From Georgenia yuyongxinii (GTDB lineage: Bacteria; Actinomycetota; Actinomycetes; Actinomycetales; Actinomycetaceae): 64,000 nt of DNA. The position numbers and the translations under genes were made by a program. Under the pieces are notes generated by a model that did not search any database, was not told where the DNA came from, and saw only the letters and a list, made by a program, of their open reading frames with translations. The stretch covers positions 124,001-188,000 of the forward strand of contig NZ_CP040915.1 in the NCBI RefSeq assembly GCF_006352065.1, read 5' to 3'. Shown here in pieces: positions 1-64,000 of the stretch. Every line of letters starts with the position of its first letter. Positions within the stretch are counted from its first letter, which is position 1.

Positions 1-451
1 GGAGCATGACCTTCAGGTCCGTGATGCCGTCGAGCCGGAGCTCGCGGATCGCAAGGTCGGCCCCCTCGTACAGGAACTGGTAGTTCTCGTAGTGGCCGTT
101 GACGAAGGCGACCTTGCGGACTCCGTGGCGGGCGAGCTCGAGCACCAGGGTCTTGGCGATGGACACCACCGTCGCCGCGTCGAGGCTGGTGGTGCCGGTG
201 AGGTGGTTGCCGCCGCCCGAGCGTTGCTGGGACTTGTACCCGAAGACGATCGGCGGCGCGACGAGTGCGCCGGTCGCCCCGGCGACCGCGCCGGCCATCT
301 CGCGCGAGAGGAGCACGTCCGTGTTCAGCGGCATGTGCGGACCGTGCTGCTCGATGGACCCCACCGGGATGAGCACCAGGACGCCGCTCGCGACGCGCTC
401 ACGGTAGGTGAAGGCGTCGAGCTCCTCCATGTAGACCGTGTCGACACTCAC
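1..451 (-). CDS. Creatininase (creatinine amidohydrolase), N-terminal 150 residues; runs off the window
   Basis: Predicted to interconvert creatinine and creatine by hydrolysis of the lactam ring, using two metal ions. Every metal ligand known from Pseudomonas putida creatininase is present and even falls at the same residue numbers: Glu34 and His36 in IEQHGPHM, Asp45 in NTD, His120 and Glu122 in NGHYEN. The segment GYKSQQRSGGGNH (residues 71-83) is also characteristic. The NGHYEN form, rather than NGHGGN, separates it from the mycofactocin-type MftE branch. The family is about 260 residues, so about 110 lie outside. The GTG start overlaps the stop of the upstream transporter gene by 4 nt (GTGA), implying translational coupling. 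Third gene of the amidinotransferase operon. The ATG at 430 is an alternative start. Substrate assignment is by homology from memory. Confidence 0.85.
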   Translation of the reverse strand, partial: MSVDTVYMEELDAFTYRERVASGVLVLIPVGSIEQHGPHMPLNTDVLLSREMAGAVAGATGALVAPPIVFGYKSQQRSGGGNHLTGTTSLDAATVVSIAKTLVLELARHGVRKVAFVNGHYENYQFLYEGADLAIRELRLDGITDLKVML

Positions 452-1584
452 TTCGTCTCAGCTCCTACGTTGCTTTGGACGACGGCGGGTGCGCCGTTGT
501 CTCCGAGCGCCACGGCGGGTGCGCCGTTGTCTCCGAGCGCGACCCCGGGTGCGCCGTTGTCTTGGAGCGCCACGGCGGGTGCGCCGTTGTCTCCGAGCGC
601 GACCCCGGGTGCGCCGCCGTCGGGCTTCCCGCCGGCCACGCCGCCCTGGGTGAAGGCCTCGGTCAGTTCCGGGGTCTTCTTGGTGGAGAAGAGGATCTGT
701 GCGACGCCGCCCGCGATGATGAGCGCGCCACCGAGCATCTGCATGACGGACATGGACTCGCTGAACAATGCGACACCGAGGACCGTCGCCATGATGGTCT
801 CCTGGTAGGAGATCGTCGCGAGCTCGCCGGCCAGCAGGATCTTCGACGCCACGGTCAGGAAGTAGAACGCCCCGGCTCCGGTGATGAATGCGGCCACCAC
901 GAGGATGATCCATCCGCGCCCGGTCATCGCTCCCAGGTCGGGCACCCTGACGATGTTGATGATGCCCAGGGTGATGACGGCGAACAGGAAGTTGGAGTAC
1001 GCGCGCACGTCGGACTCGACGTCACTGCGATATCGGCTCACGAACAGGAAGAGGCCGTACGCGACGCCCGACGCGAGGGCGACCATGTTGCCCGCGAAGT
1101 ACTTGGGGTCGAGGTCGAGCGACACGACGAATCCGTCGCCCGCCGTGTAGTTGATGATGCCGATGATGAGGAGGCAGCCGGCGAACACGGACGAGAGCGA
1201 GATAGCCGTCGCCTTGGTGAACGGCTCCTTGAGGAAGATGCTCGCGAGAATGGTCGAGTAGATGGGGCCGGTGTAGATGAGGAAGGCCGCGTTGGCGAGC
1301 GTCGTCATCTGTGTCGACATCACATAGAGGCCGGACAGCAGGCCCAGGAAGACTCCGGAGGCCACGATCGCAGGAGTCAGCCTGAACCCGCGGAACTTCA
1401 CGTACTTGCGACCGACCGTGAAGATCAGGGTCATCAGGACGAGCCCGGCGAGGTTGCGGGCGAACGAGATGAAGAGCCCGGGAGCCTCGATGTACCGGGC
1501 GAACGCGCCGATGCCACCCATGAGGCTCGAGGACAGGAACATGATGGCGAAGCCGATGAGTTTGGTGCGGCTGGACGACTGCAT
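448..1584 (-). CDS. EamA/DMT-family transporter with a repetitive C-terminal tail
   Basis: A 378-residue drug/metabolite transporter protein with two EamA halves and about ten hydrophobic helices, expected in the cytoplasmic membrane as an exporter of small metabolites. The start at 1584 is chosen because AAAGGAG lies 8 nt upstream; an in-frame extension to 1671 would put 29 proline/arginine-rich residues before the first helix. The last 50 residues are a hydrophilic tandem repeat (unit GDNGAPAVAL, five copies) not expected in this family. The gene sits 116 nt downstream of the amidinotransferase gene and overlaps the creatininase gene by 4 nt. The operon context suggests it moves a guanidino compound such as guanidinoacetate, creatine or creatinine; that is inference. 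Confidence 0.85.
   Translation of the reverse strand: MQSSSRTKLIGFAIMFLSSSLMGGIGAFARYIEAPGLFISFARNLAGLVLMTLIFTVGRKYVKFRGFRLTPAIVASGVFLGLLSGLYVMSTQMTTLANAAFLIYTGPIYSTILASIFLKEPFTKATAISLSSVFAGCLLIIGIINYTAGDGFVVSLDLDPKYFAGNMVALASGVAYGLFLFVSRYRSDVESDVRAYSNFLFAVITLGIINIVRVPDLGAMTGRGWIILVVAAFITGAGAFYFLTVASKILLAGELATISYQETIMATVLGVALFSESMSVMQMLGGALIIAGGVAQILFSTKKTPELTEAFTQGGVAGGKPDGGAPGVALGDNGAPAVALQDNGAPGVALGDNGAPAVALGDNGAPAVVQSNVGAETK
481..630 (-). repeat. Five tandem 30-bp repeats in the transporter 3' end
   Basis: Five 30-bp units lie end to end at 481-510, 511-540, 541-570, 571-600 and 601-630, the last one degenerate. Two variants alternate in part, one beginning CACGGCGGGT and the other GACCCCGGGT. 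All units stay in frame and encode a 10-residue Gly/Asp/Asn/Ala/Pro-rich repeat. There are no spacers, so this is not a CRISPR array. Confidence 0.9.
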
Positions 1585-1700
1585 GGGATTTCGCTCCTTT
1601 GCGGGTCCTCCCGTGGAGACGGGAAGGGGATTTCGTCTGGGATCGCGCGGGTGCCCGTGAGGGGGGCGCATGGCTCGTGCACCCCCTCACGGGTTCGGAC

Positions 1701-2828
1701 TCAGACGCGGGTGGGGTCGTCGACCTGGTTGGGGAAGTAGTCCTCGCAGGTGCCTTCGCGGTAGACGTCGGCGGTGGCGCAGTGCAGGCCGCCACCGAAG
1801 GCGTAGGCGTCGCGGAAGGGCACCGGGATGACGTTCATCCCGAGCTTGTCCATCTGCTCGGCCTGGTAGACCTCGGACTCCTCGACGATGACCGTCTTGT
1901 GGTCCAGGACCAGGCAGTTCATCGACAGCCACACCGAGGAGTAGCACAGCGGCGGCGGGCCGTCGTGGGCGGGCTTGGCCGCCTCGACGATCTGCCAGTC
2001 GTTGGCCTCGAAGATCGCCCGCTGCTCCACAGGCAGGGGCCGGTGGGGGTTGTTTATGATCAGGCCCGGCCGCAGCGGCACGAACGTCGCGTCGATGTGG
2101 ATCGGGTAGGGGTCACCGGGGAAGTTCACGGAGTGCACCCGCAGGTCGGGGTAGTAGCGCTTGAACCACTCCATGGCCTTGAGGTTGGTGGTCAGCCCGT
2201 GCTGGATGAACAGGTCCTTGCCCATGCGCATCACGTCGGCCGCGTCCCACATGGGCTCGACCTCGGTGGTCACGAAGTCCCTGTTCGCGGTGCGCACCAG
2301 GCGCTCCTCCAGGGAGATCTTCTCGTCGTAGTAGTTGTGCTTGTACGACTTGTCCGTCAGGCGCGGCCGGGGCGCCTGGGTCCACTTGAACTCCGGGTCA
2401 GCCTCGAAGTACTCGTTCATCAGCGGCCAGTAGGCCAGGTACTCGAAGTAGCGGCACCGGAACGAGTTCGCCGACGCCATGATCTCGTTGCCGATGGTGA
2501 GCAGGATGTCGCGCGGCGGCATCTGCGTCATGCCGGACTCGGTGCGGAAGTCAGGGGTCTTGATCTCCTGGTTCCACTGCATCGGGGTCGGCCGGTCGAC
2601 CTTCACCCCGAGCCCCTCGAGCACCTTGACGTAGTTGTCCAGCTGCGCGTTGGCCTTCTCCACGGTCTCCGTGGGACGTGGCCCCCACATGCCGCGCATC
2701 TCGGAGTCCACGGGCACCTTCTCCGAGGTGGCCGGCTCCTCCGGCGGGATCACGCTCATGTCGGCGCGCCCGACGATGGCGTGCTTGAGCGGGTCGAAGT
2801 CGTTCCACGAGTTGACGATCTTGGTCAT
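1701..2828 (-). CDS. Arginine:glycine-type amidinotransferase
   Basis: A 375-residue amidinotransferase, very close in motif order to human AGAT, which moves the amidino group of arginine onto an amine. Visible signatures are PRPRLTD (residues 153-159), the WDAAD motif with Asp195, the His motif PIHIDATF with His244, and the nucleophile Cys350 in GGGLHCATAD. Two acceptor-site positions differ from AGAT: the equivalents of human Asn300 and Met302 are Tyr241 and Ile243 (the cyanobacterial enzyme CyrA also differs there). The acceptor may therefore not be glycine. The start has a good Shine-Dalgarno (AAGGAG). It is first in the operon with the EamA exporter and the creatininase. No neighbouring antibiotic-type biosynthetic genes are visible. 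Confidence 0.9.
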   Translation of the reverse strand: MTKIVNSWNDFDPLKHAIVGRADMSVIPPEEPATSEKVPVDSEMRGMWGPRPTETVEKANAQLDNYVKVLEGLGVKVDRPTPMQWNQEIKTPDFRTESGMTQMPPRDILLTIGNEIMASANSFRCRYFEYLAYWPLMNEYFEADPEFKWTQAPRPRLTDKSYKHNYYDEKISLEERLVRTANRDFVTTEVEPMWDAADVMRMGKDLFIQHGLTTNLKAMEWFKRYYPDLRVHSVNFPGDPYPIHIDATFVPLRPGLIINNPHRPLPVEQRAIFEANDWQIVEAAKPAHDGPPPLCYSSVWLSMNCLVLDHKTVIVEESEVYQAEQMDKLGMNVIPVPFRDAYAFGGGLHCATADVYREGTCEDYFPNQVDDPTRV

Positions 2829-2974
2829 TGAAACTCACTCCTTCTGGGGCGCGTCGTCGCGCTCCCGGTTCACCCCGGCTGTTCCGGGGCTCTGCTTCCT
2901 GGGCCGCCGTGGTGCGGCGGTCGTTCATGGGTGTCGTTGTGTCGTGCTCGTCGTGCGGTCCGTCCTCGAGGCCA

Positions 2975-3259
2975 TCACCTCGGTCCGGCACGGTCGGTGG
3001 CCGACGGCAGGTCCCTCATGCGCGCCGCACCCGGGTCTCCGGCTCCTACGGCTCCGCCGGACGAACGACCGACGAGCAGGTGGCTGAGCGCGGACCTCTT
3101 CGGGCTGGTGGCGCCAAGCACGTCGACGGCGCCCCGGCGAGACATGAGCTCGTCCCATTGCCTGCTCAGTCGGCGCCGGACCGCGCGTCCCATCCGGCCG
3201 ACCTCGTCGTCGACGTGACAGACAGTCCGGTCCAACGCTGCGATTCCCTGGTACGCCAT
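2975..3259 (-). CDS. Possible hypothetical protein, 94 residues
   Basis: A leftward reading frame that starts with ATG at 3259, has GAGGGA a few bases upstream and ends 146 nt before the amidinotransferase start. The first 40 residues are charged and helix-like (MAYQGIAALDRTVCHVDDE); the second half is Gly/Ser/Ala-rich. Third-position GC is somewhat lower than in neighbouring genes, so coding status is doubtful. No family recognised. If real, it would be the leading gene of the amidinotransferase operon. Confidence 0.3.
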   Translation of the reverse strand: MAYQGIAALDRTVCHVDDEVGRMGRAVRRRLSRQWDELMSRRGAVDVLGATSPKRSALSHLLVGRSSGGAVGAGDPGAARMRDLPSATDRAGPR

Positions 3260-3666
3260 CGTCCCTCGTCGCTTCGTCTCAAGTGCTGAGAACTTGGCAC
3301 AACTGAACACCGAGATGGACGGTCGTTCAGGGGACTTAGTTCCTACGACGCCAGGTCTGGCGGGCGGTCAAGTGGGGAGAAACTGGACGGGCGCTCAGGG
3401 TCTAGGGCGGTGCACACCTCCGCCGTTCAACCAGCACCTGCGCCCTGAGCAACGGCCGCCGGGTCGTCTCCGCCCGTCACGGGCTGCTCTTACCTGCGCG
3501 GTGGCTCGACGACGCGCTGCTGGTGGGGAGCCTGACCGAAGCGTGCGCGCCGAGCTGGGCGATGCTCGTGACAGGTGCGGAGGAGTAGCCTGGCGAGCGC
3601 CCGGCCCGGACCGCCACGCAGGCACGAGCGGGACGGACGGCCGGGTACCCGACCCCGGGAGCCTCG
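3260..3666. other. Gene-poor interval between divergent transcription units
   Basis: No convincing intact gene. It must hold the promoters for the leftward amidinotransferase operon and the rightward membrane-protein gene; TAGCCT at 3586-3591 is a plausible rightward -10. On the plus strand a frame from about 3437 to 3588 reads like the C-terminal 50 residues of a protein (it ends ...LVTGAEE) but has no start codon, so it may be a remnant. Confidence 0.4.
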
Positions 3667-4611
3667 ATGCGCCAGGCGTCCACAGCCCCAGCCCGGCTGC
3701 TCCCCGTCAGCCGCGTACTCCTCGCGCTCTTCGTCGCCCTCACGCTGCTGGGTTTCGGCTCACTGTTCGTCCTCGCCGGCCAGACCGACCGCAGCTTCGC
3801 CTGGACCATTGAACCCGCCGCTACTGCCGCCTTCCTCGGCGCGGGCTACGCGTCCGGGACGGTGCTGATGGTGCTCACGCTGCGCCAGAACACCTGGGGC
3901 GCCGCGCGCGTCCCGATCGTCACGGTGCTGATCTTCACCGTGCTCACCCTGCTCGCGACCCTGATCCACCTCGACCGGTTCCACTTCGGCGCCGCCGGGG
4001 CCCTGCCGCGGGGAGCGGCGTGGTTCTGGCTTGTGGTGTACGTGGTCATCCCGCTGGGCATGGTGGTGGCGCTGGCCCGCCAGGAGCACACCGCCCGCGC
4101 AGAGCGGGCGGCTCCGGTGGAGCGGCCGGCCCCGGTGGACGCGCCGGCACCGGCGGAGGGTCGGCGGCGGGCCGGCACGTCCCGGTCGCGGCCCCTGCCC
4201 GGCTGGCTCCGCGCGGCACTGCTCGCCGAGGGGGTGGTGATGTTCGCCGTCGGCGTCTCGCTCTACGTCTTGCCGACGACGGCGCAGACCCTGTGGCCGT
4301 GGACGCTCACCCCGCTGACCGCCCGTGCCGTCGCTGCGTGGCTGATCGCCTACGGGGTGGCGACGGGGCTCGTCGTCGGCGAGAACGACCTCCTGCGGCT
4401 CCGCGCCCCGGCGGTCGCCTACGCCGTCTTCGGCGCGGGGCAGCTCGTGGTCGCGCTGCGCTTCGCCGGCGAGATCGCATGGGGCGGTCCGGCCGCCGTC
4501 GGCTACCTGCTCGTCGCCGCCGCCGTCGCCGCCACGGGGATCGCCGCCCACCTCCTTGGTCGCCGCGCGGTGGCCACCACCGCCCCTGCGGAGGTCCGCC
4601 GTGCGCGCTGA
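3667..4611 (+). CDS. Polytopic membrane protein with an internal duplication
   Basis: A 314-residue protein with about four hydrophobic helices in each half, separated by a Pro/Ala/Arg-rich cytoplasmic linker (about residues 140-180). The halves share a pattern: W-T-I-E-P-A-A-T-A in the first and W-T-L-T-P-L-T-A-R in the second, each followed by A-x4-Y-x2-G, so the protein probably arose by duplication. No known family recognised. Its stop lies 8 nt inside the next gene, a flavoprotein, so the two are translationally coupled and probably act together; an electron-transfer or sensing role at the membrane is a guess. The ATG start lies 75 nt after a TAGCCT -10 candidate. Confidence 0.75.
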
Positions 4612-6298
4612 ACCGCCCGTCCGGCCCGCCATCCTCCTGATCAGCACCGACCCTGCGGTGCGCCGCACGGTCGGCGACGAGCTCAACCGCCGCTACTCCG
4701 CCGACTACACCGTGCTCGTCCACGACACTCCCGCCGCGGCGGCCACCGATCTCACGGCGCTCGCCGCCGAGGGTGCCCCGGTGGCGCTGGTGATCGGCGC
4801 CGTCGGCGGCCCCGACGCCGACGGCCTGGCCGACCTCGAGGCATTGGGCCCGCTGGACCACACCGCGCTGCGGGTAGCCCTGGTCCGGTGGGGGGACTGG
4901 GCGGTCGCCCGGCCGGTGTTCGACGCCATCGGGCTCGGCACCGTCGACCGGCGCCTGACCCGCCCCGAGCTGGCCGGGGACGAGGAGTTCCACCGCAACA
5001 TCGCCGAGTTCCTCGAGGAGGCGGCCGGCCGCCGCGGCCGCGGGTTCGAGGCGGTGCGGATGATCGGCGAGCGGTGGGCGCCACGCACCCAGCACCTGCG
5101 CGACCAGTTCAACCGCAACCACGTCCCCACCGGCTTCTACGACGCCCACTCCGACGAGGGCGCCGCCCTGCTTGACGGCCTCGGCCTGATCGGCCCCACC
5201 CTGCCCGTCGTCGTGCTGCGCTTCCAGGCCGACCAGCCCGTGCTGCAGAACCCCACGGACATCCAGATAGCCGACGCCTTCGGTATCTTCGCGCCGGTGC
5301 GCGCGGAGGAGGAGTTCGACGTCGCCATCCTCGGCGCCGGGCCCGCCGGCCTGGGCGCCGCGGTGTACGCGGCGTCGGAGGGGCTGCGGGTGATCGTCAT
5401 CGAGCACGAGGCGGTCGGCGGTCAGGCCGGCACCTCCTCGCTGATCCGCAACTACCTCGGGTTCCCGGCGGGCATCTCCGGCTCACGCCTCGCGGTGGCC
5501 GCCTACGAGCAGGCGTGGTCCTTCGGTGCCCGGTTCCACTTCCTGCGGTCCGCGCGCGACGTGCGTCGCGATGACGGCTGGTGCGTGGTCTCGCTGACCG
5601 ACGGCTCGCAGGTGCGGAGCCGGGCAGTGGTGGTGGCCACCGGTGCGTCCTACCGGCGCCTGGAGGTCCCGGCGCTGGACGCCCTGGCGGGCAAGGGCGT
5701 GTTCTACGGCGCGACCACCACCGAGGCCACGGCGATGGCGGGCAAGCAGGTGTTCGTGGCCGGTGGTGGCAACTCCGCCGGGCAGGCGGCCGTCCACCTC
5801 GCCAGGTACGCCGATCACGTCACCGTGCTGGTGCGTCGGCCCACCCTCGTCGAGACGATGTCGGAGTACCTCGTCCGGGAGATCGACTCCGCGCCGAACA
5901 TCTCCGTGCGTTACCGCACCGACATCGTGGGCGGGGCGGGGGAGGAATTCCTCCAGGCGATCGTGCTGCGCGACCTCGACACCGGCGCCGAGGAGACCGT
6001 TCCCGGGGTGCTCTTCGTCCTCATCGGCGCGGAGCCGCGCTCACAGTGCCTGCGCGAGTCCGTCGCCCGCGACTCCCAGGGGTACGTGCTGACCGGGCCG
6101 GATGTCCTGGCCGACGACGCCGGCACCTGGCACGAGGACCGTCCCCCGCTCATGCTCGAGACCTCGCTGCCGGGGGTCTTCGCCGTCGGCGACGTGCGGC
6201 ACGGGTCGGTCAAGCGGGTCGCCTCAGCGGTGGGGGAGGGGGCGCTCGCCGTCAGCGTCCTCCACCAGTACCTGGCCAACCACCGGACGATGGGCTGA
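4601..6298 (+). CDS. Receiver-like domain fused to thioredoxin-reductase-like FAD oxidoreductase
   Basis: A 565-residue fusion. Residues 1 to about 235 look like a response-regulator receiver plus linker (starting [15 protein letters not shown]). The rest is a two-dinucleotide-domain flavoprotein of the thioredoxin reductase type: GAGPAG for FAD near residue 250, GGGNSAG for NAD(P)H near 387, and [11 protein letters not shown] near the end. In thioredoxin reductase the disulfide site reads YCATC; here the aligned segment is YGATT (DNA about 5705-5720), so both redox cysteines are missing and disulfide reduction by the usual route is unlikely. GTG 4601 is chosen because GGAGGT lies 5 nt upstream and the frame then overlaps the upstream gene by 11 nt. 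Similar proteins are annotated as fused response regulator/thioredoxin reductase. Confidence 0.85.
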
Positions 6299-6317
6299 CG
6301 GCGGCCCGCGCTTCGGG

Positions 6318-6764
6318 TCAGCTCGCGCCCTGCAGCTCGGCGACGAGGCCGTCGATCTTCGTCGAGAGGTCGTCCAGCGCACCTTCGGTGGCCGCGCCGG
6401 CCGACGCTCCGGCCTCGTCCAGCTTGGCCTTGGCGTCCTCGAGGGCCTGCTCCGCGTCGGCGCGCGCCTCGGCGCCGTCGGCCTGCTCCAGCGCCTGCCG
6501 GGCATCGTCGATGGCCTTCGACGACGCGTCGATGGCGTCCTGGACCTTCGCGCGCGCGTCGTCCGAGCTGAGACCCTCCAGCTGGCCCTTCAGATCCTCC
6601 ACCGCGCCCCGGGCGTCGTCGATGGACCCGCGCGCGCCCTCGACGGCGGAGGAGACGGATTCGCTCACCTCGCCGATGTCCGGGGTGCCGTCCTCGGCGC
6701 AGGCGCCCATTGCGAGGACGGCCGTCACGGCCACGGCGATCAGGGTGCGGCGGGCGGTGGTCAT
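6318..6764 (-). CDS. Small coiled-coil lipoprotein
   Basis: A 148-residue exported protein. The N-terminus has Arg-rich and hydrophobic segments ending in LAMGAC, a slightly atypical lipobox with Cys at about residue 22, so it is probably lipid-anchored outside the membrane. The mature part is almost entirely Ala/Asp/Glu/Lys-rich helix with heptad-like spacing, and predicted to be coiled coil. GAGGAG lies 6 nt before the ATG. It converges with the flavoprotein gene, with only 19 nt between the stops. Function unknown; a cell-envelope structural role is a guess. Confidence 0.75.
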   Translation of the reverse strand: MTTARRTLIAVAVTAVLAMGACAEDGTPDIGEVSESVSSAVEGARGSIDDARGAVEDLKGQLEGLSSDDARAKVQDAIDASSKAIDDARQALEQADGAEARADAEQALEDAKAKLDEAGASAGAATEGALDDLSTKIDGLVAELQGAS

Positions 6765-6834
6765 GAGCTGCTCCTCTGTCGGTCCTTCCACGATACGTGA
6801 GGGCCGGGTGGGTGGCGCGTGGCACCCTCGTCGC

Positions 6835-7518
6835 ATGAGCCCGACGCCTGGTGGCACGCCGGAGCGGCCCGCGTTGTTCTTCAGCGGGCCCGAGGAGTTC
6901 CGCGTGTGGCTCCGGGAGAACCACGACACGGCCACCGAGCTGTGGATGGGCCTGCGGAAGAAGCACGTCCCGGACCGCGGGCTGACGTGGGCCGACGCGG
7001 TGGTCGAGGCCCTGTGCTTCGGCTGGATCGACTCGGTCGCCCAGCGCATCGACGCCGACGCCGTCCGCCAGCGCTGGACGCCCCGCAAGCCCGGCAGCAC
7101 GTGGAGCCGCATCAACCTCGAGACGGTGGCTCGCCTGATCGAGGAGGGCCGGATGACGCCTGCCGGTCTCGCTGCCTATGAACGGCGCAAGGCCGACCGG
7201 CAGGCCATCTACGCCTATGAGCAGGCCGAGCTGGAAGCCCTGCCCGCGGAGGCGGAGGAACAGGTGCGCGCCAACCCGGCCGCGGCGGCGTTCCTCGACG
7301 CCGCGACCGCCTCCTACCGCAAGGTCTGCATCCACTGGGTGCTGTCGGCCAAGCAGGAGGCCACCAGGGAGAAGCGCCTGCGTCAGCTCATCGACGACAG
7401 CGCCGCCGGTCGCCTCGTCCCGAGCCAGCGGTACGGGCAGACACCGTCGTGGGTGGCCCGCGCAGCTGCTGCGGCGCAGGCGGCGGAGGACCGCTCCCCG
7501 CCGTCACCACGGTCATGA
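6835..7518 (+). CDS. YdeI/OmpD-associated family protein
   Basis: A 227-residue soluble protein of the YdeI family (sometimes called bacteriocin-protection family), with the usual signatures ELWMGLRKKH, the Trp-rich stretch CFGWIDSV and the block RWTPRKPGSTWS, followed by the C-terminal helical domain with RRLR-like basic residues. The molecular function of the family is poorly defined. The ATG has no Shine-Dalgarno; CACCCT stands 6 nt upstream, so the transcript may be leaderless. Its stop codon lies inside a copy of the 35-nt dispersed repeat. It is divergent from the lipoprotein gene. Confidence 0.85.
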   Translation: MSPTPGGTPERPALFFSGPEEFRVWLRENHDTATELWMGLRKKHVPDRGLTWADAVVEALCFGWIDSVAQRIDADAVRQRWTPRKPGSTWSRINLETVARLIEEGRMTPAGLAAYERRKADRQAIYAYEQAELEALPAEAEEQVRANPAAAAFLDAATASYRKVCIHWVLSAKQEATREKRLRQLIDDSAAGRLVPSQRYGQTPSWVARAAAAAQAAEDRSPPSPRS

Positions 7519-7546
7519 CATGTCACGGAGAAGTTGACATCTCGCC
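7512..7546 (-). repeat. 35-nt dispersed repeat, copy A
   Basis: Minus-strand copy of the element also found at 32620-32654 and 63965-63999. The core reads GAGATGTCAACTTCTCCG on the minus strand, followed by a second ATGTCA. It covers the stop codon of the YdeI gene and the adjoining spacer. It differs from copy C at about six positions, mostly at the ends. Confidence 0.8.
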
Positions 7547-7608
7547 GGGATGGCGGCCGGAGGAGGGGGCCGGCTCCGGACCCATGGATCGGCCGCGCGG
7601 TCGGCGGA

Positions 7609-7614
7609 TAGAGT
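7609..7614 (+). promoter_or_regulatory. Candidate -10 for the PspA cluster
   Basis: TAGAGT, matching the actinobacterial TAnnnT form, lies 38 nt before the GTG at 7652, leaving room for a short leader with GGGGAG as ribosome binding site. No strong -35 is visible. Confidence 0.4.
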
Positions 7615-7651
7615 GGACCACGGGCATGCCAACTGTCGGGGAGTGATCGCC

Positions 7652-8245
7652 GTGACCGCACTGCCGGCCTCCGCCAGCGCCACCAGCGCCGTCGCGGACG
7701 CCCTCACCACCATCGCCGTGATCGGCGGCGTCACGTTCCTCGTCCTGCTGACCGCCGCCGGGCTGACGGCATGGGTGGTCGTCCGGAAGATCCGCCGCTC
7801 GCGACTCCTCCGCCGGGGTGCGCTGCGGGTCCGCACGGTCGTCGGCGACCAGGCCGGGCGTGAGCTGGCACGCCAGCGGGTCGCGTTGCAGGACGCCCAG
7901 GACGCGACGGAGCGGGCGCTCGCCGCCGCCTACGCCCAGCACCGCCCGGTCGGTGAGCTGCCCGCCGTGGCCGCCCGGCTGGCCGACGCCGGGCAGGAGC
8001 TCGACGACCAGCTGCGGCTCGCCGAGCGAGAGCCCGACCGAGCCCTCCGAAGCGCGCTCGCCCGCGAGCTCGACGGCCGCGTGCGCGAGCACGGGCGCCT
8101 CTCGGCCGAGCTGCGTGCCTCCGTGCTGAGCACCGGTGGGGCCGTGGGCGAGGCCAGGTTGCTCGACGCCGGGTCACGGCTTGCCGTGGAGGTCGGCGCG
8201 CTGACGGCATGGCAGGAGTCCTACGGCGCCCGGCGCCTCGGCTGA
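7652..8245 (+). CDS. PspA-associated single-pass membrane protein (paralog 1)
   Basis: A 197-residue protein with one transmembrane helix near the N-terminus (around residues 20-45), a basic stop-transfer RKIRRSRLLRR, and a long charged cytoplasmic helix. It is paralogous to the protein at 11513-12079: both carry PVGxLP, then LDDxLRLAExEPD and a C-terminal YGxRR. GTG 7652 has GGGGAG 7 nt upstream; GTG 7643 is an alternative. It lies 18 nt upstream of pspA and is very probably co-transcribed. A likely job is membrane docking or control of the PspA coat, inferred from position. Confidence 0.7.
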   Translation: MTALPASASATSAVADALTTIAVIGGVTFLVLLTAAGLTAWVVVRKIRRSRLLRRGALRVRTVVGDQAGRELARQRVALQDAQDATERALAAAYAQHRPVGELPAVAARLADAGQELDDQLRLAEREPDRALRSALARELDGRVREHGRLSAELRASVLSTGGAVGEARLLDAGSRLAVEVGALTAWQESYGARRLG

Positions 8246-8263
8246 CCGGCGACGAGGAGCGCC

Positions 8264-8953
8264 ATGGCGATCGGACGTCGTCTCACCCGTATCGTGCGGG
8301 CACGACGCAACGCGCCCGGGCCCGTCCAGGACCCGGGTGCCGTCGTGGCGGCCGCCCAGCGGGAGCAGGAGGACCGGCTCGACCACGCGCGCCGCGCGGT
8401 GGCCGATCTCGCCGTCCAGCGCCGCCGCACCGAGCTGCTCGCGGTGCGCGCCTCCGACGAGATCGCCCGGCTGAGCCGTCAGGCCGAGGACGCCGTCGCC
8501 CGCGGGGACGACACCGGCGCGAGGGACCTGCTCCGCCGCGCGATCGTGGCCCGAGAGCGGCGCGACGCGCTGCACGTCCGGCGTGGGGAGCTCGACGCCC
8601 AGGTCCAGCGGCTCGAGCGAAGCCTGGGGCAGGTCGAGGAGCGGGTGGAGGAGTCCCGCCTGCGCTACCTGTCGGTGCGCGCCGAGCAGGACGCCGCGCG
8701 CGCCTCGCTGGACGTGCGGCGGGCGCTGGGCGAGTCCGGCCGGGACGCGGCCGAGGCGGCCACCGCGGCCCGTGAGGCCGAACGTGCCGCGCGCGAGCTG
8801 CAGGCGCGGGCCGCCGCATACGACGAGCTGGCCTGGACCGACCCGGACGGCCCGGCGGTCCGCGAAGCCTTCGAACAGCTCGAGCACGGCCGCGAGGCCG
8901 AGGACGAGCTCGCCCGGCTCAAGCAGCGCAGGGGCATTGACCCGGGACGGTGA
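8264..8953 (+). CDS. pspA: PspA/IM30 family envelope-stress protein
   Basis: A 229-residue, almost wholly helical protein with the layout of PspA/IM30 (Vipp1) proteins: a short basic N-terminal helix (MAIGRRLTRIVRARR), then long Arg/Glu/Ala-rich coiled-coil segments, ending in a short C-terminal helix after the DELAWTDPDGPAV stretch. Such proteins bind the inner leaflet and form oligomeric coats that protect membrane integrity under stress. It starts with ATG 18 nt after the single-pass membrane protein. PspF and the proteobacterial PspBC are absent, as usual in actinobacteria, so regulation would be different here. Confidence 0.8.
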   Translation: MAIGRRLTRIVRARRNAPGPVQDPGAVVAAAQREQEDRLDHARRAVADLAVQRRRTELLAVRASDEIARLSRQAEDAVARGDDTGARDLLRRAIVARERRDALHVRRGELDAQVQRLERSLGQVEERVEESRLRYLSVRAEQDAARASLDVRRALGESGRDAAEAATAAREAERAARELQARAAAYDELAWTDPDGPAVREAFEQLEHGREAEDELARLKQRRGIDPGR

Positions 8954-9075
8954 GCGGCCGGGGATGGTGCGCGGCGAGCGCGCCCGCCTGCGGGGCGGTG
9001 GGCCGGTCCTGATCTCGGGTGGTACGCGGAGGTCCATATCCTCGTCAGTAACCGCTGACGAAACCTGAGGACCCC

Positions 9076-10017
9076 ATGAAGCTCCTGCTGCCCGACTCCT
9101 TGCCGCTCGACCCCGTCCTGCCCGACGCCGTCACGCCCGTCCGCTACGACGCCGCGGCGCCGGTGCCCCAGGAGCACCTGGACGCCGACGCCCTCGTGGT
9201 CTGGGGCAGCGCGACAGCCGACTTGGCGGAGGTCGCCGGCCGCATGCCGGACCTGCGCTGGGTGCAGGCCCTCGCCGCCGGCCCCGACTCCGTGCTCGCC
9301 GCCGGGTATCCCGAAGGCGTCGTCGTCACCTCCGGAGTAGGCCTGCACGACGCCACGGTCACCGAGCACGCCCTGGCGCTGACGCTCGCGCTCGTGCGCC
9401 GCCTCCCCCAGAGCGCCGTCGCCCAGGCCGAGCACCGCTGGGCGCGCGAGCTCGGGGGCATGCAGCCGTTGCGCCCCGACGGCCTGGTGACCACCCTGCT
9501 GGGTGCGCGGGTGCTCGTCTGGGGCTTCGGCAACATCGGGCAGACCCTCGCGCCGGTGCTGCGCGCGCTCGGTGCGCACGTGACCGGCGTCGCCCGCAGC
9601 GCCGGGGAGCGGGCGGGGTTCCCCGTGGTCGCCGAGGACGACCTGGACGCCGAGCTGGCCCGCACGGACGTGCTCGTCATGATCCTGCCCGGCACCGACG
9701 CCACGGCCGCGGCGCTGAACGCCGCCCGGCTGGCGGCGCTGCCGCGTCACGCCTACGTGGTCAACGTCGGCCGCGGGTCCACGGTGGACGAGGACGCCCT
9801 CGCCGCCGCGCTCACGTCCGGCTCGATCGCCGGCGCGGCGCTGGACGTCACCGCCGTCGAGCCGCTCCCCGCCGAGTCCCCGCTGTGGGACCTGCCGAAC
9901 CTTCTGCTGACTCCGCACGCCGCCGGCGGCCGCCCGGTGGGCGCCGATCAGCTCATCGCCCACAACGTCGCCGCACTGCTGGCCGGCGCGCCGCTGCGCA
10001 ACGAGGTGGCCCGATGA
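9076..10017 (+). CDS. D-2-hydroxyacid dehydrogenase (phosphoglycerate dehydrogenase-like)
   Basis: A 313-residue NAD(P)-dependent dehydrogenase that should reduce a 2-keto acid or oxidise a D-2-hydroxy acid. Visible are the nucleotide-binding GFGNIGQ (about residues 150-156), the catalytic Arg in NVGRGSTVD (about 233), Glu in TAVEPLP (about 262) and His in TPHAAGG (about 281). The N-terminus is short and there is no regulatory ACT domain, so it is not a complete SerA. It follows pspA by 122 nt, with TATCCT as a possible own -10 and a small hairpin in the leader. The next gene, a glycosyltransferase, begins 33 nt downstream. Confidence 0.85.
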   Translation: MKLLLPDSLPLDPVLPDAVTPVRYDAAAPVPQEHLDADALVVWGSATADLAEVAGRMPDLRWVQALAAGPDSVLAAGYPEGVVVTSGVGLHDATVTEHALALTLALVRRLPQSAVAQAEHRWARELGGMQPLRPDGLVTTLLGARVLVWGFGNIGQTLAPVLRALGAHVTGVARSAGERAGFPVVAEDDLDAELARTDVLVMILPGTDATAAALNAARLAALPRHAYVVNVGRGSTVDEDALAAALTSGSIAGAALDVTAVEPLPAESPLWDLPNLLLTPHAAGGRPVGADQLIAHNVAALLAGAPLRNEVAR

Positions 10018-10050
10018 TGCGTGGCGTCCGGTGAGCCGGGGAGTGGTCCG

Positions 10051-11289
10051 GTGACGCACGTCGTCCTGGCCACGGTGGGCAGCGCCGGCGACGTCGTCCC
10101 GCTCGTCGGGCTCGGCGCCGAGCTGCGGGCGCGTGGGCACCGCGTCAGCGTCCTGACGAACCCGTACTTCCGGGGCGTGGTGGAGCGGGCGGACCTCGAG
10201 CTCGTGCCCACGGGCACCGTCGCGGACTTCGAGCGCGCCATGCGCGACCCTGACCTGTGGCACCCCACCCGGGCGCTGCGGGCCGTCGCGCGGGAGGCGA
10301 TCCTCCCGACGATGCGGCCCATGTACGAGTACATCGCGGGGCTCGACCCGGCGAGCACCGTGCTCGTCGCGTCTGGGCTCGCCTTCGGCCCCCGCCTCGC
10401 GCAGGAACGGCTCGGCTTCCGCCTGGCCACCGTGCACCTGCAGCCCACCCTGTTCATGAGCGCCCACGACAACGCCGAGATGGGGCCCGTCAAGGCACCC
10501 GACTGGCTGCCCGTGGGCTTCCACGCCTGGCGGCTCGCCCAGCTCGAGCGACGCTTCGTCGACCCGCTGATGGCCCCCGACCTCAACGCCTTCCGCGCCG
10601 AGCTCGGGCTCGCGCCGGTCACGCGGATCTTCGGCCGGTGGATGCACTCCCCGGACCGTGTTCTCGGCCTGTTCCCAGACTGGTTCGCGCCCCCGCAGCC
10701 GGACTGGCCCCGCAACCTCGCCCTCACCGGCTTCGTGGACCACCGGGACGACGACGCCCCGCTGGGCCCGGAGCTGGAGGAGTTCCTGGCGGCCGGCGAG
10801 CCGCCGGTCGTCTTCACCCCCGGCTCCGCCAACCTGCACGGCGCGCGGTTCTTCGCCGCCGCCGTCGGCGCCGCACGCCGGCTCGGCCGACGCGCGGTGC
10901 TGCTGACCCGGTTCCGTGAGCAGCTCCCCGCCGAGCTGCCGCCCGGCGTGCTGCCCGTGGAGTGGGCGAACCTCCCACGGCTGCTGCCCCGGGCCGCGGC
11001 GATGGTGTACCACGGTGGCATCGGGACCCTGGCGCAGACGCTCAACGCCGGGATCCCGCACCTGGTGGTGCCGTTCGCGCACGACCAGCCCGACAACGCC
11101 AACCGGCTCATCCGGCTCGGCGTCGGCGACCGCCTGGGCGTGCGGGGGCTCACGGCCGCACGCCTGGCGGCGAAGCTCGACCGGTTGCTCACCGACCCGG
11201 CTGTGGCGGCACGCTGCGCCGAGTACGCCACCCGGGTGGACTACGCCCGGTCTGCCCGCGAGACGTGCGACGTCATCGAGGCGCTGTGA
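10051..11289 (+). CDS. GT1-family (UGT-like) glycosyltransferase
   Basis: A 412-residue GT-B glycosyltransferase of the macrolide/flavonoid UGT type. The N-terminal VVLATVGSAGDVVPL is the usual acceptor-domain start, and the C-terminal sugar-nucleotide motif reads YHGGIGTLAQTLNAG followed by PFAHDQPDNA. No membrane helices, so cytosolic or peripheral. The acceptor is unknown; bacterial members often glycosylate lipids, antibiotics or other small hydrophobic molecules. GTG 10051 is preferred (GGGGAG 7 nt upstream) over GTG 10021. It belongs to the same rightward set as pspA and the hydroxyacid dehydrogenase. Confidence 0.85.
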   Translation: MTHVVLATVGSAGDVVPLVGLGAELRARGHRVSVLTNPYFRGVVERADLELVPTGTVADFERAMRDPDLWHPTRALRAVAREAILPTMRPMYEYIAGLDPASTVLVASGLAFGPRLAQERLGFRLATVHLQPTLFMSAHDNAEMGPVKAPDWLPVGFHAWRLAQLERRFVDPLMAPDLNAFRAELGLAPVTRIFGRWMHSPDRVLGLFPDWFAPPQPDWPRNLALTGFVDHRDDDAPLGPELEEFLAAGEPPVVFTPGSANLHGARFFAAAVGAARRLGRRAVLLTRFREQLPAELPPGVLPVEWANLPRLLPRAAAMVYHGGIGTLAQTLNAGIPHLVVPFAHDQPDNANRLIRLGVGDRLGVRGLTAARLAAKLDRLLTDPAVAARCAEYATRVDYARSARETCDVIEAL

Positions 11290-11512
11290 CCCGGTGCTGC
11301 GCCCCATCTCGTTGCCGACGGCGGCCGCTCTGGCCGCAGGCGCCCGTTCGCGGCTCGGGCGCCTGGTGAACCACCTGCGCGAGCCGCGAACAACAGCGCT
11401 CGCGAAGGGAGCACGTGGGCCGGCGCCGCGTACCCCTGGTTCCTGCACGCTCTGAGACGTACCGTGCAGGTGGCAGACACTCAGCACCATTCCGCACGTC
11501 AGTGAGGTCCAG

Positions 11513-12079
11513 ATGGGCGCTTCTGCTGGCACAACCATGGCCGACGGCGTCGGCTGGCCGATCCTGCTCGCCACCTTCGTGGCGCTCGCCCTGGTCGGCG
11601 CCGTGGTGCGGCTGGTCGGCGTCGCGGTGGTGCGGCTGGTCGGCAGCCGTCTCCCAGCCCCGGCCCCGCCCACGACCGGCCCGCAGGACGTCGACGCCGC
11701 CACGATCGTGCGGATGCGCCGACAGGCGCAACGCTCGGTGGACGACGTCGAGCGGTCGCTCGGCGCGGCCCAGGCCCGCGGCTGTCCCGTCGGTGACCTG
11801 CCGTCGATGGTGGCCTGTCTCGCAAGCACCGGCCGGCAGCTGGACGACGAGCTCCGCCTCGCCGAGGCGGAGCCGGACGCGGAGCTCCGGTGGATCTGGA
11901 CGACGTATCTCGCCGACCAGCTCCACGAGCACCGGGCGGAGTGCGCCGCCCTGCGGCGCACGGTGCGCAGGCTGGAGCTGGCCGACGGGCCCAACCACCT
12001 CGCCCGCGCGGGCGACCCCCTCGCCACGGAGATGGAGGCCGGCCCCGCCTGGGGCGCTCCGTACGGCCGCCGCATCTGA
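11513..12079 (+). CDS. Single-pass membrane protein, paralog 2 of the PspA-associated protein
   Basis: A 188-residue protein with one or two N-terminal hydrophobic segments (residues about 13-45, rich in Val/Leu) and a charged helical cytoplasmic part. It aligns with the protein at 7652-8245 over PVGDLP, LDDELRLAEAEPD and the C-terminal YGRRI, so it is a diverged duplicate, though the surroundings differ. It ends the rightward run and is followed by a strong terminator-like hairpin. The 223 nt before it hold no recognisable gene. Function unknown; association with the PspA system is inferred from the paralogy. Confidence 0.65.
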   Translation: MGASAGTTMADGVGWPILLATFVALALVGAVVRLVGVAVVRLVGSRLPAPAPPTTGPQDVDAATIVRMRRQAQRSVDDVERSLGAAQARGCPVGDLPSMVACLASTGRQLDDELRLAEAEPDAELRWIWTTYLADQLHEHRAECAALRRTVRRLELADGPNHLARAGDPLATEMEAGPAWGAPYGRRI

Positions 12080-12125
12080 CCTGTCCGCACAGGCCGGGCC
12101 ACGTCTGATCTGACCCGCACAGGCC

Positions 12126-12156
12126 GGGCCGGTGCGGACAGTGTCCGCACCGGCCC
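12126..12156. terminator. Bidirectional terminator hairpin
   Basis: A near-perfect inverted repeat: arm GGGCCGGTGCGGACA and its exact complement separated by one base, which folds to a roughly 13-bp stem. It sits between convergent genes ending at 12079 and 12199. There is no U-tract, as usual for GC-rich actinobacteria. Confidence 0.7.
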
Positions 12157-12198
12157 GACCGTTGGATGCCCCGAACTCTCTACGAGCGCCGGGCCCGG

Positions 12199-14340
12199 CT
12201 ACTTCTTGGTCTTCACCACCGAGTAGTCGTAGCCCGCGTCGAGCACGGTGAGGTCACCGCTGGGCAGGTTGGACACCGAGACCACGAAGTCCGTGTTCGG
12301 GCCGTTCGCGCACTTGGTGCTCAGCGTGTAGGTGGAGATGTCGTCACCGGTGAACCGGTAGACGTGGTTGCCCGCGTCGTCGACGATCTCACCGGCGCTC
12401 GCGGTCCCGGGCGTGAGGTCGCACGTGGCGATGACCTGCACCGTCCAGTTGTTGTCCTGCTCGCCGGTGGTCTCGATCCAGTTGCCATCCTCGGAAGAGA
12501 CCGCGGCGTCGGCACCGTTCACGGTGATGTCGTCGATGAACCAGCCGGTGTCGAGGTACGCCGCGTCGGTGGAGTAGCGCCACCGCAGGTCCGTCGCGCC
12601 GTCGGGCAGCGTGACCTGGTACTGCACGTACTGCGGCTCGTCCACGAAGTACGTCCCGCCCGAGGTGCCGGTGATGCCGTTGCCCTCGGTGTTGTTGCTG
12701 TGCGGGTTCTCGTCGGTGGAGACGACGGCGCCGCTGGCGACGTCGGTCACCGGGACGGTGACCCACTCGCCGTCGACCTCGGCCTCGACGAAGCCGTAGT
12801 CCCAGCCCTCCTCGATGAAGTGCCAGGTCCAGAAGTCGACCGTGTCACCGCCGGCCACCGGGGTGTCCAGGGCGAGGATGGTGTCGGACTGGCTGGCGTA
12901 CCCGCCCCACCAGTGCGTCTCGCCCGAGTGTGGTGCCACCTGGGCGGAGTCCTCGCCGTCGAACTGCAGCGCGACCCGCGGGCCGGGGTTGCGGAACTTC
13001 TCGTAGGAGACGCCGAACGGCAGGGCGGTGGAGTCCGGCCGGTTCGCCGCGTTGTCCCACTTCGGGGCCGGCTGGGCGCCCTGGTAGCTGCCCCGGTCGT
13101 CCCAGAACACGCTGTTGGCGACGTCGATCGTCCAGCCGCCGGAGGTGGGGCCGAGGTCGAAGTTCTCCAGGTCCCACACGCTCGAGTCCTCATCGTCGAG
13201 GTACATCGTCACCGCCCAGTCGCGGAACAGGTCCTCCGCGGAGCGCAGGTCAGCGCCAGTCCGGGCGTTGAACGCGTCGATGGCGTTCTGCACGCCCTCG
13301 ATGGAGTCCGCCTGCTCGGCGAAGACCAGCTTGATGAGCAGGTCGCCCGCCGCGTCGTCGTACTCCAGGTCCGGGGTGAGGTCGCCGCCGCCGTTGCCGC
13401 CGGCCTGCTCCCACAGGTAGGCGAAGTAGCTGAAGGAGGCGCCGTAGTTCTCCAGGCCGCCGCCCCACCGGGTCAGCGAGGTCTCGCGGTGGAAGACCTG
13501 CTGGTAGGTGAGGTGGCTGCCGGTCATGTCGTAGCCGTTGAGGAACGCGGCGACGTCCGCGAGGCCCTCGTCCACCCAGGAGAGCTCGCCCGGGTCGGAG
13601 TAGTTCATGAGCAGGTGCTCGAGCTCGTGAGCGATGACGCCCTCGTAGAGCTGGGGCCGGTCGTTGGCCGGGTCGCCGTCGCCCCACGGCTCGGCCGACG
13701 GGTTCTCGCCCACCCGGTTCGCCCAGTCGAACGCGTCCAGGACGATGACGTTCATCCCGAGCGAGTCGATGAAGTCCGGGGCAAAGTAGCCGGCCGTGTA
13801 CGTGTCGACGGCGCAGTCGTAGTAGTTCTCGTCCTGGACGTTGTAGACGAGCGTGACCAGGGAGTCGCTGTCCGGGTCCGCCGGGTCGGCGGCGGCCATC
13901 GGGCCGAAATGCTGCTCGTTGACGTGGACGATCTGGGTGGAGAGCTCGTCGCCGAGGTAGTCGATCTGCGCCTGGGTGAGGACGTAGTCGGCGGGGTTCT
14001 GGTCGGCGCACGGGACGAACCCGTCGCCCTCGTTGTGGTCGAACGCCGGGTCGAGGCTGTGGACGCCCTTGACGGCGTCGAGCGCGCCGACCGGCACGTA
14101 GACGTAGACCGGGGTGCCCTCCGCGGTCGCGCCGGCGTAGGCCCGCTGGAAGGGCTGGTAGTAGGTGCCCCCGGCCGCCGAGTCGTTGATGGGCACCGTG
14201 ATGACGTCGTCGCCCGGGCTGCCCGCATCGCCGGGTGGATCGACAGAGTGCGAGGCCAGTGCCGGGGCGGCCAGGCCGGTCATGACGAGTGCGCTCGTGG
14301 CGGTCGCCGCGACGAACGTGCGGCGGATGGATGTCCGCAT
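12199..14340 (-). CDS. Secreted zinc metalloprotease (gluzincin, M30-like)
   Basis: A 713-residue exported protein. A signal peptide (RRTFVAATATS..., cleavage near ALA-S at about residue 30) precedes the catalytic domain with H238-E-x-x-H242 and a third ligand Glu258 in WVDEGLADVAAF, the spacing seen in M30 hyicolysin-type gluzincins rather than in the M6 immune inhibitor A site. Residues from about 430 on form an MAM/jelly-roll-like region (WGGYASQSD, WFIDDITVNG) similar to the tail of immune inhibitor A proteins. It probably degrades extracellular protein. GGGGAG precedes the ATG. The reading frame stays open far upstream of the start by chance. Confidence 0.8.
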   Translation of the reverse strand: MRTSIRRTFVAATATSALVMTGLAAPALASHSVDPPGDAGSPGDDVITVPINDSAAGGTYYQPFQRAYAGATAEGTPVYVYVPVGALDAVKGVHSLDPAFDHNEGDGFVPCADQNPADYVLTQAQIDYLGDELSTQIVHVNEQHFGPMAAADPADPDSDSLVTLVYNVQDENYYDCAVDTYTAGYFAPDFIDSLGMNVIVLDAFDWANRVGENPSAEPWGDGDPANDRPQLYEGVIAHELEHLLMNYSDPGELSWVDEGLADVAAFLNGYDMTGSHLTYQQVFHRETSLTRWGGGLENYGASFSYFAYLWEQAGGNGGGDLTPDLEYDDAAGDLLIKLVFAEQADSIEGVQNAIDAFNARTGADLRSAEDLFRDWAVTMYLDDEDSSVWDLENFDLGPTSGGWTIDVANSVFWDDRGSYQGAQPAPKWDNAANRPDSTALPFGVSYEKFRNPGPRVALQFDGEDSAQVAPHSGETHWWGGYASQSDTILALDTPVAGGDTVDFWTWHFIEEGWDYGFVEAEVDGEWVTVPVTDVASGAVVSTDENPHSNNTEGNGITGTSGGTYFVDEPQYVQYQVTLPDGATDLRWRYSTDAAYLDTGWFIDDITVNGADAAVSSEDGNWIETTGEQDNNWTVQVIATCDLTPGTASAGEIVDDAGNHVYRFTGDDISTYTLSTKCANGPNTDFVVSVSNLPSGDLTVLDAGYDYSVVKTKK

Positions 14341-14484
14341 GAAGACTCCCCCTGGTTCCGGACCTCGACGTTGAGGTCGTGGCGGCAGGTTAGCGGCGGG
14401 CTCGGTCCGCCGCGAGGGTTGGGGGACGTCAAGGTCCGGGATCCCACCGGCGACGCGCGAATCGGGAATGTCGGACGGCCCGTT

Positions 14485-14490
14485 TACTCT
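14485..14490 (+). promoter_or_regulatory. -10 of a leaderless SNF2 gene
   Basis: TACTCT followed by 6 nt and then the GTG start at 14497. The transcription start would fall on or next to the start codon, and there is no Shine-Dalgarno. Confidence 0.55.
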
Positions 14491-14496
14491 TGGCGT

Positions 14497-17400
14497 GTGC
14501 CCGGAACCGGCGCCGCAGCGCATCTGACTGCCTGGTCGAACCTGCCCGACGAGGCGGCAATCGTCGACGCCGTCGGGCCCGAGACGTTCCGCCGCGGGGA
14601 GGCGTACGCCCGGGACGGTCGGGTCACCTGGCTCAGCAACGATGCCCGGACCGGGGTGCTCTACGCGTCGGTGGAGGGCAGCCGCCAGCGCCCCTACCAG
14701 ACCCTCGTCACCGTCGGCGCCGGTCCGCTGAGCGGGCGGTGCACCTGCCCGGTGGCCGTGAACTGCAAGCACATGGCCGCCGTGCTCGTCGCGGCCCTGG
14801 AGAACCTGACAGGCCGCGGTCGCGCGGCCGCCGCCGCGCGTACGCCCGGGGTCCCGGAGTGGGAGCAGGTGTTGGCGGACGTCGTCCGCCGGCCGGCGGC
14901 CCCCGACCAGTCCGGGGTGCCGATCGGCCTGCAGGTCGAGCTCATGGATCTGGGCCCCGGCGCCCCGCGGTTGCGGCTGCGGCCGGTGCGGCCGGGCAAG
15001 CGGGACAACTGGGTGCGCACCGGGATCACCTGGCGTGACCTGCAGTACTCCTACATCGGCGGCAACCACGTGCGGGCCCACCGGGAGGCGCTGCAGGACC
15101 TGTACCGCGCACACCAGTCCCGCGGTTACTACCACTACGCCGACGAGCCGGTGTATCTCGACGAGTTCGGCCCCACCCTGTGGCACCTGCTGCGGCGGGT
15201 GGTCGACACCGGCGTCCCGCTGGTCACCGCCAAGGGCACGCCGGGGCCGGTCGCCCTCGCGGACGAGCCCGCCGAGGTCGTCCTCGACCTCGCCCGGACG
15301 GCGACGGCGGACCTCGCCGTCACGCCGGTGGTGCAGCTGGCCGGCCGGCACGGGGCCGGGCGGACCCTGACCACCGTCGGGAACCCGCCGCACGGGCTCG
15401 TGCTGGCGACCACGGGTCCGTCGGGAACCCCGACAGGGCTCCTGCTGACCCCGCTCGCCCAGGCGCTCACCCCCAAGGCCGCCGCGCTGGTCACCGCCGG
15501 CTCGCTGACCGTGCCGGCCACGGACGTCGACCGCTTCCTGCGTGAGTACTACCCCGGTCTGCGGCAGGTCATCGACGTGCGCTCGCGGGACGAGAGCGTC
15601 GAGCTGCCCGAGATCGCCCCGCCCCGGCTGACGGTCCGGGCCACTCCCACGGCAGGCCACCGCCTCACCGTCACCTGGTCCTTCCGGTACGAGGTCGACG
15701 GCCAGGCCCGGCTCGTGCCGCTGCGTGGGCCGACCGCACCGGGCCGGGACCTGGCGGTCGAGCGGCGCCTCCTGGCCGAGCTCGCCCTGCCCACGGACGT
15801 CGTCCCGCAGCTGCGCGAGCTCGACCGCGGCCAGCTCCTTCTGGTGCCCGAGGTCGAGCTGCGCGGGGTGGACGCCGCGATCTTCGTCGAGGAGATCGTG
15901 CCCGGGCTGCGCGAGCAGGGCGTCGTCGTCGACCTGGACGACGCGGTCCCCGACTACCGCCTCTCCGAGGCCGCGCCCGTCATCCGCCTCTCGGCCACGG
16001 ACTCCGAGGACCGTGACTGGTTCGACCTGGGCGTCCAGGTCGAGCTCGACGGGGAGGAGGTGCCGTTCCAGGAGCTCTTCACCGCCCTCGCCCGGGGTGA
16101 GAGCCACCTGGTGCTGCGCTCCGGCACCTACTTCAGCCTGGAGCGGCCCGAGCTCGACCAGCTGCGCCGGCTCATCGAGGAGGCCCGGAACCTGCAGGAC
16201 CGAGCCAGCAAGGGCCTGCGGATCAGCACCTACCAGGCGGGTCTGTGGGAGGAGCTGGCCCAGCTCGGCGTCGTGGCGGAGCAGAGCGCCCGGTGGTCGG
16301 CGACCGTGACCCGGCTGCTGGCCGGTGAGGAGGCCGAGCCGCCCGCCGTGCCGGCCGGGCTGGCGGCCCAGCTGCGCCCGTACCAGCTCGAGGGCTACCG
16401 GTGGCTGGCATACCTGTGGGACAGCGGGCTCGGCGGGATCCTTGCCGACGACATGGGCCTGGGCAAGACGCTGCAGACCCTCGCCACCATCTGCCGGGCG
16501 CGTGAGGCCGGCACGCTCACCGCCCCGGTCCTGGTGGTCGCGCCCACGTCCGTGGTGGGCAACTGGGCCGTGGAGGCCGCCCGGTTCGCCCCCGACCTGC
16601 GGGTGGCCACCGTGACCGAGACCCAGAAGAAGTCCGGCCGGCCGCTCGTCGACGACGTCGCCGGCGCAGACCTGGTCCTGACCTCCTACGCCCTGTTCCG
16701 CCTCGACAACCCCGGCTACGCCGCGCTGCCGTGGGCGGGGCTGGTGCTCGACGAGGCGCAGTTCGTCAAGAACCACCAGGCGAAGATCTACCAGTGCGCC
16801 CGCAAGCTGGCCGCCCCGTTCAAGCTCGCGATCACCGGCACCCCGCTCGAGAACAGCCTCATGGACCTGTGGTCGCTGCTCTCCATCGTCGCGCCCGGGA
16901 TGTTCCCCGACCCCACGGCGTTCACCGAGACCTACCGCAAGCCCATCGAGAGCGGCGCGGACCCGGCCCGGTTGGCTACGCTCCGCCGTCGGATCCGGCC
17001 GTTCATCCGCCGCCGCACCAAGGAGCAGGTCGCCACGGACCTGCCACCCAAGCAGGAGCAGGTGCTGCGCGTCACGCTCAACCCGCGCCACCACAAGATC
17101 TACCAGACCCACCTGCAGCGTGAGCGCCGCAAGATCCTCGACCTCGTCGACGACCTGGACAAGAACCGGTTCACGATCCTGCGATCGCTCACCCTGCTGC
17201 GCCAGCTCAGCCTCGACCCCGCCCTCGTGGACGAGAAGTACGCCGGGGTGCGCTCGTCCAAGGCCGACGCGTTCCTCGAGCAGCTCCAGGAGGTGGTCGA
17301 CGGCGGCCACCGCGCCCTGGTGTTCAGCCAGTTCACCGGCTTCCTGGGAACCGTCCGCGCCAGGCTCGAGGAGGAGGGCATCGAGTACGTCTACCTCGAC

Positions 17401-17760
17401 GGCCGCACCCGGGACCGACCCGCACGGATCGCGGAGTTCAAGACCGGGCCCGCGCCGGTGTTCCTCATCAGCCTCAAGGCCGGCGGTTTCGGTCTCAACC
17501 TCACCGAGGCCGACTACTGCTTCATCCTCGACCCCTGGTGGAACCCCGCGGCCGAGGCGCAGGCGGTGGACCGCACCCACCGCATCGGCCAGGACAAGCA
17601 CGTGATGGTCTACAAGATGGTCGCCGAGGACACCATCGAGGAGAAGGTCCTCGAGCTCCAGGCCCGCAAGCAGGACCTGTTCGACCGGGTGATCGACGAC
17701 GGTGGCGAGCTCGCCGCACCGCTGAGCGCCGAGGAGATCCGCAACCTGCTCGCTTCCTGA
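14497..17760 (+). CDS. SWIM zinc-finger SNF2-family helicase/ATPase
   Basis: A 1087-residue SWI2/SNF2 ATPase. It carries an N-terminal SWIM zinc finger (Cys82, Cys84, Cys90, His92), a bacterial SNF2-associated region, then the helicase core: GILADDMGLGKT (Walker A, about residue 650), LDEAQFVKN (Walker B, about 750), TGTPLEN, and the C-terminal lobe with LVFSQFTGF, SLKAGGFGLNL and DRTHRIGQ. It should translocate on double-stranded DNA and remodel nucleoprotein or RNA polymerase complexes, like RapA-type proteins. GTG 14497 is chosen because a -10 stands exactly 6 nt upstream. Divergent from the protease gene. Confidence 0.9.
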   Translation: MPGTGAAAHLTAWSNLPDEAAIVDAVGPETFRRGEAYARDGRVTWLSNDARTGVLYASVEGSRQRPYQTLVTVGAGPLSGRCTCPVAVNCKHMAAVLVAALENLTGRGRAAAAARTPGVPEWEQVLADVVRRPAAPDQSGVPIGLQVELMDLGPGAPRLRLRPVRPGKRDNWVRTGITWRDLQYSYIGGNHVRAHREALQDLYRAHQSRGYYHYADEPVYLDEFGPTLWHLLRRVVDTGVPLVTAKGTPGPVALADEPAEVVLDLARTATADLAVTPVVQLAGRHGAGRTLTTVGNPPHGLVLATTGPSGTPTGLLLTPLAQALTPKAAALVTAGSLTVPATDVDRFLREYYPGLRQVIDVRSRDESVELPEIAPPRLTVRATPTAGHRLTVTWSFRYEVDGQARLVPLRGPTAPGRDLAVERRLLAELALPTDVVPQLRELDRGQLLLVPEVELRGVDAAIFVEEIVPGLREQGVVVDLDDAVPDYRLSEAAPVIRLSATDSEDRDWFDLGVQVELDGEEVPFQELFTALARGESHLVLRSGTYFSLERPELDQLRRLIEEARNLQDRASKGLRISTYQAGLWEELAQLGVVAEQSARWSATVTRLLAGEEAEPPAVPAGLAAQLRPYQLEGYRWLAYLWDSGLGGILADDMGLGKTLQTLATICRAREAGTLTAPVLVVAPTSVVGNWAVEAARFAPDLRVATVTETQKKSGRPLVDDVAGADLVLTSYALFRLDNPGYAALPWAGLVLDEAQFVKNHQAKIYQCARKLAAPFKLAITGTPLENSLMDLWSLLSIVAPGMFPDPTAFTETYRKPIESGADPARLATLRRRIRPFIRRRTKEQVATDLPPKQEQVLRVTLNPRHHKIYQTHLQRERRKILDLVDDLDKNRFTILRSLTLLRQLSLDPALVDEKYAGVRSSKADAFLEQLQEVVDGGHRALVFSQFTGFLGTVRARLEEEGIEYVYLDGRTRDRPARIAEFKTGPAPVFLISLKAGGFGLNLTEADYCFILDPWWNPAAEAQAVDRTHRIGQDKHVMVYKMVAEDTIEEKVLELQARKQDLFDRVIDDGGELAAPLSAEEIRNLLAS

Positions 17761-17877
17761 GCGGACGCCGTAGCGCGGTGGTGTGTTGTCGGGTCGCCGG
17801 GTCGCCTGGGCTCGTGAGCGTCGGGGTGGCGTCGGCACGTCATGTGGCGCACGTCATGGGTTATTACCTGGGACGCG

Positions 17878-17897
17878 AGACCGTATCGGTCTAGCGT
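17878..17897 (+). promoter_or_regulatory. Promoter with overlapping palindromic operator for the DHA2 exporter
   Basis: The perfect palindrome AGACCG-TAT-CGGTCT (17878-17892) abuts the -10 candidate TAGCGT (17892-17897). This layout fits a TetR-type repressor blocking the exporter promoter. No tetR gene lies next to it. The leader to GTG 18027 would be about 120 nt and contains the 47-nt palindromic repeat. Confidence 0.5.
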
Positions 17898-17953
17898 GGC
17901 TCCGGCCCGTGGCGCCTGGGACCAACGTCCCGAGGGTCCCGCTCGCCCACGGC

Positions 17954-19757
<1,804 letters not shown>

Positions 19758-19784
19758 CGCCCGGCCTCGATCGGGACCGTCCGG

Positions 19785-20219
19785 TTGAGGTTCGTCAGCC
19801 TGACACTTGTCAGGTCCATCGCGTTGTTCTTGCTGGCCGCGCTCGCCGAGATCGGCGGCGCCTGGCTCATCTGGCAAGGCATACGCGAGCACCGAGGGCT
19901 GCTGTGGGTCGGCGCGGGCGTCGTCGCGCTCGGCGCCTACGGCTTCGTCGCCACCTTCCAGCCCGACCCGAACTTCGGCAGGATCCTCGCCACGTATGGC
20001 GGCATCTTCGTGGCCGGGTCACTGGCCTGGGGCATGGTGGTGGACGGCTCCCGGCCGGACCGGTACGACTACCTCGGCGCCCTCATCTGCCGGGACGGTC
20101 GCTGTTGCCGGGGCGGTCCCCGCGGCCGGCGGTCTCACGGCCTGCGGGTTCACGCCCGGGCAGCGTCTCCTCCGCCGGCAGCCACGCGGCGGCCGCCAGC
20201 AACGAGATCCCCCCGCTGA
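19785..20219 (+). CDS. YnfA/UPF0060 family small membrane protein with replaced C-terminus
   Basis: Residues 12-100 match the YnfA family ([50 protein letters not shown]), which are four-helix proteins of about 110 residues. Here the last helix, normally starting right after GALVC, is missing: the frame goes on into 45 Arg/Pro/Gly-rich residues read antisense through the 3' end of the convergent MFS gene. It looks truncated by the rearrangement that joined the two genes, and may be inactive. The start is uncertain; TTG 19785 is the most upstream, without a clear Shine-Dalgarno. A 16-nt palindrome covers codons 5-10. Confidence 0.65.
19799..19814. promoter_or_regulatory. 16-nt perfect palindrome at the ynfA start
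   Basis: CCTGACA-CT-TGTCAGG. If the true ynfA start lies further downstream (TTG codons near 19822) this would be in the promoter and could be an operator; with the start used here it lies inside the coding sequence. Confidence 0.3.
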
Positions 20220-21339
20220 CCGCGAACGCCGCGCCGTAACCCACGTGGTCCACCAGCAGCCCGGCGAGGATCGGGCCAAGGATCGCCCCGGCGTCCTGGA
20301 ACATCGAGAACGTCGCCAGGACCGGCCCGCCCGAGCGCTCGTGCCCGATGACGTCCCCGACCGTGGCCTGCTGGGCCGGGCTGAGCAGGCCGGTGCCGAT
20401 CCCTGCGGCGGCGGAGAGCACCAGCAGCACGGTGACGTTGCCCGCGAGGCCAAGAGCGGCGGTGAGCACCCCGCCCACGACGAGCCCGAGGAGCACCAGC
20501 GGCTTGCGGCCACGCGCGTCGGTCAGCCGGCCGGCGGGGCTCAGCGCGGCGGCGTTGCCGATGGCGAAGGCCGCCAGCGCCGCGCCCGCGGCCCACGCGC
20601 CGGCCCCCAGCGCCGCCGTCGCGAACAGCGGCACGATGGCCGTCCGCACTCCGAAGTTCGACCAGCCGTGGGCGAACGCCGAGGCCAGCGCGGCCCGGTA
20701 AGAGGGGTGGGCGGCGGCCTCGCGCAGGGTCATCGGCGGCTTCTCCACCGTCCCGGCGGGCCGGCGCAGCGTGGCTGGGCGCAGCAGCACGGCGACCACG
20801 GTCGCGGCGAGGACGAGCGCGGCGGCGTAGACGAGGAACGGCACCTGCAGGCCGGCCTCGGCCAGCAGGCCGCCGGCGAGCGGGCCGCCGATGCCGCCGA
20901 TGAGGAACGCCGAGCCGTACGCGGCGGAGGCGCGTCCGCGGGCGGCGGGTGGGGCGAGCCGGATGATCAGGCCCATCGCCGAGACAGTGAACATCGTGGA
21001 GCCGATGCCGCCCAGGCCCCGGAAGATCAGCAGCTGGGCGTAGCTCTGTGCGAAGGCGGTCGCGGCGCTCGACGCGGCGACGATGAGAAGCCCGGTGAGG
21101 TAGACCGGCCGCTCGCCAAGCCTGGCGACCAGCCGCCCCCCGGCCGGCGCGAACACCAGCCGGAAGAACGCGAAGACGCTGACCACCACGGAGGAGGCCG
21201 CGACGCCCACGTCGAAGCTCTGCGCGAACTGGGGCAGCACCGGCGCGACGAGCCCGTACCCCATGGCGATCACGAACGCCGCGGCCACGAGAACCCAGAT
21301 CTCCCGCGGAAGGGTGGGAGCGCGCGGGGTGGTGGTCAT
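20083..21339 (-). CDS. MFS transporter (12-helix, DHA1-like)
   Basis: A 418-residue major facilitator with about 12 helices. The N-terminal [27 protein letters not shown], broken here only as description of helix 1, is typical of multidrug or sugar-efflux MFS proteins; motif A appears as [11 protein letters not shown] and the second-half copy as [11 protein letters not shown]. The C-terminal 25 residues are hydrophilic Arg/Gly/Asp-rich. Substrate unknown. The ATG is preceded by GATAAT at 21350-21355, 10 nt upstream, so the leader would be only about 4 nt. The 3' end overlaps the altered tail of the ynfA gene by 137 nt. Confidence 0.85.
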
Positions 21340-21385
21340 GACATGGCCGATTATCCCCTGCTGCGAGGCGTGCCTCCGTCCGCGC

Positions 21386-22051
21386 TCAGTGCGGGTGGCG
21401 GGGCGTGACGAGGCCGCTCTCGTAGGCGAGCACGATCAGCTGGGCGCGGTCGCGGGCGCCGAGCTTCATCAGCAGGCGGCTGACATGGGTCTTCACCGTG
21501 GCCGGGGTGACGTACAGCTGCGCGCCGATCTCGCTGTTGGACCAGCCGCGGGCGACCAGTGTGAGCACCTCCACCTCCCGGTCGGTCAGGCCCGTGAGCT
21601 CCGGCGCGGCGGCCACGCGCGGATCGGGACGCGCGGCGAACTCCTCGATGAGGCGGCGCACGACGCTCGGCCCGAGGAGCGCCTCGCCCGCCGCCACCGT
21701 GCGGATGCCGGCGAGCAGGTCCGCCGGCGGGGTGTCCTTCAGGAGGAAGCCGCTCGCACCGAGCCGGAGCGCCCCGAACACGTACTCGTCGAGCTCGAAG
21801 GTGGTCAGCACGAGGACGCGGGTGGTCGGTGCGTCGTCGGCCAGGATCCGGCGGGTCGCCTCGAGCCCGTCCATGACCGGCATCCGGATGTCCATGAGCA
21901 CCACGTCCGGGCGTTCGCGGCGCACCAGCTCCACGGCCTCGGCGCCGTCGGCCGCCTCGCCGACCACCTCCAGGTCCGGGGCGGAGTCGACGAGGACACG
22001 GAACCCGCCGCGCACCAGGGCCTGGTCGTCGGCGACGACCACCCGGATCAT
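21386..22051 (-). CDS. NarL/LuxR-type response regulator
   Basis: A 221-residue two-component regulator. The receiver domain has the acidic pair DD (residues 8-9), the phospho-acceptor Asp54 in LMDIRMP and the Lys in LLKDTPP; the C-terminal LuxR helix-turn-helix is LTDREVEVLTLVARGWSNSE (about residues 150-170) followed by TVKTHVSRLLMKLGARDR. Start ATG overlaps the end of the histidine kinase gene by 4 nt, so the two are coupled and form a cognate pair. Targets unknown; the neighbouring CPBP protease and the MFS genes are candidates. Confidence 0.9.
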   Translation of the reverse strand: MIRVVVADDQALVRGGFRVLVDSAPDLEVVGEAADGAEAVELVRRERPDVVLMDIRMPVMDGLEATRRILADDAPTTRVLVLTTFELDEYVFGALRLGASGFLLKDTPPADLLAGIRTVAAGEALLGPSVVRRLIEEFAARPDPRVAAAPELTGLTDREVEVLTLVARGWSNSEIGAQLYVTPATVKTHVSRLLMKLGARDRAQLIVLAYESGLVTPRHPH

Positions 22052-23352
22052 CGGGGACCGCCGAGGGGCAGGTGCGCGCACACGCGGAACCCGCCGTCGG
22101 GCGTGGGGCCGGCCGTGAACGTGCCGCCGAGCACGGCCGCCCGCTCGCGCATGCCGATCAGGCCGTGCCCCGCACCACCGGCGAGTCGGTCGCCGCGTCT
22201 GCCGCCGGCGCCTTTGCGGTCGCCGCCGCCGCCGCCGCCGCCGTCGCCGTCGCCGCCGTCGCCGCCGTCGCCGCCGTCGCCGCCGTCGCCGCTGGCGCGG
22301 CTGCCGGCAATGCCGCCACCGGGAGCTGCGCCGTCGTCCGTCACCTCGATGCCCAGCTCGTTCCCGGTGTAGTCGAGCAGCACCCGGGCGTGCGTACCGC
22401 CGTGCTTGATCACGTTCGTCAGCGCCTCCTGCACGATCCGGTACGCCGAGAGGTTCACCCCAGCGGGCAGCTCGCGCGTGCCGCCGCGTACCTGCAGGCT
22501 CGCGCGGACCCCACCATCGCCCGCCGCGGCCACGAGGCGTGGCACGTCGGCCAGGCCGTAGGGCGGTTCGAGCGCGGCCTCGGCCTGTCCCTCCTGGCGG
22601 AGCACACCGAGCAGCCGGCGCATCTCCACCAGGGCGGTGCGGGTGGTGCCCTCGATGGCGGCGAGCGCCCGTTTGGCCTCCGCGGGCTGGGTGTCGATGA
22701 CGTGGTGCCCCATGCCGGCCTGCACGGCGATCACGCTCATCGCGTGGGCGACGTTGTCGTGCAGCTCGCGCGCGATGCGCAGCCGCTCCGCGGTCACCGC
22801 TCGCTTGTCCCGCTCCTCCCGCTCCCGTTCGAGCAGCAGGGCGCGCTCCTGCAGCGCGGCCACACGCCCGCGGCGCAACCGCCAGTTCTCCCCCAGCAGC
22901 CACGCGACCACGGTCGTCAGCAGGGTGGCGACCCAGGCGGACACGTCGGTCACCTCCGCCGGCTGCACGGCCAGCGAGACCGCCAGTGCCGCCGCCGAGG
23001 CGCCGAACACGACGAGCGACCGCCGCCGGTCGGCGTGCAGCGCCACGCCCAGCACGAGGACGAAGACGCTGAGCCCGGGGTAGGCGGCGTAGTGCCGCAG
23101 CGAGTAGACGATCAGCGCCGCCAGCACGGTCCCCGCCGCCACGAGCGGCAGCCGCCGGTGCAGCACGTACGGCACTGTCAGCAGGGCCGCGAGCACGACG
23201 GCGAGAACGTCACCTGGACGCTGCCCGGGCACCGGTACCCGGCCGGCCTGGTCCAGCAGCAGCCAGGCCAGCAGCGCGAGCGCGACGGCGCCGTCGGCCA
23301 CCCGCGGGTCGATGACCCGGCGGGGACGGCGCGAGGCAGCGGTGCCGGCCAC
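22048..23352 (-). CDS. NarL-type sensor histidine kinase (HisKA_3) with a Gly/Asp-rich insert
   Basis: A 434-residue membrane kinase. Four to six N-terminal helices form the sensor; the dimerisation helix carries the phospho-acceptor in RIARELHDNVAHAMS; the HATPase N-box is VQEALTNVIKHG and the G2-type box GHGLIGMRERA. Between the G1 motif and GHGLIGM lies a low-complexity insert of GGD repeats coded by a GCC-rich triplet run (about 22220-22300), in the ATP-lid region. The GTG at 23352 is chosen over the ATG at 23475: TACCGT lies exactly 6 nt upstream, and the longer form would begin only 17 nt from the divergent protease gene. Confidence 0.85.
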   Translation of the reverse strand: MAGTAASRRPRRVIDPRVADGAVALALLAWLLLDQAGRVPVPGQRPGDVLAVVLAALLTVPYVLHRRLPLVAAGTVLAALIVYSLRHYAAYPGLSVFVLVLGVALHADRRRSLVVFGASAAALAVSLAVQPAEVTDVSAWVATLLTTVVAWLLGENWRLRRGRVAALQERALLLEREREERDKRAVTAERLRIARELHDNVAHAMSVIAVQAGMGHHVIDTQPAEAKRALAAIEGTTRTALVEMRRLLGVLRQEGQAEAALEPPYGLADVPRLVAAAGDGGVRASLQVRGGTRELPAGVNLSAYRIVQEALTNVIKHGGTHARVLLDYTGNELGIEVTDDGAAPGGGIAGSRASGDGGDGGDGGDGGDGDGGGGGGGDRKGAGGRRGDRLAGGAGHGLIGMRERAAVLGGTFTAGPTPDGGFRVCAHLPLGGPR

Positions 23353-23358
23353 GGCACC

Positions 23359-23364
23359 ACGGTA
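23359..23364 (-). promoter_or_regulatory. -10 of a leaderless histidine kinase gene
   Basis: TACCGT on the minus strand, 6 nt before GTG 23352. Supports the shorter kinase start. Confidence 0.5.
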
Positions 23365-23492
23365 GGCACTCGCGCCGCCGGCCGCGTCGGCCGTGAGGCG
23401 TACGTCGCTGGTCGGGGGCGGAACCGGCCGCACGGCCGACGACGGCGCCACATGCGCGGCGGAGGCTGGAGGCACCTACCGAAGGAGCTGCC

Positions 23493-24359
23493 ATGAACAC
23501 CCTCCGTACCGCGAGCCCGGTGACCCGGACGGTCGCCGCGCACCCGGTGGCCTCCGCGGCCACCGCCCTCGTCGGCCTCACCTGGGTCACCCACCTCGGC
23601 GCCCTCGCCGCCGGGCTGCCCCCCGAGGCGGCCCTGCTTGTCCAGCTGCTGCTGTTCGTGGTGGTACCCGTCGGGGCTGCCGCCGTGATCGGCGGCCGGG
23701 CCGAGGTGCGGCGGCTGCTCGCCGGACTGCTGCGCTGGCGCATCGGGGTCGGCTGGTGGCTGGTCGTGCTGGTGGCCCTGCCGGTCCTCACCGCCGCCGT
23801 GGCTCTGGCCACCGGCACCTACACCGGCCCGGCCGACGGGTGGACCACCGAGATCGTCCGTTACCTCGTCCTCGGGGTGCTGGTCCTGGGCGTGCTGGGC
23901 AACCTGGCCGAGGAGACCGCCTGGGGCGGGTTCGTCCAGCGCCGGCTGATGGACCGGCACGGGTTCTTCGCCGGGTCGCTGCTGGCCGCTGTGCCCTTCG
24001 CGCTCATCCACCTGCCGCTCGCGTTCGACGAGCACGGTCTGACCGGCACCAGCTGGCGGGACGTGGCGGTCACCTGGGCCGTCCTGTTCGCGGTTGCCCC
24101 GGTGATGCGGCTCCTGCTCGGCTCGGTCTTCCTCGGCACCGGTGGCAGCATCCTCGCGATCGGCCTGCTGCACGCCTCGTTCAACGCCTCCGGGAACCTG
24201 TCCGTCCTCGGGGGCGGCTGGTGGCAGAACGCCGTCGCCCTCGTGGTCCTCACCGTGGTGGTCCTGGCTGTCCGACGGGTCCGGGGAGTCCGGGATCACG
24301 AGGACGACCAGACGGCCCGTGAGCGCGTCGCCACCGGACAGGCCGTCACGGCGCGGTGA
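23493..24359 (+). CDS. CPBP-family intramembrane metalloprotease (CAAX protease-like)
   Basis: A 288-residue polytopic membrane protein of the Abi/CPBP family. The conserved motifs are NLAEETAWGGFVQRR (motif 1, EExxW-type, with the two Glu), ALIHLPLAF (motif 2 His) and LLHASFNASGN (motif 3 His/Asn). Such proteins cleave peptides within the membrane; in bacteria some give self-immunity to bacteriocins or act in stress signalling. ATG with AAGGAG 6 nt upstream. Divergent from the two-component operon and convergent with metH. It could be a target of the adjacent NarL-type regulator, which is inference. Confidence 0.85.
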   Translation: MNTLRTASPVTRTVAAHPVASAATALVGLTWVTHLGALAAGLPPEAALLVQLLLFVVVPVGAAAVIGGRAEVRRLLAGLLRWRIGVGWWLVVLVALPVLTAAVALATGTYTGPADGWTTEIVRYLVLGVLVLGVLGNLAEETAWGGFVQRRLMDRHGFFAGSLLAAVPFALIHLPLAFDEHGLTGTSWRDVAVTWAVLFAVAPVMRLLLGSVFLGTGGSILAIGLLHASFNASGNLSVLGGGWWQNAVALVVLTVVVLAVRRVRGVRDHEDDQTARERVATGQAVTAR

Positions 24360-24390
24360 GCTACCTCAACTGATGCGAACGACAACCGAT

Positions 24391-24422
24391 ACGGACGACG
24401 GCGCTGCTGCGCCGTCGTCCGT
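24391..24422. terminator. Bidirectional terminator hairpin
   Basis: Perfect 13-bp stem ACGGACGACGGCG with loop CTGCTG, between the convergent CPBP and metH genes. Confidence 0.75.
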
Positions 24423-24463
24423 CGCCGCACGCGAGGTGGCCCCCGGTGGCAATGGGAACCGCC

Positions 24464-28087
<3,624 letters not shown>

Positions 28088-28241
28088 GGGGGCACCTCAG
28101 GCTAGAACGTGGACGGGGATGGGCTCGGCCACGAGGATATGGCGGGTGGGCCCACCGAGGCCGGGGGTCCGCACGGTGGCCGGGTTGTCCTGGTCCGGGG
28201 ACCGGTTGCCCGAGTCGTGAGACGCTGCCCGCCGGAGCTTG

Positions 28242-28283
28242 CCCGGACCCTGGCCCATGAGACCCGGACCCTGGCCCATGAGA
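28242..28283. repeat. Perfect 21-nt tandem duplication
   Basis: Two identical, adjacent 21-nt units starting CCCGGACCCTGG, directly upstream of the ribosome binding site of the metallo-hydrolase gene. Probably a recent slippage product. Confidence 0.85.
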
Positions 28284-28294
28284 AGGGAGAGCCG

Positions 28295-29083
28295 GTGACG
28301 GCCGATGCCACGCTCGAGCAGGTGGCCGACGGCGTCCTCGTCGTGACCCACCCGTTCTGCACCACGACCACCACCGTGGTCCTCGGCGACGACGGCGGGT
28401 GCCTGGTGGTCGATCCGGCCGTCACGGCCGCCGAGATCGACGCGCTCGCCGCCGAGCTGGCGCGCCGCGGCCTGCGCGTGGTCGCGGGATTCTCGACGCA
28501 CCCGCACTGGGACCACCTGCTCTGGCGAGACGCCCTCGGGGACGCGCCGCGCCATGCCACCGCCGTCGCTGCCAGGACCGCCGAGGAGCGGCTGGCCGAG
28601 AACCAGGGCAAGGCTGGCGAGGCCCTGGCTGGGGTCGACGGCGGCCCGCTCGGCGGGGTGACCGCGCTCGTGGGGGAGGTCCTGGCCTGGGCGGGACCGC
28701 GGGTGGAGGTCGTGGAGCACGGGGCGCATGCGCCAGGTCACGCCGCGCTTGTTCTTCCCGACGCTCGGGTGCTGATCGCCGGGGACATGCTCTCCGACGT
28801 CGAGGTCCCGCTGCCGGACCACCGCGCGGCGGACCCGCTCGGCGACTACGACCGGGCCCTTGATCGGTTCGCCGCGCTCGCGGACGGGGTCGACGTGGTG
28901 GTGCCCGGGCACGGCACGGTGGGGGACCGGGACGAGCTGGATCGGCGGATCGCCGCGGACCGGCGCTACCTCGAGCACGTGCGGGCGGGCCGGGCGGTGC
29001 ACGACCTCCGGCTCGTCGACGGGCCGGACTGGCTGCGCCGTGAGCACGAAGAGCTGGTGGCGCTGGTGGGTGGGGCGGGCTGA
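28295..29083 (+). CDS. Metallo-beta-lactamase-fold hydrolase
   Basis: A 262-residue MBL-fold protein with the metal-binding signature HPHWDH (HxHxDH) near residue 68, a later His in HAPGHAALV, Asp in LIAGDML and a C-terminal His in VVPGHGTV. It resembles the class B/QuiP-like or glyoxalase II-like small hydrolases; the substrate cannot be told. The start GTG 28295 is chosen for AAGGGAG 5 nt upstream; longer frames run through the tandem duplication. Divergent from metH, and 97 nt upstream of the recC start. Confidence 0.8.
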   Translation: MTADATLEQVADGVLVVTHPFCTTTTTVVLGDDGGCLVVDPAVTAAEIDALAAELARRGLRVVAGFSTHPHWDHLLWRDALGDAPRHATAVAARTAEERLAENQGKAGEALAGVDGGPLGGVTALVGEVLAWAGPRVEVVEHGAHAPGHAALVLPDARVLIAGDMLSDVEVPLPDHRAADPLGDYDRALDRFAALADGVDVVVPGHGTVGDRDELDRRIAADRRYLEHVRAGRAVHDLRLVDGPDWLRREHEELVALVGGAG

Positions 29084-29180
29084 CCGTGGTGCCCGTGAGG
29101 GGGCCTCCGCGCGGGCACGGGCCGGCATGTCGGTGGTGCGTCATAGGGTGGCGAACAGCCGACCGAGGGAGGACGACGCC

Positions 29181-32100
29181 GTGCTTCACCTGCACCGCTC
29201 GGAGCGCGCCGACGCGCTCGTGCCGCCGCTCGCCGCCGTGCTCGCCGACCCGCCCGACGACCCCTTCACACCCGACGTCGTCGCCGTTCCCACCCGCGGC
29301 GTCGAGCGCTGGCTCGCCCAGCGGCTCTCGCACCACCTCGGCGCCGGGCCCGACGGCGAGCCCGGCGTCTGCGCCAACGTCACCTTCGCCGCCCCCCACC
29401 GGCTGGTCGGCGACGTGCTCGCCGCCGCGGCGCATCGCGACGCGGACGACGACCCTTGGCAGGCCGAGCGCCTCACCTGGCCGCTCCTGGAGGTGATCGA
29501 CGACGTCCTCGGGGAGAGCTGGGCCGCGCCGCTCGCGCGATACCTCGGCGGCGACGAGGACGAGGTCCGGCGTGGTCGACGCCTTGGCCTGGCACGGCAC
29601 GTCGCCCGGCTGTTCGCCGCCTACGCCTCCCAGCGGCCCGCCCTCACCGACGCCTGGGCACGCGGATTGGACGAAGACGGTGCCGGCGCGCCCGTCCCGG
29701 CCGACCTCGCCTGGCAGCCCGTGCTCTGGCGCCGTCTCCGGGACCGGGTCGGCGTGCCGAGCCCCGGTGAGCACCTTGCCGAGGCCCTCGCGGCCCTCCA
29801 GGCGAGCCCCGACGCCGTCGACCTGCCTGCACGGCTCTCGGTGTTCGGGCCCACCCGCCTGCCCGAGGACCAGCTCCGCGTGCTCACCACGCTGGCGGCA
29901 CACCGCGACGTGCACCTGTGGCTCCCGCATCCCTCGCCCGTGCTGTGGGACCAAATCGCAGCGGCAGGCCCGGCCCCCTCGCGCCGTCGACGCGACCAGG
30001 CCGCCCTCGCCGGCCACCCGATGTTGGCCTCCATGGCCCGGGACGCCACCGAGCTGCAGCGCCGCCTCGGCGCGACGGCCACCTCGACCGGGCCCGGCAC
30101 CGGCCCGGGGGCTGACGCCGCCGAAACCGTGCCGCCCGCCGTCACCCACCACCCGGCGCCCGCGCCGGCCGCCACCCTCCTCGGCGCCCTCCAGCAGCGC
30201 CTGCGTGACGACGACCCTTCCGCCGCGCGGCAGGCCCTCGCCCCCGGCGACCGGACCGTCCAGGTGCACGCCTGCCACGGGCGCACCCGCCAGGTCGAGG
30301 TGCTCCGTGAGGTCCTGGCGGGCCTGTTCGCCGACGACCCCACGCTCGAACCGCGCGACGTCATCGTCATGAGCCCCGACATCGAGTCGGTCGCCCCTCT
30401 GGTCACTGCCACCTTCGGGCTGGTCGCCGAGGAGGCCGAGCACCACGGCAAGGTCCACCCGGGCCAGACCCTGCGGGTACGCCTCGCCGACCGCTCACCC
30501 GGCCGGATCAACCCCGTGCTCGGCGTCCTCAGCTCCCTGCTGACCCTCGCCGACGGCCGCGTCACCGCCTCGGAGGTGCTCGACCTGGCCGCCACCGAGC
30601 CCGTCCGCCGCCGGTTCCGCCTCGACGGCGACGACCTCGACCGCATCCGCGACTGGTCCGTCGCCGCCGGCGTGCACTGGGGCGAGGACCTGGGTCGCCG
30701 CGCCCGGTTCGGGCTGCCCGAGCTGCGCCAGGGCACCTGGGACGTCGCCCTGGACCGCATCCTGCTCGGCGCCGCCATGGCCGAGGAGGACCACCGCTAC
30801 GTGGGCCCCGCCCTGCCCATGGACGACGTCGACTCCACCGACATCGACCTCGCCGGGCGCCTCACCGAGCTCCTCGACCGGCTCACCGACGTCCTCGACA
30901 CCCTCGACGGGGTCCGGCCCCTCGCCGTGTGGCTCGACGCCCTCGACCGCGCGGTCACCCTGCTCACCGACACCACGCCCACGGACGCCTGGCAGGTGGT
31001 CCAGGCCCGCCGCGTGCTCGCCGGCGTCCGCGCCGGCGGCCAGCACCACGCGGACGTCCCGCTGCGCCTGCCGGACGTGCGAGCCCTGCTCGCCGACCGC
31101 CTCGCGGGCCGGCCCACCCGCACGGGCTTCCGCACCGGCGCGCTGACCATGTGCTCACTCGAGCCCATGCGCGCCGTCCCGCACCGGGTGGTCTGCCTCC
31201 TCGGCGTCGACGACGGCGCCTTCCCTCGCGGCACCTCCGCCGACGGCGACAACGTCCTTCTCCGCGATCCCCTCCTGGGCGAGCGCGACCGGCGCAGCGA
31301 GGATCGCCAGCTCTTCCTCGACGCCGTCACCGCCGCCGGCGAGCACCTCGTGGTCCTCTACACCGGCGCCGATGAGCGCACGGGCGCCACCCGGCCGCCC
31401 GCCGTCCCCGTCGGAGAGCTGCTCGACGCCCTCGACGCCGCCGCCGCCACCGTGGACGGCCGTCCGGTCCGTGACCACGTCCTGGTCCGCCACCCCCTGC
31501 AGGTGGTGGACGAGCGCAACTTCGCCGCCGGGGCCCTCGGCCGGCCCGGCCCGTTCAGCTTCGACGCCGTCGCCCACCGGGCCGCGCAGGCGGGCCGCGG
31601 CCCCCGGACCGGCACGACGGCGTTCCTCACCGAGCCGCTGCCGGCCCTGGATGCGCCGCTCGGCGTCGACCTGGACGACCTCGTCGCCATGCTCGAGCAT
31701 CCGGTCAAGTGGTTCCTGCGCCGCCGCCTGCAGCTGTCTCTCGCCGGGGACGTCGCCGAGGTCGAGGACCGGCTGCCGCTCGCGCTGGACCCGCTGGCCA
31801 CCTGGCAGATCGGCGACCGGCTGCTCGCCGCCCGGCTCGCCGGCGTCGACCAGCGTCAGGCAGTCAACGCCGAGTGGCGTCGCGGCGAGGTCCCGCCCCG
31901 TGAGCTCGGCCGCACCACGCTCCTGGACGTCGACACCCGGGTCGCGCCCATCGCCGACGCCGCGCGGCGCTTCGCCGTCGGCCCGGCCACCGCCGTCGAC
32001 GCCACCGTGCGGCTTCCCGCCGGGCTCGACATGACCGGCACCGTGCCCGGGGTCCACGAGACCACGGTGGTCCGCACGGTCTTCTCCCGGCTCGCCCCCA

Positions 32101-32591
32101 AGCACCGGCTGCGCGCCTGGGTCCAGGTGCTCGCCCTCGCCGCCGCGCATCCCGGCCGGGACTGGCAGGCGGCCACCATCGGCCGGCCACGGCACAACCG
32201 GCCGGGCGCGGTCGTCTCCCGGCTCACCGCGCCGCCCCAGGCCGAGGCGCGCGAGCTCCTCGACCAGCTCGTCCACCTACGGTCCCTCGCCGCGCGGGAG
32301 CCCCTGCCGATGCCGGTGCCGGTCTCGTGCGCCTACGCCACCAGCAGGTACGGCGGCGACTCCGAGGCGATGGCCCTGGAGAACGCCACCCGCGAGTGGA
32401 ACGGCGGCTTCGACCGCACCGACGAGCATCACGTCCTGTGCTGGGGCGACGGGGCGTCGCTGACCGACGTCTTCGGCACCGCGACCGCGGCCGAGCAGGC
32501 CTGGTGGCCGCAGGACCGTACCCGCCTGGGCGTCCTGGCCCGCCGGGTGTGGGAGCCGCTGCTCGCCCACGAGGAGACGGAGCTGCCATGA
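29181..32591 (+). CDS. recC: Exodeoxyribonuclease V gamma subunit
   Basis: A 1136-residue RecC. It has the inactivated helicase/nuclease fold of this subunit, with recognisable blocks VPTRGVERWLAQRL at the N-terminus, SVFGPTRLP, VHACHGRTRQVEVL, VICLLGVDD-like VVCLLGVDDGAFPR and the C-terminal LEHPVKWFLRRRL. In RecBCD it holds the split DNA ends and recognises Chi. GTG start with GGGAGG 9 nt upstream and TAGGGT (29144-29149) as -10. First gene of the recC-recB-recD operon; its stop overlaps the recB ATG by 4 nt (ATGA). Confidence 0.95.
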   Translation: MLHLHRSERADALVPPLAAVLADPPDDPFTPDVVAVPTRGVERWLAQRLSHHLGAGPDGEPGVCANVTFAAPHRLVGDVLAAAAHRDADDDPWQAERLTWPLLEVIDDVLGESWAAPLARYLGGDEDEVRRGRRLGLARHVARLFAAYASQRPALTDAWARGLDEDGAGAPVPADLAWQPVLWRRLRDRVGVPSPGEHLAEALAALQASPDAVDLPARLSVFGPTRLPEDQLRVLTTLAAHRDVHLWLPHPSPVLWDQIAAAGPAPSRRRRDQAALAGHPMLASMARDATELQRRLGATATSTGPGTGPGADAAETVPPAVTHHPAPAPAATLLGALQQRLRDDDPSAARQALAPGDRTVQVHACHGRTRQVEVLREVLAGLFADDPTLEPRDVIVMSPDIESVAPLVTATFGLVAEEAEHHGKVHPGQTLRVRLADRSPGRINPVLGVLSSLLTLADGRVTASEVLDLAATEPVRRRFRLDGDDLDRIRDWSVAAGVHWGEDLGRRARFGLPELRQGTWDVALDRILLGAAMAEEDHRYVGPALPMDDVDSTDIDLAGRLTELLDRLTDVLDTLDGVRPLAVWLDALDRAVTLLTDTTPTDAWQVVQARRVLAGVRAGGQHHADVPLRLPDVRALLADRLAGRPTRTGFRTGALTMCSLEPMRAVPHRVVCLLGVDDGAFPRGTSADGDNVLLRDPLLGERDRRSEDRQLFLDAVTAAGEHLVVLYTGADERTGATRPPAVPVGELLDALDAAAATVDGRPVRDHVLVRHPLQVVDERNFAAGALGRPGPFSFDAVAHRAAQAGRGPRTGTTAFLTEPLPALDAPLGVDLDDLVAMLEHPVKWFLRRRLQLSLAGDVAEVEDRLPLALDPLATWQIGDRLLAARLAGVDQRQAVNAEWRRGEVPPRELGRTTLLDVDTRVAPIADAARRFAVGPATAVDATVRLPAGLDMTGTVPGVHETTVVRTVFSRLAPKHRLRAWVQVLALAAAHPGRDWQAATIGRPRHNRPGAVVSRLTAPPQAEARELLDQLVHLRSLAAREPLPMPVPVSCAYATSRYGGDSEAMALENATREWNGGFDRTDEHHVLCWGDGASLTDVFGTATAAEQAWWPQDRTRLGVLARRVWEPLLAHEETELP

Positions 32592-35500
32592 CCCCACGCA
32601 GCGGCGCCCCCCTTCCGGGCGCGAGAGGTCAACTCCTCCGCGAGATGTCATCGGATCCGGACGTCTTCGACGTCTGCGGCGACCTGCCCACTGGCACCAC
32701 GGTCCTCGAGGCCAGCGCGGGCACCGGCAAGACCTTCACCATCGCGGCGCTGGCCACCCGGTACGTCGCCGAGGGCATGGCCGAGCTGTCCGAGCTCATG
32801 CTCGTCACGTTCGGTCGCGCCGCCACGTCCGAGCTGCGCGACCGGGTGCGTGAGCGCCTGGTGTCCGCCGAGCGCGCGCTGCGCAGCCCAGAGGCCCGCA
32901 CCAGCGACGACGCCGTCGTCGCCCACCTCGCCCGGTGCGACGACACCGAGCGCGAGGCCCGCCGTCGGCGCCTCACCGACGCCCTGTCCCAGTTCGACGC
33001 CGCCACCATCACCACCACCCACGGCTTCTGCCAGCAGATGCTCCACACCCTCGGGGTGGCCGGCGACGTCGACGCCGACGCCACCTTCGTACCCGACATC
33101 GCCGACCTGGTCGACGAGGTCGTCGACGACCTCTACCTCCAGCGCTACGCCGACGCCACCCAGCCGATGCTCACGCCCAGCGACGCCCGCGCCATGGCCC
33201 GGGCCGCCGTCAGCGACTACCAGGCGGTCCTCGAGCCGCGCGACGCCCCGGCCGACACCCTCGCCGGGCACCGCTACGCCTTCGCCCACGACGCCCTGGC
33301 CGAGGTGCTGCACCGCAAGCGCGCGCGCCACCTCCTCGACTACGACGACCTCCTCGTGCTCCTGCGCGACGCGCTCGCCGACCCCGTGCACGGCCCGGCC
33401 GCCGCCGCGCGGGTGCGCGCCCGGTACCAGGTGGTGCTCGTCGACGAGTTCCAGGACACCGACCCTGTCCAGTGGCAGATCCTGCGCACGGCGTTCCACG
33501 GGCACCGCACCCTCGTCCTGATCGGCGACCCCAAGCAGGCGATCTACGCGTTCCGTGGGGGCGACGTCGTCACCTACCTCACCGCCCGCACCGACGCCAC
33601 GACCACCGCCACCCTCGGCCGCAACTGGCGCAGCGACGCCCCACTCCTGGACGGCCTCGAAGCCGTCTTCGGTGGCGCGGCGCTGGGCGACGAGGCGATC
33701 GTGGTCCGCCCGGTCGAGGCGCAGCACACCGGGCGCCGGCTCGACGGCGGCGTCCCCCTGCGCCTGCGCCAGGTCACCCGCGAGCCGTTCCGGCTCAAGG
33801 GCACCAAGAACCCCGCCGTCGGCAAGGTCCGCGAGCTCATCGCGGCCGACGTCGCCGCGGACGTGGTCCGCCAGCTCACCACCACCCGCCTCCTCGACGG
33901 CGGAGCCTGGCGACCCCTCGAGCCCGGCGACGTCGCGGTCCTGACCCGCCGTAACGCCGACGCCACCCTGGTGCGCGACGCGCTCGCCGACGCGGGCGTG
34001 CCGGCCGTCGTCTCCGCCCTCGTCAGCGTCTTCGCCCAGCCGGCCGCCAGGCAGTGGCTCACCCTGCTCGGGGCCCTCGAGCAGCCCGGCCACGCGGGCC
34101 GGACCGCGGCCCTGGCGCTGACACCGTTCGTCGGATGGGACGCCGCCCGGCTCGCCGGCGCGAGCGACGCCGCCCTCGACGAGCTCTCCGACCAGGTCCG
34201 CACGTGGGCGCGGCTCCTCGCCGAGCGGGGCGTCGCCGCGCTCCTCGAGGCCGTGAGCGTCGGCGGGGTCGCCGAGCGGCTCATGGCCACGGCCACGGGC
34301 GAGCGGGTGCTGACCGACCTGCGGCACGTCGGCCAGTCGCTGCACCTGGCTGCCACGACCGACCGCCTCGGGGTGTCCGCACTGACCGACTGGCTGCGTC
34401 GCCGCGTCGCCGAGGCGGAGCAGGACTACGCCGAGGAGCGCAGCCGCCGGCTGGAGACCGACGCCGCCGCCGTCCAGGTGGTAACCACCCACGCGAGCAA
34501 GGGCCTGGAGTTCCCGGTGGTCTACGTGCCGTTCGGGTGGGACCGCTACGAGTCGCGTACGCCGCCGATCCTGCGCTTCCACGACGACGCCGGTACCCGG
34601 CTACTGCACGTGGGCGGCAAGGAGGCCGACCACTACGACGCCGCGCGCGAGCGGCACCTCGCCGAGGAGCGCGGGGAGGACCTGCGGCTGCTCTATGTGG
34701 CCCTGACCCGGGCCGCCACCCAGCTGGTGGTGCACTGGGCGCCGTCGTCGAACTCCGCGGGCGGGCCCCTCAGCCGTCTGCTTCTGGGCGACTTCGCCGC
34801 GGGCGAGCTGCCGCCGGACCGGGTCACCGTGGCGGCGGACGACGCCGTCGCCGCTGCCCTCACCGCCGTGGTCGACAGTGCGGGCCGCACCATCGCGCTG
34901 GAGCAGGTGACCGCGCAGCCGGGCCCCGCGCGGTGGTCCCCGCCCGAGCGGGGCCGGTCCCAGCTGGCGGTCGCCCGGCTCGGCCGGACCCTCGACCACT
35001 CCTGGCGGCGCACCTCCTACACCGGCCTGACCGCGGCCGCGCACGCCGACGGGGTCAGCAGCGAGCCGGAGACCACCGGGATACAGGACGAGGCCGACGT
35101 CGCCGTCACCGGGACACAGAATGAGGCGCCGCCTGCCGCCGTCGACCCCGCTCGCCACCTGCCCTCCCCGATGAGCGACCTGCCCGCCGGCGCCGCCTTC
35201 GGCACCCTCGTCCACGAGATCCTCGAGCAGGTCGACACCGCCGCGGCAGACCTGAACGCCGAGCTGCTGACGCGTTGCCGCGAGGCCGCGACCGTGCGCG
35301 TGCCCGGCGTCGATCCCGTGGAGCTCGCCGCGGCACTGGGTCAGGTGCTGGCCACCCCGCTCGGCCCGCTCGCCGGTGGTGCGACGCTGGCGGACTTCCC
35401 ACCCGCGGACCGGCTCGCCGAGCTGGAGTTCGAGCTGCCGCTCGCCGGCGGGGACAGGGCGGACCCTCGCCCTGGCAATGCGACGCCACCAGCCGCAGCC

Positions 35501-36019
35501 CGGGCGGCCGCCACCCTCGCCGACATCGCCGCCCTGCTGCGCCGCCACCTGCCCGCCGCCGACGTCTTCGCCCCGTACGCCGACCACCTCGCCGAGCTCG
35601 GCGAGGCCCGGCTGCTCGGATACCTCACCGGGAGCATCGACGCCGTCCTGCGCCTGCGGGGCGACGCCGGCCCGCGCTACCTGGTGGTGGACTACAAGAC
35701 CAACCGGCTCGGCACCTTTGACGAGCCGCTCACCGCCTGGGACTACCGGCCCCAGGCGATGGCCGAGGCGATGATGCGCGCCCACTACCCGCTCCAGCTC
35801 CTGCTCTACCTCGCCGCCCTGCACCGCTACCTGCGCTGGCGCCAGCGCGGCTACGACCCGCAACGGCACCTGGGTGGCGGCCTGTACCTGTTCGTCCGCG
35901 GCATGTGCGGGCCGGGCACCCCGGCATCCGACGGCACCCCGCACGGCGTCATGGCGTGGCGCCCGCCCGCCGCGCTCGTCGTCGAGCTCTCCGCGTTGCT
36001 CGAAGGGAGGTCGGCATGA
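32588..36019 (+). CDS. recB: Exodeoxyribonuclease V beta subunit, helicase-nuclease
   Basis: A 1143-residue RecB. Superfamily 1 helicase motifs: EASAGTGKTFT (Walker A), VDEFQDTDPVQW (motif II), GDPKQAIYAFRGGD (motif III), THASKGLEFPVV (motif V) and LLYVALTRA (motif VI). The C-terminal nuclease is intact: GSIDAVLR, VVDYKTN and the HYPLQLLLY block. It unwinds and degrades DNA ends 3' to 5' together with RecC and RecD. The first about 20 residues precede the usual RecB start and are coded in part by a copy of the 35-nt dispersed repeat; a second in-frame ATG at 32645 marks where homologs usually begin. Confidence 0.95.
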   Translation: MTPRSGAPLPGARGQLLREMSSDPDVFDVCGDLPTGTTVLEASAGTGKTFTIAALATRYVAEGMAELSELMLVTFGRAATSELRDRVRERLVSAERALRSPEARTSDDAVVAHLARCDDTEREARRRRLTDALSQFDAATITTTHGFCQQMLHTLGVAGDVDADATFVPDIADLVDEVVDDLYLQRYADATQPMLTPSDARAMARAAVSDYQAVLEPRDAPADTLAGHRYAFAHDALAEVLHRKRARHLLDYDDLLVLLRDALADPVHGPAAAARVRARYQVVLVDEFQDTDPVQWQILRTAFHGHRTLVLIGDPKQAIYAFRGGDVVTYLTARTDATTTATLGRNWRSDAPLLDGLEAVFGGAALGDEAIVVRPVEAQHTGRRLDGGVPLRLRQVTREPFRLKGTKNPAVGKVRELIAADVAADVVRQLTTTRLLDGGAWRPLEPGDVAVLTRRNADATLVRDALADAGVPAVVSALVSVFAQPAARQWLTLLGALEQPGHAGRTAALALTPFVGWDAARLAGASDAALDELSDQVRTWARLLAERGVAALLEAVSVGGVAERLMATATGERVLTDLRHVGQSLHLAATTDRLGVSALTDWLRRRVAEAEQDYAEERSRRLETDAAAVQVVTTHASKGLEFPVVYVPFGWDRYESRTPPILRFHDDAGTRLLHVGGKEADHYDAARERHLAEERGEDLRLLYVALTRAATQLVVHWAPSSNSAGGPLSRLLLGDFAAGELPPDRVTVAADDAVAAALTAVVDSAGRTIALEQVTAQPGPARWSPPERGRSQLAVARLGRTLDHSWRRTSYTGLTAAAHADGVSSEPETTGIQDEADVAVTGTQNEAPPAAVDPARHLPSPMSDLPAGAAFGTLVHEILEQVDTAAADLNAELLTRCREAATVRVPGVDPVELAAALGQVLATPLGPLAGGATLADFPPADRLAELEFELPLAGGDRADPRPGNATPPAAARAAATLADIAALLRRHLPAADVFAPYADHLAELGEARLLGYLTGSIDAVLRLRGDAGPRYLVVDYKTNRLGTFDEPLTAWDYRPQAMAEAMMRAHYPLQLLLYLAALHRYLRWRQRGYDPQRHLGGGLYLFVRGMCGPGTPASDGTPHGVMAWRPPAALVVELSALLEGRSA
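32620..32654 (+). repeat. 35-nt dispersed repeat, copy B, inside the recB 5' end
   Basis: Matches copy C (63965-63999) at 33 of 35 positions. Read in frame it encodes ARGQLLREMSS, residues about 12-22 of the RecB product. The second ATGTCA of the element provides the internal ATG at 32645. Confidence 0.85.
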
Positions 36020-38013
36020 ACGCCGCAGTCGAGACCACCCCAGCGGGTGTTTCCGCGGAAGCGGCGCCGGCAGATGCGTCCGCGGAAGCGCGCCTCGCCC
36101 TGCGCGCCACCCCGCTGCTCGGTGTCTTCAACGTGGCCGGTGTGCTGGGCGCGGCGGACGTGCACGTCGCCCAGCGGCTGGGCAGGCTCGCCGGTGAACG
36201 GGACGAGACCGTCCTGCTCGCCGTCGCCCTGGCCGTGCGGGCAGTACGGGCCGGGTCGGTGTGCGTCCGGCTCGGTGACCTTGAGGCGCTGGCCGTCCCC
36301 GAGGCGGAGGACGCCGCGCCGACCGGGCCCCTGCCATGGCCCGAGCGCCGCGGCTGGGAAGCGGCGGTGCAGGCCAGTCCCCTGGTCGCGGTCGGAGTGG
36401 AAGGCGCGGCCAACCGGCCGGTCCGGTGGGTCGACGGCCGCCTCTACCTCGACCGGTACTGGCGCGACGAGCTGCGCGTGCGCCGCGCCGCCGATGCCCG
36501 TCTCGCCGTGCCGATCGGTGGCGCGATCGCCGCGGACCGGCTCGCCGGAGCGGTGCAGCGCCTCTTTCCGGCAGCCGCGGACGTCCGGCAGCGCCTCGCG
36601 GCCGCGACGGCGGTGCGCAGCCGGCTCACCGTGCTCACCGGCGGGCCGGGCACCGGCAAGACGACCACCGTGGCCAGGGTGCTTGCGGTCCTCCAGGACG
36701 TCGCCGGACCGGGGCTGCGGATCGCGCTGGCCGCCCCCACCGGCAAGGCCGCCGCGCGTCTGCAGGAGGCGGTCCGGCAAGAGGTCGCGCAGTTCGACGC
36801 CGTCGACCAGGAGCGGGTGGGCACGCCTGAGGCGACCACCCTGCACCGCCTCCTGGGGTGGCGCCCGGACAGCTCCACGCGGTTCCGGCACGACGCCAGC
36901 CACCACCTGCCGCACGACGTCGTCGTGGTCGACGAGACCTCGATGGTGTCCCTGCCGCTCATGGCGCGGCTGCTCGAGGCGTTGCGCCCGGAGGCACGGC
37001 TGCTGCTCGTCGGGGACCCGGACCAGCTCGCCTCCGTGGAGGCCGGCGCGGTCCTGGGCGACCTCGTCGGCCGGCCGCCCGTGGCCGGCGAGCTGCCCGA
37101 AGCGGTCGGCGCGTTCGCGGCCGCGGACCTGACGGCGGGGGAGCGGGAGCAGCTGGGCAACGGCGTCGTCCGGCTTACCACGGTGTATCGGCAGGAGCGC
37201 GGCAGCCAGATCCTCCCGCTGGCCGCGGCCATCCGCGACGGCGACGCGGACCAGGTCATGGCGGTGCTGCGTGCCGGGGGCCGGTCGGTGGAGTTCGTCG
37301 AGGTGGGCGGCGACCGGCTCACCGAGGCCGAGATCCAGCGGGTGCGAGGCGACGCCGAGGAGGCCGGCGCGGCCCTAGTCCGCGCCGCACGCACTGGCGA
37401 CGCAGGCGGTGCCCTGCGAGCCTTGGACGCGCACCGGCTCATGCTCGCCCACCGGCGGGGCCCGGCCGGTGTGGCGCACTGGGCGGCGTTGGTCGAGGGC
37501 TGGGTGGCGGAGGCGGCCAGACCGGACGGTGACGAGACGCGTGCCGGCGCGGCCGGTGCCAGCAGGGCCGGTGCCGGCAGGCCGTCCACCGGGGTGAGCG
37601 CACATGGACCTGCGTCGCTCTGGTACCCCGGCCGTCCGCTCCTCGTGACGGCCAACGACCGGGAGAGCGGCCTGTACAACGGCGACACGGGCGTCATCGT
37701 CGCCGACGGTGAGAGTGGCGTCATCGCGGTCTTCGGTGACCCCGACGCCCCCATGCGGGTGCGGCCCCACCGCCTCCCGCCGGTGGAGACCGTCCACGCG
37801 ATGACGGTGCACCGGGGCCAGGGCAGCCAGTTCGGTCACGTCTCCCTGATCCTGCCGCCGGCCATCTCCCCGCTGCTCACCCGGGAGCTGCTGTACACGG
37901 CGGTCACCCGGGCGCGGAAGCTGGTGCGGGTGCTGGGCACCGAGGAAGCGGTGCGTGCCGCCGTCGGCCGGCCGGTGCGCCGGGCGAGCGGGCTGCGCGA
38001 GCCCCTGCCGTAG
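36016..38013 (+). CDS. recD: Exodeoxyribonuclease V alpha subunit, 5'-3' helicase
   Basis: A 665-residue RecD helicase. After an Ala-rich N-terminus come the RecD domain 1, the Walker A motif TGGPGTGKTTT (about residue 213), motif II VVDETSMV, GDPDQLASVEAG, and C-terminal motifs TVHRGQGSQF and LYTAVTRARKLV. A Gly/Ala-rich linker of about 40 residues near 505-545 (AGAAGASRAGAGR) is low-complexity and looks like a local expansion. The ATG overlaps the recB stop by 4 nt and has GAAGGGAGG upstream, so the operon is tightly coupled. Confidence 0.95.
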   Translation: MNAAVETTPAGVSAEAAPADASAEARLALRATPLLGVFNVAGVLGAADVHVAQRLGRLAGERDETVLLAVALAVRAVRAGSVCVRLGDLEALAVPEAEDAAPTGPLPWPERRGWEAAVQASPLVAVGVEGAANRPVRWVDGRLYLDRYWRDELRVRRAADARLAVPIGGAIAADRLAGAVQRLFPAAADVRQRLAAATAVRSRLTVLTGGPGTGKTTTVARVLAVLQDVAGPGLRIALAAPTGKAAARLQEAVRQEVAQFDAVDQERVGTPEATTLHRLLGWRPDSSTRFRHDASHHLPHDVVVVDETSMVSLPLMARLLEALRPEARLLLVGDPDQLASVEAGAVLGDLVGRPPVAGELPEAVGAFAAADLTAGEREQLGNGVVRLTTVYRQERGSQILPLAAAIRDGDADQVMAVLRAGGRSVEFVEVGGDRLTEAEIQRVRGDAEEAGAALVRAARTGDAGGALRALDAHRLMLAHRRGPAGVAHWAALVEGWVAEAARPDGDETRAGAAGASRAGAGRPSTGVSAHGPASLWYPGRPLLVTANDRESGLYNGDTGVIVADGESGVIAVFGDPDAPMRVRPHRLPPVETVHAMTVHRGQGSQFGHVSLILPPAISPLLTRELLYTAVTRARKLVRVLGTEEAVRAAVGRPVRRASGLREPLP

Positions 38014-38033
38014 CCGCGGCCGCTCGGCGTAGC

Positions 38034-38054
38034 CGCGGTCGGGTGACGACCGCG
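38034..38054. terminator. Terminator-like hairpin
   Basis: CGCGGTCG, loop GGTGA, CGACCGCG: a perfect 8-bp stem between the convergent recD and MSMEG_6728-family genes, just after two direct copies of TAGCCGCGG. Confidence 0.55.
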
Positions 38055-38060
38055 ACAGCA

Positions 38061-38582
38061 TCATTCCGCCTGCCGGCGGCGGCGCTCGGCGTTCTCCACC
38101 ATCCGCCGCTCGCGTTCCAGCACCGCCGGCGACCGCACCGGCCAGACGTAGGGCAGGTCGTCGGGCACGTCGGGGAAGAGCGGCCGGTAGTGCCCCGGAT
38201 CCTTGCGGATCAGGTTGGACCGGTGGCTGCGGTGCAAGGCCGGGTCGAAGAGCCAGCCGGGCAGGGCGCCGTCGGCGGCGAGCTCCTCGTACCTCCTGAT
38301 GGTGGGCACGCCCGCGGCGGCGAGGTCGGTGGTGATCGTCGTCGCGCAGGTGTCGCCGAAGCCCCGTGCCGTCCACGCCTCGCACATCGTGAGCCCGTAG
38401 CGGCCGAGGGCCTCCTCGAAGTCCTTCCACATCAGCACGGCCGGGTGCGACTTCCAGGCGTACCCCGGCCACGTCAGCGCACGGACGATCTGGATCACCT
38501 CCACGCGCTGCTTGCCGAGCCGCTTGTCGTCGAGCACCTGTGCGGTGGCCGTGAAGTCGCTGTACGGCAGAAAGGTCTGCAT
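38061..38582 (-). CDS. MSMEG_6728-family protein, putative pyrimidine-dimer DNA glycosylase
   Basis: A 173-residue protein of the MSMEG_6728 family, related to T4 endonuclease V-type pyrimidine-dimer glycosylases. The N-terminus MQTFLPYSDFTATAQVLDDKRL is summarised by its key motif LPYSDF and the RLGKQRVE stretch; GHYRPLFP and DDLPYVWPV close the protein. It may cut at UV photoproducts, but activity is not established for most members. Its ATG shares one base with the stop of the truncated glycosylase gene upstream (TGATG), so it was evidently co-translated with an intact nei-type gene. It stands convergent to recBCD. Confidence 0.8.
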   Translation of the reverse strand: MQTFLPYSDFTATAQVLDDKRLGKQRVEVIQIVRALTWPGYAWKSHPAVLMWKDFEEALGRYGLTMCEAWTARGFGDTCATTITTDLAAAGVPTIRRYEELAADGALPGWLFDPALHRSHRSNLIRKDPGHYRPLFPDVPDDLPYVWPVRSPAVLERERRMVENAERRRRQAE

Positions 38583-38917
38583 CAGCGCACCTGGCAGCGT
38601 GGGCAGGAGTAGGAAGTGCGCGCGCCGATCTCGGCCCTCTCGATCGGCGTGCCGCAGTCGTAGCAGGACTGGTGCGAGCAGACCCGGCGGGTACGGCCCT
38701 CCGGAAGGGCCAGACGGTCCACGGCGTCGGCGGTGATGATTCGTCCCTCCTCCACGGCAGCCGCCATCATCCGGGCCAGGGTCGACCACAGCACCTTGGG
38801 CGCCACCTCGACAGGGTCGCCCGCGCGCCGGCGCGGCGCGATGCGGCAGGCGTGCAGCGCCTCGGCGCGGAAGACGTTGCCCACCCCCAGCCGGTGGACG
38901 GTGTACCCCGCGGGCAT
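38582..38917 (-). pseudogene. Fpg/Nei-type DNA glycosylase with a large internal deletion
   Basis: The frame begins MPAGYTVHRL, clearly derived from the glycosylase N-terminus MPEGHTVHRL, and then jumps straight to GVGNVFRAEALH, the start of the helix-two-turn-helix domain that normally comes about 150 residues later. The C-terminal zinc finger is intact (CYDC...CPRC). So the catalytic beta-sandwich domain is missing, and the catalytic Glu3 has become Ala. What remains (111 residues) could still bind DNA but should not be a glycosylase. Frames can be extended upstream to 39268 but that part is unrelated sequence. It is directly upstream of, and coupled to, the MSMEG_6728-family gene. Confidence 0.75.
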
Positions 38918-39132
38918 GTCCGGCTTCCTCCCGTCGGCGGTTCTGCCGACGACGGCGCGTCGGCAGACCACGACGTTAGGTGGTCCCGGCAGGAGCGGCA
39001 CACCGAGGCGCGAACCCCCGCGGCGTCCGCACGTCCCTGCGATGACGCCGCCCCTGGCGTCAGCCGGCGGGTGAGGTCCCGTCCTCGAGCGTGCCGGCCA
39101 ACCGTGTGCCCCGGTGCCGCCGTCGGGCAAAC
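38918..39132. other. Unassigned decayed sequence
   Basis: About 215 nt between two gene remnants. No frame shows a recognisable protein on either strand and there is no clear promoter. Probably debris from the deletion events on both sides. Confidence 0.4.
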
Positions 39133-39268
39133 GCCGAAGTCGTAGCCCGGCTTGAGTACCCGCTCCGTCGCGAACTCGACCATGTGCGGGGTACTCGCCT
39201 CCCGCGAACTGGGCAGCGATCGCATTGATGACCTCGGCGGCCGATCTCTCGAGGTCAGCTCTAGACAA
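39133..39268 (-). pseudogene. TetR-family regulator remnant (C-terminal domain, frameshifted)
   Basis: The minus strand encodes the end of a TetR ligand-binding domain split over two frames: SAAEVINAIAAQFAGGEYP in one and HMVEFATERVLKPGYDFG in the next. The frames join if one C is removed from the run at about 39188-39191 (CCCC). The N-terminal DNA-binding domain, which should be next to the operator at 39272-39301, is gone, and the usual C-terminal EFEFGLDLILDGL is also missing. It was the divergent repressor of the oxidoreductase gene at 39346. Confidence 0.65.
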
Positions 39269-39271
39269 CCA

Positions 39272-39301
39272 TACTAAGTAAGACTAAGTTCGTACTTAGT
39301 A
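39272..39301. promoter_or_regulatory. TetR-type operator
   Basis: TACTAAGTA-N12-TACTTAGTA: perfect 9-bp inverted arms in a locally AT-rich stretch between the tetR remnant and the oxidoreductase gene. A third partial arm, ACTAAGT, lies in the spacer. The site is intact although the adjacent repressor is broken. Confidence 0.65.
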
Positions 39302-39345
39302 AGGCAGAGCATGGTGCTCCGCCGACCGATACCGGGGAGCGCGTG

Positions 39346-40374
39346 ATGGGTGTGCAGCAGTTGAACGGCCGCGAGGCGAGCGGTTCGGCGATCGGGCCGG
39401 GAATGATGCGGGCAATCGTGCGCGACGAGTACGGCGACGCCGACGTCCTGCGACTCGCTCAGATCCCGCGCCCGCAGGTCGGCGACGCCGAAGTCCTCGT
39501 GCAGGTGCGTGCGGCCGGCGTCGACCGCGGTGTCTGGCACGTCATGACGGGCACGCCGTACCTCGGCCGCCTCGCCTTCGGTCTCCGCCGGCCCAAGAAC
39601 CCGGTGCTCGGTGGCGACGTCGCCGGCACCGTCATCGCCGTCGGCGCGGCGGTAACCGGGTTCGCCGCGGGGGACGAGGTCTACGGGTGGGGGAAGGGCA
39701 CGTTCGCCGAGTACACCGTCGTCCCCGAGAAGCGCCTCGCCCACAAGCCGGCCAACCTCACGTTCGAGCAGGCCGCGGTCGTGCCGGTCTCGGCGGCTAC
39801 CGCCCTGCAGGCCCTGCACGACAACGGTCGCGTCCAGGCGGGCCAGCACGTGCTCGTCATCGGCGCGTCGGGCGGGGTCGGCAGCTACGCCGTCCAGCTC
39901 GCCAAGTCCGCCGGCGCGGAGGTCACCGCCGTGGCCAGCGGGGCGAAGCTGGACCTCGTCCGGAATCTCGGCGCCGACCACGTCATCGACTATGCGACCC
40001 AGGACTGGGCGGACGGTGCGCGCCACTACGACCTCATCCTCGACATCGCCGGCAACCCCACCCTCGCCCGGCTGCGCCGCGCGCTCACACCGACTGGCAC
40101 CGCGGTCATCACCGGCGGCGAGGACGGCGGCAAGTTCAGCGGCGGCATGAACCGCCAGTTCCGGGCTCTCGCCCTGTCTCTGTTCGTCAAACAGCGGCTG
40201 ACCTTCTTCGTCGGCGTGGTCCGGGCCCGCGACCTCGAACGGCTCACCGAGCTCATCGAGGCCGGCAAGGTCAGCCCGAGCCTCGGGGCCACGTACCCGC
40301 TCGACCGGGCACCGGAGGCCATTCGTGACCTGACGACTGGCAAGATCCGGGGCAAGGCCGCAATCACCATCTGA
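39346..40374 (+). CDS. NAD(P)-dependent zinc-independent alcohol dehydrogenase / quinone oxidoreductase (MDR)
   Basis: A 342-residue medium-chain reductase of the quinone-oxidoreductase branch. Nucleotide-binding motif VLVIGASGGVGSYAVQLAKSAGA (key part GASGGVGS, about residues 168-175); substrate-domain block NPVLGGDVAGTV; the catalytic-zinc and structural-zinc cysteines of classical alcohol dehydrogenases are absent. It would reduce quinones or enones with NAD(P)H. ATG 39346 is preferred over GTG 39343 because GGGGAG is then 6 nt upstream. The TetR-type operator lies 44 nt upstream; with the neighbouring repressor destroyed, expression may be constitutive or controlled in trans. Confidence 0.85.
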   Translation: MGVQQLNGREASGSAIGPGMMRAIVRDEYGDADVLRLAQIPRPQVGDAEVLVQVRAAGVDRGVWHVMTGTPYLGRLAFGLRRPKNPVLGGDVAGTVIAVGAAVTGFAAGDEVYGWGKGTFAEYTVVPEKRLAHKPANLTFEQAAVVPVSAATALQALHDNGRVQAGQHVLVIGASGGVGSYAVQLAKSAGAEVTAVASGAKLDLVRNLGADHVIDYATQDWADGARHYDLILDIAGNPTLARLRRALTPTGTAVITGGEDGGKFSGGMNRQFRALALSLFVKQRLTFFVGVVRARDLERLTELIEAGKVSPSLGATYPLDRAPEAIRDLTTGKIRGKAAITI

Positions 40375-40519
40375 CCCGGCGTCGTCCGCGTACGGGCTCG
40401 GGTTTACCCTGACCGTCCGACTCCCGGACCCGCCGGAACGCACCGTACTCCGGACGCCCGTCGTCGATGGCGGTCCTCGCGACCAATCCGCAGCATGTCG
40501 GCGCCGGGAGCTCATCCCG

Positions 40520-40525
40520 TACTGT
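40520..40525 (+). promoter_or_regulatory. -10 of a leaderless rsbQ-like gene
   Basis: TACTGT, then 6 nt, then GTG 40532. No Shine-Dalgarno. Confidence 0.5.
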
Positions 40526-40531
40526 CGCAGC

Positions 40532-41329
40532 GTGGATGTGCTGCGGCGGAACAACGTACGGGTGAGCGGCACGGCTGATGGGCCCACCATGGTGCTCGCC
40601 CACGGCTTCGGTTGCGACCAGCAGATGTGGCGCCTCGTCGCCCCCAGCTTCGAGGCGACCCACCGGGTCGTGCTCTTCGATCATGTCGGCGCCGGCGGCT
40701 CGGACCTAACCGCGTTCGACAACACCCGTCACGCACGCCTCGAGGGGTACGCCCAGGACGTCGTGGAGATCATCGCCGCCCTCGGCGCCGGACCGGTGAC
40801 CTTCGTCGGCCACTCGGTGAGTGCCATGATCGGCGTGCTGGCCGCGCGCGAACGCCCGGAGCTGTTCGACCGGCTCGTGCTCGTCGGGCCAAGTCCTCGC
40901 TACATCGACGACGGCGACTACCGCGGCGGGTTCACCCAGGAGGAGATCGACGAGCTGCTGGAGACCATGGACGACAACTACCTCGGCTGGTCGGCGCACA
41001 TCGCCCCGGTGATCATGGGCGTCCCGGACCGGCCGGACCTCGGCGAGGAGCTGACGGCTAGCTTCTGCCGGACGGACCCGACCCTCGCCCGCCGGTTCGC
41101 CCGCACCACGTTCCTCTCCGACAACAGGGCAGACCTGCCCGAGGTCCGCACCCCGGCGCTGGTGGTGCAGTGCCGCGAGGACGTCATCGCCCCGTTCGAG
41201 GTGGGCGAGTACGTCCGCGACAACCTGCCGAACAGCGACTTCGCCGTGCTCGACGCGATCGGTCACTGCCCGAACCTCAGCGCTCCGGACCAGCTCGTCG
41301 CGGCGATGAAGGCGTACCTCCGCACGTGA
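40532..41329 (+). CDS. rsbQ: RsbQ-like alpha/beta hydrolase
   Basis: A 265-residue alpha/beta hydrolase closely resembling Bacillus RsbQ and the plant KAI2/D14 receptors. Catalytic triad: Ser95 in GHSVSAM, Asp217 in CREDVIAP, His245 in IGHCPNLS, almost the numbering of RsbQ (96, 219, 247). The N-terminal RNNVRVSG and the oxyanion motif HGFGCDQQMW are also typical. In Bacillus RsbQ supplies a small-molecule signal to the phosphatase RsbP for the sigma-B energy-stress pathway. The next gene is a PAS-PP2C phosphatase, overlapping by 4 nt (GTGA), which reproduces the rsbQ-rsbP pair. GTG start, leaderless. Confidence 0.85.
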   Translation: MDVLRRNNVRVSGTADGPTMVLAHGFGCDQQMWRLVAPSFEATHRVVLFDHVGAGGSDLTAFDNTRHARLEGYAQDVVEIIAALGAGPVTFVGHSVSAMIGVLAARERPELFDRLVLVGPSPRYIDDGDYRGGFTQEEIDELLETMDDNYLGWSAHIAPVIMGVPDRPDLGEELTASFCRTDPTLARRFARTTFLSDNRADLPEVRTPALVVQCREDVIAPFEVGEYVRDNLPNSDFAVLDAIGHCPNLSAPDQLVAAMKAYLRT

Positions 41330-42837
41330 CGGACCGTGCCAGCGCATGGGACGAGGCGCCGTGCGGCCTGCTCACGCTGGCCGAGGACGGCACGGTGCTC
41401 GTCGCCAACCGGACGTTCCTGCAGTGGGTGGGGCGGCCCGCCGCCGAGGTAGTCGGACTCGTGCGGCTGAGTCAGCTGCTCTCGGTCGGGGGTCGCATCT
41501 ACTGGGAGACGCACCTGTCGCCCTTGCTGCACGTCGAGGGCCGGGCCGACGAGGTGGCCCTCGAGCTGCGCGGCCCGCACGGCCGGCTCCCGGTTCTCAT
41601 GACCGCGGTCGCGGCGACGGACGGCACCGGCGAGATCCGGGTGTCCATCTCCAGCGCCCGCGACCGCTCGCGCTATGAGCGCGAGCTGCTGGCCGCGCGC
41701 AAGGACGCCGACGCCGCCGCCCGGCGCACCCGGGTGCTGCAAGAGGTCACCGCGGCGCTCTCGGCCGCAGTGGGCCGGGACGGTGTGGCGGCTGCCCTTC
41801 TCGGCGCCGCCCGCCCCCTGGGTGCCCGGGCGGCGACGTGCTGGCTGGCCGACCCCGGGGGCCGGCTGGTTCCGCACTCGGCCACGGGTGAGGGAGTCGA
41901 GACGACCCACCTTCCCGCCGGACCCTGGCCGCGCGAGGCCGTGCACCACGAGGGACGGGTCCTAGTCCCCCTCCACGGACAGTCGGCAGTCAGAGGAGTG
42001 CTGTCCCTCCTGCCTGACGATGGTGCGGGGGGTGCACCGCCGGATCTGGCGACGCTCACCGCCGTCGGCCAGCAGGCTGGGATCGCGCTGGACCGTGCCC
42101 GCTTTTTCGACCGCAGCGCGGCAATCGCGCACCAGCTCCAGCAGGCTCTGCTGACAGCCCCCTTGCCCCAGGACGACCGCTTCGTCGTGAGCACGGCGTA
42201 CTGGCCGGGGGAGGAGCCCCTGGAGGTGGGCGGCGACTGGCACGACAGCTTCCTCCTCGACGACCACGTGCTCGCCGTCGTCGTCGGCGACATCGTGGGC
42301 CGTGGACTCGATGCCGCCATCGCCATGGGCCAGCTGCGCAGCGCCGTGCGGGCGGTCGCGGGTCCCGACGTCGGCCCGGCCCGAGTGCTCGCCGCGCTCG
42401 ACCCGTTCGTCCGGCGCGTCCCGGCCGCGGCCTTCGCGACACTTGTGTACGGCGAGCTGAACCTGACGACGGGTCGGTTTCGCTTCGCGTGCGCGGGCCA
42501 CCCGCCACCGATGCACCTGGTGGGCGACGGTACCGCCCGCCTGGTGTGGGACGGCCGCTCCACGCCGCTGGGCCTGAGCGTGCCCGGGCGCGGGCGGACC
42601 GAGGCCGCGCTCGACCTCGCGCCCGGCGACAGGCTCCTGCTCTACACCGACGGCCTGGTGGAGCGGCGCGACCAACCCCTGCCGGCCAGGCTGGAGCGGC
42701 TCGCCAAGGTCGGCGCCGAGGTGCACTCGCTCAACCCGGACGAGGCGGTGCGCTCACTCACCGAGCGCATGCTCCCGGCCGCCAAGGGGCATGACGACGT
42801 CTGTCTGCTCCTGCTCTCCTGGAGCCCAACCAGCTGA
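41326..42837 (+). CDS. PAS-GAF-PP2C serine phosphatase (RsbP-like)
   Basis: A 503-residue signalling phosphatase. An N-terminal PAS domain (about residues 8-120, LLTLAEDGTVLVANRTF in key form TVLVANRTF) is followed by a short coiled coil, a GAF-like domain (about 145-265) and a SpoIIE/PP2C domain with metal-binding GGDWHDSF (about 305), VVGDIVGRGLDAA and the GHPPPMHL and LLYTDGLVERR blocks. It should dephosphorylate an anti-anti-sigma factor. The Bacillus RsbP lacks the GAF. No sigma factor, anti-sigma or STAS gene is present in this window, so the target is elsewhere. Coupled to the RsbQ-like gene. Confidence 0.85.
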   Translation: MTDRASAWDEAPCGLLTLAEDGTVLVANRTFLQWVGRPAAEVVGLVRLSQLLSVGGRIYWETHLSPLLHVEGRADEVALELRGPHGRLPVLMTAVAATDGTGEIRVSISSARDRSRYERELLAARKDADAAARRTRVLQEVTAALSAAVGRDGVAAALLGAARPLGARAATCWLADPGGRLVPHSATGEGVETTHLPAGPWPREAVHHEGRVLVPLHGQSAVRGVLSLLPDDGAGGAPPDLATLTAVGQQAGIALDRARFFDRSAAIAHQLQQALLTAPLPQDDRFVVSTAYWPGEEPLEVGGDWHDSFLLDDHVLAVVVGDIVGRGLDAAIAMGQLRSAVRAVAGPDVGPARVLAALDPFVRRVPAAAFATLVYGELNLTTGRFRFACAGHPPPMHLVGDGTARLVWDGRSTPLGLSVPGRGRTEAALDLAPGDRLLLYTDGLVERRDQPLPARLERLAKVGAEVHSLNPDEAVRSLTERMLPAAKGHDDVCLLLLSWSPTS

Positions 42838-42937
42838 GCCGCGCCGCGCCTGGCACCGCGGCCCTCGACGACCATCGGGGCGAAGGATCCACGAGGGTCC
42901 GGATGACATGACGGGCCGGGCCCGCGAGACTCGCTCC

Positions 42938-44020
42938 ATGAGCGAGGGTGCCCGGCCCTGGGTGCTGCACGTCGACCTCGACCAGTTCATCGCAGCGGTC
43001 GAGATCCTGCGGCGCCCAGAGCTCGCCGGCCTGCCGGTGATCGTGGGCGGGCGCGGCGACCCCACCGAGCGCGCCGTCGTCTCCACCGCTTCCTACGAGG
43101 CCCGCGCGTTCGGCGTCGGCTCCGGCATGCCGCTGCGCACCGCCGCCCGCAAGGTGCCCGACGCCGTCTTCCTCCCCGTCGACGCCCCCGTCTACGAGGC
43201 GGCCTCGGAGCAGGTGATGGCCACGCTGCGGGACCTCGACGTCGTCGTCGAGGTGCTCGGCTGGGACGAGGCGTTCCTCGGTGCCGTCACCGACGACCCC
43301 GAGGGGCTCGCCCACCGCGCCCAGGCCGCCGTGCTGGCCTCCACTTCGCTGCACTGCTCGGTGGGCATCGGTGACAACAAGGTGCGGGCCAAGATCGCCA
43401 CTGGCTTCGGCAAGCCGCGCGGGGTGTTCCGGCTGACCGCCGACAACTGGTTCGCCGTGATGGGCGATCGGCCCACCCGCGACCTGTGGGGCGTCGGCGC
43501 GAAGGTCTCCAAGCGCCTGGCCACCCACGGCATCACCACGGTGCACGAGCTGGCGGCGGCGTCACCGGACGAGCTCGTCGCCGAGTTCGGGCCCCGGATG
43601 GGCCAGTGGTACGCCGAGCTCGGCCGCGGCCTCGGACCCGCCGTGGTCGATGACAGCCCGTGGGTGGCCCGCGGTCACAGCCGCGAGACCACCTACCAGC
43701 ACAACCTCACCACCCCCGAGCAGGTGCAGGCGGCGGTGCGCGAGCTCGCCGCAGCCGTCTTCGAGGACACCGCCCACGAGGGTCGCCCGGTCTTCCGCGT
43801 GACGCTAAAGGTGCGGTACGCACCCTTCGTCACCAAGGCCATCGGCCACAAGCTGCCCGCGCCGACCAGTGAGCGGGACGACGTCGTCGCCGCTGCGGTG
43901 GAGCTCGCGGACAGGATCGAGCCCGGCCGGGAGATCCGGCTGCTCGGCGTGCGTGCCGAGATGGTCATGCCCGACGACGGCGACCCCGCCGAGCGCACGC
44001 CGGTGCGCGGGCGTCTGTAG
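42938..44020 (+). CDS. dinB: Y-family DNA polymerase IV (DinB) with a non-aromatic steric gate
   Basis: A 360-residue Y-family translesion polymerase. Catalytic acids: Asp13 in HVDLDQF, Asp110 and Glu111 in GWDEAFL; the dNTP-binding SYEAR motif is at 52-56; HhH and little-finger regions follow. The residue at the steric-gate position (five after Asp13) is Ile18, where DinB normally has Phe or Tyr, so ribonucleotide exclusion may be weak, as known for a mycobacterial DinB2 with Leu. No clear C-terminal beta-clamp peptide is seen. ATG 42938 is chosen: it begins 10 residues before HVDLD, and GAGACT stands 6 nt upstream. Confidence 0.9.
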   Translation: MSEGARPWVLHVDLDQFIAAVEILRRPELAGLPVIVGGRGDPTERAVVSTASYEARAFGVGSGMPLRTAARKVPDAVFLPVDAPVYEAASEQVMATLRDLDVVVEVLGWDEAFLGAVTDDPEGLAHRAQAAVLASTSLHCSVGIGDNKVRAKIATGFGKPRGVFRLTADNWFAVMGDRPTRDLWGVGAKVSKRLATHGITTVHELAAASPDELVAEFGPRMGQWYAELGRGLGPAVVDDSPWVARGHSRETTYQHNLTTPEQVQAAVRELAAAVFEDTAHEGRPVFRVTLKVRYAPFVTKAIGHKLPAPTSERDDVVAAAVELADRIEPGREIRLLGVRAEMVMPDDGDPAERTPVRGRL

Positions 44021-44199
44021 CCCCGACAGGCCGCCGGCGTGAACATCCGGTGCACCGGTCCGGTGACGCGGAATCCGGTCGTCGGGATCATTCTTCCCAC
44101 AGGATCTTCACCATTCTTCCACCTGAGATGGTCGGGCGCCGTACTACCGTGAAACCTTCACTGGTGCGTGCCGCCGGCCGCACGACTCCGGAGGAATCC

Positions 44200-44583
44200 A
44201 TGACGAAGAACAATCGCACCTATCGCTGGGCGGTCGGAATTGCGCTGTTCACCGCCGCGTTCCTCGTGTGGGCGATCGGTGCCCTCGGTGTTATCGCCTA
44301 CGAGGGCTTCCGCGGAGACATGATGTATCTGGGAGTCCTCGCCGTCCTGGTCGTGGGAGCCGCCGTCGCCAGGTTCCGGGCACGCGGGATGGCACGTGCA
44401 CTGTTCGCGACGGCCGTCGCCCAGGCGCTGGTGGCGGTGGTCGCCCTGCTTGCGGGGATGGCGGGGGAGCGCGGCACGTCCGCGCTCGAGATCGTCGGGG
44501 TGAACGGCATGTTCGTCGCGTTGTTCTGCCTGTCAGGCTGGGTCTTCCGGCACGCTGCGGCACCCGAGAAGGTCCCGGCGTAG
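44200..44583 (+). CDS. Small four-helix membrane protein
   Basis: A 127-residue protein with four predicted membrane helices (about residues 10-32, 42-58, 66-86, 96-114) and short charged ends, compact like many actinobacterial hypothetical membrane proteins. GGAGGAATCC gives a strong ribosome binding site 6 nt before the ATG; TACCGT about 50 nt upstream may be the -10. No family recognised. Upstream, 44021-44199 holds only this promoter region. Confidence 0.7.
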   Translation: MTKNNRTYRWAVGIALFTAAFLVWAIGALGVIAYEGFRGDMMYLGVLAVLVVGAAVARFRARGMARALFATAVAQALVAVVALLAGMAGERGTSALEIVGVNGMFVALFCLSGWVFRHAAAPEKVPA

Positions 44584-44651
44584 CGAACGGTCCACGTCGG
44601 CGGCCTCGCAGCGCTTCCACGTGCGCCCGCCTGCTCGCGAAGGGGGAAGCG

Positions 44652-44850
44652 ATGGACCTGGTCTCGGCCGTGCAGGAGGGCATCACAGACCTGGCGTCCT
44701 CCCCGTGGGCGCCGGCGCCGCTCACGTCATGACCCAGAACCCCCTGCTCGTTGCGGTGGTCGGTGTGATCGGGGGACTGATGATGGGCCTGGTCGTCGAC
44801 AAGCCTCACGCGGTGGTGCGCCGGCGCCGGACCTCCCGGACCTCCCGGAC
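44652..44850 (+). pseudogene. DedA-family membrane protein remnant, N- and C-termini joined out of frame
   Basis: An ATG at 44652 with a good ribosome binding site opens MDLVSAVQEGITDLASSPW, which looks like the first 19 residues of a DedA (SNARE-associated) protein, but stops at 44732. An ATG at 44729, overlapping that stop (ATGA), opens LLVAVVGVIGGLMMGLVVDK followed by a run of Arg, resembling the last helix and basic tail of such a protein. The central membrane domain is missing. Alternatively these are two small real genes (26 and 95 residues). Confidence 0.45.
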
Positions 44851-45187
44851 CTGGCGCAGCGCGCTGGAGCAATGCGCTGTGGGGCGGACTGCGATCCCCT
44901 CGATGATCATGCCGAAACGCGCGCGTGATCCTTTTCGGGGGTGTCATCTGGGGCTTTACGGCACGCTTGCAATTCAGAGCGGAGGGCCACGGTCGCGGCG
45001 TCCGGCAATAACGTGAGCCTTGACTATCCTGATTAGTCGGTTATGGTGGACATATAGCCTGCCAAGTTTTTCCGTGTAATGAATTGCGTCACGCCGAGCG
45101 CAGTTTCGGCGCGTGCGCTCGCAAGGGCACCTCGATGTTCGCTCGAATCGCGAGGGCAATTGGCTGAACAATGTGAAGGAGGCAGAA
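44851..45187. other. Low-GC intergenic stretch with a promoter
   Basis: No gene recognised apart from the tail of the frame begun at 44729. Bases 45000-45110 are near 50% GC, well below the surroundings. Candidate promoter TTGACT (45020-45025), 16-nt spacer, TATGGT (45042-45047) pointing to the small gene at 45188, with a leader of about 135 nt. Confidence 0.45.
45020..45047 (+). promoter_or_regulatory. Sigma-70-type promoter candidate
   Basis: TTGACT-N16-TATGGT in the low-GC stretch; CATATAGCCT a few bases further downstream is an alternative -10. Confidence 0.45.
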
Positions 45188-45421
45188 ATGGCCTTGAAGG
45201 AAGTTCTTCCGACTCCCCCGCGCGGCACCAGGTGGTCCCTCACTCGACGCGAGGACGACGTCACACTGACGCTGCGTGCCCGGGGGCCACGTCGCCGCGT
45301 CCTCGCGACCTGGAGCACCGAGGCGTTCTCCGAGCTGACGCCGGACCCCGTCACCGCACTGATGGACGTGGCCACCCAGGTGGCCGCCCGGTTCGATCGC
45401 CGGCTCGTCGCGGCGGCGTGA
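45188..45421 (+). CDS. Small hypothetical protein, 77 residues
   Basis: A soluble 77-residue protein, rich in Arg and Thr, with a strong ribosome binding site (GAAGGAGGCAGAA) before the ATG. The middle alternates in a beta-like way (WSLTRREDDVTLTLRARG) and the end is helical (VTALMDVATQVAARF). No known family recognised; not membrane-bound. It has its own promoter candidate and a long leader. The next small gene follows 83 nt downstream. Confidence 0.65.
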   Translation: MALKEVLPTPPRGTRWSLTRREDDVTLTLRARGPRRRVLATWSTEAFSELTPDPVTALMDVATQVAARFDRRLVAAA

Positions 45422-45504
45422 CCGACGACCTATCGACGACGTGACCCGACGGATCCGGCCGGAGCGCACGGCCCACCGCAGCGACGGAGCAGAGAGGGAT
45501 GACA

Positions 45505-45732
45505 ATGGCAGTTCTGACGAAGTCCCGGACCACCGGGAAGCGGACCCGGCACCCGGGTAGGGGAGTGTGGGCACCTGCCGAGCAGGCGCGGACCGCCTCC
45601 GGCACCGGCGGTGCGGCGCAGACCCTCCACGGCGGGCCCCCGGCGCACCGGGCAGCCGGACCGGCGGCCGACATCGTGGACGTGTGGGGCGACGCGTCGT
45701 TCCCAGCGAGCGACCCACCCGCCAACTGGTGA
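45505..45732 (+). CDS. Small disordered protein with a C-terminal SFPASDPPxxW motif
   Basis: A 75-residue protein: basic, Gly/Arg/Thr-rich and probably unfolded, except for the C-terminal DVWGDASFPASDPPANW. The FPASDPP motif ends many small uncharacterised bacterial proteins and is its only recognisable feature. AGAGAGGG lies 7 nt before ATG 45505; ATG 45499 is too close to that site. It converges with the DUF2252 gene, 11 nt between the stops. Confidence 0.6.
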   Translation: MAVLTKSRTTGKRTRHPGRGVWAPAEQARTASGTGGAAQTLHGGPPAHRAAGPAADIVDVWGDASFPASDPPANW

Positions 45733-45743
45733 AGGTGGCCGCG

Positions 45744-47165
45744 TCAGCGCACCGCCGTGGGCTCGGCCGCCGCCAGGTCGCCCCGCGCCACCGCCGCGGC
45801 GAAGTCCGCGAAGTCGTGCTCGTTCAGGTCGGCGTAGGCGTCCGCGAAGTCGGCCACCGCCTGGGGGAGCACGTCGTCGTCGCCGAGGTAGGCGGCGATG
45901 GCGATGCGGTCCCCGGACCGGGCGTGCGCGCGGGCGAGCGTCCAGGCGCACAGCCGCCCGTAGAGCCGCATGCCCTCGGGCGCCATCCGCTCCACCTCCA
46001 CCGCGCCTTTCCAGTCGCGAAGCTGGCGGACGTAGAAGTCGCGGGAGGTGCCGTCGATCCCGGCGACCCGGTCCCAGCCGAGGAACGCGTCCGCGGCGGC
46101 CTGCATGATCCGCTGACCGGCGACCACCCGGGCACCCTCGTTCGACTCGGTCGTCGGCCCCAGATGGGCCGCCAGCACCGACGGCTGCGCCTCCTTGACC
46201 TGGAGGAACAGCGGGTCGTCGTCGTCCCGTCCGCGTAGCAGCACGATCCAACAACGCGTACCCACGCTTCCGACCCCCACCACCTTCCTGGCCATGTCGA
46301 CGAAGGTGTAGGAGCGCACCAGCTCCCGGTAGCCGGGCGCCAGCGAGCTCGCGTAGCTGTGCACCATGCCGGTGACAACGTCCTCGATCTGGTCGGCAGT
46401 CGCCTCCAGGACGAGGCTCGACACGCGGACCACCAGCGGCGGGGCATCGACGATGTGCCGCTCGCCGTCGACCACCTCGGTCAGCTTTGCCAGGGTGTGC
46501 CGGTGGTCGCGCAGACGCGCCTTGGCGATCCCCTTGTCCACCCGCTTGCCGGCGCGCTTGCCGAGCTCACGGGCCATGCGCTGCCGCAGCAGCGCGACAT
46601 CCACCCGTGTGTACCAGACGTCGAGGTTGCTCATCGCCGCGAAGCCGGCCATTGCGTCGCGGTAGGCGCGCACGCTCTCGACCACCGTGCGGCGGATCTC
46701 CTTGCGTCGGAACCCGTTCTGCCGGCCTGCGACGACGAGGCTGGCCGCCAGCCGCTTGAGGTCCCACTCCCACGGGCCGGGCAGCGTCTCGTCGAAGTCG
46801 TTGATGTCGAACACCAGAGCCCGCTCGGGCGAGGCGAACATGCCGAAGTTGGACAGGTGCGCGTCGCCGCACAGCTGCGCGGTGAACCCGGACACCGGCG
46901 TGCGGGCCAGGTCCCCAGCCATGATGGCGGCGCCGCCGCGGTAGAACGCGAACGGAGAGGTCAGCATGCGGGCGTGGCGGATCGGCACGAGCTCCGGCAG
47001 CCGGGAGGGGATCTGCCCGGTGAGGACCGCGACGCCGCCGGGCCGGCCGTCGGTCGGCAGCTCGGCGTGCGACGCCGGGGGGACGCGGGTGCGCGCCTGC
47101 CTGCCCGCATCGGCGCGCGCCGCGGGTGAGCCGGGTTCCTGCGATGATCCGTTGCGGGCGCCCAT
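45744..47165 (-). CDS. DUF2252 family protein (kinase-like fold suspected)
   Basis: A 473-residue DUF2252 protein. The block LCGDAHLSNFG (about residues 103-113) and the following VFDINDFDE resemble the catalytic HGDxxxxN and DxD elements of aminoglycoside-phosphotransferase-like kinases, and FLQVKEAQPS could hold the ATP-binding Lys, although in an unusual order. Biochemical function is not established. ATG 47165 has no Shine-Dalgarno; CACCAT lies 6 nt upstream, which fits the leaderless arrangement seen elsewhere in the window. Divergent from the MFS gene at 47269. Confidence 0.8.
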   Translation of the reverse strand: MGARNGSSQEPGSPAARADAGRQARTRVPPASHAELPTDGRPGGVAVLTGQIPSRLPELVPIRHARMLTSPFAFYRGGAAIMAGDLARTPVSGFTAQLCGDAHLSNFGMFASPERALVFDINDFDETLPGPWEWDLKRLAASLVVAGRQNGFRRKEIRRTVVESVRAYRDAMAGFAAMSNLDVWYTRVDVALLRQRMARELGKRAGKRVDKGIAKARLRDHRHTLAKLTEVVDGERHIVDAPPLVVRVSSLVLEATADQIEDVVTGMVHSYASSLAPGYRELVRSYTFVDMARKVVGVGSVGTRCWIVLLRGRDDDDPLFLQVKEAQPSVLAAHLGPTTESNEGARVVAGQRIMQAAADAFLGWDRVAGIDGTSRDFYVRQLRDWKGAVEVERMAPEGMRLYGRLCAWTLARAHARSGDRIAIAAYLGDDDVLPQAVADFADAYADLNEHDFADFAAAVARGDLAAAEPTAVR

Positions 47166-47268
47166 GGCCTTATGGTGGCCCCCCACCGCGGTGATGGCGA
47201 CCGGTCTGGGGAGGTAAGCACAGCAAATTCCGTCGACCGGCGTCGGTGTGCTGACGCAGACTTGCCCG

Positions 47269-48636
47269 GTGACCACCCCCATTCCCGAGCCGTCCCTCGA
47301 CGTGGCTGACACCGCCCCGCCGCCCGTCGCAGGCCCCGACGGTGCCGCCGCGGCCCCGACCGGCGATCCGCGCTGGCGTCGCGACGCCACGATCTTCCTC
47401 GGTGGGCAGACGGTCTCGCTGTTCGGCTCGATGCTCGTGCAGTACGCGATCATGTGGCACCTCACGCTCGAGACGCGCTCCGGAGTCGTCATGGCGCTGG
47501 CGTCCGTCTTCGGGTTCCTTCCCCAGGCGGTCGTCTCCATCTTCGGTGGCGTGTGGGCCGACCGGCACGATCGCAGGAAGCTCATCATGACCGCCGACGC
47601 CGTCATCGCGGCGACGACCCTGGGACTGGCGCTGCTCATGCTCAGCGGCACCTCGGACCTGTGGCTGATCTACGCCACCCTCGCGATCCGGTCCGCCGGC
47701 GCGGGGGTGCAGACGCCGGCCGTCTCCGCCCTGCTCCCGCAGATCGTGCCGACGGCCAGGCTCATGCGTGTCAACGGCATCAACGCGACCATCCAGTCGG
47801 CGATGATCCTGCTCGCCCCTGCCGTGGCGGCGCTGGTGTACGCCAACTTCTCCATCGTCGCCGTGTTCTTCGTCGACGTGGTCACCGCCTTGATCGGCAT
47901 CGCCCTGCTCGCCGTGCTGACCGTCCCGCCTCTGGTGCGCGCGACCGACGGCGCGCGGCCGGGATACTTCGACGACCTGCGCGACGGCGTCCGGTACGTG
48001 ACCACGCACCGCTTCGTCCGCTGGCTGCTCGGGCTCTTCGCGATCGTGTTCGTCCTGGTCGCCGCGCCGTCCGGGCTGACGCCGCTGATGATGGTCCGCA
48101 CGTTCGGGGAGGAGGTCTGGAAGCTCACCGCCCTCGAGGTGGCTTACGGCGTCGGGATGCTCATCGGCGGCGCGGTCATCGCCGGCTGGGGAGGGCTGAA
48201 GAACCGGGTCGTCATGCTCGTGGTTTCGGCGTTCCTCTTCGGAGCGCTGGCCGTCGGGATGGGCCTGGCGACGCACCTGTGGGTCTTCCTGGCCCTGATG
48301 TTCGTGCTCGGCCTCGTCGTGCCCGCGTTCTCGACGCCCGCCATGACGGTGCTGCAGGAGACCGTCGAGCCCGAGCGCCAGGGCCGTGTGTTCGGCTTCG
48401 TCGGCGTCGTCATGGCGGTGTCCATGCCGCTGGGCATGGCGATCTTCGGCCCGCTGGCCGACCGGTTCTCCGTGGAGTCGCTGCTCGTCGTCTCGGGGGT
48501 GCTGATGTTCCTGGTGACGGCGCTGGCCGTGGCGCTGCCCTCGGGACGGCGTGCCATCGCGGAAGGCGTGGCCGCCGTGACCGCTGAGCCTCCGACCGCC
48601 GTCGCCGCCGAGCCTTCGACCGCAGTCGCCGACTGA
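47269..48636 (+). CDS. MFS transporter (DHA3/MFS_3-like)
   Basis: A 455-residue, 12-helix exporter of the MFS_3 (enterobactin-exporter-like) group. After a Pro/Ala-rich soluble start come FLGGQTVSLFGSMLVQYAI (helix 1) and motif A GGVWADRHDRRKL; the second half contains LQETVEPERQGRVFG. Soluble C-terminal tail with a short TAEPPTAVA repeat. Substrate unknown, perhaps siderophore or macrolide. GTG 47269 is preferred to GTG 47248 because CAGACT lies 6 nt upstream. The ArsR-type gene 89 nt downstream has its own promoter. Confidence 0.85.
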   Translation: MTTPIPEPSLDVADTAPPPVAGPDGAAAAPTGDPRWRRDATIFLGGQTVSLFGSMLVQYAIMWHLTLETRSGVVMALASVFGFLPQAVVSIFGGVWADRHDRRKLIMTADAVIAATTLGLALLMLSGTSDLWLIYATLAIRSAGAGVQTPAVSALLPQIVPTARLMRVNGINATIQSAMILLAPAVAALVYANFSIVAVFFVDVVTALIGIALLAVLTVPPLVRATDGARPGYFDDLRDGVRYVTTHRFVRWLLGLFAIVFVLVAAPSGLTPLMMVRTFGEEVWKLTALEVAYGVGMLIGGAVIAGWGGLKNRVVMLVVSAFLFGALAVGMGLATHLWVFLALMFVLGLVVPAFSTPAMTVLQETVEPERQGRVFGFVGVVMAVSMPLGMAIFGPLADRFSVESLLVVSGVLMFLVTALAVALPSGRRAIAEGVAAVTAEPPTAVAAEPSTAVAD

Positions 48637-48691
48637 ACCAGCGAACGCCACCACGTACCCGAACGGCGGTCGCGGGATCTCGCACACCCCC

Positions 48692-48719
48692 TTGACATGT
48701 GACCAAACGGTCACATAAT
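48692..48719 (+). promoter_or_regulatory. Strong promoter with embedded operator of the ArsR-SRPBCC gene
   Basis: TTGACA (48692-48697), 16-nt spacer, CATAAT (48714-48719). The spacer is filled by the perfect palindrome ATGTGACC-AAAC-GGTCACAT (48697-48716). A repressor there would block the polymerase, the classical ArsR autoregulation layout. GTG 48726 lies 6 nt after the -10: leaderless. Confidence 0.8.
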
Positions 48720-48725
48720 TGTGTC

Positions 48726-49484
48726 GTGGACGAGGTGTTTAAGGCGCTGGCCGACCCGACGCGGCGGCAGCTCCTCGACGAGCTCTTCCGCCAGGACGGA
48801 CAGTCCATGACAGCGCTCGAGCAGCGCTTCGAGATGAGTCGCTTCGGGGTGGCCAAGCACCTGAAGCAGTTGGAGGAGGCCGGCCTCGTCGTCGCCCGAC
48901 GTCGAGGCCGCGAGAAGCTGCACTTCCTCAACCCGGTTCCGATCCGCCTCATCCACGACCGGTGGGTGAGCAAGTACGCCGAGCCCTGGACGGCGACGCT
49001 CAGCGGGCTCAAGAGCAGGCTGGAGACTCCGATGGAGAAGGTCTTCGAGATCTACATCCGCACCACGCCCGAGCGCCTCTGGGAGGCAATCACCGACGGC
49101 GAGACACGCGCCAAGTACAACTTTGGTGCCCAGGTGACGTCCGACTGGGCGGTCGGCTCACGACTGGAGATGGGCCACCCCGCCTCCGACGGCCTCCTCG
49201 GCGAGGGCGAGGTCCTGGAGGTCGACCCGCCCCGCCGCCTCGTGCACACGCTGCGCGCGCTGTGGGGCGACGACGTCAAGGAGGAGGGTTTTTCCCGCGT
49301 GACGTGGGAGATCGAGCAGGTGGCCGACTCCTGCCGCCTCACACTTACGCATGACCAGCTCCGCGACGGCGCCAACGACCAGCTCTACGGCGGCTGGCCG
49401 ATGATCCTCTCCGGGCTGAAGACCTGGCTGGAGACAGGACAGACGCTGACCACGCCCGGCTCCCTCATGTACGCCGACCAGTAG
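48726..49484 (+). CDS. ArsR-type repressor fused to an SRPBCC (AHSA1) domain
   Basis: A 252-residue fusion. Residues 1-95 are an ArsR winged helix (VFKALADPTRRQLLDEL, recognition helix SRFGVAKHLKQLEEAGLV), without the metal-binding ELCVCDL motif. Residues 102-240 are an AHSA1/START-like hydrophobic-ligand domain (VFEIYIRTTPERLWEAITDG). Together they suggest a ligand-sensing repressor. In many actinobacteria the two parts are separate adjacent genes. The start GTG sits right after the promoter with its own operator. A hairpin terminator follows. Confidence 0.9.
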   Translation: MDEVFKALADPTRRQLLDELFRQDGQSMTALEQRFEMSRFGVAKHLKQLEEAGLVVARRRGREKLHFLNPVPIRLIHDRWVSKYAEPWTATLSGLKSRLETPMEKVFEIYIRTTPERLWEAITDGETRAKYNFGAQVTSDWAVGSRLEMGHPASDGLLGEGEVLEVDPPRRLVHTLRALWGDDVKEEGFSRVTWEIEQVADSCRLTLTHDQLRDGANDQLYGGWPMILSGLKTWLETGQTLTTPGSLMYADQ

Positions 49485-49493
49485 AACCGCAGC

Positions 49494-49515
49494 GGGTCCC
49501 GGCACGCCGGGACCC
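49494..49515 (+). terminator. Terminator hairpin
   Basis: GGGTCCCGG, loop CACG, CCGGGACCC, nine bases after the ArsR-SRPBCC stop. Confidence 0.65.
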
Positions 49516-49565
49516 GGGGGTGCCGCCGTCGTCCATCGCGAGCTACGGGCGACGGCGGGCGCGCC

Positions 49566-49757
49566 TCATATGTCGTCGTGGTCGCGGGCGCCGCAGCACT
49601 CGCAGAAACCGCCGACGACGAGGGTGGGCCCCGCGGAGTCGTCGCACCAGGCGCGGGCGCAGTCGGCCAGCGGGTCGATCGCACCGTCGGTGCGGTCCCA
49701 CATGGTCAAGGTGGCGACCTCGAGCTCAAGCTCGACGTCCAAAGCGATGGCGGTCAT
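49566..49757 (-). CDS. Small acidic CxxC protein, 63 residues
   Basis: A 63-residue acidic protein with Cys in CARAWC, and CECC near the C-terminus, so possibly zinc- or iron-binding. GGAGGGGG lies 5-10 nt before the ATG, among the best ribosome binding sites in the window, which supports a real gene despite its size. No family recognised. Convergent with the ArsR-SRPBCC gene. Confidence 0.6.
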   Translation of the reverse strand: MTAIALDVELELEVATLTMWDRTDGAIDPLADCARAWCDDSAGPTLVVGGFCECCGARDHDDI

Positions 49758-49928
49758 GACGTCCCCCTCCTATCGGTCCTGCACGTGGTTCCACGATGGA
49801 CCACGCCACTGACATCGGCCGGGACCGACGCGGTCGCCGGTGGATCCGGCAGGCGTTCTCGCGGACGCCCGTCGCCGTTGACCACGCGCCTGGGGCGGGA
49901 GGACGCTGGTGGGCGGAGGTGGTGGCGC

Positions 49929-50381
49929 GTGTCGTTCGAGCGCCGGATGAGGCGTCAGGGCAACGCGATCGGGCGGTGGGTGCATCACGCGTTCAAGGGT
50001 CGGCTCGACGCGTTCGGTGACCAGGCGGTGCTTATGGTCACCTCACCCGGACGGCGCACCGGGAAGCCCCGGTCGACCATGGTCCGCTACCTCGACCATC
50101 ACGGCGGCTACCTCGTGTGGGGCACGGGTAGCGGCTCCCCAACGGACCCGGACTGGTTCCGCAACCTGCGCGCGACAACCCGTGCCGTGGTCGAGATCGG
50201 CACGATGCCGGAGGAAGTCATTCCTAGGGAGCTCCTCGGCACGGAGCGTGACCGGGTGTGGCGCGAGGTCGTGCTGGTGCGGGCCCCCGGAGTCGCGAAG
50301 TACGAGGCGAAGGCAGGCCGCGTGATCCCGGTCGCGCACCTCCGCCCCGCCTCCTCACCGGGACGGTCCCGCCCTAGCTGA
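49929..50381 (+). CDS. Deazaflavin-dependent (Ddn-like) nitroreductase family oxidoreductase
   Basis: A 150-residue member of the F420-dependent Ddn/FDOR-B type split-barrel family. Signatures are LMVTSPGRRTGKPRST, DHHGGYLVWGTGSGSP with DPDWFRNLRA, the cofactor-binding core. Members use F420H2 or a flavin to reduce quinones or nitro compounds, and act at or near the membrane. GTG 49929 with GGAGGT 7 nt upstream. Convergent with the endonuclease IV gene, 24 nt between the stops. Confidence 0.85.
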   Translation: MSFERRMRRQGNAIGRWVHHAFKGRLDAFGDQAVLMVTSPGRRTGKPRSTMVRYLDHHGGYLVWGTGSGSPTDPDWFRNLRATTRAVVEIGTMPEEVIPRELLGTERDRVWREVVLVRAPGVAKYEAKAGRVIPVAHLRPASSPGRSRPS

Positions 50382-50405
50382 GCTGGCCGGGTCCTACCCC
50401 GACAG

Positions 50406-51233
50406 TCAGAGGCGCTCGCGCAGCCAGGCGAAGTCGGCCGCGTGCTCCTCGGCCCCGCCGGGCGTCTCGACCACCACCGGCGCACCCGCGGCACGCACCA
50501 CCCCGGCGAGCCCGTCGGCGTCGATGCTGCCGGCCCCGAGGTTGGCGTGGCGGTCCGCGCCGGAGTCGAACGCGTCGCGGCTGTCGTTGAGGTGGACCAG
50601 GTCGATCCGGCCGGTGATGGCACGCACCTGCTCCACGACGCTGCCCAGCTCGTTCCCGCCGGCGTGTGCGTGGCAGGTGTCCAGGCAGAACCCGACCTCG
50701 TCGAAGCCCTCCGCCTGCGAGATCGCGTCCCACAGCCGCGCGATCCGGTCGACGTGGCGCGCCATGGCGTGGTTGCCGCCCGCGGTGTTCTCGATGAGGA
50801 GCGGGACCTTGATGTCGGTCTGGTCCACGGCCTTGCGCCAGTTGTCGAAGCCCTTCTCCAGCTCGGCGTCGGAGCCGACGTGCCCGCCGTGGATGATCAG
50901 GCCCTTCGCGCCCACCTCGGCGGCGGCATCCATCTGCTGCTGGAGCAGCTTGCGGCTGGGGATCCGGATCCGGTTGTTCGTCGTGGCGACGTTGAGGACA
51001 TACGGGGCGTGCACGTACAGGTCGATGCCTGCCTCCTCGGCGGCCGCGCGCAGGGCGGCCGGGCCGCCGTCGAACGCGACCTGGGGCTTCTTCCAACCCT
51101 GCGGGTCGCCGATGAAGAACTGGCTCAGCGCGGCGCCGCGGGCCTGGCCCGCGGCGACCGGGTCGTCGTGGCGCACGTGGGCGCCGATGCGCAGGGTCGT
51201 CGCGGTCACGGGAACAGGAGGCGTCGCAGTCAT
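50406..51233 (-). CDS. nfo: Deoxyribonuclease IV (AP endonuclease, Nfo type)
   Basis: A 275-residue TIM-barrel AP endonuclease that nicks DNA at abasic sites. Metal-binding blocks are RIGAHVR, VHAPYVLNVA, IIHGGHVG, LLIENTAGG, GFCLDTCHAHAGG and HLNDSRDAFDSGADRH, the complete endonuclease IV set. Length matches the family. The ATG has TAGGCT exactly 6 nt upstream, so it is leaderless. It is divergent from the Ser/Thr kinase gene, 71 nt between the starts, and both look leaderless. Confidence 0.9.
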   Translation of the reverse strand: MTATPPVPVTATTLRIGAHVRHDDPVAAGQARGAALSQFFIGDPQGWKKPQVAFDGGPAALRAAAEEAGIDLYVHAPYVLNVATTNNRIRIPSRKLLQQQMDAAAEVGAKGLIIHGGHVGSDAELEKGFDNWRKAVDQTDIKVPLLIENTAGGNHAMARHVDRIARLWDAISQAEGFDEVGFCLDTCHAHAGGNELGSVVEQVRAITGRIDLVHLNDSRDAFDSGADRHANLGAGSIDADGLAGVVRAAGAPVVVETPGGAEEHAADFAWLRERL

Positions 51234-51239
51234 GCGCCC

Positions 51240-51245
51240 AGCCTA
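51240..51245 (-). promoter_or_regulatory. -10 of the leaderless nfo gene
   Basis: TAGGCT on the minus strand, 6 nt before ATG 51233. Confidence 0.5.
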
Positions 51246-51293
51246 AGCAGGGGCCGCCAACCTGGTCACGGTGCCGATTCGGCTGCCGTCGGC

Positions 51294-51299
51294 GATAAT
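51294..51299 (+). promoter_or_regulatory. -10 of the leaderless Ser/Thr kinase gene
   Basis: GATAAT, 5 nt before GTG 51305. Confidence 0.5.
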
Positions 51300-51304
51300 C
51301 GAGG

Positions 51305-52309
51305 GTGCCCAAAAGAGTGCTCGGTGACCGGTACGAGCTCGACAGACGCCTCGGCCGTGGCGGTATGGCCGAGGTGTGGCGCGGCATCGACCGCGTTCTG
51401 GCGCGGCGGGTCGCGGTCAAGACGTTCAGCCTGGCCGATGCCGCTGACCCAGCTCTGAGCGACATGGTGAACCGGGAGGCGATCGCCACCGCGGCCCTCG
51501 AGCACCCGGACATCGTCACCGTGCACGACGCCGGCGTCGACGGCGACACCGCCTACATCGTCATGGAACGGCTGCGCGGGCGAGACCTCGCGGCCGTGCT
51601 GAGCGACGGCCCCCTGCCGCTCGCGGAAGCGCTTCGCATCGCCGGCCGGGTGGCCGGCGCGCTCGCCGCGGCACATGCCGTGGGCATCGTGCACCGGGAC
51701 GTGAAGCCCGCGAACATCCTCATCGACGACAGCCGGGTGATGGTGGTCGACTTCGGGATCGCCGCGTTCGAGTACCAGCCGGTCACGTCCCTCGCGGAGG
51801 AGGGCACCACCCACGGCACCGCCGAGTACATGGCACCGGAACAGGCTCGCGCCGAGAGCGCCACACGCAGCACGGACATGTACTCCTTCGGCTGCCTGCT
51901 CACGGCGCTGATCGCGGGCCGGCCGCCCTTCACGGGTGCGCGGCCCGAGGCGATCCTGCACCAGCACGTCTTCATCGACCCACCGCGGCTCGCCCAGCTC
52001 AGCCCCGGCGTGCCGGAAGCGCTGGACGTCCTCGTGTCCATGCTCCTCGCCAAGGACCCCGACGGCCGGCCGTCCGCGGAGACGGTCGTCGAGGTGCTCA
52101 CCGAGGTCGCGGCCCGGCTAACGGGCGAGGCAGCCGGCATGGCGCCGGGGTCGGGCTGGCCAGGCTCGCTCGGCGGGACGTTCGACGCCCCGACTGCGGC
52201 GCCGGAGGTCATCACGGCCTCCGCGGAAGCGCTCACCGCGGCGGCGGACGTCATTACCGCCGCGGCCGATGCCATCACAGCGGCGACGGAGACTCACCGA
52301 ACCCCCTGA
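51305..52309 (+). CDS. Cytosolic PknB-type serine/threonine protein kinase
   Basis: A 334-residue Hanks-type kinase. Gly-rich loop GRGGMAEV, Lys in RVAVKTF, catalytic loop HRDVKPANIL, VVDFGIA (DFG) and the APE motif EYMAPEQ are all present, so it should be active. Unlike PknA/PknB there is no transmembrane helix or PASTA domain; after the kinase domain (to about 270) comes only an Ala/Thr-rich helix with repeated ITAAADAIT-like units, possibly a short coiled coil. Substrates unknown. Followed by a strong terminator. Confidence 0.9.
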   Translation: MPKRVLGDRYELDRRLGRGGMAEVWRGIDRVLARRVAVKTFSLADAADPALSDMVNREAIATAALEHPDIVTVHDAGVDGDTAYIVMERLRGRDLAAVLSDGPLPLAEALRIAGRVAGALAAAHAVGIVHRDVKPANILIDDSRVMVVDFGIAAFEYQPVTSLAEEGTTHGTAEYMAPEQARAESATRSTDMYSFGCLLTALIAGRPPFTGARPEAILHQHVFIDPPRLAQLSPGVPEALDVLVSMLLAKDPDGRPSAETVVEVLTEVAARLTGEAAGMAPGSGWPGSLGGTFDAPTAAPEVITASAEALTAAADVITAAADAITAATETHRTP

Positions 52310-52410
52310 CCGGACCGGGGCCCGGTGCGCCCTTCGTGCCTGCAGCTGCGCCGGGGCGCACCTGAGGGAGGTGGCGCAGGACCCGGGCGACGATCGTGCC
52401 GACGACGAAG

Positions 52411-52439
52411 GGGCGGACCGGGAGCATCCCGGTCCGCCC
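52411..52439. terminator. Bidirectional terminator hairpin
   Basis: Perfect 13-bp stem GGGCGGACCGGGA with loop GCA, between the convergent kinase and FMN reductase genes. Confidence 0.75.
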
Positions 52440-52490
52440 TCCTCGGCGATTGTCCGCCGATCAGGCGTGGGCCCATCGGGCCCGAGCCGA

Positions 52491-53078
52491 TCAGGCGTTG
52501 GCGCCCACCGGGGAGAACTGACCCGCGCGGACGGCCTCCATGGCCTTGGTCCAGGCAGTCAGCTGCTCGACCATCGGCTCGACGGCGGCGGTGGCCGGCT
52601 CGGTCGGGGTGAACACCGAGAAGTTCTCGAAGTCGGTGAACAGGGACATCAGGACGGCGTTGCGCACGTGCGCGACCTGCATCTCGGAGAGGATGCCGCG
52701 CAGGTGCTCGACGGCGCGGGCGCCGCCGGCGGAGCCGTAGGAGACGAACGCCGCAGCCTTGTTGTTCATCTCGGGAGCGAGGTAGTCCAGCGCGTTCTTC
52801 AGGGCGCCGGTGATGGAGTGGTTGTACTCGGAGACCACGAACACGAAGCCGTCGAACTCGGCCATCTTCGCGGACCAGCGCTGGCCCTCGGCGGACTGCG
52901 CGGGACCGTAGGACGGCGGCATGGCCTCGCCCCAGACGGGCAGGTTGAAGTCGGCGATGTCGACGATCTCGAACTCGGCGTCCGAGCGACGGTCTGCGAT
53001 GGACTTGACCCAGTTGGCGACGTTCAGGCTCTGACGGCCGGGGCGGACACTGCCGGTGACGATGGCGATCTTGGTCAT
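52491..53078 (-). CDS. NADPH-dependent FMN reductase family protein
   Basis: A 195-residue flavodoxin-like oxidoreductase (NADPH-dependent FMN/azo/chromate/quinone reductase). FMN phosphate loop VTGSVRPGRQSLNVA at residues 8-22, then the second FMN block VSEYNHSITGALKNALDYL and YGSAGGARAVEHL. Probably acts in quinone or oxidative-stress detoxification. AGGAG 6 nt upstream of the ATG. An AT-rich upstream region with a palindrome suggests control by a redox-type repressor. Convergent with the kinase gene. Confidence 0.85.
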   Translation of the reverse strand: MTKIAIVTGSVRPGRQSLNVANWVKSIADRRSDAEFEIVDIADFNLPVWGEAMPPSYGPAQSAEGQRWSAKMAEFDGFVFVVSEYNHSITGALKNALDYLAPEMNNKAAAFVSYGSAGGARAVEHLRGILSEMQVAHVRNAVLMSLFTDFENFSVFTPTEPATAAVEPMVEQLTAWTKAMEAVRAGQFSPVGANA

Positions 53079-53133
53079 GACACTCCTGTGGTGGATCGAT
53101 GCTCGCGGCTCGCAGTCGCGAACCCGTTCACCA

Positions 53134-53147
53134 CATGCAAATGCATG
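53134..53147 (-). promoter_or_regulatory. Operator-like palindrome upstream of the FMN reductase gene
   Basis: CATGCA-AA-TGCATG in an AT-rich patch about 55 nt before the start; TTGAAC (53151-53156, minus strand) next to it could be the -35. A MarR- or HxlR-type site would fit, but no such regulator lies nearby. Confidence 0.4.
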
Positions 53148-53270
53148 AAAGTTCAAATAGATTCCGGACGCTGCTGTGTGCCTAGTCACACCGTGGCGTC
53201 CGGGGTCTGGGGCTCAGGTCCGGGGTCCGGGGGTCTCGGGGTGCCCGCCCCCTCGCCCCGCCCGCCGGAC

Positions 53271-54263
53271 CTAGCGCCCGCGCGGCTTGAGCCGCACGTT
53301 CGGCAGCTCAGGGGCAGGCAGGGGCCCGCCGTCGTAGCCGGTGACGCGGCCGAACCGGGCGACGCCGTCGGCCTCGCCGGCGATGGCCGCCTGCCACTGG
53401 GCCCGGGCCTGGACGATCTCCTCGTGGGTGCGGGTGACGAAGTTCCACCACATGAGGACCTGCTCGCCGAACGGGACGCCGCCGATGAGGACGGCGCGCA
53501 CGGGGGTGTCCCCGGACTCCAGCACCAGCGTCCCGGTGCCGGGTGCGAGGTAGGCGAGCCATGCGGGCGGTACCGCCGTCCCGGCGACGGTGAGGTCGCC
53601 GTCGTCCACCAGCACGCCGTGCTCGAAGGCCGCGTCCACCGGCAGGTGCACCGTGGTCCGCGCCGGGATGTCGACCTGGGCGGCGACGAGCGGGGTGTAA
53701 GCCCGGGCAGGCGAGGCGACCCCGCCGAGGGTGCCCATGAACACCCGCACGCTCGCGTCGTCCACGTCGAACGTCGGCAGCTCGGGGACGTGCTCGAACG
53801 CGCGCTCACCGTCCCGGTCGGCATCGGGCAGCGCGGTCCACAGCTGCACGCCGTGGAGCCGGCCCTGGGTGGGGAACCGGGTGAGAGTGGCCTCCTCGGA
53901 GTGCCAGATGCCGTGGCCGGCGGTCATGAGGTTGAGCTGGCCGGGCTCGATGGTCTGGACGGAGCCGAGCGCGTCCTGGTGCAGGACCTTCCCGGTGAAG
54001 AGCCAGGTGACCGTCTGCAGCCCGGTGTGCGGGTGCGGGGCCACGTCCATGCCTCCGGAGGCGGCGATCTCGTCGGGTCCGTAGTGGTCGGCGAAGCAGA
54101 ACGCCCCGATGAGGGAACGCTGCCGCGACGGCAGGGTGCGGCGCACGGTCATCGCCCGCGGACCGCCGAGCGGGACGTCCCGGGGCTCGATCAGCTCCAC
54201 CGCGGGGGTGCCCGGCCCGGCGACGCAGACCTGCTCCTGAGGGCGCGCCTCGAGGTTCGTCAT
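53271..54263 (-). CDS. Pirin family protein
   Basis: A 330-residue bicupin of the pirin family. The metal site is intact: His77 and His79 in APHPHTG, His121 and Glu123 in IWHSEE. Bacterial pirins include quercetin 2,3-dioxygenases and redox-linked regulators; which applies here is open. The C-terminal cupin is followed by a longer tail (to residue 330) than in short pirins. ATG 54263 is chosen because TACGCT is 6 nt upstream. Lies in the same direction as, and 192 nt upstream of, the FMN reductase gene. Confidence 0.9.
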   Translation of the reverse strand: MTNLEARPQEQVCVAGPGTPAVELIEPRDVPLGGPRAMTVRRTLPSRQRSLIGAFCFADHYGPDEIAASGGMDVAPHPHTGLQTVTWLFTGKVLHQDALGSVQTIEPGQLNLMTAGHGIWHSEEATLTRFPTQGRLHGVQLWTALPDADRDGERAFEHVPELPTFDVDDASVRVFMGTLGGVASPARAYTPLVAAQVDIPARTTVHLPVDAAFEHGVLVDDGDLTVAGTAVPPAWLAYLAPGTGTLVLESGDTPVRAVLIGGVPFGEQVLMWWNFVTRTHEEIVQARAQWQAAIAGEADGVARFGRVTGYDGGPLPAPELPNVRLKPRGR

Positions 54264-54269
54264 GGCAGC

Positions 54270-54275
54270 AGCGTA
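54270..54275 (-). promoter_or_regulatory. -10 of the leaderless pirin gene
   Basis: TACGCT on the minus strand, 6 nt before ATG 54263. Confidence 0.5.
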
Positions 54276-54308
54276 GGCAACACGCGTCGGTGGCTCACGG
54301 CTCACGGC

Positions 54309-56201
54309 TCACCGCTCGTCGCGTGCGGCCGGCGCCGACCCGCCCGCGCGCCGGGCGGCGTCGAGCTCGGCGATCAGGGTCCGGGCGTCGTAGGGGCCGA
54401 CGTGCCGGCGCATGCCGATGAAGAAGGTCGGCGTGCCGCGCGCGCCGCTGGCCTCGGCGTCGGCGACGTCCTCACGGATCCGCTCCGCATGGTGCTGCTC
54501 ATCGACGTCGTGGAGGAACGCGTCCACGTCCAGCCCCAGGTGGCCGGCGTAACCGGCCAGGTCCTCCAGCTCGAGCTGGTCCTGGTGGGCGAAGAGCAGG
54601 TCGTGCATCTCCCAGAAGCGGCCCTGCGCGCCGGCGGCCTCCGCCGCCGCGGCCGCGAGCTCGGCGTGCGGGTGGACGTCGGGCAGCGGCAGGTGCCGCA
54701 GGACGTAGCGGAGGTCGTCGCCGAAGTGCTCGCGCACCTCCTTGGCCACCCCGGTGGCGCGGGCGCAGAAGGGGCACTCGAAGTCGGCGTACTCCACCAG
54801 CGTCAGCGGCGCGTCGGCCGGCCCGAGGAGATGGTCGCGGTCTTCGTCCACCGGCCGGCACAGGACCATAGGCAGCCCGGCCGACGTCTCCCCGTGCAGC
54901 ACCGCGGCCAGCCGGAACACCACCCAGCCCAGGGCGATGGCGAGGACGACGGCGAGCAGCACCCCGACGGTCGCCTCGTCCTGGAGCTCGGCCGAGTCGA
55001 AGGCCAGCCCGATGATCAGGAGCGACACGGTGAACCCGATGCCGGAGAGCGCCGCGCCGCCCAGCACCTGGCCCGGCCCCACGCCCTGGGGGAACGAACC
55101 CAGCCGGAAGCGCGCGCCGAGGAGGGCGGACCCACCGATGCCCACGAACTTGCCCACGACGAGGCCGACCGCCACCCCCCACGTCACCGGCGAGGTCAGC
55201 GCCTCACCGAGCAGCCCGCCGCGCAGGTCCACCCCCGCGTTCGCCAGCGCGAATAGGGGCACGATCACGTAGCCGGTCCAGGGGTGCAGCACGATCTGCA
55301 TGCGCTCGTTCACGGGCACCGCCCGGGCCAGCGCCGCCTGCGCCGAGCGGCCCACCTCGGCGAGGGGTGACTGCCGGAAGGCGCGGAAACGTAGCGCCGC
55401 CCCCTCCACCTCCTCCCGTCGTGGGGCGAAGGCCGGGATCAGCAGACCGGCCACCATTCCGGCGATCGAGGCATGCAGCCCGGAGGCGACCGTCGCAGCC
55501 CACACGGCCAGGGCGGTCAGCGCGTACGGCCAGGTCCGCCACACCCCCCACCGGTCCAGGGCCACCAGCGCCAGCACGCCGGCCCCGGCAAGAACGAGCG
55601 CGGGGGTGTGGAGCGTCCCGGAGTAGACGACGCCGATCACCGTCACCGCCACGATGTCGTCGACCACGGTGAGCGTGAGCAGGAAGACTCGCAGCTGGGT
55701 GGAGGTGGCCGGCCCGACCAGCGCCAGCGCGCCGAGCAGGAAGGCCGTGTCCGTCCCGATCACCACGCCCCAGCCGCTCGCCGCCTCCCCGGACGGGGCG
55801 ATCAGGAGGTAGAGCAGGGCAGGGACCACCATCCCGCCCACGCCGGCCACCACCGGGAGCACCACCCGGCGGCGCCGGGTGAGCTCGCCCACCGCCAGGT
55901 CTCGGCGCACCTCCAGACCGATCACGAAGAAGAACACGGCCATCAGGCCGTCGTTGATCCAGTGGCCCAGGTCCATCTCGAACACCGCGTCCCCAGCGCT
56001 GACCGACACCGAGGTTCCCCACAGGGCGTCGTAGCTCGCCGACCAGGGCGAGTTCGCCCACGCGAGGGCGACGACGGCGGCCCCCACCAGGAGCAGCGCG
56101 CTCCCGGACTCGGTGGCCAGGAACCGGCGGAGCGGACCGGAGAGCTGTCCGGACAGCTGCCGTCGCCGCGTCTGCCCCGCTGCGCGGGCGCTCGTGGTCA
56201 C
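54309..56201 (-). CDS. nhaA: NhaA sodium/proton antiporter fused to a DsbA-like thioredoxin domain
   Basis: A 630-residue fusion. Residues about 20-420 are NhaA with 12 helices: the conserved Asp in GTDTAFLLG, the Asp pair in VVDDIVAV (equivalent to Asp163/164 of E. coli) and [12 protein letters not shown]. Residues about 445-620 are a thioredoxin fold with the active site CPFC in [12 protein letters not shown] and cis-Pro GTPTFFIG. The second domain probably faces one side of the membrane and may tune the antiporter by redox state; this NhaA-thioredoxin fusion is known in actinobacteria but its purpose is not. GTG start, TAGCCT 7 nt upstream. Confidence 0.9.
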
Positions 56202-56208
56202 CTCGCAC

Positions 56209-56214
56209 AGGCTA
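56209..56214 (-). promoter_or_regulatory. -10 of the nhaA gene
   Basis: TAGCCT on the minus strand, 7 nt before GTG 56201. Confidence 0.45.
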
Positions 56215-56515
56215 CTGAGACGTCTCCGCGACGCGAGCTACGGCGACCCCTCGCGGGGGCGATCCGCCCGGCGTAGGGTGCCGCGTGGTGACAGAGCCAC
56301 CCCCTCCAGGCTCGACCCGGCCCCTCGACATGGCCGGCGCCTGCGTCGGCGCGATGCAGCGCCCGTCCGCCCCACCGGGGGCCATCAGCACCCGAGACTT
56401 TCCGGACTCGGTGAGCACGAGCGGCGCCCGCCGCCGGGTGCGCGAGGAACTCACAGTTCAGGGAACGCACGACCCTCTCCCGCGGCGTGCGGCCCGCCCC
56501 CACGAGAGAGCAATC
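56215..56515. other. Intergenic leader region of the sugar dehydrogenase gene
   Basis: No gene. TAGGGT at 56274-56279 is a likely rightward -10, which would give a leader of about 230 nt. The segment 56394-56418 resembles 61086-61108. The reading frame of the downstream gene is open through here without a stop but would bury its signal peptide. Confidence 0.4.
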
Positions 56516-58000
56516 ATGAGAAGAGTTCGAGCCGCGGTGCTGGGCGCCGCCCTCGTCATCCCACTGTCACTGGCGCTGCCCAGCGCCGTCGCCGACGAAC
56601 GGTCCAGACACGACGACGACGTCGTGCCGGCCGGCGAGGAGGACTTCGACCGGTCGGTGCTCACGACCGATCTGTCCGACCCCTTCGAGGTCACCTACGG
56701 CCCGGACGGGAACATCTGGGCCACCGAGCGCACCGCCGGCCGGGTGACCCTGGTCGACCCGGACTCGGGCGAGAAGACCACGATCCTCACCATCGACGAC
56801 GTCCTCACCACCCCCGGCGAGCAGGACGGCCTGCTGGGCATGGCGCTGCACCCGGACCTGCTGAAGAAGCACAAGAACCAGTACGTCTACCTCGCCTACA
56901 CCTACGAGGCCGACGGCACGGGCCCCGAGGGCGAGGACATCAACCGGCGCACCCGGATCGTGCGGTACACCTACGACGACGACGCCCAGCAGCTCGTCGA
57001 GCCGAAGGTCCTCATCGAGGACCTCATCGGCAGCGACGACCACAACTCCGGCCGCCTGGTCTTCCGGCCCGACGGCACCCTGCACTACACCATCGGTGAC
57101 CGCGGCAACCTGCAGGACCACAACGCCTGCAAGGTGAACCAGGCTCAGCGGCTGCCCACCGCTGAGGAGATCAAGGGCGAGGACTGGACCGCGTACCAAG
57201 GCAAGACGTTGCGCCTGAACCTGGACGGCACCATCCCGAAGGACAACCCCAAGCTCAACGGGGTGCGCAGCCACATCTTCACATACGGGCACCGCAACCC
57301 CCAGGGGCTCGTGGTCGGCCCCGGGGACCGCATCTACTCCTCCGAGCAGGGGCCCAAGAGCGACGACGAGCTGAACCTCCTCGAGGCGGGTGGCAACTAC
57401 GGCTGGCCGAACGTGGCCGGCTTCAAGGACGACCAGGCCTACGTCTTCGGGAACTGGGCGGCGTGGGAGGACTGCACCCCCGAGCAGTACAACGCGTTCG
57501 AGATCCCCGACCAGGTGCCCCAGATGGCCGAGCACGAGTTCAACGCCCCGAACTTCGTGCCGCCTCTGCGCACCTTCTACACCGTACCCACGGGCACCGA
57601 TTTCAGTGCTGAGCCGTGCGAGGCTCCGCTCTTCTTCATCTGCTACCCGACAGTCGCCCCCTCCAGCCTCGACTGGTACGAGGCCGACGCCATCCCCGGG
57701 TGGGAGAACTCCTTCCTCATGCCGACGCTGAAGCTCGGCACGCTCTTCCGCCTGCCCGTCCTCGACGACAACGGCCGAGGCAAGGGCCACGACGACGCCG
57801 CCCGCGTCATCGACGGCGGGCTGCCCCTGTTCGTCAGCCAGAACCGCTACCGCGACACCGCCATCTCACCGGACGGCGGGACCATCTACGTCGCCACCGA
57901 CTCCGGCGGTCTCGTGCGCGACCTCGACACCGGGGCCTCCACCGACGTCCTCGCGGACCCGGGCGCCATCCTCGCGTTCCGGTACACCGGCGCCGACTGA
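56516..58000 (+). CDS. Secreted PQQ-dependent sugar dehydrogenase (soluble GDH-like)
   Basis: A 494-residue exported six-bladed beta-propeller of the glucose/sorbosone dehydrogenase family. Signal peptide residues 1-27 (MRRVRAAVLG..., cleavage near AVA-D). The family motifs are FEVTYGPDGNIWATER, DGLLGMALHP, SDDHNSGRLVFRPDG, TYGHRNPQGL and EQGPKSDDELNLLEAGGNYGWP, which carry the PQQ and catalytic residues (His in DDHNSG and YGHRN). It would oxidise aldose sugars outside the cell with PQQ. No PQQ synthesis genes in the window. ATG 56516 is chosen because it begins the signal peptide. Confidence 0.9.
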   Translation: MRRVRAAVLGAALVIPLSLALPSAVADERSRHDDDVVPAGEEDFDRSVLTTDLSDPFEVTYGPDGNIWATERTAGRVTLVDPDSGEKTTILTIDDVLTTPGEQDGLLGMALHPDLLKKHKNQYVYLAYTYEADGTGPEGEDINRRTRIVRYTYDDDAQQLVEPKVLIEDLIGSDDHNSGRLVFRPDGTLHYTIGDRGNLQDHNACKVNQAQRLPTAEEIKGEDWTAYQGKTLRLNLDGTIPKDNPKLNGVRSHIFTYGHRNPQGLVVGPGDRIYSSEQGPKSDDELNLLEAGGNYGWPNVAGFKDDQAYVFGNWAAWEDCTPEQYNAFEIPDQVPQMAEHEFNAPNFVPPLRTFYTVPTGTDFSAEPCEAPLFFICYPTVAPSSLDWYEADAIPGWENSFLMPTLKLGTLFRLPVLDDNGRGKGHDDAARVIDGGLPLFVSQNRYRDTAISPDGGTIYVATDSGGLVRDLDTGASTDVLADPGAILAFRYTGAD

Positions 58001-58014
58001 GGGAGAGGTCAGGC

Positions 58015-58060
58015 GCGTGGCGTGCGGTCGTCGAACGGGTCGACGATCCGCACGCCACGC
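58015..58060. terminator. Long terminator hairpin
   Basis: GCGTGGCGTGCGG-TCGTCG arm pairs with CGACGA-T-CCGCACGCCACGC with one bulge and a 7-nt loop, between the convergent sugar dehydrogenase and GNAT genes. Confidence 0.7.
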
Positions 58061-58125
58061 AACGTGCTGCCCGTGGACAGGTCCTCCGGCGGGCCATGTC
58101 TCCGTTTCGCACCCCTCGACCGCCG

Positions 58126-58716
58126 TCAGGGGTTCGACGATGACGTGAGGTCACGGCGCATGACAAGGCGGGGCAGCTTGCTCGCCACCGCATCCGTCGT
58201 GCCGATCACCCGGAACCCGGCCCTCGCGAACATCGAACGTGTGCCGACGAAGGCCATCGTGGTGTCCATGCGCCCGGGCGGGTCCACGGGGTGCGCCTCG
58301 ACGGCCGGTGCGCCCCGCGACGCCGCGTAGGCCACCGCGCCCTCGATGAGCGGTCGGGTGACGCCCTGCTTGCGGTGGCCGCTCCGGACCACGACGCACA
58401 CGATGCTCCACACCGCGACGTCGTCGACCGGGCGGATGAGCTTCGACCCGGCCAGCCGGGGGATCTCGGCACGCGGGCCGATGTTGCACCAGCCGACGGG
58501 CACGCCGTCGAGGTAGGTCACCACGCCGGGCGGGTGCTTTCGCGCACACAAGGTGCGCATCGCCTGCTCGCGGTCGCCGCCTCCGAGCTCCTCGATGTCC
58601 TTCGGGCGGAGCCGGTGGGAGAGGCACCAGCAGTGCGTCGCGCGCCGGTTGGGGTTGATGACGTCGGCGAAGTCCTCGAAGCGGTCGAGGGTCACGGGAT
58701 GCGTCTCCCAGGTCAT
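58126..58716 (-). CDS. GNAT-family N-acetyltransferase
   Basis: A 196-residue GNAT protein. The acetyl-CoA loop appears as VVVRSGHRKQGVTRPLIEGAV (key R-K-Q-G-V), preceded by the beta-4 strand VWSIVCV; the N-terminal half with THCWCLSHRL is typical of the actinobacterial subgroup with a Trp/Cys-rich start. Substrate unknown. ATG 58716 has TGGAGAC upstream. A copy of the 45-nt palindromic element lies 121 nt upstream, in the same relative orientation as the copy in front of the DHA2 exporter gene. Confidence 0.85.
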   Translation of the reverse strand: MTWETHPVTLDRFEDFADVINPNRRATHCWCLSHRLRPKDIEELGGGDREQAMRTLCARKHPPGVVTYLDGVPVGWCNIGPRAEIPRLAGSKLIRPVDDVAVWSIVCVVVRSGHRKQGVTRPLIEGAVAYAASRGAPAVEAHPVDPPGRMDTTMAFVGTRSMFARAGFRVIGTTDAVASKLPRLVMRRDLTSSSNP

Positions 58717-58836
58717 GTCTCCACTGAACCACCGGGCATCGACGGCGCCCACCCGTGGCTCCTGCCTCTGCCACGCCGTCGGCCTATGAGTCGGCCTATG
58801 AGGTCGCGCTCCACCCGTCAACACGCCGGCCCCGCC

Positions 58837-58881
58837 CTGGTAGTACTTTCCTCAGGCTATGCCTGAGCGATGTACTACCAG
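58837..58881 (-). repeat. 45-nt palindromic repeat element, copy 2
   Basis: Arms CTGGTAGTAC and GTACTACCAG with inner arms CTCAGGC and GCCTGAG around TAT. Its minus strand matches copy 1 (17954-18000) at about 38 of 45 positions, including the unpaired positions. It lies between the divergent GNAT and thymidine kinase genes. Confidence 0.75.
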
Positions 58882-58885
58882 CCCC

Positions 58886-58933
58886 GAGACCTCCGCCGAG
58901 ACCTCCGCCGAGACCTCCGCCGAGACCTCCGCC
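58886..58933. repeat. Four perfect 12-bp tandem repeats
   Basis: GAGACCTCCGCC repeated four times, directly after the palindromic element and upstream of the thymidine kinase promoter. A partial fifth unit follows. Confidence 0.9.
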
Positions 58934-58954
58934 GAGCGGCTCCGCCGTCGCCAA

Positions 58955-58960
58955 TAGGCT
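58955..58960 (+). promoter_or_regulatory. -10 of the leaderless thymidine kinase gene
   Basis: TAGGCT, 6 nt before ATG 58967. Confidence 0.5.
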
Positions 58961-58966
58961 GCGCGC

Positions 58967-59560
58967 ATGCAGAGGAACGGGACAGGCCGGCTCCAGGTGG
59001 TGTGCGGGCCGATGTTCGCGGGAAAGTCCGAGGAGCTGCTGCGACGGGTGCGCCGTGCCCAGCTGGCCGGGCTCGCGGTCGAGGTGGTCAACCATGCGCT
59101 GGACGAGCGGCACGGCGCGGGCCAGGTGGCCTCCCACTCGGGGCTCAGCGTCCCGTCCCGGTCGGCGCCCGACGTCCGCTCGCTGGTGGAGCTTGTCGGC
59201 GGTCGTGAGTTGGACCTTCTCGCGATCGACGAGGCGCAGTTCTTCGGCACGGACCTCGTCCCGGCGGTCGGTGAGCTGGTGCTCGCGGGCACCACCGTCG
59301 TCGTCGCCGGGCTGTGCGTGACGTTCGACGGCCGTCCCTTCGAGCCGCTGCCCTCGCTCATGGCCCTTGCCGAGGACGTGACCAAGCTGACGGCGGTGTG
59401 CGCCGTCTGTGGGGAGGATGCCGCGTTCCATCAGCGGGTGCGTCACGGCGAGGTGGGCGATTCCCGTGTCCCGGCCGCCGAGCATGTCGGCGGGATCGAG
59501 GCGTACCAGGCCCGGTGTCGGCGACACCTCGACGTGCGCCACGACGCGGAACCCGCCTGA
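58967..59560 (+). CDS. tdk: Thymidine kinase
   Basis: A 197-residue type II thymidine kinase of nucleotide salvage. P-loop CGPMFAGKSEELL (residues 13-25), catalytic and Mg-binding block AIDEAQFFG, the lasso-type region LCVTFDGRPFEPLP, and a zinc site with CAVCGEDA and a later Cys in YQARCRRH. Length fits the family. No ribosome binding site; leaderless. Many actinobacteria lack tdk, so its presence next to repeats is of interest, but composition is native. Confidence 0.9.
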   Translation: MQRNGTGRLQVVCGPMFAGKSEELLRRVRRAQLAGLAVEVVNHALDERHGAGQVASHSGLSVPSRSAPDVRSLVELVGGRELDLLAIDEAQFFGTDLVPAVGELVLAGTTVVVAGLCVTFDGRPFEPLPSLMALAEDVTKLTAVCAVCGEDAAFHQRVRHGEVGDSRVPAAEHVGGIEAYQARCRRHLDVRHDAEPA

Positions 59561-59582
59561 CGTCGCTGCGAGAACGACCGGG

Positions 59583-59633
59583 CGGCTACAGCGATGCCGC
59601 GGCTACAGCGATGCCGCGACTACAGTGACGCCG
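59583..59633. repeat. Three 17-bp tandem repeats over the LysR stop codon
   Basis: Two identical units CGGCTACAGCGATGCCG and a third with three changes. The third contains the stop codon of the LysR gene (59620-59622), so slippage here would change only the last codons or the spacer. Confidence 0.85.
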
Positions 59634-60546
59634 CGGCCTCGACGAGGATCCCGCGCAACCAGTCCTTGAACGCCTCGTCGGTGACCCAGGGGTTCCACAC
59701 CATGTCGATGCCGAGGCTGGGGACGGGGAGCGGGAACTCCTCGATGCGCAGGTCGAGGTAGCTGCTCATGACCGAGGTGATCCGGTACCGGTGCACGGCC
59801 ACCCCGCCCGCGTCCGAGATCAGGTGCGGGATCAGGAGGTTGTCCGAGACCCGGTCGCGCACCGTGTACGCCACCTTCTGCTCGTCCAGCGCCTCGTACG
59901 GGCGGGAGCGGCCGGGCTCGTCGAAGATGACGTGGGGCAGTGTGGCGAGCAGCTCGAGCGCGCTGGCGTCCCTGGGGGCGCTCGAGTTGGTGATGACGAC
60001 CCACCGGTCGTCGTACAGGTGCTCGCGCGGGTAGGGCGAGGGCGCCTCCTCGGACAGCAGCAGCACGTCGGCCCGGTCCTCGGTGAACTGCGCGGTCGAC
60101 CCCATGGTCGTGGTGCGCAGCCGCAGCGTGGCGTGCGGTGCGCGCTCGGCGATCAGCCGCGCGATCGCGCTGCCGATGACGAGCGCCTTGCTGGTCGTCA
60201 TAGCCACGCTGACCACGCGGCTGTCCACGGCGGGGTCGAAGGGCGAGGGGCTCACGATCTGCGCGGCCTGGTTCAGCACGCGTCGCAACGGCAGCAGGAG
60301 TGCGACGGCCCGCGGGGTCAGGGTCATCCCGCTGCCGTTGCGGACGATGAGCTCGTCACCGAGCAGGCGCCGCATGCGGCGCAGCGCGTGACTCATGGCG
60401 GGCTGCGAGAGACCGACCGTGGCCGCCGCCCGGGTCACCGAGCGCTCCTCGAGCAACGCCAGGAGCGGCACCAGCAGGTTCAGGTTGACCGAGGCCAGCC
60501 GCGCCAGCTCGGCGTCCGACGCGGCGTCGTCCAGGGCGCTATCCAT
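59620..60546 (-). CDS. LysR-type transcriptional regulator
   Basis: A 308-residue LysR regulator. The winged HTH is LARLASVNLNLL...SVTRAAATVGLSQPAMSHALRRM, key motif LSQPAMSHALRR near residues 47-58, followed by LTPRAVALL and the periplasmic-binding-like effector domain. The ATG lies 8 nt inside the end of the HtaA gene, so the two are co-translated. The divergent ferredoxin-P450 operon with two TGAC-N5-GTCA sites in the shared region is its probable target. The stop lies inside a 17-bp tandem repeat. Confidence 0.85.
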   Translation of the reverse strand: MDSALDDAASDAELARLASVNLNLLVPLLALLEERSVTRAAATVGLSQPAMSHALRRMRRLLGDELIVRNGSGMTLTPRAVALLLPLRRVLNQAAQIVSPSPFDPAVDSRVVSVAMTTSKALVIGSAIARLIAERAPHATLRLRTTTMGSTAQFTEDRADVLLLSEEAPSPYPREHLYDDRWVVITNSSAPRDASALELLATLPHVIFDEPGRSRPYEALDEQKVAYTVRDRVSDNLLIPHLISDAGGVAVHRYRITSVMSSYLDLRIEEFPLPVPSLGIDMVWNPWVTDEAFKDWLRGILVEAAASL

Positions 60547-61054
60547 GGCGCAGCGTGATGTGTAGCGGGCTGAGGGCCGTCCCCGCCTCGTACTGCCCGC
60601 CGAGCAGCAGCCGTCCGTGGCCGGTCAGCGACGCCGTCGCTGTGAGCGTCCCGGTCCCGTCGGACGCGCTCAGCCTGCTGGCGTCCACGGCGAGGTCGGC
60701 GAACGGCAGCCACTTGCCCGGGTCCCGGGCGCCGCGCTCGCGAACGAGCAACGTCCCCGCCCCGCTGCTCAGCGTGACCCGCGGCTCGCGCAGCTCGACG
60801 TCCAGCATGCCCCAGTGCCCCGTGAGCCGAACGGCGCCGAGGAACTGGAAACCGCCCTCGGGGGCTTCGAGATCGCCACCGCCACCGAGGTTGCCGGGTT
60901 CGCCGCTCACCACGGCCTCGTAAGACGGGAAGAAGAAGCCGTCCTCGGAGCGTGACGCGGGCGCGAGGGCCTCGACCTTCCCGTCGTCGAGGGCCTCGAC
61001 GTAGGACATCAGGCTGTCCCTGACCGCCCATGTCAGTCCCGGCGTCGTCGCCAC
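60539..61054 (-). CDS. HtaA-domain protein (haem-binding domain)
   Basis: A 171-residue single HtaA domain, starting PGLTWAVRDSLMSYV and containing VRLTGHWGMLDVELREPRV and the C-terminal LTATASLTGHG block, as in corynebacterial haem-uptake HtaA. Those are membrane-anchored and secreted; here no signal peptide is visible from GTG 61054 (GGGAG 6 nt upstream), so it may be cytosolic, unless translation begins further up (ATG 61210). Position in front of a P450 operon with a LysR gene is unusual and may mean haem handling for the P450 or a ligand-binding role. Confidence 0.7.
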   Translation of the reverse strand: MATTPGLTWAVRDSLMSYVEALDDGKVEALAPASRSEDGFFFPSYEAVVSGEPGNLGGGGDLEAPEGGFQFLGAVRLTGHWGMLDVELREPRVTLSSGAGTLLVRERGARDPGKWLPFADLAVDASRLSASDGTGTLTATASLTGHGRLLLGGQYEAGTALSPLHITLRHG

Positions 61055-61231
61055 GTGCGCTCCCGTTGGTGCGGTCCACGGTCCGGAGACTCCGGACTCC
61101 GTGAGCACTCTGCTATCGACCGCGTTGTTCGTCAAGCGAATGGGATCACCCCATCGGCATTCGGCGGATGCATGATCCGCGGCCTCTCGGTGCGGCAGTT
61201 CGGGCGTCATTCACATGGTGCATGGACAACA

Positions 61232-61263
61232 TGACGAGGAGTCATTTGCCTGACACTGTGTCA
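61232..61263. promoter_or_regulatory. Paired LysR-type binding sites
   Basis: TGACGAGGAGTCA (61232-61244) and TGACACTGTGTCA (61251-61263): both fit TGAC-N5-GTCA, the T-N11-A form with dyad symmetry, spaced 19 nt start to start (about two turns). TATGTA at 61277-61282 could be the -10 of the ferredoxin operon, placing the second site over the -35. Confidence 0.5.
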
Positions 61264-61331
61264 AGCCACACACTTCTATGTAAAGCAGGGTCGGCAACGC
61301 CGCCACCACGCCAACTCAGCGGAGAGAGACC

Positions 61332-61523
61332 ATGAAGATCATCCTTGACCGCCCACGCTGCGAGGGCCACGGCCTGTGCGAGGAGGCCGCGCCGCGGCTG
61401 ATGCACCTCGACGACGACGGTGAGCTCGTCCTGGACGTCGAGGACGTCGAGGAGGTCTCCGACATCGACGCCGCCAAGGCCGCCGTCCGTGTCTGCCCGG
61501 TCGCTGCGCTGAAGATCGCATGA
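61332..61523 (+). CDS. [3Fe-4S] ferredoxin for a P450
   Basis: A 63-residue ferredoxin with Cys10, His13 and Cys16 in CEGHGLC and Cys55 in VCPVAAL. His replaces the usual second Cys, as in many actinobacterial P450 partner ferredoxins that hold a [3Fe-4S] cluster. It passes electrons from the reductase coded next to the P450 coded after that. GGAGAGAG before the ATG. The reductase ATG overlaps its stop (ATGA). Confidence 0.9.
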   Translation: MKIILDRPRCEGHGLCEEAAPRLMHLDDDGELVLDVEDVEEVSDIDAAKAAVRVCPVAALKIA

Positions 61524-62692
61524 CCGCGCCCCGGCTCGAGCGCGTCGTCGTCGTCGGCAACGGCATCGCCGGCCTCACCGCGAGCGACTCGCTGCGTGCC
61601 GCCGGGTTCGACGGCGAGCTCACCGTGGTCGGCGACGAGCGCCACGCGCCCTACAGTCGGCCGGCGCTGTCGAAGGCCGCGCTGCTCGACCTCGGCGAGG
61701 AGATGTCCGCCCACCATCTGCCCGAGCCGTCCCACGGCGCGACCGAGATCCTCGGGGTGAGCGCGGCGGGCCTGGACGTCGCCCGCAGGACCGTGCTGCT
61801 CGACGACGGCACCGACCTGCCGTACGACGGCGTCGTCATCGCCACGGGCTCGCGCGCCCGACGCCTCGGGACCGGTCGGGAGGCCAGGTCTCACGAGCTG
61901 ACGCTGCGCGGCCTCGACGACGCCCTCGAGCTGCGGCGCCGCATCGCGACCAAGCCGTCCGTGGTCGTCGTCGGCGGCGGCGCCCTGGGGATGGAGATCG
62001 CCTCCGGCTGCCTCGCCGCCGGGTGCGAGGTCACCCTCGCCGCGCCCGTGCCCCCGCTTGTCCAGCAGCTGGGGAACTACCTCTCCGACGTGTTCGTTGC
62101 CGCCGGCCTACGGCACGGGCTGAGGATCGTGTCGGCCCAGGCGGTCGACATCTGCGGCGCCGGCGGGCACGCGGCGGTGGTGCTAGCAGACGGCTCGGTC
62201 CTCGAGGCCGAGCTCGTGGTCAGCGCCGTCGGCGACGTGCCCAACCTCGAGTGGCTGGCCACGAGCGGGCTTCTCACCGACGGCCGGCTCGAGGTCGACA
62301 CCCGTGGCCGCGTCCGGCCAGACGTCGTGGCCGCCGGTGACGTGGCGACCTTCGCCACCGCACGCGGGCCTCGCCGGGTCCCGCTGTGGACCAGCGCCAT
62401 CGAGCAGAGCAAGATCGCGGCGCTCGGGCTGGTCCAGGGGGACGAGGCCCCGGAGCTGAACTTCCAGCAATATTTCTGGACCGAGCAGTTCGGGCTCAGC
62501 CTCAAGGCCTGTGGCTTCATGCCGGTGAACGGGGCCCCCGAGGTGGTCGACGGCAACCCGTACGACGGCGCGGCACTTCTGCGCTGGTCCCACGACGACG
62601 GCTCCGGCACCGCCGTCGCCTTCAACTACCGGATCCCCGTGCCCAAGCTGCGCCGCCTGAGCGCCGCTACCCCCGTGGCCGTGCCTGCCTGA
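61520..62692 (+). CDS. FAD-dependent ferredoxin reductase
   Basis: A 390-residue reductase of the putidaredoxin reductase/rubredoxin reductase family. FAD motif VVVGNGIAGLTASDSL (GxGxxG at about 13-18), SRPALSKA, the NADH motif VVVVGGGALGMEIASG (about 152-167) and the second FAD motif VAAGDVATF, then the C-terminal domain that docks the ferredoxin. It takes electrons from NAD(P)H. Translationally coupled to the ferredoxin, 78 nt upstream of the P450 gene. Confidence 0.9.
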   Translation: MTAPRLERVVVVGNGIAGLTASDSLRAAGFDGELTVVGDERHAPYSRPALSKAALLDLGEEMSAHHLPEPSHGATEILGVSAAGLDVARRTVLLDDGTDLPYDGVVIATGSRARRLGTGREARSHELTLRGLDDALELRRRIATKPSVVVVGGGALGMEIASGCLAAGCEVTLAAPVPPLVQQLGNYLSDVFVAAGLRHGLRIVSAQAVDICGAGGHAAVVLADGSVLEAELVVSAVGDVPNLEWLATSGLLTDGRLEVDTRGRVRPDVVAAGDVATFATARGPRRVPLWTSAIEQSKIAALGLVQGDEAPELNFQQYFWTEQFGLSLKACGFMPVNGAPEVVDGNPYDGAALLRWSHDDGSGTAVAFNYRIPVPKLRRLSAATPVAVPA

Positions 62693-62770
62693 ATTTCTCT
62701 CCCGACCCGACGACTTCCCGACGGCGCGAAACCCTCCCGCCTTCGCCTCCACCGAACCCCGAGGTGCCTG

Positions 62771-63949
62771 ATGACCGTTGAAACGATCGCCACGTCCGAT
62801 ATCGACCTCTTCACCGACGAGGTCCTGGCCGACCCTTACCCGCACTTCGCGAAGCTTCGCGAGCAGGCCGCCGTCGTTCGGCTCGAGAAGAACGGCGTGT
62901 GGGCGCTGACCCGCTACGGCGAGATCCGTGACGCGCTTGCCAACTGGGAGGTGTTCTCCTCCAACTACCTCGCCTTCAACGACGCCATGAACGAGGCGCT
63001 GCAGGGCACGTCCCTGACGACGGACCCGCCGGAGCACACGGCGCTGCGCGCGGCCCTGACCGAGAACCTCACCCCGCGCGCGCTGCGCGGGATGAAGGCC
63101 GACATCGACGCCAAGGCCGACGCCATGGTCGCGCGGCTCGTGGAGCAGGGGTCTTTCGACGCGATCGACGACCTCGCACGCGCGCTGCCGCTGCAGGTCG
63201 TCGCCGACCTCATCGGCGTCCAGGACGACATCAGGGCGAAGATCCTGGGGTGGGGTGAGGCGGCGTTCAACGTGCTCGGCCCGATGAACCAGCGCACCAT
63301 CGACAGCTTCCCGATCGCGGGCGAGATGTTCGAGTGGTCGCTGCAGGTCAAGGCCTCGGACCTGGCCGAGGGCAGCATGGGCCGCGCCATCTTCGACGCC
63401 GGCGAGCGCGGTGACATCCCGCTCGAGAGCTGCGGGCACATCATCCACCAGTACGTCGCGGCCGGCATGGACTCGACGATCGCGGCCATCGGCAACGCCA
63501 TCCACCAGCTCGCCACGCACCCGGACCAGTTCGACCTCATCCGTGAGGACCCGTCGCTGATCCCCTCCGCGTTCAACGAGGTGCTGCGCTACGAGTCCCC
63601 GGTCCACGCCTTCGCTCGCCTCGTCAAGCAGGACGTCGTCGTCGCCGGGCAGCTGATCCCCGCCGGGGACCGGATCGCCGTCCTGTACGGCTCCGGCAAC
63701 CGCGACCACCGCCACTACGAGGACCCCGACACCTTCGACGTGCGGCGCAACCCGATCGACCACCTGTCCTTCGGGTACGGCGTGCACGGCTGCGCCGGAC
63801 AGGGACTGGCCCGCCTCGAGGCGTACGGCGTGATCGCCGCGCTCGCCCGCCGGGTGAAGCGGATCCACGTGGGGGAGGGCGAGCGTCACATGAACAACAT
63901 GATGATGGCTCTCGGCAAGCTCCCCGTGCTCGAGGTCGAGCGCGCCTGA
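62771..63949 (+). CDS. Cytochrome P450
   Basis: A 392-residue bacterial class I P450. The I-helix oxygen-binding AAGMDST (residues 230-236), the E270-V-L-R273 motif and the haem-binding loop FGYGVHGCAGQG with Cys341 are all present. The adjacent ferredoxin and reductase make a self-sufficient three-component system; the group with the FGYGVHGCAGQ loop often attacks terpenes, phenols or other small hydrophobics as carbon sources, but the substrate is unknown. No further catabolic genes before the window ends. A copy of the 35-nt repeat starts 15 nt after the stop. Confidence 0.93.
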   Translation: MTVETIATSDIDLFTDEVLADPYPHFAKLREQAAVVRLEKNGVWALTRYGEIRDALANWEVFSSNYLAFNDAMNEALQGTSLTTDPPEHTALRAALTENLTPRALRGMKADIDAKADAMVARLVEQGSFDAIDDLARALPLQVVADLIGVQDDIRAKILGWGEAAFNVLGPMNQRTIDSFPIAGEMFEWSLQVKASDLAEGSMGRAIFDAGERGDIPLESCGHIIHQYVAAGMDSTIAAIGNAIHQLATHPDQFDLIREDPSLIPSAFNEVLRYESPVHAFARLVKQDVVVAGQLIPAGDRIAVLYGSGNRDHRHYEDPDTFDVRRNPIDHLSFGYGVHGCAGQGLARLEAYGVIAALARRVKRIHVGEGERHMNNMMMALGKLPVLEVERA

Positions 63950-63964
63950 CCCCTCGCTCCCACC

Positions 63965-63999
63965 CGCGAGATGTCAACTTCTCCGCGAGATGTCATCGG
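63965..63999 (+). repeat. 35-nt dispersed repeat, copy C, at the window edge
   Basis: Contains two direct GAGATGTCA units separated by ACTTCTCCGC. It may be the start of a larger element beyond the window, such as an insertion-sequence end, which cannot be judged here. Confidence 0.8.
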
Positions 64000-64000
64000 T

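Follow-up and report, generated by a model that had tools for sequence, protein, structure and literature searches.

The window, by which we mean the whole stretch of 64,000 nucleotides of Georgenia yuyongxinii DNA that was analysed, opens on a minus-strand operon in which an amidinotransferase related to human AGAT, an EamA-family transporter and a creatininase follow one another, just as the original prediction had described. The features of this locus are as follows.

1701..2828, minus strand: AGAT-type amidinotransferase, 375 aa (phmmer against human AGAT, E 1e-81)
2100..2114, minus strand: substrate flap DPYPI, residues 239-243 of the amidinotransferase (human AGAT: DPNPM, residues 298-302)
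448..1584, minus strand: EamA (DMT) transporter, putative exporter (Pfam PF00892, E 4e-21)
1..451, minus strand: creatininase, N-terminal 150 aa, continuing past the window to 258 aa (TIGR04448)
G000:C1:123675-124451, equal to L008:11675-12451: the whole creatininase gene, 258 aa
2829..3063, minus strand: upstream stretch common to the second copy in the genome (alignment at 95% identity)

The longest open reading frame of the EamA gene spans 448-1671, and the ATG at 1584, behind AAAGGAG, is the better start; the protein scores 76.1 bits on PF00892 against a gathering score of 28.2. The creatininase starts at GTG 451, overlapping the EamA stop by four bases, and past the window it is followed in the operon by an NCS1 permease, a second EamA gene and an MFS symporter. 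A scan of positions 1-3800 gave no promoter-like sites and one terminator-like site (1.2 in shuffles), and an Rfam scan of positions 1-10000 gave two matches only, both far under the gathering score.

Human AGAT is the best match of the amidinotransferase in the PDB, with 151 of 351 aligned residues identical (43%); other relatives with solved structures are SxtG, HsvA and StrB-type enzymes. Residues D195, H244, C350, D107, D246, R263, S297 and S298 are invariant in all 86 aligned sequences, and the first three are the counterparts of D254, H303 and C407 of human AGAT, which we take to be its catalytic Asp, His and Cys. By sequence, the protein is an AGAT-type amidinotransferase in its predicted activity and distinct from arginine deiminase, the alternative that the original prediction had raised. 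The flap (D239, P240, Tyr241, P242 and Ile243) reads DPYPI in 86/86 aligned sequences and in all five further relatives at 80-84% identity, but in none of five at 34-43%. Since the human flap residues N300 and M302 are replaced here by Y241 and I243, we withhold the name arginine:glycine amidinotransferase. We know of no AGAT-type enzyme that transfers an amidino group from creatine, a point against the catabolic reading proposed below. No Pfam or NCBIfam model names this highly conserved protein. The flaps of human AGAT, AmtA and CyrA all differ from DPYPI, and in AmtA a Met-to-Ser change at the position of the Ile here abolished transfer (PMC4887976), which counts against the catabolic reading developed below.

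The creatininase of the window and that of a second copy in the genome score 337.6 and 335 bits, respectively, against an equivalog cut-off of 235 in TIGR04448. The window protein is 56% identical to the Pseudomonas putida creatininase (E 6e-87) and matches it at 12 of 12 compared positions, presumably those of the metal site and active site: E34, H36, D45, S78, H120, Y121, E122, W154, W174, D175, E177 and H178. Among them E34, H36, D45, H120 and E122, which we take to be the metal ligands, align at the same residue numbers, as had been claimed. Because it passes the equivalog model, the gene product is predicted to be a creatininase (EC 3.5.2.10), rather than a homologue of unrelated activity. 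No creatinase orthologue lies in the window, as first noted, nor in the whole genome, where the best matches reach 25-26% identity. A sarcosine oxidase, which the original prediction had also suggested seeking, was searched for in its heterotetrameric form and likewise not found in the genome (best soxB match among the candidates scored, E 3.5e-12 and 46 bits against a cut-off of 529).

The gene set occurs a second time in the same genome, directly behind arcA-arcB-arcC (L009). There, ArcA scores over NF002381 (522.6 vs 414) and under TIGR01078 (479 vs 489.1), whereas ArcB is over TIGR00658 and ArcC over TIGR00746. The two copies share a single 1363-base alignment at 95% identity, which covers the amidinotransferase and the upstream stretch 2829..3063 and, in copy 2, runs on into the last part of the arcC frame; the stretch from EamA through creatininase to NCS1 is 79% identical between them. 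The arc genes adjoin copy 2 only; the window copy has no adjacent arcABC, which counts against the catabolic reading. An argB paralogue in the copy-2 cluster was counted for the catabolic reading. The genome has no orthologue of the arginine/ornithine antiporter ArcD (best match among the candidates scored, E 5.6e-12 and 45 bits against a cut-off of 591).

Conservation of the gene order in other genomes, on which the original prediction partly hinged, is borne out: the set is not a chance arrangement, as it is present twice in this genome and recurs in many others. The arrangement with the amidinotransferase behind arc genes is shared by Actinomycetaceae and a number of Eggerthellaceae, and in some cases creatininase accompanies it. 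We compared 79 loci from the best 80 of 339 relatives, a sample that leans to the closest ones, and 34 of the 79 were assigned as Eggerthellaceae-type on the strength of their record titles. Within this sample, the amidinotransferase has an EamA-family gene downstream of it in 58 of the 70 loci with enough DNA, and at least one arc gene lies just upstream in 37 of 65. The arc genes are directly upstream in 33 of the 39 non-Eggerthellaceae loci with enough DNA, but in only 4 of the 26 Eggerthellaceae-type loci, which counts against the catabolic reading. Frequent companions of the amidinotransferase are arcABC, EamA, MFS and TetR genes; no GAMT was noticed among the annotated shared operon-strand genes. 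In five loci SHMT stands upstream of arcA, in four of them with FolD, which hints at glycine, and therefore guanidinoacetate, in those loci. Among plasmids, 43 records matched, all below 60% identity (best 59% in Photobacterium and 49% in Streptomyces).

Among 99 related genomes, arcA was matched in all 21 that carry the amidinotransferase and in 42 of the 78 others; these calls rest on E <= 1e-65 (the TIGR01078 cut-off is passed by only 3 of the 99), with the weak matches in G009 and G033 left out and G056 (28% identity, E 9e-6) not counted in the amidinotransferase set. In G034, G035 and G057 arcA lies elsewhere in the genome, and 9 of the 21 amidinotransferase genomes have a strong ArcD elsewhere (candidates scored); both observations count against the catabolic reading. 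By coordinates, no strong ArcD stands beside an amidinotransferase-linked arcA among the candidates scored in the 99 relatives; matches under 400 bits were left out, and only one of the 99 genomes has one over the ArcD cut-off. In large genomes the searches for soxB, ArcD, MFS and BCCT scored part of the first-look candidates (e.g. 16 of 51).

Creatinase is present in 7 of the 99 genomes (78-100% identity). Counting matches over the cut-off only, as was done for creatininase and soxB, the 99 relatives hold 12 creatininase loci: 8 beside an amidinotransferase, 3 beside a creatinase and 1 at a contig end. With the MFS protein beside creatinase as query, the best 20 others among the candidates scored comprised four proteins next to creatinase and 16 from amidinotransferase genomes, of which 15 are encoded near the amidinotransferase on its contig and one on a different contig; all have at least 473 bits against 367 for the next. 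A BCCT query from a creatinase locus behaved likewise (538 bits, then 297; candidates scored), and the MFS and BCCT importers of amidinotransferase loci are 50-61% identical to those of the classical loci. Two of the seven creatinase genomes (G002 and G004) have no close MFS among the candidates scored, which counts against the catabolic reading. A PDB search at E 0.001 gave no relative of the NCS1 permease.

On this evidence, which supports the creatine-type chemistry first suggested, we think it likely that the operon serves to break down creatinine and creatine, and probably guanidinoacetate too, in a catabolic cycle. An NCS1, BCCT or MFS (ProP-like) symporter would import creatinine or a guanidino acid, and creatininase would open creatinine to creatine. 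The active cysteine of the amidinotransferase would then accept the amidino group from creatine (or guanidinoacetate) and hand it on to ornithine, so that arginine forms and sarcosine (or glycine) is released, in the direction opposite to that of human AGAT. ArcA, ArcB and ArcC would break the arginine down to CO2 and ammonia, gaining one ATP and regenerating the ornithine, and EamA would export the sarcosine or glycine. As ornithine would act only as a carrier, no arginine/ornithine antiporter would be needed. The direction, substrate and transporter cargo are what we infer; as the main substrate of such a cycle creatine is somewhat preferred, and guanidinoacetate is a credible second candidate.

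The original prediction had left two directions side by side. Reverse transfer to recover arginine is now favoured, because copy 2 and most of the non-Eggerthellaceae loci sampled lie directly behind arc genes, because creatininase elsewhere pairs with creatinase, a degradative enzyme, and because the importers are matched by those encoded near creatinase; making and exporting a guanidino acid is disfavoured. Most likely, the cycle is creatine synthesis reversed, and the amidinotransferase stands in for creatinase, since creatininase adjoins one or the other and the importers match. We propose more tentatively that, across Georgenia, Actinomycetaceae, Cutibacterium and Eggerthellaceae, a creatine:ornithine amidinotransferase serves in place of creatinase and, by way of a catalytic ornithine-arginine cycle, links the breakdown of creatinine to ATP. 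It counts against the catabolic reading that soxB over the cut-off is absent from 20 of the 21 amidinotransferase genomes (candidates scored), so that sarcosine would be waste.

EamA proteins are mostly exporters, a point that would also suit the forward reaction, in which arginine and glycine give ornithine and guanidinoacetate for export by EamA while arcABC, which handles arginine, burns what remains. Human AGAT, CyrA and AoaA do make guanidinoacetate (PMC4887976 and the excerpted text of PMC3684758). However, this reaction leaves both the creatininase and the likeness of the MFS and BCCT proteins to creatinase-locus importers unexplained, arcABC would compete for its arginine, and ArcD is missing both from this genome and, as a strong match, from beside the linked arcA in the 99 relatives; we regard it as unlikely. 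Slightly more doubtful still is the same cycle with another guanidino substrate, such as guanidinopropionate or taurocyamine, the creatininase acting on the cyclic form of a related compound. Substrate ranges in the family vary (PMC4887976), and none of the characterised enzymes compared has a similar flap; yet the creatininase scores above the cut-off of the creatininase model, with the checked P. putida residues conserved, and the importers are closest to creatinase-locus ones. SxtG, HsvA and StrB-type proteins, the relatives with solved structures besides AGAT, have biosynthetic roles, but guanidino natural product biosynthesis is very improbable here: the usual companions are arcABC, EamA, MFS and TetR, the flap is unlike that of the more distant relatives, and no PKS or NRPS gene is among the annotated shared neighbour clusters of the operon strand. 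Such a polyketide link was proposed for Actinobaculum massiliense in the excerpted text of PMC6314084, but the same text reports in vivo/in vitro ratios above 8 for ArcA, ArcB, ArcC and the amidinotransferase, which count for the catabolic reading, and below 2 for the polyketide synthase.

If the catabolic cycle is correct, bacteria would have in it a new way to exploit a common body waste, creatinine being the standard marker of kidney function. Rather than releasing urea, the cycle would conserve the energy in the amidino group; it would also make an AGAT relative a catabolic enzyme and assign a function to a highly conserved protein that neither Pfam nor NCBIfam names. Creatine and guanidinoacetate reach the mouth, gut and urine, where, according to record titles and the excerpted text of PMC6314084, several carriers were sampled; if the cycle is correct, the catheter-biofilm proteome described there would be recast, its proteins having been put down to polyketide synthesis. 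Searches of open-licence PubMed Central papers brought up no title or abstract on such a pathway.

Four known systems come closest. Human AGAT (EC 2.1.4.1) belongs to the same family and shares the catalytic and guanidinium-binding residues, but has DPNPM in place of DPYPI, lacks the operon context with arginine deiminase and creatininase, and works in the direction opposite to that proposed here. AmtA of the phaseolotoxin pathway is a reversible amidinotransferase close to AGAT, for which homoarginine and canavanine have been shown to act as amidino donors to ornithine; unlike the enzyme proposed here, it rejects glycine and guanidinoacetate, has the flap DMHPM and is biosynthetic (PMC4887976). 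The arginine deiminase pathway, arcABC(D), has arcA, arcB and arcC in the order seen in copy 2 and in relatives, but here the linked arcA of the 99 relatives has no strong ArcD beside it, and the arginine is proposed to arise intracellularly, from a guanidino acid. The classical route through creatininase, creatinase and sarcosine oxidase uses a creatininase of the same family, and its MFS and BCCT importers are related to those seen here; in contrast to that route, this genome has neither a creatinase orthologue nor soxB over the cut-off, an amidinotransferase would take the place of creatinase, and ATP, not urea, would be gained from the amidino group.

The genome is a single contig of 4.17 Mb, in which the window spans positions 124001-188000. 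The operon opens with three genes, each preceded by a Shine-Dalgarno-like sequence at its start:

1701-2828, minus strand: AGAT-type amidinotransferase
448-1584, minus strand: EamA transporter
window edge, minus strand: creatininase, first 150 residues

The EamA and creatininase genes overlap by 4 bases, and beyond the window (locus L008) the remaining creatininase is followed by an NCS1 permease, a second EamA gene and an MFS symporter.

We propose that this amidinotransferase would run backwards, passing the amidino group of creatine or guanidinoacetate to ornithine to give arginine. AGAT-type transfer is reversible, according to two reports (PMC4887976; PMC3684758). If the arcABC products draw off the arginine, the transfer would turn into a cycle in which ornithine is the carrier. 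The net reaction would be creatine + ADP + phosphate -> sarcosine + CO2 + 2 NH3 + ATP. Such a cycle would fit the missing ArcD, as no orthologue was found in the genome itself; a strong ArcD occurs in 9 of 21 amidinotransferase genomes, never adjoining an amidinotransferase-linked arcA, and in G040 and G057 its neighbour is an arcA unlinked to the amidinotransferase. As for the released amine, serine hydroxymethyltransferase (SHMT) lies upstream of arcA in five Actinomycetaceae loci, with FolD in four of them, which favours glycine there, and the creatininase in the window's own operon favours sarcosine. A description of this pathway was not found in the open-licence PubMed Central literature searched.

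The gene order was followed in other genomes by keeping the best 80 of 339 amidinotransferase relatives in named genomes, which gave 79 loci. Among these, the closest enzymes (95-96%) belong to two Georgenia genomes, and the carriers include Georgenia, Actinomyces, Schaalia, Mobiluncus, Actinobaculum, Cutibacterium, Austwickia, Gordonibacter, Adlercreutzia and Slackia. Of the 65 loci with more than 3.5 kb of upstream DNA, 37 have one or more arc genes just upstream of the amidinotransferase (two or more in 34), a count made up of 33/39 non-Eggerthellaceae against 4/26 Eggerthellaceae-type loci, the latter being mostly without adjacent arc genes. Downstream, where 70 loci have more than 4.5 kb, there is an EamA-family gene in 58, an MFS symporter in 61 and a creatininase in 13, with only five lacking both MFS and creatininase. 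Two modules are seen: amidinotransferase-EamA-creatininase, frequently accompanied by BCCT or NCS1, and amidinotransferase-EamA-MFS-TetR. Locus L055 carries both in tandem after one arcABC, as does L069 less completely, and because the paired amidinotransferases are 98% and 100% identical, respectively, a single enzyme appears to serve both modules.

Creatininase is present in two Eggerthellaceae loci, L086 and L088. Ten Eggerthellaceae-type loci encode a protein of ~189 residues (cluster c14) between EamA and MFS or creatininase (e.g., L095:12585-13154 and L089:3589-4158), with no Pfam match for two members and no NCBIfam match for one. In several Eggerthellaceae, an ABC importer of the amino-acid type (binding protein, permease and ATPase) precedes the amidinotransferase in place of arc genes (L100:6141-8435; L081:8856-9677). 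The gammaproteobacterium Photobacterium sp. DA100 (L161:4764-10143) has a relative of 59% identity whose substrate flap reads DNHPI; about 3 kb upstream lies an EamA gene (45-46%), adjoining an ORF that by eye resembles a sodium:solute symporter, and no arc gene matches were found in that 19 kb stretch.

Within the phylum the amidinotransferase is uncommon (14 of 396 evenly drawn genomes at E 1e-40, nine of them, this genome included, at 80% identity or more). It occurs in 21 of 99 related genomes, a 22nd match (G056, 28%) having been left out; 10 genomes have a creatininase over the model cut-off, 7 a creatinase orthologue (the query protein has creatinase 1chm as a match at E 4e-168) and 9 soxB over cut-off. 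By Fisher tests, whose p-values are optimistic since the genomes are related, arcA (21/21 amidinotransferase genomes versus 42/78 others, p 2e-5) and creatininase (8/21 versus 2/78, p 4e-5) go with the amidinotransferase, and creatinase (1/21 versus 6/78, p 1) shows no avoidance. In 17 of the 21 genomes the coordinates place arcA no more than 5 kb from the amidinotransferase; it is farther away in G034, G035 and G057, and in G028 the amidinotransferase is 1.2 kb from a contig end. Eight of the 12 creatininase loci over cut-off, two of them in this genome, are within ~3 kb of an amidinotransferase, three (G002, G003, G004) are within ~2.5 kb of a creatinase, and in the twelfth (G052) the contig stops just past the EamA start. 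All seven creatinase genomes have soxB over cut-off; among the amidinotransferase genomes only G002 does, and it holds both systems in separate places. Congeneric species (L130-L132) have creatininase together with creatinase; L131 also has genes for serine hydroxymethyltransferase and sarcosine oxidase close by, and L132 has soxB.

The importers of the two systems are also related. With the MFS gene adjoining creatinase in G003 as query, four of the best 20 other matches lie beside creatinase (71-75% identity) and the remaining 16 belong to amidinotransferase genomes (51-61%). Of these 16, 15 are within 8 kb of the amidinotransferase on the same contig and that of G022 is on another contig; after the best 20, scores drop from 473.7 to 367.4 bits. 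BCCT matches fall in the creatinase cluster of G002 and beside creatininase in G012 and G052, which are without a creatinase orthologue, before a drop from 538 to 297 bits. None of the 21 amidinotransferase genomes lacks both this MFS gene and a creatininase over cut-off. From this kinship we read the cargo as shared, being creatinine, creatine or a near relative; the creatinase clusters of G002 and G004 are without a close MFS gene, so these importers are not universal there.

A second copy of the cluster lies at about 671-680 kb of the contig (locus L009), in the order arcA-arcB-arcC-amidinotransferase-EamA-creatininase-NCS1, then an argB paralogue and a TetR-like gene:

L009:6157-7335; contig positions 670246-670965: second argB (acetylglutamate kinase), within the copy-2 cluster

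The two amidinotransferase proteins are 94% identical. At the DNA level, the gene with 235 upstream bases is 95% identical between copies versus 79% for the EamA-creatininase-NCS1 stretch, which suggests gene conversion or recent re-duplication of the amidinotransferase gene. As the other argB over cut-off is at 1497490, the extra copy could replenish ornithine; several relatives likewise have argB after the cluster (neighbour cluster c26). The C-terminal tail of the window's EamA (~475-611, minus strand) carries a tandem repeat of ~10 residues (GDNGAPAVAL-like), and that of copy 2 has, by eye, a different Ala/Pro-rich stretch instead.

Actinobaculum massiliense carries arcA-arcB-arcC-amidinotransferase-EamA-MFS-TetR (L076). 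In a table on urethral catheter biofilms, ArcA, ArcB, ArcC and the amidinotransferase of this species (tags 01647-01650) each exceed 8, in vivo versus in vitro, the amidinotransferase being among the more abundant proteins of the table; the putative polyketide synthase is below 2, and the study's authors guessed at a link to polyketides (PMC6314084). Urine contains 3.3-27 mM creatinine, according to one report (PMC9606732).

At the protein level, the creatininase scores over the cut-off of the TIGR04448 equivalog model and keeps all 12 checked metal-site and active-site residues of the P. putida enzyme. At E 0.001 neither Pfam nor NCBIfam gave a model match for the amidinotransferase, which shares 43% identity with human AGAT across 351 aligned residues. 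Equivalents of D254, H303, C407, D170, D305, R322, S354 and S355, as well as the flap DPYPI, are invariant in 86/86 aligned sequences, some of which are identical to each other. Among further relatives from the phylum, DPYPI is found in 5/5 at 80-84% identity versus 0/5 at 34-43%. In this flap, which bears on substrate binding, human AGAT has DPNPM, AmtA has DMHPM and CyrA has DIFPS (PMC4887976), whereas the amidinotransferase here has DPYPI.
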